This document shows positions 1 through 64,000 of a stretch of 64,000 bases of DNA, one piece after another. Every line of letters starts with the position of its first letter. Position 1 is the stretch's first letter. The stretch is from Gordionus sp. m RMFG-2023 (lineage: Eukaryota; Nematomorpha; Gordioida; Chordodea; Parachordodidae): NCBI RefSeq assembly GCF_954871325.1, contig NC_088775.1, forward strand, positions 16,159,561-16,223,560, in the 5' to 3' direction. Below the pieces are notes generated by a model. That model saw nothing but the letters and a program-made list of their open reading frames with translations, did not search any database and was not told the DNA's origin. The position numbers and the translations under genes are program-made.

Positions 1-276
1 GAAAACAAAAAACACTATAAGATTTTCAATTTGTCATGGGTAGTGTTGTTAAAACGCCGCGAGTCGCGACCCCGACCCAAAGCTCGGGTCGTTTTATTCG
101 ACTCCGACTCAATGTTTGGGTCGTTTTTTTCGACTTCGACCCGAGTTCAAGCCGAAATAAACGACTTCGACCCAAAATATGGGTCGTTTTTTTCGACTCC
201 GACCCAAGTCCAAGCCGAAAAAAACGACCTCGACCCAAAATATGGGTCGTTTTTTACGACTCCGACTCAAAATTTG

Positions 277-560
277 GGTCGTATTTTTCGACTCAAATTT
301 GAAATTTGGGTCGTATTTTTCGACTTAAACTTGAAGTTTGGGTCATATTTTTCGACTCAAACTTGAAGTTTGGGTCGTATTTTTCGACTAAAACTTGAAG
401 TTTGGGTCGTATTTTTCGACTAAAACTTGAAGTTTGGGTCGTATTTTTCGACTAAAACTTGAAGTTTGGGTCGTATTTTTCGACTAAAACTTGAAGTTTG
501 GGTCGTATTTTTCGACTCAAACTTGAAGTTTGGGTCGTATTTTTCGACTCCAACTCAAAG
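277..560. repeat. ~32-bp tandem repeat in outer left arm
   Basis: About nine head-to-tail copies of a ~32-bp unit beginning GGGTCGTATTTTTCGACT and ending AACTTGAAGTTT. The flanking 41-276 block is built from related GGGTCG/CGACCC motifs in both orientations. Several open frames run through it in every register only because the repeat lacks stops; they are not genes. Confidence 0.9.
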
Positions 561-849
561 TTTGGGTCGTTTTTCTGACTCAGACTCAAACATCGGGTCG
601 TTTTATTCAATCCGACTCAAAATATGGATCTTTCTTTTTAAAGACGACTTAAAGTTAGGGTTGCTTTTTTTCACCCTTAACCCAATATCTAGATCATTTT
701 TTTTGACCAAAAGTCAAATAACATTTAGTATATATTAATATTATAGGCGGGAAAGTTACTTAAAACTTCTTTAAATTATAATGCTCTGGATTAACTATTC
801 ATCATAGTTATTTTTTAAAATTTTTAAGTGAAGATGCACCATAGAAAAG

Positions 850-2510
850 AGCCATTTGTTATGATGGTTATTTTTGAACTTTTTTAAATGAAATAGATGA
901 AAATATATATTCTAAACATGTTAAATTAAAAATTCAGTGAGGATGTATCATATATAGGTGACAATTGTCATAATCGCTATTTTTGAACTTTTTCAAATTT
1001 TTTTAAAGGAAATATCTAAAAATATATATTCTAAACATGTTAAATTAAAAATTCAGTGAGGATGTATCATAGATAGGTGACAATTGTCATAATCGCTATT
1101 TTTGAATTTTTTCAAATTTTTTTAAAGGAAATAGCTAAAAATATATATTCTAAACATGTTAAATTAAAAATTCAGTGAGGATGTATCATAGATAGGTGAC
1201 AATTGTCATAATCGTTATTTTTGAACTTTTTTCAATTTTTTTAAAGGAAATAGCTAAAAATATATATTCTAAACATGTTAAATTAAAAATTCAGTGAGGA
1301 TGTATCATATATAGGTGACAATTGTCATAATCGCTATTTTTGAATTTTTTCAAATTTTTTTAAAGGAAATATCTAAAAATATATATTCTAAACATGTTAA
1401 ATTAAAAATTCAGTGAGGATGTATCATATATAGGTGACAATTGTCATAATCGCTATTTTTGAACTTTTTCAAATTTTTTTAAAGGAAATATCTAAAAATA
1501 TATATTCTAAACATGTTAAATTAAAAATTCAGTGAGGATGTATCATAGATAGGTGACAATTGTCATAATCGCTATTTTTGAATTTTTTCAAATTTTTTTA
1601 AAGGAAATAGCTAAAAATATATATTCTAAACATGTTAAATTAAAAATTCAGTGATGATGTATCATATATAGGTGACAATTGTCATAATCGCTATTTTTGA
1701 ATTTTTTCAAATTTTTTTAAAGGAAATAGCTAAAAATATATATTCTAAACATGTTAAATTAAAAATTCAGTGAGGAAGTATCATATATAGGTGACAATTG
1801 TCATAATCGCTATTTTTGAACTTTTTCAAATTTTTTTAAAGGAAATAGCTAAAAATATATATTCTAAACATGTTAAATTAAAAATTCAGTGAGGATGTAT
1901 CATAGATAGGTGACAATTGTCATAATCGCTATTTTTGAATTTTTTCAAATTTTTTTAAATAAAATAGCTAAAAATATATATTCTAAACATGTTAAATTAA
2001 AAATTCAGTGATGATGTATCATATATAGGTGACAATTGTCATAATCGCTATTTTTGAATTTTTTTAAATTTTTTTAAAGGAAATAGCTAAAAATATATAT
2101 TCTAAACATGTTAAATTAAAAATTCAGTGAGGAAGTATCATATATAGGTGACAATTGTCATAATCGCTATTTTTGAACTTTTTCAAATTTTTTTAAAGGA
2201 AATAGCTAAAAATATATATTCTAAACATGTTAAATTAAAAATTCAGTGAGGATGTATCATAGATAGGTGACAATTGTCATAATCGTTATTTTTGAACTTT
2301 TTCAAATTTTTTTAAAGGAAATAGCTAAAAATATATATTCTAAACATGTTAAATTAAAAATTCAGTGAGGATGTATCATAGATAGGTGACAATTGTCATA
2401 ATCGTTATTTTTGAACTTTTCTCAATTATTTTAAAGGAAATAGCTAAAAATATATATCCTAAACATGTTAAATTAAAACATCAGTGAGGATGTATCATAG
2501 ATAAGGGACA
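850..2510. repeat. 119-bp satellite array, left arm (~13-14 units)
   Basis: The landmark TCTAAACATG recurs at 911, 1030, 1149, 1268, 1387 and so on to about 2457, giving a 119-bp period. Every full unit carries the perfect palindrome GACAATTGTC followed by ATAATCG. Variant units (GAGGATG, GATGATG, GAGGAAG after TTCAGT) recur in blocks, suggesting multi-unit duplications. Confidence 0.95.
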
Positions 2511-3386
2511 AAAAATGGTTATTATATATACGAGTAGTAAGGTACATAATATTTTTAAGTGATAAAATGAGATGCTAATATATTTCTTGTAATTTTAATT
2601 TATAATAAAATTCTTAAATCTTTGAAGTTACTAGTTAGGATAAAAGTTACTTGGCACATCATACAATGATATTTATACCTTGTTTTTTTTTTCGAGAATA
2701 AATTTTATGCGATATCTCATGAAGGAAATTACATACCATTGTACAGAGAAATAACTTTGTATATATTATCTGCACCAATATCTTTTATATCAATCTCTAT
2801 CGGTGACATTTTAAATTATATTGGAAACTAGATTGTGTAGATTTCTAAATATTAATTTAAAGGATTAAGATTTTAGAATTAATTATAAATATATCTTAAT
2901 AATTTTTATATTGCATTTATTATTTAAAATCTCTCGTTTTAAGCCTATTTAGCAAGAAAAATATTGACTAATCCTGAAATTACGATAATAGATATCTATA
3001 CCTTTATATAATCTATGAGAAAAATTGCTCTCATAATATTCTTCTTAATAAAATAGTGAATAATTAACGCCTGAAAAAAAGTATAGCGCTTTATAACATG
3101 GTTCAAAGTTAATCCCAGTATCAATTTTAATGTGTAATTTTTCTCAAGTGTTCAAAATTCTAAATCTTAATATCAAAAACTATTTTAGTTATCAATTTAA
3201 AGTCAAATAATATTAAAACACTAATATTCTACAGTATTCATAAAAAACAACAGCCTGAAATAAGAATACTAAGCTCAAAACATCTTAAATATTTGATACA
3301 TTTATAGTTTAAATATTTTTATTTAAATTATATATATTTATTAATGTACAAAAAATTTAATTTAACAATATATATAGATATAAAAA

Positions 3387-3592
3387 TTATGTATAAAATT
3401 TATTATTCATGATATTGATATCCCATGAATTTAAACATAAACACTGTTTAAGTGTTTCGGAGGCCATGCGATTTCTTTTCTTTGTTACGGTGTCCACCCC
3501 TCTTGAGAAGACACGCTCGCTCTCAACGGATGTATTGCTGCGACAAAAAATCTTTAGCCATCATGAAAAGGTACGGAAAACGCTCAGAATTA
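3387..3592 (-). pseudogene. Inverted, broken copy of hAT transposase 3' exon
   Basis: Read on the minus strand this matches the end of transposase exon 5 (9438-9645), including the SERVFS region and the stop codon. Relative to the right-arm copy it lacks two bases just before the TACATCCGTTGAG stretch, which shifts the frame, and it is cut off at the inner end of the inverted repeat. It exists because the inverted repeat reaches into the coding exon, so it is antisense to the intact exon rather than an independent gene. Confidence 0.85.
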
Positions 3593-4103
3593 AAGTACGA
3601 CTTAAAAAAACTCGACTTAACACTACATTTATGAAAAATATAGCTCGCCTAAATTATTAAATTATATTTAAAAAAATTCATATTTTAATTGAAAAATGCA
3701 TCCGGAATCGCAAATACTTATTTAAAAAATTTATTGTTTTATTAGTTTAAAAATTCCATATGGAAGTGAAGTGACTATTTAAATTCTAAAATTATAAAAG
3801 ATATTTTATTTTACTTTTAGTGGTGCCAGCTAGACGGCAAATTTGTTGAGATTTTTTCTTTTCTTCATTGTTAGGGATAGGGATATGATTAATAATCATT
3901 TTTTTTAACTTTCCAAATTTTTTTTAACTTTCCAAATTTTTTTTTATTATTTTTAGGGGTATAAATCTAAATTTTTTTATTTTATTCATTTTTTGTTTTT
4001 AAAATTATAATTTAATATTATTAACATAAATTTTATTAATAAAAGTTGTCCAATTTAAATCATTTCTTAAATATTATTTTTATATAAAACTTTTCTTAGT
4101 GTG

Positions 4104-7100
4104 ATGTCACAAAGTTCAAGTTCTACGCCATCAAGGTCAACTCAAGATGATAGAGAAAATCAAGTAAATCAATAACCATAAACCTTTATGATATTATTTC
4201 GATTTTATGCAATTATAACCTTTATTTTAATATATTTATAATTTTAGTTGGAGCCTTTTTCGGATTCACTAATAGAACAGGATTTAAATTCTTCTGCGAT
4301 TAATAGTAGTTTCAATATTAAATCAAATTATAATTATAGTCCAAATAAATCACACAAAAAATGCAATCATTGCGAAAAAATATATCGTTCCACTACCGCT
4401 ACAAGTTTAATAAATTTTTGTTTTTATATAGTTACATTAAATTAAATTTTCAAATTTAAAAAGAAATTATTCCTTATGATGGCAGTAATGTTTTTTAATA
4501 TTTAAAAAAACATAAAATATTTCGGGGTTTTTAGGATTTTAATGTTGGTCTAGAATTGTTTTGTTTTCCTCCAGTTTTTAAATATTTTTAAGCTAAAAGT
4601 GGATAATAACTTATTTATTTTCAATATATAAAAAAATAAAAACTAAATTAAAAAAATTTTAATTTTTATGACGGTACAGCTCTGTCAATTTTGCGATATT
4701 TGCTTATAAAGATTTAATTATTACTTCATAATGGCCTATTTTATCTTATTTAAGTGCTAAATTTACCTATCTTTTTATTTTTTACTCTAATTTTTTATTA
4801 TTTTAAACCTAATTAAAATATAGAAAATATATTCAATATATAAACCTGGCTATATTTTTCAAAAAAGGTAATAATTTATACTTAATATTAATTATTTAGA
4901 ATATTAAGTTAGGTTACTATTTTTTTGGAGGGGCTCATTATTATGTTGTTCAAACGTCGCGACCCCGACCCAGAGTTTGGGTCGTTTTTTTGACTCGGAC
5001 TTCTTTTTATATTGAATGTTATTTTTTTAAATGTTTTTTATGTTATTTTTTTTTGATATATTATTGTTCTTTTGTGATTGGTTAATTTATTTTATTTTTA
5101 AAATAATATACATATATTTTTTTATTTAGGATATTTTTAAATAATATTTTTATAAATTTTATATCAATATAAATACAGTTCTATTTATAATAAATTTTTA
5201 TAGCTAATAATAGGTATTACAAATATTTAATTTACAATATACGGCTAGCCCGGCCCGGATTTTTTTAAAATATATTATATTTATAATAGATTTTTAGCTA
5301 ATAAAAGCGATTTAAAATATTTAATTTGATATATATGGCCGGCCCTGTTCGGATATTTTTTTATAAATAATTTTAGGCCCAGCCCGGTGGTATATATAAA
5401 AAAATTAAAATACGATCTAGCCCTCTGATATATTTTATTTATTAATTTCTGATTGTAACTTAGCTTATTAACAACAAAATAGGTATTAATTCTTAGTATT
5501 ATTTAATACTTCTTTGTAGGGTCATTGTCAAATCAATCACTTTTCGGCCGACCCCTTTCGATTTCTTAAAAATGGCCAAATTAGGATTTTAGCAAAATAA
5601 TAAGTAAGCCTCGAGATTTGGTAAAATAAAAACCTATCTGTCATCTATAAAATCTCCATGATTACATAATATTATTCAGGTCTTTTTAAAAATCGATCAA
5701 ATCGGGCTTAACATTAATGATAGGCAATATATCAGTATTAAAATTTTTATTAGTTAGTGCATTATGCATCAACATTCAAATGTTTGAATAATCGAAAGGA
5801 GGCAGGGTTTAGAATATAGTTTCTTTTGATTTATTTAATAATATATATGTCGTATTGGGGAATCATGTGGGATTCGGAATCCCAACGTGGGGATTCAAGA
5901 TCTTGAATCCCCACGTTTTATTCGGGATCTTTTTTTTTAAATATTTTTAAAAAAAATATTTAAAAAATATTCCGAATCCCCATGCTCTTTTTTGCGGCTG
6001 GCACCATATAATTAAAAAACCAAAATAAGGGATTTAATAAGAGAATTTTTAAAAAAAGTAAATAGTATAAAATTAAGAAATATAATGAATGAAAAGGGAT
6101 GAGGTTAAGGCTTTTTTGTTTTAAAAAATATATTTACAAAAAATCCGAATTATTGCAACATTTAAGCAGGGACCCGAACCGTTATTTATAACGGTTCAGT
6201 TTGGTTACGGTTCAGTATATAAAAAATTATAATAGTTACGTTTTGGTTACGGTGCTTGAGAAGGAATTTATATAAAGGTTCCGTTCGGTTCAGCTAATTA
6301 TAAAGGTTCATTACGGTTAGAAATTTTTTTTTATTGAAGCAACACCATCTTTTAATTTATTTTTATTATAAGCATTTATGAATTATATATAAAAAAAATA
6401 TATAAGATTCAAAATAACTCATTTTTAAATATTTATTTGAACATATAAGCTATATATTTTCAAGTATAAATAGATTCCTTTTTGTTCGTAGTGACGATAA
6501 CACAAAAAGCCCTTTCTACAGAAATTTGTGTTGCTGGAACCTCCTGGTTCAGATATTTATAACAAAAATAAATTTTTTTTAAAAAAATATTTAAGGGGAT
6601 TCGGAATCTTTTTTTTAAAAAAACAATTAAATTATATTTTCACCAGAAAATTTTATTTTTTAGAGATAATTAATATTGTATTACTTTTATGCTTTAAATC
6701 ATTAAATACTCGAAGGCAATATTTTGTTTCACGCCCGAAAATTCACGGTGTTTTTAAATATTTCAAAACTTTAATGCTATAATTTTTTCACTTTATTGAA
6801 TTTATTTTATTTATTTCTTTAATTCCATAATCCATAATAACAAAAAATAAATACATATTATAAATCCAAATTTTTACTTAGAAAAAGAAGAATGTCTATT
6901 TTTTTTATTTCAATTGTGTACGCCTTTCCTCTAATAGGCGATTGGCTACAGAAAAATAGCCTTTCACTAGAAACAGAATTTGCCTGGGCTGACAAAATTT
7001 TACCCTCTAATTTTCTCAAAAAAGGAAATAAATTTTCCTGCTTCCAAAACTTCTAAATATTGCCATTGTTATTTGTTTTATTTTTTAAAATTTTATTTTG

Positions 7101-9645
7101 ATAATATTGATATTGTTATAATTTAAAAAAATATGATAAAACACTAAAATATTAAAACTATATAAAAATATGTAAAAAAAAAATATAAAAACTAAATAAA
7201 AATATATATTGGTCCTTAGCTTTTTTTAAAAAAAAACATTTTGATAATCTCAACTTAAAATTTGTTCGTTGTTATAAATAATTAAGTTTTAACAATCTCT
7301 AAATGAGTCTGACCTTATTTGTCTCAACCTAAAGATACATAGTATTTTTCCTTATTCATATTTGATATTTTAGAACGGCTAACTCAATATTACATCCAGA
7401 AAAATAAACCATTATAATTTTTTATATACTGAACCGTTATAAATGTTTGGATCCCTGCTTAAATGTTCAATGAAATGCCATATTGCATTGAATAATTGTT
7501 GCAATAATTCGGATTTTTTATAAATATATTTTTTAATATTTTCTAAAACAAAAATGTCTTAACCTCATCCCTTTTCATTCATTATATGCCTTAATTTTAT
7601 ACTATTTACTTTTTTTTAAATTCCCTTTTTAAATCCCTTATTTTGGCCTTTTAATTATGTGGTGCCAGCCGTAAAAAAGAGAAGAAAAAGTAATTATATT
7701 ATTTTATTTTTTATTCATGGGGATTCGGAATATTTTTTAAATATTTTAATAAAAATATTTAAACAAAAAGATCCCGAATAAAACGTGGGGATTCAAGATC
7801 TTGAATCCCAACGTTGGGATTCCGAATCTCACATGATTCCATATCCCAAATACGACATATATAATATATATAATTTATTTAATAATATATATAATTTATT
7901 TTAGCCAATTTGCGCAAACATCTTCTAACCAAACATCCTGAAGTAATCAATGATTCGCACCTTTGCCTGATTCTATTATAGGGGCAAGAAAACTTACAAC
8001 AGACGATAATTTTCATTTAAATAAATTAATACTCAAATATATCATCAATGAAAATATTTCATTTAGAACGTATGATAGTAAAAATTTTAAAGACATCTTT
8101 ACATATTTAAACAAAACCTCCAAAGTTTGGTGCAGGCAAACTGCTATGAAATATTTAAACAATATATATAACGAGGCTAAAACAAATATTATGAATTCCT
8201 TCCATAATTATAAAAATAAGATGGCAATAACAACAGACATATGGACCAGCAATAATTTAATAAGTTATTGCGCCATAACGGTCCATTATATAAATGATAA
8301 ATGGAATATAACTAATGCCTTATTATCAATTACGGAATTTGCCCACCCTCACACGGGTGAAGATATTAAAGAATTATTATTATCAATAATGACAGAGTAC
8401 AAAATAATAGATAAAATATCATCCATTACCCATGATAATGGATCGAACATGCTTTCGGCGGGAAAGCTCATAATTCCTTTAATTCGTGAGACATATAACC
8501 AAAATTTTAACACAATTAGATGTCTTGCCCACATTATTAATTTGATTGTACAAGAAGGACTGCCAACAATCTCAACAGATTTAGAAAAAGTTGAAATGTT
8601 GGTGAAAAAAATTCATAAAAGTCCTTCCTTGATGCAGGATTTTGTTGATATTTGTAATTGCAAAATTCCATTAGATGTGTCAACTAGGTGGAATTCAAAG
8701 TATCTCATGCTTAGTAAAATTAATAAGGTATTAATATTAATATTTAATTTTTTTACTGTTTGATTTATAGAATTTAGAAACTATTGTTAAAATGGGGAAA
8801 AGATGTATCAATGAAAATTTTTACATTAATACAGATGAGAGTAGAATGTTAAAAGATATAGAGGATTTTTTATATCCTTTTTATAAAATAACGTGCGAGA
8901 TAAGTACGAATACATCTACAATAGGGATGTATGCACTATATTTAGATACGATTCAAATATTACTGGTAACAAGTATTGAAACCAGTAATAATAATGTTAT
9001 AGTAGAATCGTCTAGATCTATGTTGGCTAAATGCCAAAAATATATCAATATTATGGACAATTTCGAAATATATGTGTGTAGTTTTCTTGATCCACGTATC
9101 AAGAAAACATTCATACCTTTATGGATAAACAAAGAATGTTATTATGAAAAATTGATTGCTTTATATGGTAAATACCGGTGTAATATATCGCCAGAAATAT
9201 CAGAAAAAGACGATAATTGTGAAATGATGTCAATAACTATCTTAAATAGTCTGAGAAGGTATATATTTAATATTCTATAACTATTTTAAATTTTCTCAAA
9301 GTTGATATATTTAATTTTAATAATTTATTTTATATTTTTAGGAAAGCCTCGTTAGTTCCAATGGTGAACGAGATCGCCGAATACCTAGCTGATCCAGTAG
9401 TCTCAGCAACGACTACAGTGTTGGATTGGTGGAGCTGTAATTCTGAGCGTTTTCCGTACCTTTGCATGATGGCTAAAGATTTTTTGTCGCAGCAAAGTAC
9501 ATCCGTTGAGAGCGAGCGTGTCTTCTCAAGAGGGGTGGACACCGTAACAAAGAAAAGAAATCGCATGGCCTCCGAAACACTTAAACAGTGTTTATGTTTA
9601 AATTCATGGGATATCAATATCATGAATAATAAATTTTATACATAA
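4104..9645 (+). CDS. hAT transposase, five exons, one frame break
   Basis: Exons inferred from GT-AG sites and frame: 4104-4163, 4248-4404, 7905-8727, 8771-9258, 9342-9645; about 610 residues, normal for the family. Seen: a Ser/Thr-rich start; a BED zinc finger whose CNHC half ends exon 2 and whose RKHLLTKH half opens exon 3, the split codon joining in phase across a 3.5-kb intron; an RNase-H-like core with DIWTS (first Asp), HDNGSN (second Asp), CLAHIINL and RWNSKY; and a C-terminal hAT dimerisation domain with SVESERVFS, which carries the catalytic Glu, ending TAA at 9643-9645. Known: hAT enzymes cut at TIRs and leave 8-bp duplications, as here. Odd: reading from intron 2, the frame meets TAG at 7979-7981, whereas the core is open in another frame, so 7943-7980 holds a one-base slip. 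The last exon lies inside the inverted repeat. Confidence 0.88.
4941..5003. repeat. Fragment related to the giant hAT terminus
   Basis: ATGTTGTTCAAACGTCGCG followed by ACCCCGACCCAGAGTTTGGG closely resembles the first ~60 bases of the giant element (41-100). It is a solo terminal scrap inside the transposase intron, either from another copy or from an internal rearrangement. No partner end is visible. Confidence 0.6.
5228..5430. mobile_element. GC-rich hAT-like MITE relic (GGCCCGG family)
   Basis: Short GC islands (CTAGCCCGGCCCGGAT, GGCCGGCCCTG, GGCCCAGCCCGGTGG) separated by AT-rich stretches, the same architecture as the well-bounded element at 21102-21416. Termini are not clear. Confidence 0.5.
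5849..7859. mobile_element. Nested element with ~0.4-kb inverted repeats, class unknown
   Basis: Outer ends read GTCGTATTGGGGAATCATG on the left and the mirrored form ending AATACGACATAT on the right. The inverted arms run about 5849-6235 and 7410-7859 and share blocks such as GGATTCAAGATCTTGAATCC, GGTGCCAGCC/GGCTGGCACC and AAGCAGGGACCCGAACCG. An AT-rich duplication (ATTTATTTAATAATATATA) flanks both sides but is low complexity, so the target-site call is uncertain. The interior (6250-7410) has no recognisable coding sequence. A 200-bp element at 55466-55655 shares the terminal GTCGTATTGG...ATGGAATC motif. Confidence 0.65.
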
Positions 9646-10629
9646 TTTTTATATCTATATATATTGTTAAATTAAATTTTTTGTACATTAATAAATATAT
9701 ATAATTTAAATAAAAATATTTAAACTATAAATGTATCAAATATTTAAGATGTTTTGAGCTTACTATTCTTGTTTCAGGCTGTTGTTTTTTATGAATACTG
9801 TAGAATATTAGTGTTTTAATATTATTTGACTTTAAATTGATAACTAAAATAGTTTTTGATATTAAGATTTAGAATTTTGAACACTTGAGAAAAATTACAC
9901 ATTAAAATTGATACTGGGATTAACTTTGAACCATGTTATAAAGCGCTATACTTTTTTTCAGGCGTTAATTATTCACTATTTTATTAAGAAGAATATTATG
10001 AGAGCAATTTTTCTCATAGATTATATAAAGGTATAGATATCTATTATCGTAATTTCAGGATTAGTCAATATTTTTCTTGCTAAATAGGCTTAAAACGAGA
10101 GATTTTAAATATTAAATGCATATAAAAATTATTAAGATATATTTATAATTAATTCTAAAATCTTAATCCTTTAAATTAATATTTAGAAATCTACACAATC
10201 TAGTTTCCAATATAATTTAAAATGTCATCGATAGAGATTGATATAAAAGATATTGGTGCAGATAATTTATACAAAGTTATTTCTCTGTACAATGATATGT
10301 AATTTCCTTCATGAGATATCGCATAAAATTTATTCTCGAAAAAAAAACAAGGTATAAATATCATTGTAAGATGTGCCAAGTAAATTTTATCCTAACTAGA
10401 AACTTCAAAGAGGAAATATTTTAATATCCTTAAACTTAAAAATATAATATGAATAAAACATAGATGAGTTTATGTGATAGTTGATTTTCTGACCCAGTCT
10501 ATGACAATAACATATTTAAGAATTTTTTTATAAATTAAAATTACAAGAAATATATTAGCATCTCATTTTATCACTCAAAAATTATTATGTACCTTACTAC
10601 TCGTATATATAATAACATTTTTTGTCCCT

Positions 10630-12700
10630 TATCTATGATACATCCTCACTGATATTTTAATTTAACATGTTTAGGATATATATCTTTAGTTATTTGCTTT
10701 AAAAAAATTGGAAAAAGTTTAAAAATAACGATTATGACAATTGTCACGTATCTATGATACATCCTCACTTAATTTTTAATTTAACATGTTTAGAATATAT
10801 ATTTTTAGCTATTTTCTTTAAAAAATGTTAAAAATAGCGATTATGAAAATTGTCACCTATCTATGATACATCCTAACTTAATTTTTAATTTAACATGTTT
10901 AGAATATATATTTTTAGCTATTTTCTTTAAAAAATGTTAAAAATAGCGATTATGAAAATTGTCACCTATCTATGATACATCCTCTTAAATTTTTAATTTA
11001 ACATGTTTAGAATATATATTTTTAGCTATTTCCTTTAAAAAAATTTGAAAAAGTTCAAAAATAGCGATTATGACAATTGTCACCTATATGATACATCCTC
11101 ACTGAATTTTTAATTTAACATGTTTAGAATATATATTTTTAGCTATTTCCTTTAAAAAAATTTGAAATAATTCAAAAATAGCGATTATGACAATTGTCAC
11201 CTATCTATGATACATCATCACTGAATTTTTAATTTAACATGTTTAAAATATATAATTTTAGCTATTTCCTTTAAAAAAATTTGAAAAAGTTCAAAAATAG
11301 CGATTATGACAATTGTCACCTATCTATGATATATCTTCACTGAATTTTTAATTTAACATGTTTAGAATATATATTTTTAGATATTTCCTTTAAAAAAATT
11401 TGAAAAATTTCAAAAATAGCGATTATGACAATTGTCACCTATCTATGATACATCATCACTGAATTTTTAATTAAACATGTTTAAAATATATAATTTTAGC
11501 TATTTCCTTTAAAAAAATTTGAAAAAGTTCAAAAATAGCGATTATGACAATTGTCACCTATCTATGATACATCATCACTGAATTTTTATTTTACATGTTT
11601 AGAATATATAATTTTAGCTATTTCCTTTAAAAAAATTTGAAAAAATTCAAAAATAGCGATTATGACAATTGTCACCTATCTATGATACATCATCACTGAA
11701 TTTTTAATTAAACATGTTTAAAATATATAATTTTAGCTATTTCCTTTAAAAAAATTTGAAAAAGTTCAAAAATAGCGATTATGACAATTGTCACCTATCT
11801 ATGATACATCATCACTGAATTTTTATTTTACATGTTTAGAATATATAATTTTAGCTATTTCCTTTAAAAAAATTTGAAAAAGTTCAAAAATAGCGATTAT
11901 GACAATTGTCACCTATCTATGATACATCATCACTGAATTTTTATTTTACATGTTTAGAATATATAATTTTAGCTATTTCCTTTAAAAAAATTTGAAAAAG
12001 TTCAAAAATAGCGATTATGACAATTGTCACCTATCTATGATACATCATCACTGAATTTTTATTTTACATGTTTAGAATATATAATTTTAGCTATTTCCTT
12101 TAAAAAAATTTGAAAAAGTTCAAAAATAGCGATTATGACAATTGTCACCTATCTATGATACATCATCACTGAATTTTTATTTTACATGTTTAGAATATAT
12201 AATTTTAGCTATTTCCTTTAAAAAAATTGAAAAAAGTTCAAAAATAACGATTATGACAATTGTCTATGATACATCCTCACTGAATTTTTAATTCAACATG
12301 TTTAGAATATATATTTTTAGCTATTTCCTTTAAAAAAATTTGAAAAAGTTCAAAAATAGCGATATGACAATTGTCACCTATCTATGATACATCCTCTCAA
12401 ATTTTAAATTTAACATGTTTAGAATATATATTTTTAGCTATTTGCTTTAAAAATTTGAAAAAAGTTCAAAAATAACGATTATGACAATTGTCACCTATCT
12501 ATGATACATCCTCACTGAATTTTTAATTCAACATGTTTAGAATATATATTTTTAGCAATTTGCTTTAAAAAAACTCAAAAAAGTTCAAAAATGGCGATTA
12601 TGACAATTGTCACTTATCTATGGTACATCTTCACTGAAATTTTGATTTAACATGTCTACAATATATATTTTCATCTATTTCATTTAAAAAAGTTCAAAAA
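10630..12700. repeat. 119-bp satellite array, right arm (~17 units)
   Basis: Reverse complement of the left array. The ATTGTCAC landmark appears about 17 times, most units keeping the GACAATTGTC palindrome. Units between about 11520 and 12240 are nearly identical and share private changes (CATCATCACTGAA, TTTTTATTTTACATG), so this block expanded after the two arms separated. Confidence 0.93.
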
Positions 12701-12999
12701 TAAGCATCATAACAAATGGCTCTTTTCTATGGTGCATCTTCACTTAAAAATTTTAAAAAATAACTATGATGAATAGTTAATCCAGAGCATTATAATTTAA
12801 AGAAGCTTTAAGTAACTTTCCCGCCTATAATATTAATATATACTAAATGTTATTTGACTTTTGGTCAAAAAAAATGATCTAGATATTGGGTTAAGGGTGA
12901 AAAAAAGCAACCCTAACTTTAAGTCGTCTTTAAAAAGAAAGATCCATATTTTGAGTCGGATTGAATAAAACGACCCGATGTTTGAGTCTGAGTCAGAAA

Positions 13000-13330
13000 A
13001 ACGACCCAAACTTTGAGTTGGAGTCGAAAAATACGACCCAAACTTCAAGTTTTAGTCGAAAAATACACCCAAACTTCAAGTTTTAGTCGAAAAATACGAC
13101 CCAAACTTCAAGTTTGAGTCGAAAAATACGACCCAAACTTCAAGTTTTAGTCGAAAAATACACCCAAACTTCAAGTTTTAGTCGAAAAATACGACCCAAA
13201 CTTCAAGTTTGAGTCGAAAAATATGACCCAAACTTCAAGTTTGAGTCGAAAAATACGACCCAAATTTCAAGTTTGAGTCGAAAAATACAACCCAAATTTT
13301 GAGTCGGAGTCGTAAAAAACGACCCATATT
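13000..13330. repeat. ~32-bp tandem repeat in outer right arm
   Basis: Mirror of 277-560: repeated CGACCCAAACTTCAAG and TTTAGTCGAAAAATA units, with a few one-base deletions (ACACCC for ACGACCC). The GGGTCG-rich outer block continues to the TIR end at 13538, where GAGCCGACTCGGCTAAGCCG forms a small hairpin. Confidence 0.88.
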
Positions 13331-13877
13331 TTGGGTCGAGGTCGTTTTTTTCGGCTTGGACTTGGGTCGGAGTCGAAAAAAACGACCCATATTTTGGGTC
13401 GAAGTCATTTTTTTCGGCTTGAACTCGGGTCGAAGTCGTAAAAAACGACCAAAACTTTGAGTTAGAGTCGAAAAAAACGACCCAAAATTTGGGTGAGCTG
13501 CGTTCGAGCCGACTCGGCTAAGCCGATTAACAACACTAGTCATGGGTATAAAATTATAATCATCTTATTTATAATATGGGCAATATTTCTGGCTGAATTT
13601 GATTTGTTAAATTTTTTTTAAAAACATTCTCTTGTTGCAAATAATGTAAAAAATATAAATCTCACATTTAGCTACTTTCTTTTAAAATATTTCAATTTGT
13701 AATTAAAATATGATGAATTATACTGATTCTTTTATTTATATATTATAAGTGGAAAAATTATATATGAAAACAATAAAAATATAAAATTTAATTAGTTTCT
13801 TTTGAAGAAAATATCTATTCACCCTTTTTTTTAAATTGTAGCATTAAATATTGGGCCCAATTCAATCCAATATTTAA

Positions 13878-14133
13878 TATCACTAACATAAATGTCCAAG
13901 ACATAAAGGCCTGAGTAAAATACTTAAAACAAAAATACATTGGAATAAAATATGCTAAATTAGTAAAAAAAATTAAATACTTTAAAAAGGGGGTAAGTTA
14001 AAAATATTTTTCTTTAAACATTTAAAATTATTTTCAAAAATTAGGGTATTTGTGTCCCAGGTCCTTTTGTCTGAATGTCTTTTTACTCAGTGTACTTTTC
14101 TCTAGGTCTTATAGGACATTTATGCCAAATTCA
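13878..14133. repeat. Hairpin-type MITE candidate in the PDIA4 flank
   Basis: Imperfect inverted repeat. The left arm has CATAAATGTCC then CTGAGTAAAA; the right arm has TTTTTACTCAG then GGACATTTATGCC, with about 160 bp between. There is no clear target duplication. The rest of 13547-14261 is plain AT-rich DNA, presumably intron of the PDIA4-like gene. Confidence 0.5.
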
Positions 14134-14261
14134 ATATCAGGCATATTAATTAAATTAAAAATTATATAGTCTTTAAAATTACTTTATATGTGTCCACTTT
14201 ATTATAGCAAAAAAAAATATGCAAGATTAAATTTATTTATGATTATATATAATTTAAATAC

Positions 14262-14926
14262 CAAGGGGCATAAAATTCAATGAGAATCAATTTGTATTTT
14301 GGAACAAATGAATCAAAGTTTTCATCTGTCAATATTAATACAGGATTTGCTTCTGGTTTCCAATCAGGCTGTAATACATTACTCATATATGAAATTATAT
14401 CTTAAAGTGTAAAAAATAAAAATTAAGATAAATAATAAAATTAAATCTTATAAATCCTTAGTAATAACTTTAAGTGTAAATTGAAGAAATTAAGAATCTT
14501 TTATACTAATTGTTAATTACCTGATGAAGTCCTTGCTCCTTCATAATTGTGCCAAACCACATCTAAGGGATCATTTTTACCCTCTTCCTGACTTTCAAGA
14601 AATTCTTTCTTCCTAAATTTTAAAGTTGGATAGCCATTGATTTCAAAACTTTGAACAAAAGAAGTTTCCTTCTCAGCATCTGCATCAAATTTAGCTATTA
14701 AAATTTTGGAATTATGTGAAAAATATTGAGCAACTATTTCATATTCAGGAGTTAGAGCTTTACAATGTCCACACCTATATAAAAAGATCAAAATAAAATC
14801 TGGTATATAAAACAAAAACTTATGATACTTACCATTGGGCATAAAATTCGATTAAGGCAACTTCATAATCATTAACTACCGTAGTAAAATTATAAGTATT
14901 TAGTATTATCACAGAACTTGGTTCAG
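14262..14926 (-). CDS. PDIA4: PDIA4/ERp72-like protein disulfide isomerase, partial
   Basis: Three minus-strand exons join in frame at GT-AG sites: 14926-14833, 14774-14521, 14400-14262. They encode one whole thioredoxin-type a domain (FYAQW|CGHCK active site, the Trp codon split between exons; then FDADAEKE and INGYPTLKF with the conserved cis-Pro) and the start of a second (QPDWKPEANP linker, TDENFDSF, EFYAPW). Family knowledge: PDIs form and shuffle disulfides in the ER lumen; the QPDW linker and repeated a domains point to ERp72/PDIA4 rather than classical PDI. Odd: the first domain has AQW before CGHC instead of APW, and a charged insert (SQEEGKNDP) follows PTLKF. The exon that should supply the second CGHC is absent between 13547 and 14261, so the gene either continues left of the giant hAT, beyond the window, or is truncated. 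N-terminal signal and 5' exons were not found. Confidence 0.85.
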
Positions 14927-15202
14927 CTGATATATAAAAATTTTGTGATAAAAAAAATAAAATATTATAATGTAAATTAATATTAAGAAGATATAACAAT
15001 TACCAAATAAAGAATTTCACATAAATTAAATTATTATAAAAACTTTCATAATATTAAATAATTTTTATACTTTGGAATGTAAAATAAATGCTTGAGAATA
15101 TAAATAAAACGAGAAAACACATGTTTTTGAAAACGTTTTGTTTTTATTAATTCACATGGAAAATATTGTAAATTTAATATTGAATTATAAGGTCATTATA
15201 AT

Positions 15203-15490
15203 AGAAGTAGTAGCAGAAGTAAAGTAATGGAAGTAAAGTAAAGTAAAGTAAAGTAAAAGAAATTTAAAGTAAAGTAAAGTAAAAGAAATTTAAAGTAAAT
15301 TAAAGTAAATTAAGTAAAGTAAAGTAAAAAAAAAGTAAAGTAAAATAAAATAAAATAAATTAAAATAAAATAAAAGTAAAGTAAAGTAAAAGTTAAGTAA
15401 AGTAAAGATAAGTAAGGTAAAGTAAGATAAGGTAAAGTATAGTAAAGCAGTGTAAAGTAAAGTGAAGTAATAAATTAAAGTGAAGTGAAA
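15203..15490. repeat. AAGT/AAAT microsatellite
   Basis: Long imperfect run of GTAAA tetra- and pentanucleotide units (AAGTAAAGTAAAGTA, interrupted by AAATTAAAGT and AAATAAAAT). No coding signal. The neighbouring 14927-15202 is plain AT-rich DNA upstream of the PDIA4-like exons. Confidence 0.9.
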
Positions 15491-15591
15491 AATAATAAAA
15501 GGAAGGCTGGGAGTTTAAAGTAAATATAGTAAATATAGTGTTAGAAGAAAAATTACGATCGTGAAATTATAAAAAAGGGTTCCCCTGAATC

Positions 15592-15620
15592 AAATCCATC
15601 TTAAAATTTTAGATGGATTT
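15592..15620. repeat. Small perfect hairpin
   Basis: AAATCCATCT, loop, AGATGGATTT. It is followed by a T-run, which is common in AT-rich DNA; nothing else supports a terminator or RNA gene. The surrounding 15491-16151 shows no gene. Confidence 0.5.
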
Positions 15621-16151
15621 TTTTTAATGAAATCACTTCACGAAGAAAATGTAGAGACTGATTGCCAAACCTGTACAAACAAAAAAATGATAGGGTTTAA
15701 CATACTCCTCTGCAATTTTTACTAACCATATTACAGTATAGTATTTATATGATAATTTTATGTTATAATAATATTATATTTTTTTCTTAAATTAGGGAAG
15801 CCATTTACGCATTTATACCCAATATATTATATCAAAAAGAACAGAGAAAACCAGTAAACTTCACCACCCAAAAAATAGTTCAAGCGTGTATATCAGCTTA
15901 ATTTAATGACATTAATAAAATAAAATCAGTAATTGCTCAAAATAAAATTAATATTTAAAATAAAAGCTATTAAACCCTGCCCTGAACCCTAAATTTAAAA
16001 AAAATATCACGTTTCGGTTTAGATTCTGTAAAATATTGAGGGTACATAGAGTTCTGATTCAGAATGTAATTGAGTTTAATATTCCTGAAGTTATCAAGCG
16101 TATTCTCAAATAATTCTGGGATAGTTTGACCCCATGGTCCTCACCTAGATC

Positions 16152-16734
16152 CGGCGTCTACATGAACGGGGAGAGGGAGGGAGGAGCAGTTTGCATTCTT
16201 TGGGGGGGGGGGGGTGTAGGGGGTAGGCGGCTTTAATGGGGATAGGATACTTGGGGAAGGGGGGTTATCTATTAAATTTTGAGATCAAATAGGACAAAAT
16301 TTATTGCTGTAAAAATTAATACTTTTATTTTAGACTTATTAATTCATCAACCAAATCTATATATTGCAAACATTCATAGACACTATTTTCCAAATAAAAC
16401 TTTTTGCTATCTTTACAAATGTAATTTAAAAGCTTTAGACATTTTCAGCAATCACATAATGCTATAATAATGAATTCGTTGTAAATGATGGGGGTTTTGA
16501 TTGAATTTATTATCTAAAAAATAACTCCTTTATATTGACGAAATGTCGATAGTTGGTAGTAGAGATAAAATAATTTAAGTTATTCTTTTTAAATTTTCTG
16601 ATAGAGTATCATTATTATTAAAAAGGTAAAATTAAAAATGGAGACGCCGAAGGCGGTGGTAATTTTTTAGAGGGGTAGGCATATGTTTTTGAAGGGGGTT
16701 TGCATCCAGTGAAAATACTGTCATGTAGATGCTG
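16152..16734 (+). mobile_element. hAT-type MITE (CAGCGTCTACATGA family), copy A
   Basis: Ends read CGGCGTCTACATGA and CATGTAGATGCTG (inverted). The flanks CCTAGATC (16144-16151) and TTTAGATC (16735-16742) match at 6 of 8 positions, a decayed 8-bp target duplication. The interior is shared, in opposite orientation, with 61189-61735 (e.g. ATTTATTGCTGTAAAAATTA, and a GACGCCGAAGGCGGTGG block). The open frame at 16279-16467 falls in this non-coding interior. A G-run at about 16201-16213 is part of the element. Confidence 0.85.
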
Positions 16735-17030
16735 TTTAGATCAGTGATTTCGATAATACAGTGGCTTCAAATTTCCAGATTTCGCACTATAACGTCTGAT
16801 CCTAAAATATTCTTATTGGATTGTGATTTATGAAAAACAGGAATTGGATTGTATTGGATAATTCAATTAATAATTAGGGTTTTTATAAGATATCTATGGA
16901 ATTATTGTAATTTTTAACTTAGTTTTTACAAATTGGACATATTTCCGTTTTGTTTGATGCTGACTGAAGTCGAGTTATTTCTACTCTGAAGTTTTTCATA
17001 CTCATACTCATTTCCAAAGCTTATTAAAGG

Positions 17031-19049
17031 CAGTCGCGTCGCTAGGGGGAGGGGGGGCGCAGGGGCTCGAGCCCCCTAAAAAATTTGAATAGCCCCCTGA
17101 AGCAAAAAAATTTTTTTAATGGCTCCTTAATATCCCCTTAAAATAAATTTTTTTGACTCCCACTTAATGATTTCTTTTATAATTCTATTAAGTAATATAT
17201 AGATATAATTTTATTATTTAGAAATTAATTAAATTTTTATTAAATAAATATTATATTAATTATTAGATTAGATTAATACATATAAATTATCTTTTCACTA
17301 TGTCAGCTTGCAATCAAATTCTGTATTAAAAATATAATATCAATAACTAACTAAATATTAATTTAGATTTAACAGTTGATGTTTATTGATTTTTATTATT
17401 TAAATTATTATTTAACCCTAATTAAATAAATATAATCATATATTATTTGAAAATTAACAAATTTAATATTGTAATTAGTCGAGTTCAAAACGACTAATCA
17501 ACTGTATATTTATTTTGAAATCATACCTTAAAAATATTTTCAAGGTCCAAATAAGTATAAGAGATTTCTTTATAAAAAGTAAGTAGACATATAGTTTATA
17601 ATCCTCTACTATATACAGTTGTTTATAAAATATCAGATATAATGCTACTTTTATAGACGTATTTGACCGTTATATAATATATTAGTTAATATTATAATAA
17701 ATTTTACTAATAAATGGTTTTGATAATAAATATAATAACAAATTGCATTCAAGTATTTAACGTCATCTATTTAGTTATAAATAATTTTAAATTAAACATT
17801 TTATTATTCATCCTGCAATAGATGTAATAAATTGGTTAATGATGCTTGGTACCTTAAGGTACCATCTATCAAATTTTTGTTCATTTTTCATTTGGATAGG
17901 CACTACCAAATATATTTATAATATATATTTGAAAAATCGTGATTTTTGGAAAGCCTCTATGGTCTAGTAGGCAAGAGCTTGGCTTACTTATCCTAAGCTC
18001 CCGGGTTCGAATCCCAGGAATGATCATGTTTTTTTTCTTATTCTAACTTGGTGGTTCCATCCTTGGGGGGATGATATATAGAAGGCCGGACTCGACCACG
18101 TGATTCCGTATTAATATATTAAATAATAAGGGTCTTATTACATTTAAATAATTTTTGGTCGGTATTTAGCAAATTAGATTTGTATTTAAAATATTTCCAT
18201 ACATTATATAAAATCTTAATTGTATCATCATATCATTCTGGTCCTTATCTTATAGTTAGAAAATGTTTCATTTCTAATATGGCATTGCCGTGTAAATAAC
18301 TCCAGGCTTCAATATATTTGCTTAATTATTTCTTCCAAAGATTTTTAGTGTTTTTATTTTATCAATATTTCCAACATAATAAATTCTGATATTAGTTTGC
18401 ATCGTGAGTGTCATGGCTATTACTGCAAATTAACCAGCATCTATTATTTATGTTGCTATGTAATTTAAGATTATTACTATAACAGCTGAGAGGATATAAT
18501 TGCATATTTTAGATAAACAATAATGGTCAACTGTGTAGTCGTTTATATATCATTTAAAATGGAAGATAATCTTTTAGAAATTTAATATCTCACAATAATT
18601 TTCTCGATTACTTATCTAGCTTCCATAATGTCATCTAAGAGGAAGCTCTAACCATCATATAGTTTTATGATTTGGATTGGTCGTTTCTACAAAAATTGTT
18701 GATTTGGTTTAGGCCTATACATTTTTGCTTATTAGTCCATTCTATAAAACATTGTCTAAAATGGTTACAGAGATTTATACTAGTTTGATAACCTTTTATC
18801 AATAAAAGTTGCTAAATAATATTGCATTGTGTGATTTTTTATATGCCAGTTTATTTTGTATGCATAATATAATAAATGACAAAATTTGAAAATCAGAATA
18901 ATTGTTCAGAGTTAACAAATTTTAAAAAAGTATAATATATTTATATAAAACCTGGCCGAATCCCCGGCAAAAGCGGGCCGAAGGCCAGCCCCCCATAAAA
19001 ATTTTTTTAGTTGAGCCCCCTGAGAGTGTGAAGGCTAGCGACGCCCCTG
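17031..19049. mobile_element. hAT element, 2.0 kb, perfect TSD, no intact transposase
   Basis: Left end CAGTCGCGTCGCTAGG, right end CTAGCGACGCCCCTG. Both sides carry ATTAAAGG (17023-17030 and 19050-19057), a perfect 8-bp target duplication. Sub-terminal blocks GGGGCTCGAGCCCCCT and GTTGAGCCCCCTGAGAG are typical of arthropod hAT elements of this terminal type. Six frames show no long open frame, so it is non-autonomous or decayed. It contains a tRNA-like SINE (17953-18110) and a perfect 16-bp palindrome GGTACCTTAAGGTACC near 17850. A 199-bp relative lies at 42125-42323. Confidence 0.9.
17953..18110 (+). mobile_element. tRNA-derived SINE-like sequence
   Basis: A tRNA-like head has an A-box-like TGGTCTAGTAGGC (17960-17972) and a perfect B box GGTTCGAATCC (18004-18014). 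Between them is a 5-bp anticodon stem GCTTA/TAAGC (17982-17998) with a 7-nt loop that would place UAU in the anticodon. The acceptor arms do not pair and the D arm is weak, so it is not a working tRNA gene. It continues into a GC-containing tail (GGTTCCATCCTTGGGG, then GGCCGGACTCGACCACG), as in SINEs. It is nested in the 17031-19049 hAT element. Confidence 0.65.
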
Positions 19050-19533
19050 ATTAAAGGGTATATCATCAGTGGATAATAATCGTAACGTAATATCAAAATT
19101 TGTGAATCTTCTTTCAATAAACTGATCGAGAGAATTATCTGATGTATCCCCGAATAAACTAAATGTTTTTATCTTTGTCTGAATTGAATTATGGATTCAC
19201 TGTTTTCTGGTTTAGTCATAGCGAATTTCTTCCTTTGTATTATCGCGTTGGTCTAAGTTATTTTTTAAGATTTTCGGTTAAATTTTGTCTAAACTCTGTA
19301 TTCTCATATGAAAACGCACACCATGAATATCAATTACTTTTGCAGTAAACTTTTTATCTATTCTTACTTAATAAAAAAATTTAGATTTTATATGTAAATT
19401 AAAAAATATTTATGGAGAAAATTGTCTAAAATTTATAGGAATTTTTACTTTAACCAAAAGGAGTTGTAAATTTAAGAACAGAAATTCCGAATCCCCATTA
19501 ATTACATATATTTCAATACGATATATTCTTATA
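19050..19533. other. Intergenic, no gene seen
   Basis: AT-rich DNA after the hAT target duplication. The 61-codon frame at 19163-19348 has no recognisable motif and no splice context that supports coding. A CCGAATCCCC motif near 19487 recalls the nested element at 5849-7859. Confidence 0.4.
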
Positions 19534-19903
19534 CATAGGCGTAGGGAAGCAGGGGTAGAAAAAGGGCTTTCCTCCATTCAAGAATTTACTAGTGATCGTT
19601 ACAAAATTTAAGCCTATATAATTTTTTCTCTACTAATCTCCACTCTCCCAAAATTAATATACCCCGATAAAAAATAATTTGAAAGAAAAATAAGTGAGCT
19701 AATAATTTTTCTAAATGACTATTCAAAATTTTCTGAAAAATAGCATTTTTATATTAAAAAAAGTAAAAACCGAAAATTATTTTAGAAAAATGCTACATAT
19801 TTAAAGGCCTGTAATAAGTGGACCTAGAAACCTTCAATAAAATTTATCGGGGAAAGCCCAATAGTGCTTTCACATTCCCTTAGAAAAATTGGTCACGCCT
19901 ATG
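19534..19903. mobile_element. MITE with CATAGGCGT inverted termini
   Basis: Left end CATAGGCGTAGGGAAGCAGG, right end GGTCACGCCTATG, with inverted sub-terminal blocks (GGGCTTTCC versus GGGGAAAGCCC). It resembles hAT-type ends, but no matching 8-bp flanks were found, so the class is uncertain. Confidence 0.65.
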
Positions 19904-20417
19904 CTCCGGTTACTATTTATGCCACATTTCAATATTTATCTTTATCTCCGACTACTAATCCCAACTTTCCCCTTCCGAAAGCCTTACTTCAAATATGATA
20001 GGTATAATTATGACCCATTATCTTTAGGTTGAACCATGTTAAGTAAATGCATGATGAAAATAATTAAATTAATTTTTTTTCTGTAATGAAGCGACATTAA
20101 GTCTACACTTTATAAGTGGCTCAAGATACTCAATAGTTCTAATTTTGCTAACCATAATAAAAACATAATCAAAAAATAAATAAAAATATTTATATAAGTA
20201 ACTGGTTAAATATATTTACTTCACCAAGTGTAACATTACTAGAAGAAAGAAATAAATAAAAAGGAAACATGAAAGGAAAGATGATACTGTTAATACTTTA
20301 TTTCCTTATTTCATAAATTAATTATAAATGATAAATAAATAATATATTGTCAAACTATATCGCCTTTTCCAATGAATATAAAAATGCTACATAATTATAT
20401 TTGATATTCGTATCATT

Positions 20418-20433
20418 GGTATTGGCCAATACC
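20418..20433. repeat. 16-bp perfect palindrome
   Basis: GGTATTGGCCAATACC, followed by CGGGTTCGCACAGGCCG, a GC island in AT-rich DNA. It may be a transposon end; no partner was found. The rest of 19904-20654 is featureless AT-rich DNA. Confidence 0.5.
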
Positions 20434-20979
20434 GGGTTCGCACAGGCCGTACCAATTTTAATATAGGTTCGAGAAAAAGGTGGTATATTATGTTATTAAA
20501 TATAGGGCTAAATAATTAAAAAATAAAAAAGTTATTTTTTAATAATACATTTTATATTATGAATAAAAAAATTATTGGTTTATAATTCGCAAATCCTATT
20601 TTTATTTCCCATTGTTATATTTTTAAATAAAATAGTTTTTAGATTAGATTTAGTCAGGCGCGTATGCAGGAATTTGGTCTGGGGGGGGGGGGATAATAAA
20701 ATTTTTTAAGAAATATTGTTTTTTAAAAATATCAAGCATAAATTTATCAGGACTAATAACTATTTCTAATACACCATTTTAAATTAATGTGAATTATAAA
20801 AAAATTATATGTAAAGAATCACTTAAATGACCCAAAATAGAAATTTGAATTTTTTAAGCTTTAAAATTTATATATAAAGTATAAAAAATTTAAATGATAG
20901 AAATATAAATTAATACACAAAAAGCTTAGGGAATAATTGTATTTTGTATGTTATATATTTACATGTAAAATCTAATCTT

Positions 20980-22207
20980 CGTTGGGATTGAGCTAATTTT
21001 CAATTATCTCATCCTTGCTTGTTGTCAAATGCCTATGAATAATCAAAAGATCCAAACCTTTCAATCTACTTTCAAAAGTTGTACTTCTTGGTATGTTTTT
21101 CAGAGATCTGCAGGCCCGGCCCCCGGGCTGGACAGTATGGCCGGGCCCGAAATTTTTAAAAATAAACACCCGGGCTGAGCCTGAATTTTTTAAAAAAATA
21201 TTCGAGCCGGACTGTATATAAAACAGCCTATATTTGAAATCGTTATTATTAGCTATAAAAATGAAAAATAAATATAATTTATTTTTAAAAAATCCGGGTC
21301 GGGCCTGAAAATTTTATTTTAAAAAAGGCCGGGCCGGGCCTGAAAATTAAGCTTAGCCGTAAAAATCTTTAAAAAAATCAGGGCCGTGCCCTGCAAATGG
21401 TACCTCTGCAGGGCTCTTTTATTCTTCTTAAAAAAGAGAATTTTCTCTCATTAGTTTACTTATAGGAAGAGTTGCTAATATATATTAACCCTTTTAATAC
21501 ATTGGGAATATAATCTAAAATGTGTTTGAAATAATGCAGAGCATCCATAGCATTTTTTAGGACTGTATCAACCATAGATAATCTTATAAACATAGTTATC
21601 AGCTAATAAGGCATCATAAGATACTTTAACATCTTCATGATAAAAATCCAACAAATATTTTTTTTTCTATCACCATCTGAAAAAGGTTGGGAAGGCTTTT
21701 ATGGAAAAATATTTACAGATTGATAAGTGCTGCATAATGAATTAAAAACCATTCATTTATTTGGTTTATAAATGTATTTGTATCTAAGATATACTCTTCT
21801 ACTGATCCTATACTAATGTTTTAACTATGAGCCTGCAAGTCGAGTGAGACAAATATTAAACACGTATAGCTCTGCTTTTGACTTAACAATAACATATAAA
21901 ATTCTTCATAAACATTAGCCCTAATTTCCTTGAATTCTAATAAAATGCTCTTCGCTATTCTCATCTTCTTAATCAAGTCATCATGTTTTTGAAAAGTAAT
22001 ACATAAAATAGTTGTACATTAATGAGAAAAAAAATTTGGAATAAGCATTGAATCCAATAATTTTCTTGCTTCTAAGGAAAAATTTCTTTCAGGCCATTGT
22101 GATATGTCAGTAATATCACTTCTAACTTTATAAAAGCTGTTACTGCTTGATGGCGGAGACTCTATCTCGTAGGACAAGGTTGCAATTTTTTTCTCCCTGT
22201 TCGACAA
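20980..22207 (-). pseudogene. Decayed hAT transposase (ZMYM1-like type)
   Basis: The N-terminal open piece is 22207-22019 (DISQWPERNFSLEARKLL block). Further left, many stops and shifts interrupt a sequence that matches copy 2 base by base (for example the TGATGCCTTATTAGCTGA stretch near 21615 and the IHRHL-coding stretch near 21030). Known: this hAT class ends in a dimerisation domain with a TTNER motif, here decayed and split by the nested MITE. Not functional. Confidence 0.75.
21102..21416. mobile_element. Nested GC-rich hAT-like MITE (GGCCCGG family)
   Basis: Ends AGAGATCTGCAGG and CTGCAGGGCTCT are inverted repeats. The interior alternates GC blocks (GGCCCGGCCCCCGGGC, GGCCGGGCCGGGCC) with AT-rich DNA. 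Copy 2 of the host element shows the uninterrupted target near 57688-57700, which proves this is an insertion; flanking GAATAAAA/GAAAAAC-like sequence is a possible worn target duplication. Looser relatives lie at 5228, 46849 and 49440. Confidence 0.85.
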
Positions 22208-22709
22208 TTTCAGAATAATTATTATTTGACTAGAAATTTAAAAATAATAGATAAATATTACGCCACTAAAAATTTGAAAATAATAAGATAATATTACACC
22301 GGAAAACTTGAAATCGAAATTAATTGATAAACTTAGTGATGAATGTGATAATAAATGTAATTAAATATATATTTAATATGAGATAGGAATAAATATTAAC
22401 AAATATAAATTAATATAGTACTGTGTAAATTTAAATTAAAACATTTCCATATTTATTAATTTATTTGAAAATAAAATTATTTAACTTATAAAAAGTTGTT
22501 AAAATAACATATTTATATATTCTTATCAATTTTTACAAGTTAAAATTTTTATTTACAAACGAATTAAAAAATATGGAAATGTTTTAAATTAAATCTGCAC
22601 AACACTCTAAACAAAAATATTTTTGAAAAATATATCCGGCATCTGCATTTTTTGGCTTGGGGGGGGGGGGGATTTGCCCCTCCCCGCTGCGTACGCCAAT
22701 GGATTTAGT

Positions 22710-23495
22710 AGAAGGTGGATATTTTAGAAGATTTCATTACAAAAAAATTTTTATATAATTTTTAATTTTTTGACAACCTACAGCGTAATTATAATAGCTT
22801 TTACTCTGTTTTTTTAAATAACTGATATATATTTCCTTCCTTAACATAATAGAGAATTATATATGATACAACGCAATAATAATGATTTTGATTGATACTA
22901 GGTACCTCATAACTATTATACTTTAAAAGAATAATAAGAGCATTTTAAATTTTATTAACATAAATTTTATCAGAAAGAAAAAGCCCTGATTTCTAATCCT
23001 TTCCAAACAACTATTTTTAAATAAAATTATTTTTCAATAGTTTTTCTCCCTAATAGTAATAAATATAAAAATCGTATGTTTTCAGCAATTGAATTTTAAA
23101 TCTAAAAATGCCCATCACATAATATAAATAAATTTAAAAATACTCTCAATTTATAAATAAATAGGCATTTATTTTAATCGAATATTACTATATATAGACA
23201 CGAAAAATACAAAATGATATTCACAATAAGAAATTCGTTGCATTTTGGAAATAATATAAAATTAATTTTAGAAAAAAGAAGGTCATCGTCGGCACACAAA
23301 CTTGTAATAAAACACATATTCCAAATACTTTATCACTATAGAATTTTTTGCAGTCATTTGTGTCACTGTAGCTTGTAAGTTGTAACTCATAATAGAAAAT
23401 AATTTTAACACTATTCAGATCAAGAATCAGGACTTTTTAATCCTAAAAATAAAAAGGGAACATTCAATAACATTGCAAAAGTATGATAATTTATT
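22710..23495. other. AT-rich intergenic DNA
   Basis: No gene, RNA or bounded repeat recognised. It lies between the copy 1 hAT and the 3' end of the minus-strand gene at 23496. Confidence 0.4.
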
Positions 23496-23921
23496 TTACT
23501 TCTTAATTTTATGCGTGTGTTTATCATTATTCTCCTTCCTTTGAGTGTTAGAGGAATCATTTTTAGTGCGTATTCTGTCTTTGCTGCTGTGAGTGGAATT
23601 CGTTTCTATTTTTTTGACAGAATTATCGTTGGCCCCATTATCCTTCAAATCAGATCCTCCTGCAATTGATGTGAGAAGCTTTTGTAGATAATATTTAATT
23701 TCATTATTTGACTGTCCTTGGTGAGATAATTATATTAAATGATATAAATATAGGAGTAAGGTTTCTTACATTCTTGGAACCGATGTTGATTAGAGTTGTA
23801 GAGGTGAGGGTCGTGTTAGAAGATATAAATGTTTCAACAATCACGCCATTATTATTGTTATCGATGATTTGTTGGTTTTCTAACGAATTATTCGATGTAA
23901 GGATATTGGTGTTACTCGCAA
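23496..23921 (-). CDS. Unidentified Ser/Asn/Lys-rich protein, C-terminal exons
   Basis: Two minus-strand exons are proposed. Exon 23921-23770 (acceptor AACAATAG, donor GTAAGA) encodes a Ser/Thr/Asn-rich stretch with ENQQIIDNNNN and TLTSTTLINIGSKN. Exon 23678-23496 (acceptor TACAAAAG) encodes LLTSIAGGSDLKDNG, then a charged tail with NDKHTHKIKK and a TAA stop. The frame joins in phase across a 91-bp intron, and base composition rises above the AT-rich background, which supports coding. No domain is recognised; the composition is that of a disordered tail. Upstream exons should lie to the right but were not found; a patch at 24581-24778 with higher GC could belong, but its frame and splice sites are unclear. 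The open frame on the opposite strand (23708-23974) is a shadow. Confidence 0.45.
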
Positions 23922-25370
23922 CTATTGTTTATGTTTATCATATCAATAAAAAATATCAAAAAACTAGCTATTAAATATATATATTCATTAAAAAAATTGT
24001 TATCCCCTTTCCCTTCCCAGGATTATGGTGCAGTTGTTAAAATATCACGCTATATTTTTTGTAGTGATTATAGATGGGTAATGGCTTAGTTATAGCTACT
24101 TTCGACATTGCTGTAGCTTATAAACCAAAGTCAATTTTAAAAAGCTCTGGCTAGGGTCTTGAACTGAGATTTGGTCGAAATAAGAATGTAAATAAAGTCT
24201 TTATTTGGGAAAACTAAAATAAATTCTTCGTTTAAGTAAAGTTTTTATCTTTAAAAACAAGGGAAAAGTCTTTTATTGTAAACTATTTAACTATGCGATA
24301 ATATATAAATTATATAATAATCTTTTTTTATGAAATAATATATATATTTCATTATAACATATCCAATTAAATTAAAGCCTTTAACCATGATTTATAAAAT
24401 AAACATTATTATAAAATGAAATAAAATATTATTTATAATATAATAACAAGTCCAAATATAACATAATGCCTTAAACAGTAAGCTTTAAATGGACAATTAT
24501 AATCACGTTTACGACAATAATAAATAAAAAACTTTAAATTGAAATGTTACATACAAAAATACATTTTAATAAAAAAACTACTACCGACAAGATACTATTA
24601 CCGACGACAATTGACTTATTATTATGGTGGAGGATAGGGGTACCAGCTTATTGTAAGCTTTTGCGCGCCTGGTATTAGTATGATGAAGATGTAGAGACGT
24701 TTTTAAGAGACTGGATACAACATTTGCGTTCTTGGTATGGGTCTGAAGATGAAGATGGTTGTTAAAAGAAAGATTCATTATTCTCGATATTTTGTCAAAT
24801 AATTTAATAATAATGAGACATTTACTAAGATAAATATAAAAATTAATTTACATTTTTTTAAATATAAATCCAATATAAATACTGATCTACCATATTTTAA
24901 ATGTCTTAAACCTGAGACACAAATGAAATTAAGCCAGAATAATAATGGCGCTCTTAATAATCATATCTAAACTAAAATGTTATAATATATATCCTTCTAG
25001 GCTTATGAGAAAATAATGATCAAATTATGAAGAGTATGATAGTTAAATAAAATATAAAGGAGGAGAAGTCTATATTTATCCTTTTTGAAAATTTAACAAT
25101 TGTTTTTTTGAAAGTTGAAGAAAAACATTATAATCCTCAGTCAATGTAGCATAAAAAAATTGGTGATACTGCGCTACCTTTTGAAAATATGGCCGTGATA
25201 AATTATAAAATGAAATTTCACAAATTATATTATAAAATGAGAAAATATAAACAATATATATGGTGAATTTCATGACAAATCAACAAAAAAAAACACCCGA
25301 CCTTTCTTAATTTTTTACAAGGTTTGAATATATTATAATTAAGAAAGAAAATTTTTTTAGTGTATAACAT
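23922..25370. other. AT-rich stretch, possible coding scrap at 24581-24778
   Basis: Mostly featureless. At 24581-24778 the composition is less AT-biased and the minus strand is open for 65 codons (His/Ser/Thr-rich), with no recognisable motif. Open frames at 25076-25430 fall in low-complexity DNA. Confidence 0.3.
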
Positions 25371-25440
25371 CAAACAGCGGCTGAGAAAGGGACCACTAAA
25401 GGAAAATTGGGCATTTTTGGCAAAATGCACTCCATTTAAT
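25371..25440 (-). repeat. Dispersed repeat, copy 1
   Basis: Inverted relative to 26991-27066. Shared blocks: a GGAGTNCATTTT stretch, AAATGCCC, and TCAGCCGCTGTTTG. Class unknown. Confidence 0.6.
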
Positions 25441-26990
25441 TATAAATATCTTTGTAATTGAAGATAAAATTTTAATTTTTTTAAATTATTGTAAATTGAA
25501 TCATTTTCACAATATGAATATAATTTAACTTTAATTTTTCCTAAGCATAAAAGCATGAAACTTTTATATTTCAGAAATAGGTTTAACCTTTGGAACTAGA
25601 TAACTTTTCCATATTTATCATCCATATGCGAAAATTCCAGTGATATTTACTTAGCAAAAATTAAATAAATCTAAGTTGCTTAACATTTGATTCTAATAAG
25701 GATGAAGACTAGCTCTTGCTAACAAACCTTTTGGTAATGTTTGTCAAGGTCTATTAAGTAGAGATGCCATTCGCTTTGATTCCAAAAACAAGTTCATGAT
25801 GGCTTATATTATGACTTTTTATACTTATATCAAGTTACTGCATCATTAGAAAAATAACATTTTTAATAAATTTTGATTTTTTTAAAAAAATCAAATATTT
25901 TAGTTTAAAATAAATATATATAAAATTCGTCTTAAAAACGCAAATTTGCTACAGCTTACTCCTGTATCAACATGAGTTTCTTTAAAATTAGAATACAAAT
26001 CCTTAAGATTGCATAAAATGAGTATTTTCTTCAATTGGCACATCTCTCCATTAACCTTTATTGATATAAAAAAGTTTTTTATCAGCCATAGGACTATTTT
26101 AATCGGAATTATAAAATTTTCCAATAATATCTTTATTATAATCTTTAAAAAAAGCTCCCAGTATTATTTGGATTATATAAAACACCCTTTTTCTTGGCCA
26201 ATTTTTTTGTTATTCTTGCCATGAATTCAGTCGCATAAAATTCTTCTTGTTTTTAAGGTCCTATCTACTGAAGAAATTTTTACAATATCTTTCTCAATTT
26301 TATTCTAATATATCTTTTTTCCCTCTTAAGCATTTCTTCTTAAATGATGTCTCACCCATTAATGGCAATGAATCATTTATATGTTTAAGGGCAGCATAGA
26401 ATGTTGAAGGAAATATTATACTGGTTGAAGCATGTAATATTTTACAACATATACTGCAAATTTTTATATTTTTAAGATTTATTTTGGTTAATCATCCAAG
26501 GAAGTATAATTCTTAGAGCCTATGTTTGTCCAAATTTGGATTGTAATCTACTGTTTAAAAAAAATAAAAATTTTATGAAAAGATGTATATATATTATATA
26601 AAATAACAATACCCCCTTCCCCCACCTTTTACAATTTTTTATTTGAATATACAAAATATTAAAGAGTTTTAGACCTAAACATATAATTAATGATTTATCA
26701 AATATATTAAGAATTTACACAATTCACTAAATGATTAAAATGCCATATCTCCTAAAACTGTGCTCAGCTCAACTTGAAATTTTGCTTATTTTTTAATTAA
26801 TTATATACCTATATATTTTAAAAAAATGAGAGAAAAAAGACATGCCAATTCGATTTTAATTACCATTTTAGGTTTTCTATTTCCAGTTTTTGACATTTAC
26901 ATTTTTAAACAATATTTAACATTATATAAAATTAGGACTGACATAGGTTACATAATAAATTTTAAATGAAGCTTCTAGCTCAATTATATC
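25441..26990. other. AT-rich region with possible decayed coding sequence
   Basis: The minus strand of about 26340-26450 is open with protein-like content (AALKHINDSLPLMGETSF and a Lys-rich run), then broken by stops leftwards to about 25900. A plus-strand frame at about 25717-25848 is also open. Neither matches a family I recognise; both may be old transposon coding sequence. Overlapping frames at 25900-26224 are AT-rich and unsupported. Confidence 0.3.
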
Positions 26991-27066
26991 CATTAAAGGG
27001 AGTCCATTTTACCCCAAATGCCCCATTTTTCGACCTTTAGAGTCATGTATCTCAGCCGCTGTTTGT
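26991..27066 (+). repeat. Dispersed repeat, copy 2
   Basis: Opposite orientation to 25371-25440, sharing GGAGTCCATTTT, AAATGCCCCATTTTTCG and TCAGCCGCTGTTTG. It may mark the ends of one long element spanning 25371-27066, or two dispersed copies. Confidence 0.6.
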
Positions 27067-29274
27067 ATTTGGAGACTTAATTTAAATTTTTGGTTATAAT
27101 ATATGCTAACTCTAGTAAAAATTTTAAAAAAATCTGAGTGGATTGAGTTGAAACTCATATTGATTTTTCAAGGATTTTACCATTATACGTGTAAAGGTGA
27201 TGTAAATTATAACCTATTGAAGTGGTCATTGAATCATTACTAACATTTTCTACCAATGGAACCTATTAACCAAAATTTAAACACATTTTTAAATAAAAGG
27301 TATACCGGTTTATTAATGTTGATATATTCTTGACGAAATTCACTCATGTTGGGAAGTTCTGAAAATATCATACAAAACCTGTAATTTAAGATAATAATTA
27401 TTATCCTTATTTTATTATAAAATTTGATTTAACTATAAATCAGTTTTCATTATTCAAAATAATTAATTTTTCCCATTATTTGTGAGCACATTTACACAAT
27501 TTAAAGCAGAATTATTTTCAAAAAATGTACTTTCTTTACTCGTGAAGTAAAGGAAATTAGGATTATTATAACTCTACTTCCACTTTTGTAATAGTAAACT
27601 ACTACCCAAAACTTTTAATTGGTTCCAAAATTAAGTTATTTGAAATTTTTTACTTCTTCCCTGCTTGAGTAAAGAAAATTAACACTATCTATTCCAAATT
27701 ACCACAAGAGATTTTCTAATACTGACCTAATGCCCAAATTTAGGCTGACCCAACCTCAAATTGTGTTTTAATGCATTTTAAAGTGTCACTATGTGGTAAA
27801 AAACTTATCAATAAATAAATTATCATTTTTTTAAGTATCTAAAAGATGTTTTATTACATTTATACAAATAATTTTTAGTTTAAGATGATATAAATCATCA
27901 TAAAATATTATAATCATCTTTCTAAAACTAATTTAAAAATAATATTTTAAGATATTAATAAATAAAATAATTGTTCAATAAAAATTAGAAATTTGAATTA
28001 TATCATTTATTATTGAATATAATATTATACATAACAAAACAGATGCAATTGGCACACTGTCATTAATTTTTTATAATATATAACTTTGCTAATTTGATTT
28101 CTTTAAAATGAGCTGAATTAAAATATATATAGAAATATCGGCATAATTTTAGATCTTTATTGCAAAGAGAAAGGCTTAACAAATTATAAATTCAAACTCA
28201 ATTATGTAATTGCATATTTATCATGTATAAAAATAATTTTATTTAGATATGTCAAACATAAGTATGATCTCTTCCTTTTCAATAGTGTCCTAGTTGCCGT
28301 AACACATAATTATTTGACTGGAGTTAAAAGTTGAAGTTCGATCCTCTTTTCACACATTCTGAGAAAGACATTTTTTGAGAATATGGTATTCTTGTTCTAA
28401 GTCACTAGTGGAATCATATAATTTATGCTTGTTGTAATGTTTATTTGCTAACCTTGTTGAATAATTTGTATTTGATATTTCTTATTAGTTTTCAATCTCA
28501 ATATTTACTTATCTAACATTATTAAACTTTATAAGTTTAAAATGTTTAATAATAAATTCAGATGATGTGCAATTTTGCTTTATTAGATATTTTGTCATAA
28601 TTTTAAATTTTAGGTCTAGCAGAGAAGCCAACACCTAGATAATTTTTGAAATAAAAAGTAATAGTAAATTAAAATACTATGAAACAGGAATTCACATCAA
28701 GTTTCATATTTTACTTATATGAAACATTTCTGATCTATAATTATTACTATTAAATGCATTTCTATTTCATTTCTGAAAAGTTATGTTCAATGTTAGCCCA
28801 TTTTGTGAAGATAGATTTCTTTCCCAAAATAGATCTGATTTTAATTCATTCTCCCCTGATGAAATTTACAAATATGAACTAATAGCTAAGTTATTGTTTG
28901 CCTTAAGTAAAATATACAAGACAAGCTTACCATAGGTTCCCAATTACCATACTCAAAATATACTTTTATTTCATATAAATAGTATAATATTTTCATTATT
29001 AATATATATATATTATTTTTAAAAAACCTCCAAAATCTAAAATTATTTCCAAATATTTTTAGTCCTTGTATATTGCTGTTATTTTTTATTATGATTTTAA
29101 AAATAATAAATCCTGATAGAAATGCAGAATTGGGCAGTCAAGTTTCAAATAATGAATAAACATCAAATTCATTTATAGCTTAAGCTCATAGAGTTCTATA
29201 AATAGCAATAATAATTTAGAACAATAACATTACATTTTTAAGGGGAATGACCATTTCACACCAGAACATGCGTT
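27067..29274. other. AT-rich intergenic DNA
   Basis: No gene seen. A short hairpin CTTTACTCGTGAAGTAAAG occurs near 27535. Otherwise featureless. Confidence 0.4.
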
Positions 29275-29890
29275 AAAGCTTTAAAATTCCTGAACTTGCT
29301 CCTTCTAAGAAATTTATGTGGGTGTCTGGATGTTCTGCAGTTTTCTAAGTTCTGCCTTATTATTTTCTTAACTGTGCATACATGCCTTTCTGCTTGGCCA
29401 GAGGTGATGCAAATACTTGCTTTGCCCCTCTATCTGGCTCTTAATAGTGCACACAAATCGAACATTTCAATGCATTGTTTCAAAGCACAAATAATGCATT
29501 AATGTATTCAGTTAAATTGGACAGCATTTTTTTTGTTTTGAATTTAGATGTTTCATATTTAAAAAAAATAATAATTAATGATTCAATTTACGTTTGCTTT
29601 TTTTTTGCGTTTTGAAACACTGCATTAAAACATTCAATTTGTGGTAACTATAACTCACTCAATCTAAATGGTGCTCTGTTATCTGATACCAGAATTCCCA
29701 AATTACCATATATGTTTCAACATTTCCACTGACCTTTTGATTGAACTATTATCAAATAATGGGTATTTTGAATTGAGCCCATAATATATGTAGCTATTTC
29801 CAGTGGTCTTCCCTAAGCCAATTTGGGCCAACTACAACAGGCCATGTGTCCATGAATTTTTCTCACCTAGAGCAGATTTGTATTTCTGAT
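29275..29890 (-). pseudogene. Gypsy-type integrase relic
   Basis: Read on the minus strand in several frames, this retains pieces of a retroelement integrase core in the correct order: a block around 29690 reading ILVSDNRAPF (second catalytic Asp), and near 29400 a block reading ITSGQAERHVCTVKKI (third catalytic residue, in the N-G-x-A-E-R signature of Ty3/Gypsy and K02A2.6-like elements). Stops and shifts lie between them. No reverse transcriptase, RNase H or LTR was recognised nearby. The opposite-strand open frame 29296-29502 is a shadow of this relic. Confidence 0.75.
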
Positions 29891-30593
29891 CCTTTTACAG
29901 CCTAACCTAGAATTTTTAAAATTTTGTTTAAAATCATTTACAAATTGTTTAAAAGGGAAATAAATATAATGAATAAATGGTCAGGGCATAGATACCAATA
30001 ATTAGCTAAAGATTATGCTACAAATCACTTAACAATTTTATTACAAATACCTTTGAAATATTATTTAAGCTTATTTTGGAAGTTTAATAAGTGAAAATTA
30101 AAGTAGTATTTATAAGATTTTTTCATTAAAATATTTAAATAAAAAACTAATTTCCCAGTTCCTTTTTAGTGCAAAACTGTTTCCAAATTTGGATTGGATT
30201 GATCCAAAAAAATTTGATTCTAAACTTTGAACTCAATTAATTATTTTAAAGCAGTTTGAAAAAAATTACTAAAGAGGAAAAATTTTTGATCAAATTTTAC
30301 CAAAAATGCCAAATAATTTTTGCAAAAAATCTTATTTAAGTAAATAATTTTCATGATTAAAATTTTCAAACTGAAATTATAAAAAAAATTTCAAACTCTG
30401 TTTTAAAGTGGTGTAGAAATATGATTTACTTAAACATTAAGATAGTGCATTGCAACAAAATGCAATTTCCATTCTATAGGCATTGCTAATTTTCAAAAAT
30501 GGTTAAGCAAAAATTCAACATTAAAATATTCGCAATAAAACCAGCTTTATTATTAAAAAAATTATATAATTTATGTATTTAACATTAACATAC
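29891..30593. other. AT-rich DNA downstream of SOSS-B
   Basis: It should contain the remaining 3' exon(s) of the SOSS-B gene, but none could be identified by eye; these encode a poorly conserved tail. Confidence 0.35.
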
Positions 30594-31003
30594 TCTCCTA
30601 TTTTAAGTATTTCGCCTCCTTTTCCAACATATAATGTCAGGCAACCCTTCCAAATAGAAGTATACCTACACATATAATAGATAAGATATCTGAGTAATAT
30701 AAAAACCCTTTATGAAGTTTAACTATATCTCCTCCCTGTAAAAGCTCTCCAGGTTCATCCCAAACTGATATATTTATACTTCCAGTTTTGTCTGCTATCT
30801 TAAAAGTTTTCACTGAATGGCCATCCTTGGTAATATTTGGCTTTCCAACTGATATAATTAGTTTATTTATAATTTTTAACATTTAATAAATTATATTGAC
30901 CTATTTCTAAGACGATGAATTTAACGTATAAATTTTTTAATCCAGGTTTAATATCCTTTATTAAAGTGAAAAGTGGTTCGGGTGGTAAGATATTCATTTT
31001 CAT
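30594..31003 (-). CDS. NABP2: SOSS complex subunit B (NABP/SSB), 3'-incomplete
   Basis: Three minus-strand exons join in phase: 31003-30901, 30848-30707, 30665-30594, separated by introns of 52 and 41 bp. The start ATG at 31003-31001 is followed by [19 protein letters not shown], then an OB fold with [39 protein letters not shown], and [16 protein letters not shown] ending in GGEILKIGE. This is the full single OB fold of SOSS-B1/B2, which binds single-stranded DNA in the SOSS complex with INTS3 and INIP for double-strand-break signalling in the nucleus. After GGAGA the donor GTATGT leads to a missing 3' exon, expected to encode the variable C-terminal tail. The short intron between LHKG and YTSIW is easily misread as coding; reading through gives a false stop after LLFGRVA. 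Confidence 0.9.
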
Positions 31004-32140
31004 GTCTGCATACAATTTTATGCCAGGAATATCCGAAAATAAAATGAATGAAATGTGTTGACCCTTTTATAATAGGAGTTGACAAACGCTTATACAAATA
31101 TTTTTTAGTTAATGATGTATAATTAGCGGCTGATCAAACGTGTGAGAGGGAGAGGGATCTGCTGAGTATGATGGCCCATAATTTTTAGGGGTGGGGATTA
31201 TGGGACCTGATTTTTGAAATTTTAGTTGTCGTGAAAAGCTACAAAAACGAAAAAGAAACTTCACAGACGAGTAATTAAATATGACAATAGTCGCACCCCA
31301 GTATTAACGGGAGTTTTGTTTCATCAAAAGGGTCTGTAACTATTTAAATTCTTAGTTGGACCGTAACTCTTTGTACCTAGGTCATATATTTTATAACCGA
31401 GACGGAACCGCTCTGTAGTATGAGTGCGGATTTCATTATAAATTATATTGTAAATGAAGGAACGGAATTCTCAAGCAGTATTTGTGTAAATTTTAATATT
31501 AAATTAATTTTAAAATGAAAGAACGAGTTTTTCAGAACCGAAGTCTTAGAGCTTAATCCTAGATTAAATTGAAGAAGAAGGAATAAAATTTTCCGAACCG
31601 AAGTAGTAGTGAGGCTGTCATCTATATTTATTTTAGGGGTTAATAAAGGACCAATCTACGGTTATGAAACATCAGTTATAAATTTATTTTCAAAATAAAT
31701 GATGAGTAAATTTTTTTATTATCAAAATTTACAATTTATTTTTAAGTAAAATCAAGAAAGAATTTATTTAATATCCAAAATTATAATTTCCTTCAAGTAA
31801 AATGAATTATGTGACGTAAAAATTAGATCAAAAACATATTAAAAATTTTCATTTTTATCGTCGCTATCAGAGTTGGTCAATATCTTGAATACTTGTATCT
31901 AAGATAAAAGGTCCTTTTTTATGTAAAAATGTCTTTTACCATATACACTCAATAATACAAAAATTGCTGTTAATTCTAATATTCTTCTTTACTTCAAAAA
32001 TATTCATCTCAAAAGAAGAATTATATTAACAAAAGAATGCATCAATGAATAAATAAATCCATGAAATAAAATGAATGAATCAATCAATGAATGCTTTATA
32101 TAAAAAATACAAAACAAAAATATCGCAATATTGAGGGTTC
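31004..32140. other. SOSS-B upstream region with degenerate repeats
   Basis: Around 31440-31620 three loosely similar ~75-bp segments (GAAGGAACGGAATT, GAAAGAACGAGTTTTTCAGAACCGAAGT, GGAATAAAATTTTCCGAACCGAAGT) suggest a worn tandem repeat. An ATGA/AATC simple repeat lies near 32045-32095. No promoter element can be assigned. Confidence 0.4.
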
Positions 32141-32381
32141 TTATAATATATTATTTAATTTTCCATTTCCACCAGCTGCAACACGCCCACCCTTCATAAG
32201 TCTATTGTACATTTACTGATGGTACCTAGGAAGTTGAAATTTATCTATCTTCAGATTCATCCCATTATCGTAATTTTGGTATTGACCCCTTTTTTTATTA
32301 TTTATCAAATCGTCCTTTGAATTGTATCGACTTTGAAATTGTTTATCGTCCATGGTATTCATCGAATCGCACAGTTGAAAT
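32141..32381 (-). CDS. Unidentified exon with in-frame TAA, minus strand
   Basis: After an acceptor ATAAATCAG the minus strand is open from 32381 with protein-like content (CDSMNTMDDKQFQSRYNSKD, GQYQNYDNGMNLKIDKFQL). It reaches TAA at 32215-32213, then continues in the same frame with MYNRLMKGGRVAAGGNGK to a second TAA at 32143-32141. Codon use and GC stand out from the AT-rich surroundings. The TAA may be a real stop with the rest in the 3' UTR, a nonsense mutation, or part of a donor (CA|GTAAAT) with the last exon elsewhere. No family recognised. It lies about 1.1 kb upstream of SOSS-B on the same strand. Confidence 0.4.
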
Positions 32382-32414
32382 CTGATTTATAATATATACC
32401 TTACGAAATGAAGT

Positions 32415-32580
32415 TTGACATATTCATGTTAAATATAACTTAAATTATAAATATGCGAAATTGATAAAAATGAAAATTTCAAATCTTACGATCTTTGAAA
32501 TATTCATTTTTATGTTAAATATAACTTAAAATATAAATATGCGGAATTGATAAAATAATATATTCCAAATCTTACCCTTA
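32415..32580. repeat. Two-copy tandem duplication
   Basis: ATGTTAAATATAACTTAAA followed by TATAAATATGCG and AATTGATAAAA occurs twice about 80-85 bp apart, each ending in CAAATCTTAC. No function seen. Confidence 0.7.
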
Positions 32581-33435
32581 ATGAATTTCGGGTATATATT
32601 TTATGAATAATTAGTTATAATATTTTGAGACATGATTTCATACAGAATGTTGTTTCATAATAAAATTCAATAAAAAAAATAAAAATATTTCAAATGAACG
32701 TTACTGATTCATCAATATATAAGGAGTTTATCCTAACTGCAGTTTCAAGGTATGACACAATTGTATTTTTCTTTTAAATTTAAGTGGTCAAATTATAATA
32801 AACTATATATAAAAAAAATACCATTTCCATCTAATTTCCATATCGATTCATGTAAGCAAATATAATTTGTGATTTCTGTTTATAATTTGTTTTTTCTTAA
32901 CAAAGTTGCAATGTACTCATTTTCTTTATGTACATTATAATAAAATTGTTAATATAAATATTTTAAAAAATATATATAATAAACAATTAACAAAAAAGAA
33001 CTTTCGTTCAAGTATCGATTTATAAATATACATAATATAAAAAAATTAACAAATTCCAAATATGGTATTTAACAAAAAAAAAACTTTTTTGTTTTCAAGA
33101 AAAAACACACATTATATATCTCAATTACATTGCATATTTCATTTATAGTTCACATCTCATATAGAACCTGCTCGAACCAAAGCACATATCTAATTAACTC
33201 CTTCCTCTCTATCTTTTTAATTAATTGTATTAATATGATACTCATTATTTACCAAATCTAACAAAAACCATAACAATAGGGACCTGTGTTAATTAGATGG
33301 AATTATTTAATGAACCTCGCTTTCTCATTAGGTGCTTAATGAATATCATATATTATATATGTTAATTGTACTCCTTTACGATATAGTCCCGTTCCTACAT
33401 AAAATATAATATTTATATATATTTTAAAATACAAG
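32581..33435. other. AT-rich DNA next to the Harbinger relic
   Basis: No gene. The minus strand near 33380 reads VGTGLYRKG-like sequence that could be further decayed Harbinger transposase, but this is too short to be sure. Confidence 0.3.
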
Positions 33436-33545
33436 GGTTCCAGATTTTGCAGGACTTTTTATTTTTATATGCTTACCATCTTATGAGCCAAGGCAGTTTG
33501 CAAATCCATGTTTCTCAAAATATTCTTGTGAAATCTAAAAATATA
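33436..33545 (-). pseudogene. PIF/Harbinger transposase relic
   Basis: The minus strand reads ISQEYFEKHGFANCLGS, a stop codon, then DGKHIKIKSPAKSGTLVF. This matches the first-Asp region of Harbinger-type DDE transposases (F-x-N-C-x-G-A-x-D-G-K-H). A stop replaces the residue before the catalytic Asp, and no continuous frame extends either way, so it is a dead fragment. TTA-flanked MITEs in this window (43883, 47365, 58758) are of the kind such an enzyme would mobilise. Confidence 0.75.
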
Positions 33546-33759
33546 TTAATATCTAAATTTAATATCTTGAGTAAATTCGCCATATTATAAATCACTTGGG
33601 AATTATTATTGACTAAAATTGCTATGATGATTATCATTAGGCAAATATTTTTTAAAAGAACATTATTGGTTAAATTTGATTGACGTTTTTTGAGGATTAT
33701 TATGATAGATAAAGTTAATATTGTGTTATAAAAAACATTTATTTTTTGACCTAATTGAC

Positions 33760-33808
33760 AGGTCAAATATCGGTCAATTGACCGAAACTTATTTTACAGG
33801 TCAAATGC
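33760..33808. repeat. Palindrome with repeated GGTCA half-sites
   Basis: A perfect 14-bp palindrome CGGTCAATTGACCG (33771-33784) is flanked by two ACAGGTCAAAT copies. AGGTCA is the nuclear-receptor half-site, but there is no gene start nearby to support a regulatory role. Confidence 0.4.
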
Positions 33809-36011
33809 AAAGTCTGTGTATGCATGCTGAATCCACCTTTGAGAGCTTTGAGCATCATTGTAGAAGATAAAAAACATAGTTGAATAAAAATGATAATAGA
33901 CTAAATAATGTAAGATATGAAAATTGACAAAATTATTATTATTTATATTTTCCTTTATTCTTCATTAATTATAATAAATTATAGTAAAAATATAATAAAT
34001 TAACATTATAAAAGATTATAGTAAAAACTTATAAAAAATTAAAGTTAAAAAATAAAAAAGAATTCTTTGCAAAAATTGAAAAGTATCATAATATTCACAA
34101 AATCTCAAATATATATAATTCCTTTAATCTTGGTTTACATAATCTTTAATATTAAATAATATCGTAATAATTCTTCTAATTTGAATAAGACATTTTTCTA
34201 TTAAAAGTATCATCTGAATATTACAACACCTTCATATCCACGGATGGGTTACAACCTGAGCACATATGAGGATGGGTGTTGGAGAAGTTATGGCGAATTA
34301 ATAAAAACATGGGTTTTCTATTAAAAATTAAATATTTTATTACAATATTTTTATTTATGCGTCAAATTTTATTAATATTTATTTTATTGTTAAAATTTAA
34401 GGTCTTTTTATGAAAAATAAAAATATTTATTGTAAAAAACCTGTTTTCGACTTTAGATTTAGAAATAAGTTATTTACTATTAAAAAAATGATTTATCTAT
34501 CATAAATTTTTTTTTTATATTTACTATCCAGATATTTTAATCATTAAACACCATTACCGATTTTTGACCATATTTTTTAAAAATATTATTGAATTATAAC
34601 TACCTTTAAATAATATTTATCCATTCTTCCTACTATTGTGCTCTATAGCGAATTACAGTCTATCCATATATATTTGTGTATTATCATAAAATATATATTA
34701 ATGAATACGTAAAATAAATTAGTTAGTTTACCAAAATATTTTAAACATGCCAAAAATTATTTGGTAGGAGAAGAATGTAGCCATACTTAAATTTATTTAT
34801 GATTGTAATTTTTTTGAGAATGCACAAATTCAATATTGTACCCCCACCACCAAATGAACTATAGATGGAGCTAAAAATTATATGTGTAATAATGGAAATT
34901 ATATGCCCATTTCCACTTCTCAAATATATTTAAAATCCGAATTTTCGTATAAAGTTAATATTATTTCATAATGTAGTTTCTACAAAAAAAATAAGCGATA
35001 TTAAATTATTATTTTTGTATTAAAATTTAAGGACGATACCTTGTAAAATTAAATATCTAAGTTATTACCTTCTCCTATTTTATGTTAACTATTTGGATTA
35101 TTCAACATTAAATGAGCATCTAGCCGGACTTTCAAATTTACTTGATAATAGTGAAATGAAAGAAACTTTATCCGAATTAACTATAACATAGGCATGTGAT
35201 ATATATAATATTTAGGTGAAAAAAGACACGAGGGGAGGAATAAAAATGAATAACTAAACAGTTTTACTCAAAAAATGTATTTTAAAATAAATTTCTATAG
35301 AAAATGTTATGATATGTACATTCAATTCCTAAAAAAATAAAATAATAATTCGATCTTTCAGTGGACCGAACACCATATTACGTTTTCCGATTTGAAAATT
35401 TAAAAATATCAAGAGCAATGCGCTTCATACCTCCATAAGCAATAACGCTGAGATTCTTTTGAGAGAGTAATTAGGGTGAAGGGGGGGCACATGCCCATCT
35501 CTCATAAAAATATTGAGCCAAATTTGTAGGAATATTATTTATCTTTTTGATATTGTTTTGCAGATATAAGTTAATAAAATATAAATTTTATATATTAACT
35601 TTCTATAATAATATACATTAAATTAATTTAATATAATTTATTTTCTTGTTGAAATAATATTCAAATGTTTTTTCTATACAATTAACTTTCACCGAAATAT
35701 ATATATTTAAAATTGTGATATATATGATTATTTTATTACTTAAATATATATTTTTAATTCTTGTCTAACTCGATCACTAAAATCCTTATAATTTAAAATA
35801 TTTTAACTGCATTGAGCAAAACTTTAAATAAGAGCTAAGGGGTGTGGTTAATATTGATAGGAAAATTTTATAATTGATATGAAAGAGTAAATCAGAATGA
35901 ACGATAATTTTATTGTTGCAATTTATCTGGTATAATCAAAATTAAATATATTTTATTCTTTATTTTCCTTCAAATATGTCGATTTTTATACATATATGTA
36001 ATGTATCATCA
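33809..36011. other. AT-rich DNA, no gene seen
   Basis: Short frames (34741-34923) lack motifs. A G-rich scrap near 35480-35490 (AGGGGGGGCACATGCCC) resembles the sub-terminal G/C runs of local hAT MITEs, but no ends were found. Confidence 0.35.
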
Positions 36012-36016
36012 GATAG

Positions 36017-36267
36017 TGTTAATAGTGTTATTTATTCAAATTTGTAAAATAATTAATTGAGTATTAATTTAAATGTTTTGTTACATATTGTGTTGTTTAT
36101 TCAAATTTGTAAAATAATTTATTGAGTATTAATTTAAATGTTTTGTTACATATACCAGTATATATACCAGTCAATGTTATACATATTATAATTATTATTA
36201 TTTTATTTTTTAAAGTAGAAATAAAATTTATTTAAAACACAACTTAATTATTTACTTGTTTCTTTTA
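36017..36267 (+). repeat. 5' LTR of compact LTR element
   Basis: 251 bp. It contains an internal tandem duplication of about 65 bp (GTTTATTCAAATTTGTAAAA through GTTTTGTTACATAT, twice), and CCAGTATATATACCAG. Near-identical to 37800-38055. Confidence 0.92.
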
Positions 36268-36282
36268 TGGCGCCCCGTTACG
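36268..36282 (+). promoter_or_regulatory. Primer-binding site
   Basis: TGGCGCCCCGTTACG starts directly after the 5' LTR. The initial TGG pairs with the CCA end of a tRNA. Priming tRNA not identified. Confidence 0.8.
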
Positions 36283-36357
36283 TTTTTGTAAAAAAAAAAG
36301 AAGAAAATATATAAAATTAAAATAAAAAAGTAAAAAATTAAATTAAATTCGAAATTG

Positions 36358-36760
36358 TGATGACTACCTATTGTGACGATTGCTTAATCCATTGAGATGA
36401 CTCTATTTATATGACTACCTATTGTGGTGACTACCTATTGTGGTGACTACCTATTGTGGTGACTACCTATTGTGGTGACTACCTATTGTGGTGACTACCT
36501 ATTGTGACGATTGCTTAATCCATTGAGATGACTCTATTTATATGACTACCTATTGTGACGATTGCTTAATCCATTGAGATGACTCTATTTATATGACTAC
36601 CTATTGTGATGATTGCTTAATCCATTGAGATGACTCTATTTATATGACTACCTATTGTGACGATTGCTTAATCCATTGAGATGACTCTATTTATATGACT
36701 ACCTATTGTGATGACTACCTATTGTGTTGATTGCTTAATCTATGGAGATGACTAGAATCA
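36358..36760. repeat. Composite minisatellite inside the LTR element
   Basis: A 16-bp unit TGACTACCTATTGTGG is repeated five to six times, flanked by ~53-bp composite units that add ACGATTGCTTAATCCATTG and AGATGACTCTATTTATA, repeated about five times. The open frame is not protein-like. Confidence 0.9.
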
Positions 36761-37789
36761 AACATTAGCACTTTCATGCAAAAAGCTTCTTTCTTCATGG
36801 TGTCCTGGCTCTGGATGTTGGACTGGAATATGATAACCAGCACCTAACCTAATGTGACAACCTAGAAAGAACCAATATGGAAGTTGGACGTTAGGTTATG
36901 AATTCTATATTGTGAGACCAATGATGATCACTTATTATTCTAATCCACGTAAGAAGAAAAGTTATTTGAAATTAAAATTGAGATAAAGGCATGTTGTAAA
37001 TTTACTTATTAAAATAACTTAAATGTAAATCAATAATGGACATATTTGAACACATAAAAGCCTTAAAAAATTATTTACTTAATTTCTTAGTGAAATATTG
37101 ATATTATTTTTTTTTGGATTTCTTGTATGATGACCAATTGTTGTAAATTAACTAAACCTAAAGATGAATTTTTAGATTTAATTAAAAATAAACCATTAAA
37201 AATCCTAAACAAGAAGATAAAACTTTAATTTTAAATATATTAAAATGTAATTAAAACATGAATTAAAAGGTTTAAATCACATGATAGATTTACATAACCC
37301 TTATAAGTAATACTTGATATGATAAAAATGTTTTTGAAATAAAGCTTTTGAAGACAAAAGGTTATGTAAAAATTAAACATCATTATTATAGAAAAATATT
37401 GTGTGAAATTTAAATTTTTTTAAGAAAGGGAAATGTGCATAATATTTGCATATTTTAACCTCGGAGATTGAAAATAAATAAAAATAAATTAAATATTAAA
37501 ACGCTAATAATTAAATATTAAAACGCTACTAATAAAATATAAAACGCAAAATTTAAAAAAAAAAACGCGAAATTTTATATAATTTTTTTGATTTATCATT
37601 CTTATGTTATTCTACATTCCAAAAATTTTATTCCAAATTCTTTTATTCCAAAATTTTATTCCATATATTCAAACTTGATCCTTATAATAATGATAACGTA
37701 CAGCAACTTTTCTAACCTACAAAAACGTATGGACTCACGCCATCAGACAGACTTATGCGCCCTCTGAACAGCAACTTGATGCTTTGTCG

Positions 37790-37799
37790 AGGAGGGGAA
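37790..37799 (+). promoter_or_regulatory. Polypurine tract
   Basis: AGGAGGGGAA lies immediately before the TGTTAATAGTG start of the 3' LTR; it would prime plus-strand synthesis. Confidence 0.85.
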
Positions 37800-38055
37800 T
37801 GTTAATAGTGTTGTTTATTCAAATTTGTAAAATAATTAATTGAGTATTAATTTAAATGTTTTGTTACATATTGTGTTGTTTATTCAAATTTGTAAAATAA
37901 TTTATTGAGTATTAATTTAAATGTTTTGTTACATATACCAGTATATATACCAGTCGATGTTATACATATTATAAATATTATTATTTTATTTTTTAAAGTA
38001 GAAATAAAATTTTATTTAAAACAAAACACAACTTAATTATTACTTGTTTCTTTTA
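37800..38055 (+). repeat. 3' LTR of compact LTR element
   Basis: 256 bp, the same as the 5' LTR apart from small indels (AAAACAAAACACAAC versus AAAACACAAC) and single changes such as CAGTCGATG for CAGTCAATG. Confidence 0.92.
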
Positions 38056-38060
38056 GATAG

Positions 38061-41000
38061 TTAAATATATACTTTTTAAAATCAATTGAACATAATATAA
38101 TATAAATGAAATTAACGCCTCAAATAGTAAGATATAAACTTTTAAAATCAATTGAACATAATATAATATAAATGATATTAACGACTCAGACAGTATAATA
38201 TAAACATTTAAATGTTATTTTACACTCATTTAACTAGAAGAACATTATCACTCTCATACAATATGACTCCATCGTTAATAATATTTATCATTATTTTATT
38301 CCATAAATATAATTGAGAAAATGTTATAAATATAAACTAATTTTAGAATAGATTAAATTATTGATTTCAAATTTTATTTTTAATAATAAAATAACTAAAT
38401 ATGGCTTAAAATTAATAAACTAATGATTTAAAAATAAAATTAAGGTCAACAGCTGCTCTGTCTTTAATTTAAACTCACAACATCCTTCCATGTTATTTTT
38501 TTCAACAAATCTTGTAATAACATAATTCCAATTAATATTTTATTTATGTATGTCCATCCTTTAATTATTTATTAGATTATTGTTATATATTTTATTATTC
38601 GCTTTATTTAATAAAATAGTAGCAGGGTTACATTAATCAATAATAAAGAAACTTTAGATCTCATAAAAAACATGCGCAGCCAAATGTTAGTAATATGTAA
38701 AGAAAACATAATGGAATCAACTCATAAAACATAAATCAACATGCCCTATAATTCTCGTTCGTCAAACCCCGGTTATAAATACTATCGCAAAATGTAATAT
38801 AGATATTTTTTCATTCTTTTCTTTAACAATTTTACCTTTTTTCCTCATATCTTATTTGATAAAAATTTGTTATGCAAGATGGGATACGTATGACTAATCA
38901 ACCAACTCGATAATACTATAAATGTCATGGTTGTATATTTAGACTTTCATATGCACACTCTTGCGAAAAATATTGTGAATATAAATCAGCTGATTTATAT
39001 TTTGGTAAGAACATGATAAATTAAGTGTAGTTCATTCTAAATAATTGTAGCTCGAAATTATATAGATTTTGCCACCAAGTCAATTATTTAAGATTTTTGA
39101 AAAACAGGAATATCCATTTAAGGAACTTTACTAAATTCAAGCTACTCGTTAAAAGCACGCATATTATCTTATAGATGAGGTCAAATCATAGTTTTGATCA
39201 CAGGTTTCAATCATGTTTGTTTTGAAACTTTTAGATTAGAGATAAGGTTTGTCTAAAGTCACTACCTAATAAAATAACTTTCCCTGCAAAAAGTCTATTA
39301 GTTGCCTTATAACTTTCAGTAAGCTATCAATACAACACAATGCATATTTTGTCATCATAGACGCCTTATCTATTAATATAATAATTTTATTAGATATTTT
39401 GATTTAAAATTTTATTTTATTTTATATCTTTCGGCAAGATTTTATTTTTAGTTTATATTAACGTTTTATTTTAACATTGCAATTTATATTTTTTGTTATA
39501 TCTTTTTTTGTTGTTTCTTAACTTAAATCAATTTATATTATGTTTTATATTTTCGCTAAAATTGACAATTTTTTATTTTCATTTTTGCGTATATATATAT
39601 ATAAAGAACATTTTTTTTTGTCAAACAAAAAAGATATGCTTATATGAATATATTTTGTAGAACTTCGATTGATAAATAAAAATAAAGAAAATATCTTAGA
39701 TTTAGAATTTACACTAAACCATCATGAACCTTATTGACCTCAAAAGAAAACTAAATATAAATTCAGCACCAAAAATTTATACAAATTCAGCATGGTGACC
39801 ACAACAGAAATTAATAAAATTCAGTTAATTCAGCAAATTTAATATCCATTACCTACGGAGACTTCAGATTTGCTACGGATATAAAGGTAGCCAATGTGTT
39901 ATAAAAAAAAGATTGAAGATATGACAGTTGTTGCAAATGATAATAAATATTACCCTCGTCTTAACTATGATGCAATAAAGTATTATAAAAAAACATCTTG
40001 TCTGACAGGACCATCATAGACCTCAGCGGTAGTCAGTTTGTTATGTGGTCAGATCACATGAGCACAAAAGATTATACAAACTGTCGTTATATCGAATGTT
40101 ATTCAATTTTTGGGTTGAGTTATGTAAATTTGTAAACTTTATTTGGAATATTATATTGTGTTTTTTTTACTATTTATGATTTACATGAAGGTAATGTAAG
40201 AAATTTTTGTTTGAAGTTTTTTTGTAAATTCTAAATTATTAATAAAATTAATATGTAAATTATATGTTTTTTTTACTGTATATATAATATTAAGCTAAAT
40301 ATTGTAGTTTAGACTATTTTTTTTATATATTTTAACTTACACAATTATTTTCTAAGCTAGGAATTTTATTAATAAACATTTGAATTTTACCATTGATTAT
40401 TATTAAGTAAATTAATTAAATAAACTCTTTTATAAATTTAATCCGACTATTATTGACTTATAACATTAGCCATAAATAGAATGATACCCTCCAATCAATC
40501 TTTTACCTGATTTTTTACTATGGTAGCCTAAGTTTTGCTTGATAAGTAGACACGCGTGCAGGATTGGATATACAATGTAGTCCATTTTCAAAACCTTGTG
40601 ATGTTCTAGGTCAAACTGTTTAAACTTAGAATCGGCATATATTTACGGATGAGAGAAGAGCAGTGGTGATATATCTTGCCATGAACAGAGAAACAATATG
40701 GGAGGGAATATCAGAAACCTGTGTATTACGGAGGCAAATGCCTAAGAAGAGTTATAAGCCCTAATATTCTATATAAAATGAGTATGATGAGGATCAGATA
40801 GATTTGATAATAAAGTTTTTAAATAGAGGGCATAATTGTTTTCTAACATTTTAAGCGTGCCTTCAGGGATTTTAAATTTACCATCAAAAGTTTAATAAGC
40901 AAAAATTTTTATAGTTACAATACATTATATAATGAAGACTGGTCCTTGCAAATAAAGGAGCGGGCTGATAGAGCTACCTGAGGACTTCAAAATAATACTA

Positions 41001-41498
41001 TTATAAGGGCTTTCAAATTTTGTAAATTGTAATTCTTGAAAATTATAAATATTACTTAAATTAACCTTAATAATACTCATTTCAGTAATTTATTACAAAA
41101 TATTAATATGAACGAGTTTAAATTAAACCAATTTTTGAATATAGTTCGTTTATTATAAAGTGAGATTGTCATAGGTGTTAGAAGCACTTTTATTTTAATT
41201 ATATTGTTCGTGTTGTTGACATATATTATGAAAAATTAGAACTATATTAGTAAATATAGTTTCCTTAAATAAATTATAATGTAATCATTGTATAATGTGA
41301 ATTTTATAGTTATCCGATGTTAGAAAAGGATGAAAAACATATAAAATACTAAATATGGTATCCTTAAAAAAATATAATGAAACATAATATAAAAATGTAA
41401 TAAATGTGTAAGTAATGTAATGTTTGCGGCTATTATATAATATAGATGAGCAATGTTCATTTTAATATAATTATAAACAATGTATTATCATTTTGATG
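38061..41498. other. AT-rich region downstream of the trypsin gene
   Basis: No gene recognised. A 78-bp pair of similar segments occurs near 38060-38210 (AAATCAATTGAACATAATAT twice). A TA-run lies near 39590. Some less AT-rich patches (40000-40080; 40650-40800, with a short open frame containing WEGISETCVLRRQMPKK) could be decayed coding sequence, but no family is recognisable. Confidence 0.35.
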
Positions 41499-44400
41499 TT
41501 AGGGCTCAAATTGTAACTTTTTTGAATTCGTTTTAATCCAATCTATATATTTGGATAAATCCAGATAAACTCCAGGTTTGTTCGATTCGGCACAACCTTT
41601 CCCCCAAGAAACCAAACCAGAAACTTTCTTACTGGAAGTGGCTCGTTTATAGCACAACAAGGGTCCTCCTGAGTCTCCCTTATATATATATTATAAAAAT
41701 ACTGTTAATCCATTTATCGAAATGATATATTCAAACTAATGTTTACACGTAAAGTTGGGAAAAGGTTATACATAATTGCCCCTTTTATTCTTTCTTCTCA
41801 TCCACTTTCCTCCACTTCCTTCTTCCCCCCCCTCTTTTTATTCTTTTCCTTGATTTCATCTCTTTTTCTTTATATTTAATATTAAAAGAGTTATTTACGT
41901 GACAAGAATCTATACCACCAGACTCTTCACCGGCACAGATCATATTATTTGATATTTTACCATCATAGAATTCTTTCCTATTACATTTTAACGTACTCCA
42001 TGTGGGTATACATATTTCATTTAGGACATTTACATCGCCGTGACCTTTAAAATCAAAATTTATTATTATTTCATAATCTATCTTACATGTTAAATTGACT
42101 CAACTGTAAACAACTTAGTTTAAGCAGAAGCGCCACTAGTGGGAGTGGCACAGTGGCTTGAGCCTTCTATAAAATTTGAAAAGCCCCCTCAAAATTTTGA
42201 AATTTTATTTTTATACCACTAAAAAAAGGTAATTTAGAATGATGTTATCTAAAAATGGTTATTTTGAAAATAATTTAAAAAGATTTTTTGAGCCTGAGTT
42301 TGTAAAGGCTAGTGACACCTCTGAATTTAAAGTTTTGGACATTGCATTTGAAACGTAAATATTATCATCTAACGAGGATAAATAAAAAATAATAAAATGA
42401 ACAAAAATTATGTCAATTTTTATCTGACATTATCTAACTTAAACTTCAGAAAATATGGTGCAACATGGTACTTAAGTATTTTTGGACATACTTTTTCATA
42501 TAGTATTTTATATTCTATAATATTGTAATCATTATTTTTCTATCTAGTTTTCACATAGTATACTATAAAACCATGATATTATAATAATTATTATTCATAC
42601 CATTTGCGTATAATAAAATATTAAAAATACCATGTTGCAACAGTTCCTCAATTAATACCATATTTATTTTTCCATTTGACAAATCAGTTTCACACCTTAG
42701 AAGATATATAAAGATAAATAAGTATCATTTTAAACATAATTCAAATTATTATGAGGATCCCTGATATCAAGAAATCAAAATTAGATAAATAATATAATTT
42801 TTTTATAAAATAATTTCTTTTACAACCTTTCGTTTTACCCCATCCAGCCACGCAACAATAGGTATTTGGGGTTATTTTTTCGTTTGCCTTGGGTAATTCA
42901 GCCTTCATGATATTGGCTGTAAATTTTAAGGTTTCATTTAGTTTAATTATAGCAATATCGTTATCATATTGAAATTTATTTTTCTGATTATCTTCCCTAA
43001 CATAGTTTTCATGAATAATTGCTGCTTTAATGGAAAAAACTTTTTGACCTGGTTCGTTGCCATATATCTTGGATTTACCACAATGAATCGTATATAAGGA
43101 ATGCCGTATGCTTCATCAGTAATATATAAAAACACAAAATATAACTACAGATCTTTTGGCCTAACCCGGGTTTTGTAAAAAGAAAAAAAATGCGGCTCAG
43201 TCTAAATTTACAATTGATTTTAAGTCACGAACCCTATATGCATCTATAAAATATAATAATATTCGATAATGAGCTAATGTTTTTAAAAATTAAATTTACT
43301 TGTATTTATTTTAAATACTTATTTTTTAAAAAATATTTATTATAAAATAATATAGAGTTAAGGATATTGAATTTTGACAAATTTCTTAGGGTTCTTAGGG
43401 ATTTTTTAAAAAAATATTTATTTCTTTGACAAATTCCTTTTCACCTTTGGGTAAAAGGGATAAAATAGTTGTTAAAGTATCTCGATACAAATAGGGGATA
43501 CTCTTATAAAAGTTTTTATATCTAGATATATTTTTACTACCTTTATCTATTTTCAGATATATTTTAAGTTAAATTTGAATAAATATTTCCAAAATGAGTG
43601 TCGGTATTTCAGTTTATTTAAAGATTATTCCAATATAAAGTTGTTATTTGTAAAACATAAAGCTACCGTCAAGTATCCCGTTAGAAAGACTTACTTTCTA
43701 GTGTAACTAAAAAATCTCTTTACAGATAGGGATGCCCTAATAATAAAAATTTTGAGAAAGCTCTGTTATGAAATCTAACAATTATTATTTATAATCATTT
43801 AATATATATTTTGTGTATGGATAAGATATCAATTCAATAAATTTGTTAAGCTCACTTCAAAATTTGTATTTTATAACAATTAGGCTGCATTCATAGTGGA
43901 GACGGATCCGATTTTTACATCCGTTCCGTCAAAAGTCAATCTTATTAAAAATGATATATATGTTCATAGTGCATCCGTTCCGATACCTTCCGTCTTAAAA
44001 ACGGATCCGGCAAATTTTGAAGTCAAAACATTTTGACTTTTTGATCCGGCAAATCTTATAGAGCGTTATAACGTTACTTACAATTTTTTTATAGTCTATG
44101 AACATTTATATCATTTTTAATGAGTTTGAATTTTGACGGAACGGATGTAAAAACGGATCCGTTCCACTATGAATGCAGCCTTAGAGTCTTAGAGCATGAT
44201 GTACACTTTCATAATTAAAATAAAATATATCTAGGATAAATTTATATCTGCACCAAGAAACATTTTAGAGAATGTATCTAAATACAGATACATTTTTAGT
44301 GATATAAATTTGTATCTATATATATTTAGACTATGTAACTGTATCTTAAAATATTTTAAAAGTATCTTTTAACAACTCTGCTAAAGATCATATATTGTTT

Positions 44401-44781
44401 TTTAGAGTCTGAGAAGCTATCTCGTTCAAAAATTATTTTCATTTATGGTAGATAAGAGAAAATTCTATTGTTTTTTTAAAAAAAATTAAAATGTTTATTC
44501 TTTTAAAAACCTAACCATGAAATTCGATTATTGATAAAAAAATGAAATTGGAATCCTATAAAAATGATAAAAAACTGATATAATAAATACCCTGGTTTCA
44601 TACAATGGGCAACAGTTAAAATTTTGTCAGAATCAATGATGATACCGGCACAATCATACTTGTCATTCACTCTTATAGAAACAAGAAAAGGATATTCTTT
44701 GATTTTAGTCCTAATGCCTCCTACAACAGTTGGAAAGGAAATGATATTCTCTTCTATTGGCTTGAACTTTGGATAGAACAT
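41499..44781 (-). CDS. Trypsin-like S1 serine protease, four exons
   Basis: Minus-strand exons 44781-44591, 43110-42827, 42044-41899 and 41678-41499 join in phase to 266 residues plus TAA. Seen: VVGG start of the protease chain; LTVAHC (catalytic His); [15 protein letters not shown] (catalytic Asp); [23 protein letters not shown], then GDSGGPLLC (catalytic Ser); [20 protein letters not shown]. All three catalytic residues are present, and the Asp six residues before the active Ser predicts cleavage after Lys/Arg. Odd: the residue between DSC and GDSGG is His, where Gln is usual, and VVGG is preceded by Thr instead of Lys/Arg, so activation would be atypical. No signal peptide is encoded from the 44781 ATG; the frame stays open upstream to about 44870, so a first exon may be missing. 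Two MITEs lie in its introns. Likely secreted; role unknown. Confidence 0.92.
42125..42323. mobile_element. hAT MITE related to 17031-19049, in trypsin intron 2
   Basis: Ends CAGAAGCGCCACTAGTGG and CTAGTGACACCTCTG, with inner GGCTTGAGCC and AAAGCCCCCTC blocks like the 17031 element. The flanks (GTTTTAAG and AATTTAAA) are only loosely similar, as for an old insertion. Confidence 0.75.
43883..44180. mobile_element. PIF/Harbinger-type MITE in trypsin intron 1
   Basis: Near-palindromic 298-bp element. TIRs begin GGCTGCATTCATAGTGGA and continue for about 85 bp with ACGGATCC and TACATCCGTTCCGTCAAAA. Flanked on both sides by TTA (43880-43882, 44181-44183), the Harbinger target duplication. It would fold into a long hairpin in the pre-mRNA. 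Confidence 0.9.
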
Positions 44782-45770
44782 TTTGGACGTCGTAGTTTTA
44801 AAACTATTATCACGGGCGTTATTTGAGGTTGCACCGTGAAGCCAAGCTTTTAAGTAAAAAACTAAAGATGAATTTTTTTTAAATATTTTTTTTAAAAAAA
44901 ATTTTCAATTATGATTATAAAACTACAGGGAATTTAATTTAAAATTTAATAAATTTTAACAGGGATAAATAAGTAGAGAAAAGAGGGTAGTCTGCGGCCC
45001 AGAACGTAAATGGTATCACAGTATAGAATTCCATATTTGATATGTTACTCATAAATCTTGGTAGGGAGGGGGGAGAGATAGCCATGGGGGACCCGAATTT
45101 AGCCGGAGGAGGGGTGAGTAAGTTTACTGTCAAACCCAAACGGAGACCTTCGAGCCTGAAACCGAGGAATGGATTTGGGTACATTATTATTTTTTTTAAA
45201 TCATTTTTTTGGATATATTGATAATAAAATAATAGTAAAACAAAAAAGGTATAAATATGCGAAACCCCGATACTGAAAACTGATAGGAAAATTTCGACCC
45301 CCTAAACTCTCGAAATGTAAGGGTGGTAATAGTTGGCCTACAATTTCTTGCCTTAATCTTTCTTATATAATTATTTTTTTAAATTATAATAATATAATAT
45401 CATATTTTCTTTTCTAAAAATAAAATAACGAATAGCTTATCATTAAAGAAGAATAGTATTGCTTGGATTTATGCTTTATTGTAAATAATCTCTGTCATTA
45501 AAATTAAGCAAAATTATGTCCTGGTGTGTCTTATTTTTTTTTAAACCTAACTTCTGTTTAGCCCAATATAAACAAATGTTTTAAGTTTGATAAATATTAT
45601 TTGTTTTTAATATTTTTTTCTACTTCAAATTTTACCAAAATACATAAAACTTAAATAGTCTCTTTCTTTTTAGGAAACTATATAGATGGTTAAACAGACG
45701 ACTGTTAGAAATAAGACGAGCCAGAACACGTCTAATAATTAAAAAAAAAAAACCTGAGTTGTTTTATAAC
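44782..45770. other. Trypsin upstream region
   Basis: It should contain the trypsin promoter and any first exon; neither can be fixed by eye. A GC-rich patch at 45060-45180 (GGAGGGGGGAGAGATAGCC, then GAGACCTTCGAGCCTGAAAC) is open on the minus strand but protein-unlike, and is probably a transposon scrap. Confidence 0.35.
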
Positions 45771-45985
45771 GAGTGTTGTTAAACGGCTCGATTTGAGCCA
45801 AACCTTAAAAATGGCTAACTCAATATTTTATCCAGAAAAATATTGACTAATCCTTAAGATTTCGTTAATGGATGTTCAAAACGTGGTGCCATCTATAAGC
45901 AAAATCTTAAGGCATGCTTAATATTTTTCTGGATAATTGAGTTGTTTTCAAAAATAGACTCAAAACGAACCATTTAACAACACTA
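45771..45985. mobile_element. MITE of the giant hAT family (TAGTGTTGTTAA TIR)
   Basis: Starts GAGTGTTGTTAAA and ends TTTAACAACACTA. Perfect 8-bp flanks TTTATAAC (45763-45770 and 45986-45993). The TIR equals that of the 41-13538 element, and an internal block (AAAAATATTGACTAATCC) also occurs in the giant's arm at about 2958. The 215-bp element is itself nearly palindromic. It is a non-autonomous derivative that the giant's transposase could mobilise. Confidence 0.92.
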
Positions 45986-46848
45986 TTTATAACTAAAATA
46001 AAATTGATGTTTATATGTAAATATTTATTCTGACAGTATGTATATTTTAAGGAATAAAAATGATAATTATATTTATAAATTTACTTAAACATAGTGATAT
46101 TTCCGAATTTTGTAATGGGTAAAACATTCCAATTAATTTTGATTTATATTACTAGACAATATAGTCGCAATGATAAAATTTGACACAAAAAAAAATATTT
46201 TACAATAGGTATATTATTTTTCTTATTTAATATAATTAATTATGAATGGAAAAAATTATTTTTTAATATTGCAATTTTTTTTTTAACTTCTTCAAAATTT
46301 TAAAACATATTTTAATGTAATTTTTAAATGAATAATTATACAAAACATTTTCGAGATTTTTAAATAATTTATCCTTCGCAAAGAATTCAATGCAAGTTAT
46401 ATATTTTTTAAAAAATTTCAAAATCAAGGTCCCGGATCAAGGGCATTTTTGTGTTCCTCTGCAGGTCCGGTAAAAAAAATTCCGTTTCTTATTAATGTTC
46501 CTAAAAAAAATAACTAATTTAGTTTTATATCTTAGCAAATTTTATTCATTCATTTATTTATAAATATCATTATTTATAACTTTAAATTAATTATAGCATC
46601 AAAATGTATTATAGCCATGTTGTATTAGGCCGTCCTAAAGAGAACGCATGTGAATTATTCGAGGCCCCTCCTCGTATAAGTGCACTGTTTTTTTTTCACA
46701 AGACAGCCGGAAAAACCTTGTTACCAAGATTATAATATTGCGAGAAAAGGAACTAAATTATAATATAAATTGACTTTAATATTCTATAAAATGTAACAAA
46801 TAAATATACTTATCTTTTATAATTGAATATTTAGAATGATATAAGATA
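45986..46848. other. AT-rich DNA, no gene seen
   Basis: Nothing recognised between the MITE and the GC-rich relic at 46849. Confidence 0.35.
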
Positions 46849-46970
46849 GTGATCTGCATTAGACCTAATTTTCCAAGCCCGCCCAGGCCCAAATTTTTAA
46901 AAATATTAGGCCTATACAACCCGAATTGGCTCGGGCCGGGTACGGGCTGGCTCAGAATTTGCATTTCTTT
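46849..46970. mobile_element. GC-rich hAT-like MITE relic (GGCCCGG family)
   Basis: GTGATCTGCATTAGACC start and GGGCTGGCTCAGAATTTGCA end, with CCCGCCCAGGCCC and GGCTCGGGCCGGG blocks, as in 21102-21416. The open frames on both strands here are artefacts of the repeat. A 55-bp tandem duplication (AAGAATATCCATTAATATTA) follows at about 47075-47160. Confidence 0.6.
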
Positions 46971-47364
46971 AATAAGGATTGTTTCCCTTTTTTGCAAATA
47001 TAAGAAATTTTGCCATTATTCTTTTCCAATCATGTGATAATTATTTGAAAATCAGACGATATTTCTAGTTATTTAAGAATATCCATTAATATTAATTAGT
47101 AGTTTACAAATTATTATTTAAGAATATCCATTAATATTAATTAGTAGTTTACAAATTATATAATTTTTAATAAACGTTTATTTTTTTAAAAGTAATATAA
47201 TTTTAAAATTAGACAGGAGAAAAGAGAATATTTAATATTAAAAAAAATATGAAAGCCTCTTAAACCGGGTAGAATAAATGTATATTAAGAGAAACTCCCT
47301 AATATATTATTTTGGTCTGATTTTTGTTTTGTTTTAAAAATATAAGGATTTGTTTCGGTCATTA

Positions 47365-47689
47365 GGCCACATTTATAGTAAACAAGTTTTATTCAAGTGG
47401 TGCGGAATTTAAATCTATCAAAATCACAGTTAATTTTTCACAGCTGATTTTTCACAGCAATAATATTTTTTGAAATATACGTCGCAAAATATGTTTTTCA
47501 TATTTTATAATAGCTTTTTTATCGTTTCGCTCCATATTTCTAAATTATACCTATTTATTGGTTTGATTTTGTAAATAACTTAACGTTAAACGCCTAGCTT
47601 GAACAAAACGCGTTTACTAAATTAATGTAAATATTTATATCATATTTTGTATACTTCGCCACGAATTCGCGCTAACAGTGAATGCAGGG
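47365..47689. mobile_element. Harbinger-type MITE, diverged
   Basis: Left end GGCCACATTTATAGTAAAC, right end AACAGTGAATGCAGGG, flanked by TTA on both sides (47362-47364, 47690-47692). The termini resemble those of 43883-44180 (GCATTCATAGT) but have decayed. Confidence 0.6.
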
Positions 47690-48524
47690 TTAGTCAGGAT
47701 CATTTTTCAAGCTATTAATTTTAAAGAAACCTTTGTGTTTAATGCAAGTAATCCAACATGAAGGTTTCCATCTATGCCAAGAAAAATAACCCAGTAAAAA
47801 CATTTGAAAATCAAGCCTTATCTACTATTTTGACTCTATTATTGTATTAATTGTTTTATGTCTCCAGACACAGTCTTGAGGGGTGTAAAATGTTGGATCC
47901 TACTTTTATAAGCTAATAATAAACATCTCGCTCATTGATGGAACATGGTATAGCCCTATTGCGACTATTAATTAATTCAGTTAAATAACATTCTTATATT
48001 ATGGCTAGGTAAAGCAATGATGGATATTTTTTGAGCCAAAATGAGCAGGATGATATCATAAGAGCAACAGGGTAAGTATTCTAATTACTGGAAGAGGTAA
48101 AGAAGGATAAACACATATTTATTGTCTAATGCACGATAATAAAATTTCTAGAGTAAATTGTTATACAATGAGATCATGGGAGCCTCTTACTAATTAGAAG
48201 CTAGCTAGGGGATTTATTGACAGAGGAGTGAATCCATGTCCGGCCATTGTAGAAGATAAGAACTATGATATTCAATTGAATACACTAAATTTTAAGTTTA
48301 AAGGTTGTCTATGAAATGTTTAAAATTCTTTACTAGATACAATAAGCACAGATTGTTGAGGAATACAGCATACAATTTAAACTTATTAAAGAAAGTTTGG
48401 GTATAAATTAATATTTTTTTAATAAGGAATAGGAGATAATATCTTATATAGCTCATCTAGATTTATGAATTCAAATGTCTTCTGTTATTAAATTTGAAAG
48501 TATTTGAGATATGAATCAATGATG
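47690..48524. other. AT-rich DNA, possible coding scrap
   Basis: The plus strand near 48210-48300 reads GFIDRGVNPCPAIVEDK-like sequence for a short distance without family resemblance. Otherwise featureless. Confidence 0.3.
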
Positions 48525-48917
48525 CATAAGGGTATCCAGGATTTTGTTAGAGGGGGGGGGGGGTTAAACAATATTAGGTGGTGTTTTCCCCATAAATTTT
48601 ATTGGGGATCTTTAGATCCACCTAATATAGGCCTTTGGCTATGTTGAATTTTTATAAAAATAATTCTGGGTTTTCATTTTTTATGAAAAGGCCTTTTTCT
48701 AAAATTTTTAATTATGGTCGTTATTTTAAAAAGTTATTAATTTTTAGCAATTTTTCTTTCAAATTCTTCCTTTTAGTGATATATTGTATACATAATTTGG
48801 AGAGAGGGGAATGGGGGGGGGGGTGAATGTGTTTGGAGGGGGGCGGGGGTTATTAACTTAAAATGATATATAAAAGAACAGGCAAATATGCGATCCCCCC
48901 TCCCTGGTCACGTGCTG
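48525..48917. mobile_element. hAT-type MITE (GTAGCCAGGATTTTG family)
   Basis: Left end CATAAGGGTATCCAGGATTT, then a G-run; right end CCTGGTCACGTGCTG preceded by a C-run. Flanks CAATGATG and AAACGATG match at 6 of 8 positions. The interior (AGGCCTTTGGCTAT; GTCGTTATTTTAAAAAGTTA) is shared with 51056-51315. The open frame at 48635-48826 is repeat-derived. Confidence 0.75.
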
Positions 48918-49439
48918 AAACGATGTATGCTACATATATGCCTGCCAATTTTAATAAACTTAGACAAAGTATGGTAAATTGAGACTTCAGGAAGCAAATC
49001 TCAGTTTAAATCAATAAGATTGTGATATTATAAGATAATCTCTGAGTGGATATACTTAACTGCATCTTGAGATAAATTGCTACATAAAGTACTAGCCTCT
49101 AAATATTAGTATCATATATTCATAACAATGTTAAATTTGATCTTTAACATAGAATTTATATGGAGATTAAATTAGAGAGGATTTAAGCTCCCTTTTGGAT
49201 ACATTTCTATATGTTTAGGATTATGGGGCCATAACTAAAAATGATAAATGAATATCAAAACCATTTTTGAAGTCAGGCTTATATGTCACTATATAGAAAA
49301 TAGGTTAATAAGATTTTCGCTCCTTAGACTGCCATTTCAATCTTCCTTTTTTTAACCAAAGCATAACTAGGTAGGAGTTAAAAATTATGTGACTTTGTTG
49401 CTTATCTATTAATTACAGTTGAAATTAGTTTTCTGGAAA
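48918..49439. other. AT-rich DNA, no gene seen
   Basis: No motif recognised. Confidence 0.35.
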
Positions 49440-49775
49440 CAACTATCGGCTATAGGTCTCAGAACAGTACGGTTGGCCCCAAACTGCTTTGCTATTTTTA
49501 AAAATAATTTTCGGCTCGGTTCATAAAAATTTTTCCCGGTTCGTGAAAATAATTCTGTACAACTTCTATCTTGGGTCGTAATATTTTTTTCTTAAGGAAA
49601 TTGGCATATATTTTTCTAATGTTAATCAATAATTTGCTAAATTCTGGACCGACACATAAAAATATGTTACACAATAGGTTTAGTCAGAACCGGCCCGATA
49701 AATATTTTTTTAAATTACCCGGCTCAAAAATCTTGAACTCGGCTTGGGCCGGGCATCGTCGATTTTTAATCTAAT
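49440..49775. mobile_element. GC-rich hAT-like MITE relic (GGCCCGG family)
   Basis: Blocks CTATAGGTCTCAGAACAG, TCGGCTCGGTTCATAAA, ACCGGCCCGATAAAT, TACCCGGCTC and CTTGGGCCGGGCATCG spaced by AT-rich DNA. The open frames on both strands here are repeat artefacts. Confidence 0.5.
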
Positions 49776-51055
49776 ACCACTATCAGGATTATCTTGGCAT
49801 CGCAGAATATATGCCTGACTTACTGGCTCAGGAATAGTAAATCTTAATATTTTACTGCTAAATCTATTTTTTTTTAGTAAAGATTTTGCTAATATCTGCA
49901 GGTTTGACCTCATCTAGACTCCTTTTAAATGATCTAAGAGCTAGAAATACTTCATCAATGGATAAAGAATGTGGAGACGAAAATATAAAACAGATTATGA
50001 TGTGGTATGTTTAATGTGATATTAAAAGTCTTTTGATCAATTAACTCGTTTTTATTATTCGAAAGAGCAGTTATTGATGAATTTGAATTTATACTTTTTT
50101 CGCCAAATATTTTAAGAAGTAAATTCGTTCATGTTATCGGAAAACATTTCGGTTTGTTCGAACGTCGATTATGATCATCGAAAGAGAAATTGGATAGAGC
50201 TTCAACAGAAATATGATAAAATTTAATTTTAAAAAATTGGAACAAAAGATTGCCTCTATTTCGGATTCCTGGTTTTTTATAATTTAAATATTCTTTGGCC
50301 CAACCAGCTACCCCCCCCCCCTTCCCCTTTTCTCCAAATTTATATTTATTTATAAAATGTGATTAAATATGTTAACAGAATCATTGGACTTTAAATTAAA
50401 AAAACATTGTGCTATGCCACAGAGTATAAATATGCTCTAATATAGAGTTTCTGTTTATGACATTTTTCATCTTCGAAATATTTATTTGGGGTTATATAAC
50501 TATCCATAAAACGTTTCTCGCTTCTTGATTTTTTTTCCATACATAATATCATTAATCTTAGCCTTATGTGATTAGGTTTTCTGGCTTAACCCCTTACCCA
50601 AAATCCACACAAAAAAATTCATATCTCTCGTTTTAAAATAATCTAAAATGGCTATTTTTTTATTTTTAAACATACGATTTTATTAGAAATGAACTCCAAC
50701 ATGGGATAAAGTGCCTATCCTATTGTGTATTTTTTAATTTTTTTCAAATAATCTGCTTAATAGTGTTTTAACAGTTTATTACTGTCTTGTCTAAAATTCA
50801 TAGAAGCAATTTACTGATTCTGAATTACATTTCTGGTAATATCAGCCTTTTCTTAAGTTTAACGCCCTCGTAAATTATTAGAATTAAGAGACTCCAGATC
50901 TTCACGTATTCTAAATAAATTTTAATCCTCATTGTTCCCTGAAATGTTTAACGAAGATAAAAAAAATACAATATGGCCTTCAAAGCAGAGTCTAAACAAA
51001 ACATTTATAATTTTAGACCAAAATGTGTGCTACATATGGGAAAAAAGATTATTCG
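49776..51055. other. AT-rich DNA with a C-run scrap
   Basis: A C-run near 50310 (CCAGCTACCCCCC) looks like the sub-terminal part of a local hAT MITE. No gene found. Confidence 0.35.
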
Positions 51056-51315
51056 CCTAAGCGTAGCCAGGATTTTGCTAAGAGAGGGGGGAAGTATACT
51101 ATTAAGTGTGCCCCCCCCCACCACAAATTTAATTGGATACTTTAAGTCCCCTTATAGTAGGCCTTTGGCTATATTATATTTTTAAAAAAGGGTTTTCACT
51201 TTTATTTTTATAAAAATGTTTTTTTTCAAAAGTGTGGAATTATTATAGTCGTTATTTTAAAAAGTTATTAACTTTTACAAATTTTTCTTTAAATTTCTTC
51301 TTTAATGTGATAAAT
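51056..51315. mobile_element. hAT-type MITE, second copy, interrupted by an LTR element
   Basis: AAGCGTAGCCAGGATTTTG start and G/C runs; the interior matches 48525-48917 (AGGCCTTTGGCTAT; AAAAAGTTATTAACTTTTA). Similarity stops where the LTR of the next element begins at about 51316. The short open frame at 50973-51185 overlaps it and is not a gene. Confidence 0.7.
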
Positions 51316-51399
51316 TGTTATCATATATGAAAATATATAAATGATAAATAGAAAGGAAAAAAAATCGTACAAAAACATTCAATCATTTATTTTAATTTG

Positions 51400-51545
51400 G
51401 AATATATTTTTAATATTTTTGTTAATTGGAATATATTTTTAATATTTTTGTTAATTGGAATATATTTTTAATATTTTTGTTAATTGGAATATATTTTTAA
51501 TATTTTTGTTAATTGGAATATATTTTTAATATTAATTTTTATTTG
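51400..51545. repeat. 29-bp tandem repeat inside the 5' LTR
   Basis: Five copies of TTGGAATATATTTTTAATAT plus TTTTTGTTAA; the 3' LTR has only one diverged copy, so the expansion followed insertion. Confidence 0.9.
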
Positions 51546-51671
51546 TAATGTGAATATTATTTTGATATAGATGAAGAATAAACTACACAATAAAAGATTT
51601 GTTACACAATAAGAGGTGATACCAATTATTATCAAATATATATATCTTATTATTTTTGAGAACTTAATAAA

Positions 51672-51690
51672 TGGCGCCGTGACATATAAT
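51672..51690 (+). promoter_or_regulatory. Primer-binding site
   Basis: TGGCGCCGTGACATATAA directly follows the 5' LTR. It shares its first 7 bases with the PBS of the 36017 element; priming tRNA not identified. Confidence 0.65.
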
Positions 51691-52229
51691 TCACATAACT
51701 AACCTGGGTAAAAGAAAAATTTGTAGAAGAATTATATTGAACAATTTGAAGAAATATTGAAATAGAAGTATAAAGAGATATATTAAATTAATTTGAATAA
51801 AAATCATTTAAGTAATTATAAAGAAGTTGATTATACAATTGAAGAAACATCTTTTAAATAGAATTAGAAATAGAATAGTTTAGAAAAATTTTAAAAAAGA
51901 AGAAAATTAAATTTAAAATTATATAAGAATAATAATTTGAATTTAGATTTAAGAATATAATAGTAGAAAATAAAATAAATAAATATAAGTCATTGGATTA
52001 AAAGATTTTGAAGAAATATAAATTAAATTAAAGTTACCAGAATTATAGTAAATGAGTTCTAATTTAATTAAATTAAACTAATGTATAAAAAAAAATTGTA
52101 TAATATATGTTATACAATAATTATCTTATTAATAAGCATTATTATATACATAAGAGAAGTAAGAGTAATAATAGTAAAATTATTATAAAACTTATAAGAA
52201 AGATCAAAGAATAAGTTTAAAATATTATA

Positions 52230-52499
52230 ATGTACATAACCATAAGTGAAAAAGATAAAATTATAAGTAATATTTTAGCAAATATATGCACCTTATTAGT
52301 ATTAAAGGTAGGAATGTTATTAGGAGGGAGAAATAGAAGAGAAGATATAAGGGAGAAGACAAAAAGTTACAAGAGTAGAGAGTATGTCAGGTGTTATAAC
52401 TGCAGTGAAGCAGGACACTTCGCAAGTTAATGTAGGGATAATAGATATAAGAGATACGAATCAAAGGAAGAGGAAGGAAGGAAAGATAGAAGGTAAGGC
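52230..52499 (+). pseudogene. Gag nucleocapsid scrap with broken CCHC knuckle
   Basis: The plus strand is open from 52230 and reaches a CYNCSEAGH zinc-knuckle motif near 52395-52420, typical of retroelement Gag. A TAA stop lies between its His and final Cys, followed in frame by a basic tail to a second stop at about 52499. The upstream part has little Gag-like content. Decayed, not functional. Confidence 0.65.
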
Positions 52500-54480
52500 A
52501 TGTGATATAAAAGTTTAAAAAAAGGATTTTGTGTAAATAAATAAATTAATTTCATAAATATACATTTTATAAATACATATAGGAATATTAAAATAAATGG
52601 ATAATTAGAAATTGTAAAAAGTAAGTATATTTGAATATTAATAAGTGAACTCTATTAGGTGAGAAGGTAGGAAATTATAGGTGATAAATAAGATAAGAAA
52701 AAATATTTGAATAATAGTGATAATAAAATTTGAATCTAATATAGAAATGAAGGATTATTAGGGGAATAAAGAAGTTAAGAACTAAAGATATAAGGAGTTA
52801 ATAAAAGGTTTAATTGACAAAGAAGTTTATCTATATTACATCGGTTAAACCAGAATAAATTTCATAGGCGTACGTCATAGTACACTTAATCCTACATTAG
52901 AATTAAGGTAAAGGAAGGAAGATTATTATATTTGCTTCAGGTTGAAGATTTTATATACGTACGTCATAGTACACACAAGCAATTAGAATTAAGGTAAAGG
53001 AAAGAAGATTATTTTATATGATTCAGGTTGAGCATGCATCAGAGTATAAGTCTGCATTACTATAATTATTCTGGTAAGACAATGAAATAAATGAAAATTA
53101 TAGTACAGATAAACTTAAATTAAATGGAGATAAATTTAGAAGAACAGATAATTTCAATGTTAGGGAAATAATGGGGATTTGTTAACATAATTTTAGTAAC
53201 TTGGAACTTTTAAAAGAAGATTAAAAGGGAGGATAACTTTATTAGGATTAAATTTTCTTATATAAAATTGAATAATAAAGTGGAATAAGAAGTGAGAATC
53301 AAAATTATGGATTTTGATAGAATGATCACAATTAGGGAATAATGATTTTAAATTGAGAATTCATATAAAGGGTTATGAAGGAAGGATACAGAGGGAGAGT
53401 GAATTTATATAGAATTGAAATATTTTTAGAAATTATGGGAATTTGTGAATGTGGTAAAGTAAGAGGGTTAGTAGGAAACTTTTGAGTTAATTATTAATGA
53501 TTTATAGCGAAAAGGGTATGAAGTAAAGAGAGACAAAGCAATATAAAAAAAAGGTAGAAGAAAGTAAGGAAAGATATTTAAGGGATTAATAAGGGACAAC
53601 ATATAAAGACTCATAAGAAAAGATCGTTAAATTACATAGGTCACTAAAGATAATACAAGTCGAGCAGCGAATGACAAGGATTAGATCTTAGTTATATTTT
53701 ATCTATTTTACATTTAAATTCTCCTTTTTCTACATCTTAATTAATTAGTTAACAATTATTTATAATTTTAAGTTATATTTTCTCTAGCATTAAATTTTTA
53801 CAATCATTATCTAGATTAAATTATTTTATTTTTTTTGCACATAAATTTTTGTAGTGCAAAATAAAATAAATAATATTGCAATAATTCTATACCTACACTC
53901 ACACCAGATATAACTTATTGTTAGACACGCAAACAAATTCATAATATTGTATAACAGATGCACACTTATATAACATATATTTGTAAAATGAACAAACATA
54001 AATAGATTTACTTTATTGTAACAATAAGCACAATAAAATAATCCTAAAGGTGACAAATCACTATTTATGTATACATAAGGAAATAACCGGAATTAAAGGA
54101 GGAGTGAGAGTAGATTGAAAGACAAGAATGGACGCAAAACGAGGAAGGGAGACAGACGTTAAAGTACGAAAAGATGGAAATGAAGTGAAAAAGTGGAACA
54201 AAGGAAATGATAACGATGAAGACTAAAATAAATGGTGATGGTGAAACAAATGAATTGTTTTAGTCGGAATACGATGAATGACGAAAGTATCAGAGCATTG
54301 GAGTAAGAGTAAATCAGATGGAGAGTAGAAAAAATAACAACATTGATAACAATTGATTACAAAGATTGAATTTGTGTTGTAAGGAATTCGATACTGAGAG
54401 AGTAGAATGAAGGAAACATGAAAGCTATGAAAGAAACTGATCGAATGGAAGATGAGTGAAGGATCGGGGACAAGCAAAAT

Positions 54481-54492
54481 AAAGAGGGGAGA
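54481..54492 (+). promoter_or_regulatory. Polypurine tract
   Basis: AAAGAGGGGAGA immediately before the TGTCATATATG start of the 3' LTR. Confidence 0.75.
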
Positions 54493-54639
54493 TGTCATAT
54501 ATGAAGTAAATTAGAAAGAAAAAAGAAATATCGTACAAAAACATTCATTCATTATTTTAATTTGGATATTCTTTTAAATTTTTTTAGTTATTTTATTTTA
54601 TTTAATATTAATTTTTATTTCGTGATAGGAGGGGGCAAT

Positions 54640-55465
54640 TTGTTCAGAGTGGGGATTCAAATGAAGAAGTAAGTTGAATGAGGATAAGAGACTATCTCTA
54701 TAAAAATGTATAGAAATAATCGTTAAAATCAGTGTGTTTATATGAATTTCAATGTTAAATAAAAGTAAAATAAAGGTCTATGATAGTCTACTCTATCCCA
54801 TTTCGCTTAAGTCGTCATATTCTAATTTAATCTTCTTTTTTTCCTATCAATATAATTTTAGTTACCTTTTTTGTTTATTATTATATAGTTTATTTTATAA
54901 CTCCTTTTGTTTTGTTTTCGGATAATATTGTAGTTATAATCAAATTTTTAATAATGTACAAGAGTTTTTAATAATCAAATTCATTCATTTTCGTTGATAA
55001 TAGATTAAGATCTGAATGATAAGAACCAAGGATTCTGAGATATTTGAGAGCTAAAAGAATCAAGTCATCATATACTGAATATATAAAGGATCAGCTCTGC
55101 TTCTTATAAAAAAATATTACTAAATATGTAAATTATGTAATAAATCAAGACAATCTGATAGTTCTTATAATTCAGACTTGCTTATTTTTGCTTAGATATA
55201 AAATATTTTAGACAAAGACATCTGGTACTCAAACCGAACCTGAACCAAATTTAAACCGGTATTAACCATTATCTACCAATAAACAGAACAATTAAAAAAT
55301 TTTTTACCGGAACCTGAACAGAATCCTTAAAAAATACTAATAATTAGTTTTAAATTTTAACTCTTTAAAAGATGATTGCAACGCTATTATAATAATTTTT
55401 CAATGGTTGTAATATTTTATTATAAAAATCAATTTTATCAACTATTATATCCATATATAAAATAT
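54640..55465. other. AT-rich DNA with a GGTTC-type repeat scrap
   Basis: AAACCGAACCTGAACCAAAT and TTACCGGAACCTGAACAGAA (about 55230-55320) form an inverted, degenerate repeat resembling the GAACCGTTATAAC blocks in the nested element at 6170-6310. No gene. Confidence 0.4.
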
Positions 55466-55655
55466 ATGTCGTATTGGAATATGGAATCTATAGGCATTTA
55501 TTAAGAACAATTTTTAAATTTTGAAAATATAAATTGACCGGAAATGTATTTAGGCATAAATTTTAAACAATTTTTTACTATTAAATTTATATGGGATTTA
55601 AAATTGAGAAATTAAAAATCCTCATGGATTCCATACCCCACTGCGGGATAGATAT
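55466..55655. mobile_element. Short MITE related to the 5849-7859 element
   Basis: Left end ATGTCGTATTGGAATATGG and right end GGATTCCATACCCCACTG are inverted; the left matches the terminal GTCGTATTGGGG of the 5849 element. About 190 bp, non-coding. Target duplication unclear. Confidence 0.55.
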
Positions 55656-56293
55656 AAAGAAAGTATAAATCTTTTATATTATATACATGAAAATCGACTA
55701 TAAATTTTTTTTTGAGGCATTTTTGTTTTGTACAAAAATATAAATATAAATTATTTTTTTACTCGTTTATAGTATATTTGTTTATAATAAATATAAATAA
55801 TTAACAAAAATATAATATAATAATATGTAATCGGAAGGTAGTTTTTTTTAATCTTCTCCAAATTCACTCTTTCATTATTTTTGATGGACTTAATAATTGG
55901 TTTTATAAATTGTAAAGAATTTTAATGGGGAAAAGAATAAATTCGTGAGCTCAGAAATACCTTATAATGAGCTGTGATTGTTCTAGCGATTTAAACGATA
56001 TATTTTTTAGGTAAAGTTTCGATGCGTGGAACCAATTAGCTATCATTGGACTTCGTTTGTTAATGTGAATCGATTTCCATACCTTAATATTTTAGGTTGG
56101 GAGGAGGAAAATAAAAATTAGTATCCAAATCACCAAATCTAATTCGTTTATTGACAGAATATAAATAAAAATTATTCAATCGTAAATGATCAAATTATCT
56201 GAAATCAATTAGGATCGGTATTCTGTATCTACTTGAATACATTTTTTGGCGGATTCAGATTATATAAAAAAAGCTTTAAAACAAAGATCGTTC
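55656..56293. other. AT-rich DNA, no gene seen
   Basis: Nothing recognised before the hAT copy 2 terminus. Confidence 0.35.
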
Positions 56294-58292
56294 CAGGCGC
56301 GTACGCAGCGAGAAGGGGGAAAACAAATTTCCCCCCCCCCTCCCTCATCTAAAAAAACTAAGAAATGCAAATGCCGGAAATATTTTTCACAAATATTATT
56401 GTTTATATTAATTTATATTTTATAATATTTATTCCTATCTCTTTCTTATTAAATATAATTTAATTACATTTATTTATCACAATCATCTACAAAGCTATTT
56501 TATCAATTAATTTCGATTTCAAGTTTTCTTTGGCTTAATATTCTATTACTTTCAAATTTCTATTCAATTAATAATTATTGATATAAGGAAATTTTATACA
56601 CATATTGATGATGATGGAATTCAGAATCCTAGTCATCTTACAAAAATGTATAAAAGATAATTTTTTAACATTTTATAATATTTACTCTTAGTAATTAAAA
56701 TCTCTCCCATAATAAATACAAATAATGAAAGAATAGTTGGAAGAATAATTGCTGATATAATTGAGAGTCAGGATATAGAGCTTTTGAAAGGTTAATTATA
56801 CTAAATAAATATTTAGGCAGTTTTTAATGAGAAATGTGCAGCAAAATTAATCAAAATGGGCAGTTATTTTAATTAAACGAGTAGTAGAAAAAACATTTGG
56901 TTGGTTTTTTGGCAGTTAATTCATTTTCATGGGCAGTATTTAAAATAAATAGGGAGTTTTAAAATTATTAGGCTAGTATTTTATAAATAATTTTCTATTT
57001 TTATATATTTATGGAGGTTTAATTTTCTTTTTTTAAACATCTACTTTGGAAATGGATTTAATTATGTAATGAAATTACTTTTCAAAAACATAACATTGAC
57101 TTGATTGAGACGATGAGAATAGCGGGGAACATTTTATTGGAACTCAAGAAAATTAGGGTTAATGTTGATGAAGAATTTCATATTTTAGATGTTATTGTTG
57201 AGCCAAAAGCAGATAGTTTAATATTTGTATATCCCAACTTGCAGCAAAGCAATCATGGTCCAAACATTAATTTAGGGTCAATAGAAGAGTATTATAAAAT
57301 AAGTCTTTATCCCTCTCTTAGATACATTCATAACTCAAATGAATAAACGGTTTTTAATTTATCAGGCAGCATTTACCAATCTTCAGGTATTACTCTAAAA
57401 ACCTTCTCAACCTTTTTTAGATGGTGATAGAAAAAAATAAAATATTTGGCAGATTTTTATCACGAAGTTGTTAAAGTATCTTATGATGCCTTATTAGCTG
57501 AATACCAACTATGGTATAAAAAATTAACTATTGCTGATATAGTTCCAAAAAATGCTATAGATTGCATCATTTCAAACATCTTTTAGATTATTTTCCCAAT
57601 GTATTAAAATTATTATATATATTAGCAACTCTTCCCATTAGTACTACAACTAATGAGAGAACATACATTTTCTTCTTTAAGAAGAATAAAAACCTACAGA
57701 AGTACAACTTCTGAAAGTAGTTTGAATGGTTTGGCCCTTTTGAATATTCATAGGCATTTGAACGGGTGAGATAATTGGAAAATTAGCGCAATCCCAACGA
57801 AGATTAAATTTTAATGATATTTTTTGGTCAATTTTATTTTTTAACGTGTTATAAATATTTTCATGAATACTATAAGTTATTATACATACAAAACACAATT
57901 ATTCATAAGAAACTTTTTATGCATCAATTTATATTGCCTACATTTAAATTTTTTATACTTTATATATAAATATTTTAAGGGCTCAAAAAATTCAAATTTC
58001 TATTTTGGGTCATTTATTTTATAGTTATTCATGCTGGTTATATTCACTTAAGGTTTTTTCATATTCATTTTATTTTTCATATGCCGTCGGTTATATCCGT
58101 ATAATATTATTTAATTCACATTTATTTTATAGTTTTTTATATGCCGGTTTATATATTTAATTTTTTATAATTCACATCAATTAAAAATTGTTTATCATAG
58201 TTATTAGACCTAATAAATGCTTGATATTTAAATAACAATAATATTATCTTAAAAAAATTTAATTCCCTAGCAAATTCCCGCCTACACTCCTG
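56294..58292 (+). mobile_element. hAT element (CAGGCGCGTAYGCAG family), copy 2
   Basis: Left end CAGGCGCGTACGCAG, right end CCGCCTACACTCCTG (inverted, diverged). Flanks GATCGTTC and GATTGTGA agree at 5 of 8 positions. The interior matches copy 1 (20655-22701) in opposite orientation, both in transposase and in the 3' non-coding part (AAAAAATTCAAATTTCTATT, then TTTGGGTCATTTA). A 56810-57000 segment with repeated GGGCAGT motifs has no obvious match in copy 1. Confidence 0.85.
57101..57770 (+). pseudogene. hAT transposase remnant (ZMYM1-like type)
   Basis: Ordered coding blocks in shifting frames: an 81-codon open piece at 57101-57346 ending SIEEYYKISLYPS; in another frame, LLDTFITQMNKRF near 57315-57355; YHEVVKVSYDALLAEYQLW near 57460-57510; TTNERT near 57645; then RRIKTYRSTTSESS and LNGLALLNIHRHLNG with a stop at about 57768-57770. 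These are the middle and C-terminal dimerisation region of hAT transposases of the ZMYM1/52-kDa-repressor-like type. At least three frame breaks, so inactive. Confidence 0.8.
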
Positions 58293-58553
58293 GATTGTGA
58301 TTTACCAACTTTAAATCCCGTTATTTACAGTATTTTTTTTTAATTTTAATAAACTAATATTTTTCGGAACATATTTCCAGCAAGTTGTAAAATGCCTATC
58401 CTATAAATTTATATAATTTTATAAGATATTAATTAAGACAATATGCGTATATTGAGGGATTATGCGATTAAAATATAATATATCTATAAATTCTCGCTTT
58501 TAAAGTAAACCCTTGTAATAAAAAATAAATGAAAATAAATTTATAATTAGTGC

Positions 58554-60911
58554 TTACATTTCTCTGCAGCGGTCATCGAACTCTCTGGGACAATGGTGCT
58601 TAAATCTTCCTTTGTAATATTTATTGTTTTTGTAATTACGATAGTATTCTTCACAGCGAGCGTAACTGTTATGGCACGTTTTGTCTGGGAATAAAAAAAT
58701 AACATAGAAAATAGTTATGTATAGTTAGGAATATAAGACAAAATATTTAGTGTCTTAGAGTGCGTCCTAATTTGACTTATTGCTGAACAGCTGGGTGTCT
58801 AGTTATCTATATCACTTCGACTAAACAGCCAAAAAAAAGGGAGAAAAATAAAACAAAAGAAACGGGAAAATATATATGAAAAATAACCATGTCACCAAAC
58901 ACATGAATTAAAATAGGATATCCTAGTTAAAAAGCATTTAGCCTAGGCTAAACATAAATAAGTATCAATAGGACACACCCTTATGTAGTCAATTCCGTGC
59001 AATCCACAATTGCGCGCATAGATATTTTGCATTGAAATATCTTTTTTATGTGTTTTTTTATAAAAATATTAGATAACATAGTATAGTATATCCTTACATA
59101 CCAATATTTTACTTATCACTTTTATAATGGCAGTTGTGGCTTAGAAGAGTCAGATACTTTTTCTAAGATTTAGCAGCTTCATGATATATGCCAATTCACG
59201 TAATATTCTATTATTGTCTGAAATTTATAAGGTAAATATTATCCACATGCGGCAATACATTACCCGTTAAAATCAGGTTTTAAAAATAAAAAGAGACTTA
59301 GTAATTATAGTTAAAGTTGGAAAATAGCACAGTTAATTTGTTGAGCGAATTTTTAAAATTTAAAAATTATTTTTTATAAAAGGTAGCACATTATCTTACC
59401 GCATTTGGTATATAATTTCCCCGCGAATGAACCACGCGTCTCGCACCTTCCATTTTCCAAGCATTTTGTGCAACCTTGACTCTTCCCCGCGGTATACGGG
59501 TGATCCATTTCTGTCGGTGTGTTGCCCCTGGTTATTTTTTTTAAAATATGAAAAACTAACTTAAGCTAATCTATTGAATTAAATTGGAGCAGGTAAATGA
59601 TCAAAAAGTTTCTTTCTTTCTTTGGAATGTTATTTAGGAGGTTGAATGAGGGGTATGGGACAATCTTATTATAAATAATATTGATTTTAGACTCCATATT
59701 TAGTCTAAATTTTTTTTCTGAAATTTAAATTATAGTTATTTGTAAAAAGAAATATTAACTTATTACTTTTATAAAAATTTAATTATTTTTTTTACTTCGG
59801 ACAATAATTGCAAGCCCAGTGAAAGTATAACCCGCGAGGATCATTGGGACAATAAGAAATAGCACATCCGACATATTGCGAACTACTCCATACTAACTAT
59901 ATTTTTCGAAAAAGTTATTGCATTTGAAACTGAATATATATATATAACAATAATAATTTAATATGAAATCTATTTAACTTGCACGTAATGTGCAACAGTC
60001 GGGTAATATGGCTTGCCCTCTCTATAAAACGTTTTTTGTGGTCCTCCATAAATATAACTATATTTTTCAGCATCCCAAGCATTGATAACATCATCCCAAC
60101 CGCCCAAATGTGATGTGTATGCTAAATTTTGTCCACATCCATATTTTTTGAAATCTAAAAAATAGTTTATTATTTTTAGAAATAAATAATTTTTTGTTTC
60201 AAACATTTAGGTGTTCTATCTGATATATTGTCATGTCCTGTTATGCAACTAATTGCCCAATTTTCTGCCAATTTTTGTGCTTCATCATTCCAGCTCTAAT
60301 AATCGTAAATAAAATGTTTAAGGGGAAAATAATTATTAGAAATTTACTAATGCCATCATATCTTGAGCTGGTGGATAGACATTAGCACGTGCATAGTTAT
60401 GAGTTGTGATTATAATTCTTTTGTCGATAGTATTCATTACCATTAATTTTACTTTTCCATACCATTTGTATTTCTTAAATTATATATATAGCCTAATATA
60501 ACAAACCTTATTTTTTTTACATCAATATTATATTTTGTGTTCATTTCTTGAGTTAAACATTGGTATAACACAACTCTTACCACTCACCACTCTCTTAAAA
60601 TATTGATATTATTTCATATCACGTGAAATTTATACGATCAAATTAAAATAAAAAATTTTAAAATGAGGTTATTAAGTTTTCATAAAGGGATTCCCAACTA
60701 CATGGAAACTTTTAAAACTCTGTATCTGTTACTGTTAGAGTTTTTTTTTAGCCATTGAATAAAAATAATAGAATAGAATGAAATTAGATTAAATTAAATA
60801 CCGTCGATGAAATTGCGCTCTTTGGCTTCCAATTTATATTTTTAGACGTAAGTTGATGAATTTTATCACGAGATTTTGTCATCTTATTTTCGATTCTAGT
60901 ATAATGACGAC
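58554..60911 (-). CDS. CAP/SCP-domain secreted protein (antigen 5-like), 5'-incomplete
   Basis: Seven minus-strand exons join in phase: 60911-60802, 60473-60348, 60295-60205, 60154-59979, 59896-59796, 59527-59400, 58684-58554 (TAA at 58556-58554); about 286 residues without the 5' end. Seen in order: HNYARANVYPPAQDM; WNDEAQKLAENWA; HDN block; GCGQNLAY; the CAP signature, whose HYVQ ends exon 4 and LVWSSSQYVGC opens exon 5; then the second CAP signature around HWACNYCPK, split at the exon 5/6 junction. Beyond the CAP fold a cysteine-rich tail of two exons carries eight Cys (GCTKCLENGRC; CHNSYARC; FKHHC; DDRC). CAP proteins are mostly secreted; insect members include venom allergen 5 and salivary proteins, but the role cannot be told from sequence. 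The signal peptide exon was not found; it should lie right of 60911. A Harbinger-type MITE sits in the last intron. Confidence 0.9.
58758..58980. mobile_element. PIF/Harbinger-type MITE in CAP intron
   Basis: Left end GAGTGCGTCCTAATTTGAC, right end AATAGGACACACCC (inverted), flanked by TTA on both sides (58755-58757, 58981-58983). It has an inner TAGCCTAGGCTA palindrome. Lies between exons 6 and 7 of the CAP gene. Confidence 0.8.
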
Positions 60912-61180
60912 CTTTAAACATAAAATAAATATAAAATTATTTATAATCATCAATGCACTTTGATAAATATTAAATAAAAATAAAATTTATCTATATAAAT
61001 TTTTATAATATTAATTTATTCCCCGAAATATTTTTTATTGTTAATTTTAACTATTTCTAACATGCACCTGATCATATATTAATTCCTATTAGAATTTGGC
61101 ATATATTTAATTAACTTTTGGAGCCTTTAGAAAACCTTTAAGGACATGAGAACCAGTTTATAAGTGGTAGGTACTTCTAC
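60912..61180. other. Upstream flank of the CAP gene
   Basis: AT-rich; no further CAP exon or promoter motif recognised before the MITE at 61189. Confidence 0.35.
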
Positions 61181-61188
61181 CACGAGAT

Positions 61189-61735
61189 CAGCGTCTACAT
61201 GACAGGATTTTCACTGGATGCAAACCCCCTTCAAAAACCTTGTCTACCCCCCTAAAAAATTTTCGCCTTCGGCGGCGGTGTCTTATTATTTTGATACTCT
61301 TTTTAAAGAATTTATAAAAAATAACTTAAATTAATCTATCTCTACTACCAACTATCAATATTTTGTGAATATAATTTATTTTTTAGATAATAAATTCAAA
61401 TAAAACCTACATTATTTACAATGAATTAATTATTATGGCATTATGAGCTTGCTGAAATATCTAAACCTTTTAAATTACATTTAAAAGGATAGTTTATTTG
61501 GAAAACAATGTGTATGATTGTTTGCAATATATAGATTTGGTCGATGAATTGTATTATAATAATACTATAATAGTATTAATTTTTACAGCAATAAATTTTG
61601 TCTTATTTCATCTCAAAATTTAGTAGATAACCCCCCAAAAAATTTATCCTACCCCCATTAAAGCAGCTTACCCCCTACCCCCTCAAAAAAATAGGGTGCA
61701 AACTGTTCCTACCCCTCCCGCTCATGTAGACGCTG
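61189..61735 (-). mobile_element. hAT-type MITE (CAGCGTCTACATGA family), copy B
   Basis: Ends CAGCGTCTACATGA and TCATGTAGACGCTG. Perfect 8-bp flanks CACGAGAT (61181-61188 and 61736-61743). The interior is the reverse of 16152-16734 (TTCGCCTTCGGCGGCGG; TTTTTACAGCAATAAATTTT). Younger than copy A, judging by its intact target duplication. Confidence 0.93.
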
Positions 61736-61743
61736 CACGAGAT

Positions 61744-63194
61744 AAGTGTGGGGGGGGGGGTTAACGTTCCTATGAGTAAGAGTGTGATAGTGTATAGGAA
61801 GGGATAAGCTATTTCAAGTTAAAACTTATTTTATCCTCATAATTGCACATGATTTGTGATGTCATTACCTAGTAAATTTGAGTTACCAAACTGGGGTTTC
61901 AAAATGTTGAAATAAGAACGTGTTTATATTTAGTTTTTTTAAACATTGCTAAAAATGGGAGAAATATCTTAAGAATTTCAGATTTGAATCTTGATGACAT
62001 TTCCCCCCCATTTTTAGCCATTTTAATAAAAAAAAATTAATACAAGTGTTCTTTCAGTATCTATTTATATTATTTTCAATATTGCTTTAAAAATCATCTA
62101 GGAGATATAAGCAGGATTAGCATTTTTGGCTATTTTATAAACAAAATTTTCAAAAAATTAAGTAAAAGTTAATAATTTTTTGAAAAATAATATTGTCTAT
62201 AATAGAAATAGTTTGTTTTAAAGTATAAACCCGGAAATTACTTTTTTGAAAATATAATCCTGAAAAAATCTTATAAAGATGCCCTTCCCACTCAAAAAAT
62301 TTTACTTTACGGTGAAGAACCTCAAAATTACCCACCCCCACCCCTTCCCATCCTACTTCCCCTATGGATAACTTATTTGATCAAATAATACTCTCATTAT
62401 ATGTTATATTTGAACTCTAATTTTTAAAACAAAATATTACGCCACTTGCAGCCCGGGGCCAAATTATTTTAGACTTGGGCCCTGCTAACCTAAATTTTAA
62501 AAAAGTAGCTTGTAAGGAAGAAATCTCATAATATTTATTTATAGATCAATTTTTGTTTATGTTCTGCAATTAATTTTAAATATTTAATTATATTTTGATA
62601 ATTTGATTATATTCATCTATTTTTATTTTATTTAATATAAAATACCTTCGCTTTGGTTTTTATAAAAGTAACCCGCCAATAGCTATTTTATAGGTTTCGC
62701 TACTTTACATTCTTTTATGAAAAATATACATAGAAATTTGAGATTCAAATATTAAACAAAGTATATAAATTTATTATTGTAACTTGTTTGAGAATCTATT
62801 TTGGGAATTTTGTATATATTTTCCTCATTTTTAGCGATTATTGTTTATTTTAATTTTATTAATATTAATTTCAATATTATTTACTATAATTGTCTAGGAG
62901 GTATAAGCAGGATTCCAAACTTTTTAGCTATTTATAACCAATCATAATATTTATTTTTTTAAAGGAAACGTTTATTAGTGCTACCTATCAAAAAAAGTAG
63001 CGCTCTATTAGCAATTATTTTTTAAAAGTAGCTTTAGCTACTTTTTTGGCTACTTTTTATAAAAAAAATTAAATTGCTTATAGTGTAATTGCATATAAAA
63101 TCATCATTTATAAATATTTAAATATAATTAGTTTTGATTATCAAATGTAAAAAGACTATAATATATGTAATTAAATAACTATCTATGGTAATAT
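61744..63194. other. AT-rich DNA with GTAGC-type repeat scraps
   Basis: A GC block GCCACTTGCAGCCCGGGGCC with CTTGGGCCCTG near 62440-62480 resembles the GGCCCGG MITEs. Around 62690-63060 GTAGC/GCTAC motifs recur in both orientations (GTAGCGCTC; GTAGCTTTAGCTAC). No gene. The open frame at 62150-62341 is unsupported. Confidence 0.35.
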
Positions 63195-63480
63195 TCATTT
63201 TTTATTTATTTTGTTACATTTTATTATTAATAAAATCAATTCTATACAATCATCCCCAAGTCTAGAACGACGATCAGAAAGTATAAGTTTCGCCTTACTG
63301 AATAATCTCTCAACACTAGTCCTTGAACGCAAGGCAGTATTTAATTTTGTATCAATAACTTTATCAGCCAATTTCTGAAAAATATTGGCATGTGCAATAT
63401 TATAAATCAATTTAGCTTGAATTGAATTGGTCTTTTTGAATGTAGTCGTCTCTATACCAAAATTATTAAGATGTTTTTTT
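63195..63480 (-). pseudogene. hAT dimerisation-domain relic
   Basis: The minus strand stays open from about 63480 (KKHLNNFGIE) to 63195 and contains TSVERLFSKAKLILSDRRSR then LGDDCIELILLIIKCN, the C-terminal hAT dimerisation block with the catalytic-Glu motif VERLFS. It differs from both other hAT proteins in the window, so it is a third lineage. No upstream transposase domains or ends are seen in the window. Confidence 0.75.
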
Positions 63481-64000
63481 CATCTTTATAACTGTCACGA
63501 ACATTCTTATAGAAAAAATATACTATTAGAATTTAAAAAGGAGAATTACCTTTAAGTGTTTTTGGAGGTTGTAGCTACTAGATTTATTTGAAAATAAGGG
63601 AAATGTGCCATGAATGGCCATGTTTTTGCTTTTTTGAAAAAAGGTATTTAAAATTTATGTTTAACCAAACAAATTTTATATCAATGTGTAGCCTAAATAT
63701 TAATCTTTAAAATAAAATTAGAATCACGCTCTATGTATAATAGTTCATGAGCTAGATGAGGGTGTTAACTCTCCATAATATATTATTTAAGAATTTTATT
63801 ATAAATTAATACAATATGAAATACTTGTAAAAGACTTAAATTTATATTTCTACATTTTTTAGTTATATAAAAAATTAATTATACACTAATTTAATTAGTC
63901 AATTTATTACCACATCTATTTAATGATAATATTAAAAATTAATATCTTAATTATCATTTTACTAAACATTCTTAAGCTTGTTCATCATTTTATTTCACCA
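63481..64000. other. AT-rich DNA to the window end
   Basis: It should hold the rest of the hAT at 63195 if it survives (the 5' side of a minus-strand gene), but nothing is readable. Confidence 0.3.

Follow-up and report, generated by a model that had tools for sequence, protein, structure and literature searches.

A hAT transposon family of a hairworm with kilobase-long inverted arms built from tandem arrays

A hAT transposon with Foldback-type ends spans positions 41–13538 of the window, a 64,000-nucleotide stretch of the 287-Mb genome of the hairworm Gordionus sp. We read it, with a probability of roughly three in four, as a member of a recently active cut-and-paste family whose arms have been reshaped between the two ends and whose arrays constitute putative binding sites.

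The element is bounded by perfect 8-bp target site duplications (GTCATGGG; 33–40, same as 13539–13546), as the earlier note had proposed for a hAT at 41–13538, and by 12-bp terminal inverted repeats (TIRs), with TAGTGTTGTTAA at 41–52 (+ strand) and its inverse at 13527–13538 (− strand). Outside the TIR, the first ~34 bp and last ~44 bp are unlike each other, comprising a left-specific (53–74, + strand) and a right-specific (13495–13526, − strand) subterminal stretch. In the self-comparison of the element, the inverted match begins at element base 35, and the kilobase arms begin ~22–32 bp inward of the TIR. Taken strictly, the TIR has nothing unusual for a hAT; the long repeat begins interior to it. 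Short TIRs as the sole terminal repeat are usual among hAT elements, though not required; the additional long repeat is the variant feature of this one.

The left arm (75–3595, + strand, 3521 bp) and the right arm (9435–13494, − strand, 4060 bp) are inverted repeats of each other, matching at 94.9% over the outer 2438 columns and at 97.4% over the inner 1011 columns. The previously described long inverted arms are present, their lengths agreeing to within 41 bp with the 3552 and 4101 bp given before. Tandem Repeats Finder recovered in both arms the 32-bp and 119-bp arrays described before: a 32/63-bp array with CGACCC/GGGTCG motifs, also apparent from motif counts on the left (about 99–621, + strand, and about 12898–13450, − strand), and a 119-bp array of 13.7 copies on the left (880–2511, + strand) and 17.7 copies on the right (10622–12691, − strand). 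GGGTCG/CGACCC occurs 34 times in the two terminal 660 bp, versus 4 times in the element's other 12.2 kb and 4 times in the window's remaining 50.5 kb outside the element. Local alignment biases where the edges of the 119-bp unit fall. Among 450 units, 233 of them distinct, conservation peaks in 12-base windows that overlap TGACAATTGTCA and AACATGTT, and the palindromic boxes vary less than the remainder of the unit; in homogenised arrays, such conservation may come from recent copying instead of selection. The description of the arms is amended in one respect: the left arm terminates internally in a piece of transposase exon 5 in inverted orientation (3387–3595, − strand; 98.1% to exon 5 positions 94–304), followed by segment X (3596–4103, + strand), which extends to exon 1.

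Conceptual splicing on the + strand yielded exon 1 (4104–4163), exon 2 with the first half of a BED finger (4248–4404), exon 3 (7905–8727), exon 4 (8771–9258) and exon 5 with the hAT dimerisation domain (9342–9645), the domains being placed by domain scan. The five-exon transposase noted earlier is thereby retained, with the qualification that exon 3 of the window copy carries a one-base frameshift. The 3.5-kb intron dividing the BED finger (4405–7904, + strand) holds nested sequence, including an inverted-repeat element at 5838–7867 (arms 5838–6164 and 7493–7867, 80.9%). The 610-aa frame predicted from the conceptual splice is open in three of the nine long copies with transposase sequence. 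The Pfam scan placed Dimer_Tnp_hAT (PF05699, 4.8e-22) and zf-BED (PF02892, 1.8e-6) over their cut-offs and the hAT-like RNase-H domain PF14372 (3.1e-4) under its 27-bit cut-off. Phmmer matched the protein to Hermes chain 6dww (3e-16) and to 2bw3 (4.1e-17), an entry named only transposase that we take to be Hermes. The latter alignment spans the TTDIWTSN, THDNGSNM and SVESERVFS blocks, which presumably hold the DDE catalytic residues, in agreement with a DDE core as in Hermes. The 8-bp duplications, BED finger, dimerisation domain and Hermes similarity support membership in the hAT superfamily. P-superfamily identity was judged unlikely, the duplications being 8 and not 7 bp and the Pfam scan of the transposase, which lists BED and hAT domains, containing no THAP domain; so was identity with the MULE-related FB/NOF, as the same scan contained no MULE domain.

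A genome-wide pattern search (≤3 mismatches) identified 255 left and 235 right element ends, with no match for the reversed-pattern control. Pairing drew on the first 100 listed places per end plus matches from two candidate sets of 658 and 644 members, 40 of each being scored; among the matches listed, at least 60 left–right pairs span 1.3–15.6 kb (47 under 9 kb, 13 over 10 kb), and 19 of 70 left ends on contig C1 have no partner within 40 kb, a deficit explained at least in part by the limit on listed places. A genome share of 0.6% was set aside, as it presumes that all 255 ends lie in average-sized elements. Eighteen elements were examined, namely 10 of the 13 long pairs (the three left out measure 10.4–10.6 kb) and, from the 47 pairs shorter than 9 kb, eight. 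Target duplications are perfect over 8 bp in 15 of the 18 and carry one mismatch in two; one element lacks bases at its right junction. Nine of the 10 long pairs have the two arms, the exon-5 fragment in inverted orientation and all or part of the transposase exons. The earlier note had made its reading depend on a second copy with both ends and transposase; eight other copies were found, and both the hAT assignment and the Foldback/Galileo-like architecture hold across these independent copies. The tenth long pair, E25.02, was excluded from the transposase-bearing counts because its 7.9-kb interior has no match in the window or in any of the remaining 17 elements; it has element ends in common with the others, plus diverged 119-bp units. 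Across the nine long copies, the left arm contains 11–23 and the right arm 14–29 of the 119-bp units, E7.70 has a further internal array beyond its two arm arrays, and array lengths differ among near-identical copies.

The eight short elements examined (1.3–6.5 kb) consist mostly of arms. All eight contain inverted repeats and 119-bp units, the arrays being in inverted orientation in seven; the transposase core is present in none and an exon-5 fragment in two. Inversion of the middle segment between the arms may have given rise to short elements; no flipped transposase is present in the nine long copies examined. Still smaller are two array-free mini-elements. One, of 223 bp, lies in the intron of the long copy E29.83 with the same 12-bp TIRs, a perfect 8-bp duplication and neither array motif; its 215-bp relative lies in the window (45771–45985), with the first base of the TIR changed and an 8-bp duplication (TTTATAAC).

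The inverted last-exon fragment in the left arm indicates copying of sequence from the right end to the left one. Over the inner 835 arm columns, left and right differ by 0.71% within an element, versus 2.34–2.35% to two short elements, and over the next 184 columns by 9.5%; from this pattern, ~835 columns look homogenised between the arms. We propose template switching or gene conversion between the inverted ends as the process that creates and remodels the arms, with faulty gap repair following excision as a possible route. Less certainly, the motif arrays would offer many-fold putative transposase binding sites that strengthen mobilisation and need not be required for it, and arm-only copies would be mobilised in trans. 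The arrays may, on this view, serve as docking arms for the transposase.

A serious competitor, which we rate at somewhat below even odds, holds that the arms are functionless by-products of replication slippage and abortive gap repair, with recognition confined to a short terminal stretch. The array-free mini-elements of ~220 bp with the same ends speak against arms being required, and because they were found, we hold our preferred explanation with less confidence and this rival with more. Array variation among near-identical copies points the same way, as do inverted duplications in two other hAT-coding loci of the genome, where mirror duplications of ~1.7 and ~1.9 kb (98% and 96% identity) run across the transposase gene. 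Retention of inverted 119-bp arrays in seven of the eight short elements examined and the stronger conservation of the palindromic boxes argue to the contrary, and the mini-elements may derive from another hAT family with similar ends.

Rather unlikely, by our estimate, is a composite origin, in which a separate, short element consisting of arms alone inserted next to an ordinary hAT or joined it by recombination; its inner half would now be the left arm, and the two would since have moved jointly. This origin draws on two 6.4-kb short elements in which X adjoins the exon-5 fragment through the same junction as in the left arm of all nine long copies, and on E7.70, which has an extra internal left-type end and an inverted left arm. 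At 17 of 20 near-fixed sites, these two short elements show the state of the right arm, yet they have the left-arm junction with X, and the common junction fits several orders of events. An internal 12-bp end is absent from seven of the nine long copies, that of E29.83 belonging to the mini-element and that of E7.70 to a rearrangement. The inner left arm is, moreover, nearer to the right arm than to the short elements, and given these differences, a composite origin would require later conversion.

An ordinary hAT struck by two unrelated satellites, or inserted into satellite DNA, is largely contradicted and very improbable: although the units resemble satellites and 38 consecutive bases of the 119-bp unit have 4,475 genome matches, the same inverted array layout lies between duplications at many sites, and the first 100 places listed group into 17 clusters, none longer than 3.0 kb; for 15 of these a listed element end lies no farther than 3.4 kb away, and for the other two none is listed within 120 kb. 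Assembly of long inverted repeats is error-prone, but a false palindrome is scarcely credible when nine long copies have arms of unequal length and differ in array size, eight of them being flanked by perfect duplications that vary from copy to copy.

The family combines features of separate systems. With Hermes and Herves it shares the 8-bp duplication, short TIR, BED finger and hAT dimerisation domain; Herves is described with 11-bp TIRs, a 421-bp right end and three repeats only, whereas both ends of the hairworm element are mirror-image 3–4-kb arms with dozens of units. Long, internally repetitive arms are the Foldback-type trait, and those of Drosophila Tetris and Foldback (FB) likewise contain tandem repeats. 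Tetris has ~220-bp repeats in its TIRs (PMC4079207), is apparently non-autonomous and seeded kilobase-size satellite arrays; in the hairworm genome, the first 100 places listed for the 119-bp unit include no cluster above 3.0 kb. Galileo of Drosophila (P superfamily; PMC3573991), also among the closest systems, has a P-type THAP transposase, 7-bp duplications (PMC2775673) and arms of 0.5–1.2 kb, every copy sequenced by then being broken (PMC3688188). The hairworm element differs in its hAT transposase, 8-bp duplications, 3–4-kb arms in the window copy and three open frames. The earlier judgement that no described family has this combination held within the open-access papers searched, where we found no hAT with kilobase repeat arms; our literature search returned no publication on hAT elements of hairworms.

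More broadly, hairworm nuclear genomes might be unusually prone to make and keep inverted duplications, repeatedly remodelling hATs from the end inward, with the window family as the furthest product. The two mirror-duplicated loci and a related family copy that lies between inverted repeats of 278 bp bear on this idea, which we consider unlikely. Hairworm mitochondrial genes contain perfect palindromes, and the same tendency, if true, may also underlie these. Long repetitive arms arose in several transposon superfamilies, the design being best known outside hAT, and their function is unsettled, one reason being that the transposases of the systems studied are broken or missing. The hairworm family, which shows tandem arrays changing length within a mobile element, provides near-identical copies with open frames and many natural arm lengths within one genome, together with derivatives reduced to arms and mini-elements that lack arrays and share the 12-bp ends; the origin of the arms and the contribution of the arrays to transposition are therefore testable.

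The element at 41–13538 is confirmed as a hAT transposon with Foldback-type ends. It is terminated by 12-bp inverted repeats and flanked by the perfect 8-bp target duplication described in the earlier note (GTCATGGG, at 33–40 and 13539–13546). Inverted self-comparison aligned a left arm (75–3595) with a right arm (9435–13494), bearing out the proposed ~4-kb inverted arms built of 32-bp and 119-bp arrays. From the outside inward, each arm carries a 32/63-bp array, then a 119-bp array, then ~1 kb of single-copy sequence stopping within transposase exon 5; apart from the 12-bp TIR, the two extremities of the element show no similarity over their outermost ~34 bp (left) and ~44 bp (right). No hAT with kilobase repetitive arms was found in the excerpts of open-access literature covered; for scale, the TIRs of high-copy grapevine hAT families measure 8–23 bp (PMC2528002). 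Elsewhere in the window, whose GC content is 25.5%, one ORF resembles, as judged by eye, a disulfide isomerase (14516–14851, minus strand), and others a trypsin-like serine protease (42744–44904, minus strand).

The hAT transposase is recognizable in five exons as previously claimed (4104–4163, 4248–4404, 7905–8727, 8771–9258 and 9342–9645), with predicted Dimer_Tnp_hAT (4.8e-22) and zf-BED (1.8e-6) domains, but the window copy carries a frameshift in exon 3 that breaks its frame. The BED finger is split by a 3.5-kb intron. Among the other long elements, the spliced 610-aa frame is open in E53.67, E17.80 and E29.83, broken by stops in E46.06 and E72.37, and broken by missing sequence or indels in E87.88, E22.15 and E7.70. 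Relatives of solved structure include Hermes (6dww, 3e-16); a protein search returned other hATs of the nematomorph Gordionus sp. m RMFG-2023 as the closest relatives (42–45% across 51–70% of the query), followed by proteins at 27–29% across 81–92%. The intron also harbors a nested inverted-repeat element (5838–7867; arms of ~330–375 bp, 81% alike) with a minus-strand remnant of another hAT dimerization domain (~6861–7067), and a 46–47-base relic (4956–5001) that is 87% like the element's left end (63–109) and whose surrounding region occurs in 9/9 long copies.

Genome-wide, 255 left and 235 right ends were matched with ≤3 mismatches (control pattern, 0). Pairing among the matches listed gave 60 elements of 1,339–15,561 bp (median 6.2 kb), of which 47 were <9 kb and 13 >10 kb. 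Eighteen elements were examined: the window copy, nine other long and eight short ones. The 8-bp duplication is perfect in 15 of them; E25.02 and S14.81 agree at 7/8 bases, and E72.37 lacks bases at its right junction, where the last right-end bases are gone together with part of the duplication, which might be a leftover of imprecise excision or repair. Further copies with arms and transposase, which the earlier note proposed to look for, do exist: 9/10 long elements, window copy included, possess both arms, an inverted exon-5 fragment and whole or partial transposase exons (exon 3 and some of exon 4 are missing from E87.88, exons 1–2 from E7.70). The tenth, E25.02 (12 kb), combines family ends with a different 7.9-kb interior that had no match in this analysis; its ORFs of 223 and 91 aa, flanked by ~580-bp inverted repeats, gave no Pfam family above cut-off. 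Right-end positions 34–39 read GAACGC in all nine transposase-bearing copies (numbered in E72.37 from where the missing bases would stand), versus GAACAG in E25.02 and 7/8 short elements and GAACAT in S47.65, thus defining two end types, long versus short.

The inverted exon-5 fragment lies within the left arm of all nine transposase-bearing copies, which makes right-end sequence the source of the left arm. For the inner 835 alignment columns, divergence between the left and right arms within an element is 0.71%, only little above that between copies (0.37–0.52%); long-element arms differ from two 6.4-kb short elements by 2.34–2.35%, and across the adjoining 184 columns left and right arms are 9.5% apart. 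The junction between the exon-5 fragment and segment X (3596–4103, between left arm and exon 1) is identical, bar one variable base, in the left arms of 9/9 long copies and both short elements. On sequence comparison, the simplest reading is that this junction is old and the inner arm was homogenized later. Across the whole ~1-kb inner arm, left–left and right–right differences (0–1.2%) are smaller than left–right ones (2.0–2.9%, except for the E7.70 left arm, at 1.5–2.1% from right arms), so arm exchange has not been continuous. E7.70 has an additional internal left-type end and an inverted left arm in place of exons 1–2, as if its arms had been caught in the middle of rearranging.

The nine long copies hold 11–23 (left) and 14–29 (right) 119-bp units per array, with unequal counts even between E17.80 and E29.83, which are one base apart over an aligned 1.48 kb containing exons 3–4. 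Among 450 of these units, 233 of them distinct, conservation is highest in 12-base windows overlapping the palindromes TGACAATTGTCA and AACATGTT. Within the 32-bp unit lies a near-palindrome of 25 bases (22/25 positions symmetrical), and GGGTCG/CGACCC occurs 34 times within the terminal 660 bp of both ends versus 4 times in the rest of the element. The 119-bp unit is present in both orientations in 7/8 short elements, the 1.3-kb one having a single orientation. Genome matches to a 38-base stretch of the 119-bp unit number 4,475; the 100 listed form 17 clusters of ≤3.0 kb each, 15 of which lie ≤3.4 kb from a listed element end. These features fit arrays of sites for a dimeric DNA-binding protein, and the BED-finger transposase is perhaps a candidate binder, by analogy with Galileo (PMC3688188) and the Herves subterminal motif (PMC3143072). 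Tandem arrays also occur outside the element, at 36354–36730 and 15217–15486 (51-bp unit at 98% matches; AAGTA-rich).

Inverted duplication is also seen at other loci. Two hAT transposase genes are duplicated head-to-head, at C2:8080100–8084600 (1,882 columns, 96.2%, 511-bp spacer) and C1:10783700–10787600 (at least 1,688 columns, 98.0%, 176-bp spacer), and a related hAT family copy (L059) lies between 278-column inverted repeats (94.6%). C2:52863290–52865452 is a third head-to-head candidate. Together with the palindromes of up to 284 bp described in hairworm mitochondrial genes (PMC6649704), the two duplicated genes and L059 suggest, in the one nuclear genome surveyed, a possible host tendency to inverted duplications.

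Array-free mini-elements weigh against docking arms being a requirement. The transposase intron of E29.83 carries a 223-bp insertion (5029–5251 of the extracted stretch L043) that has the family's 12-bp TIRs and is flanked by a perfect duplication of 8 bp, TTCTTTTG; this internal end pair is absent from the other eight long copies. The insertion is an 80.5% self-palindrome in which GGGTCG, CGACCC and TGACAATTGTCA were looked for and none was present. A 215-bp relative (78% alike) at window 45771–45985 has a family-type 12-bp terminal repeat and the duplication TTTATAAC. If this family's transposase moved the mini-elements, movement does not require arms; alternatively, they may be members of another hAT with similar ends. 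Under either reading, they lend themselves to a clean test.
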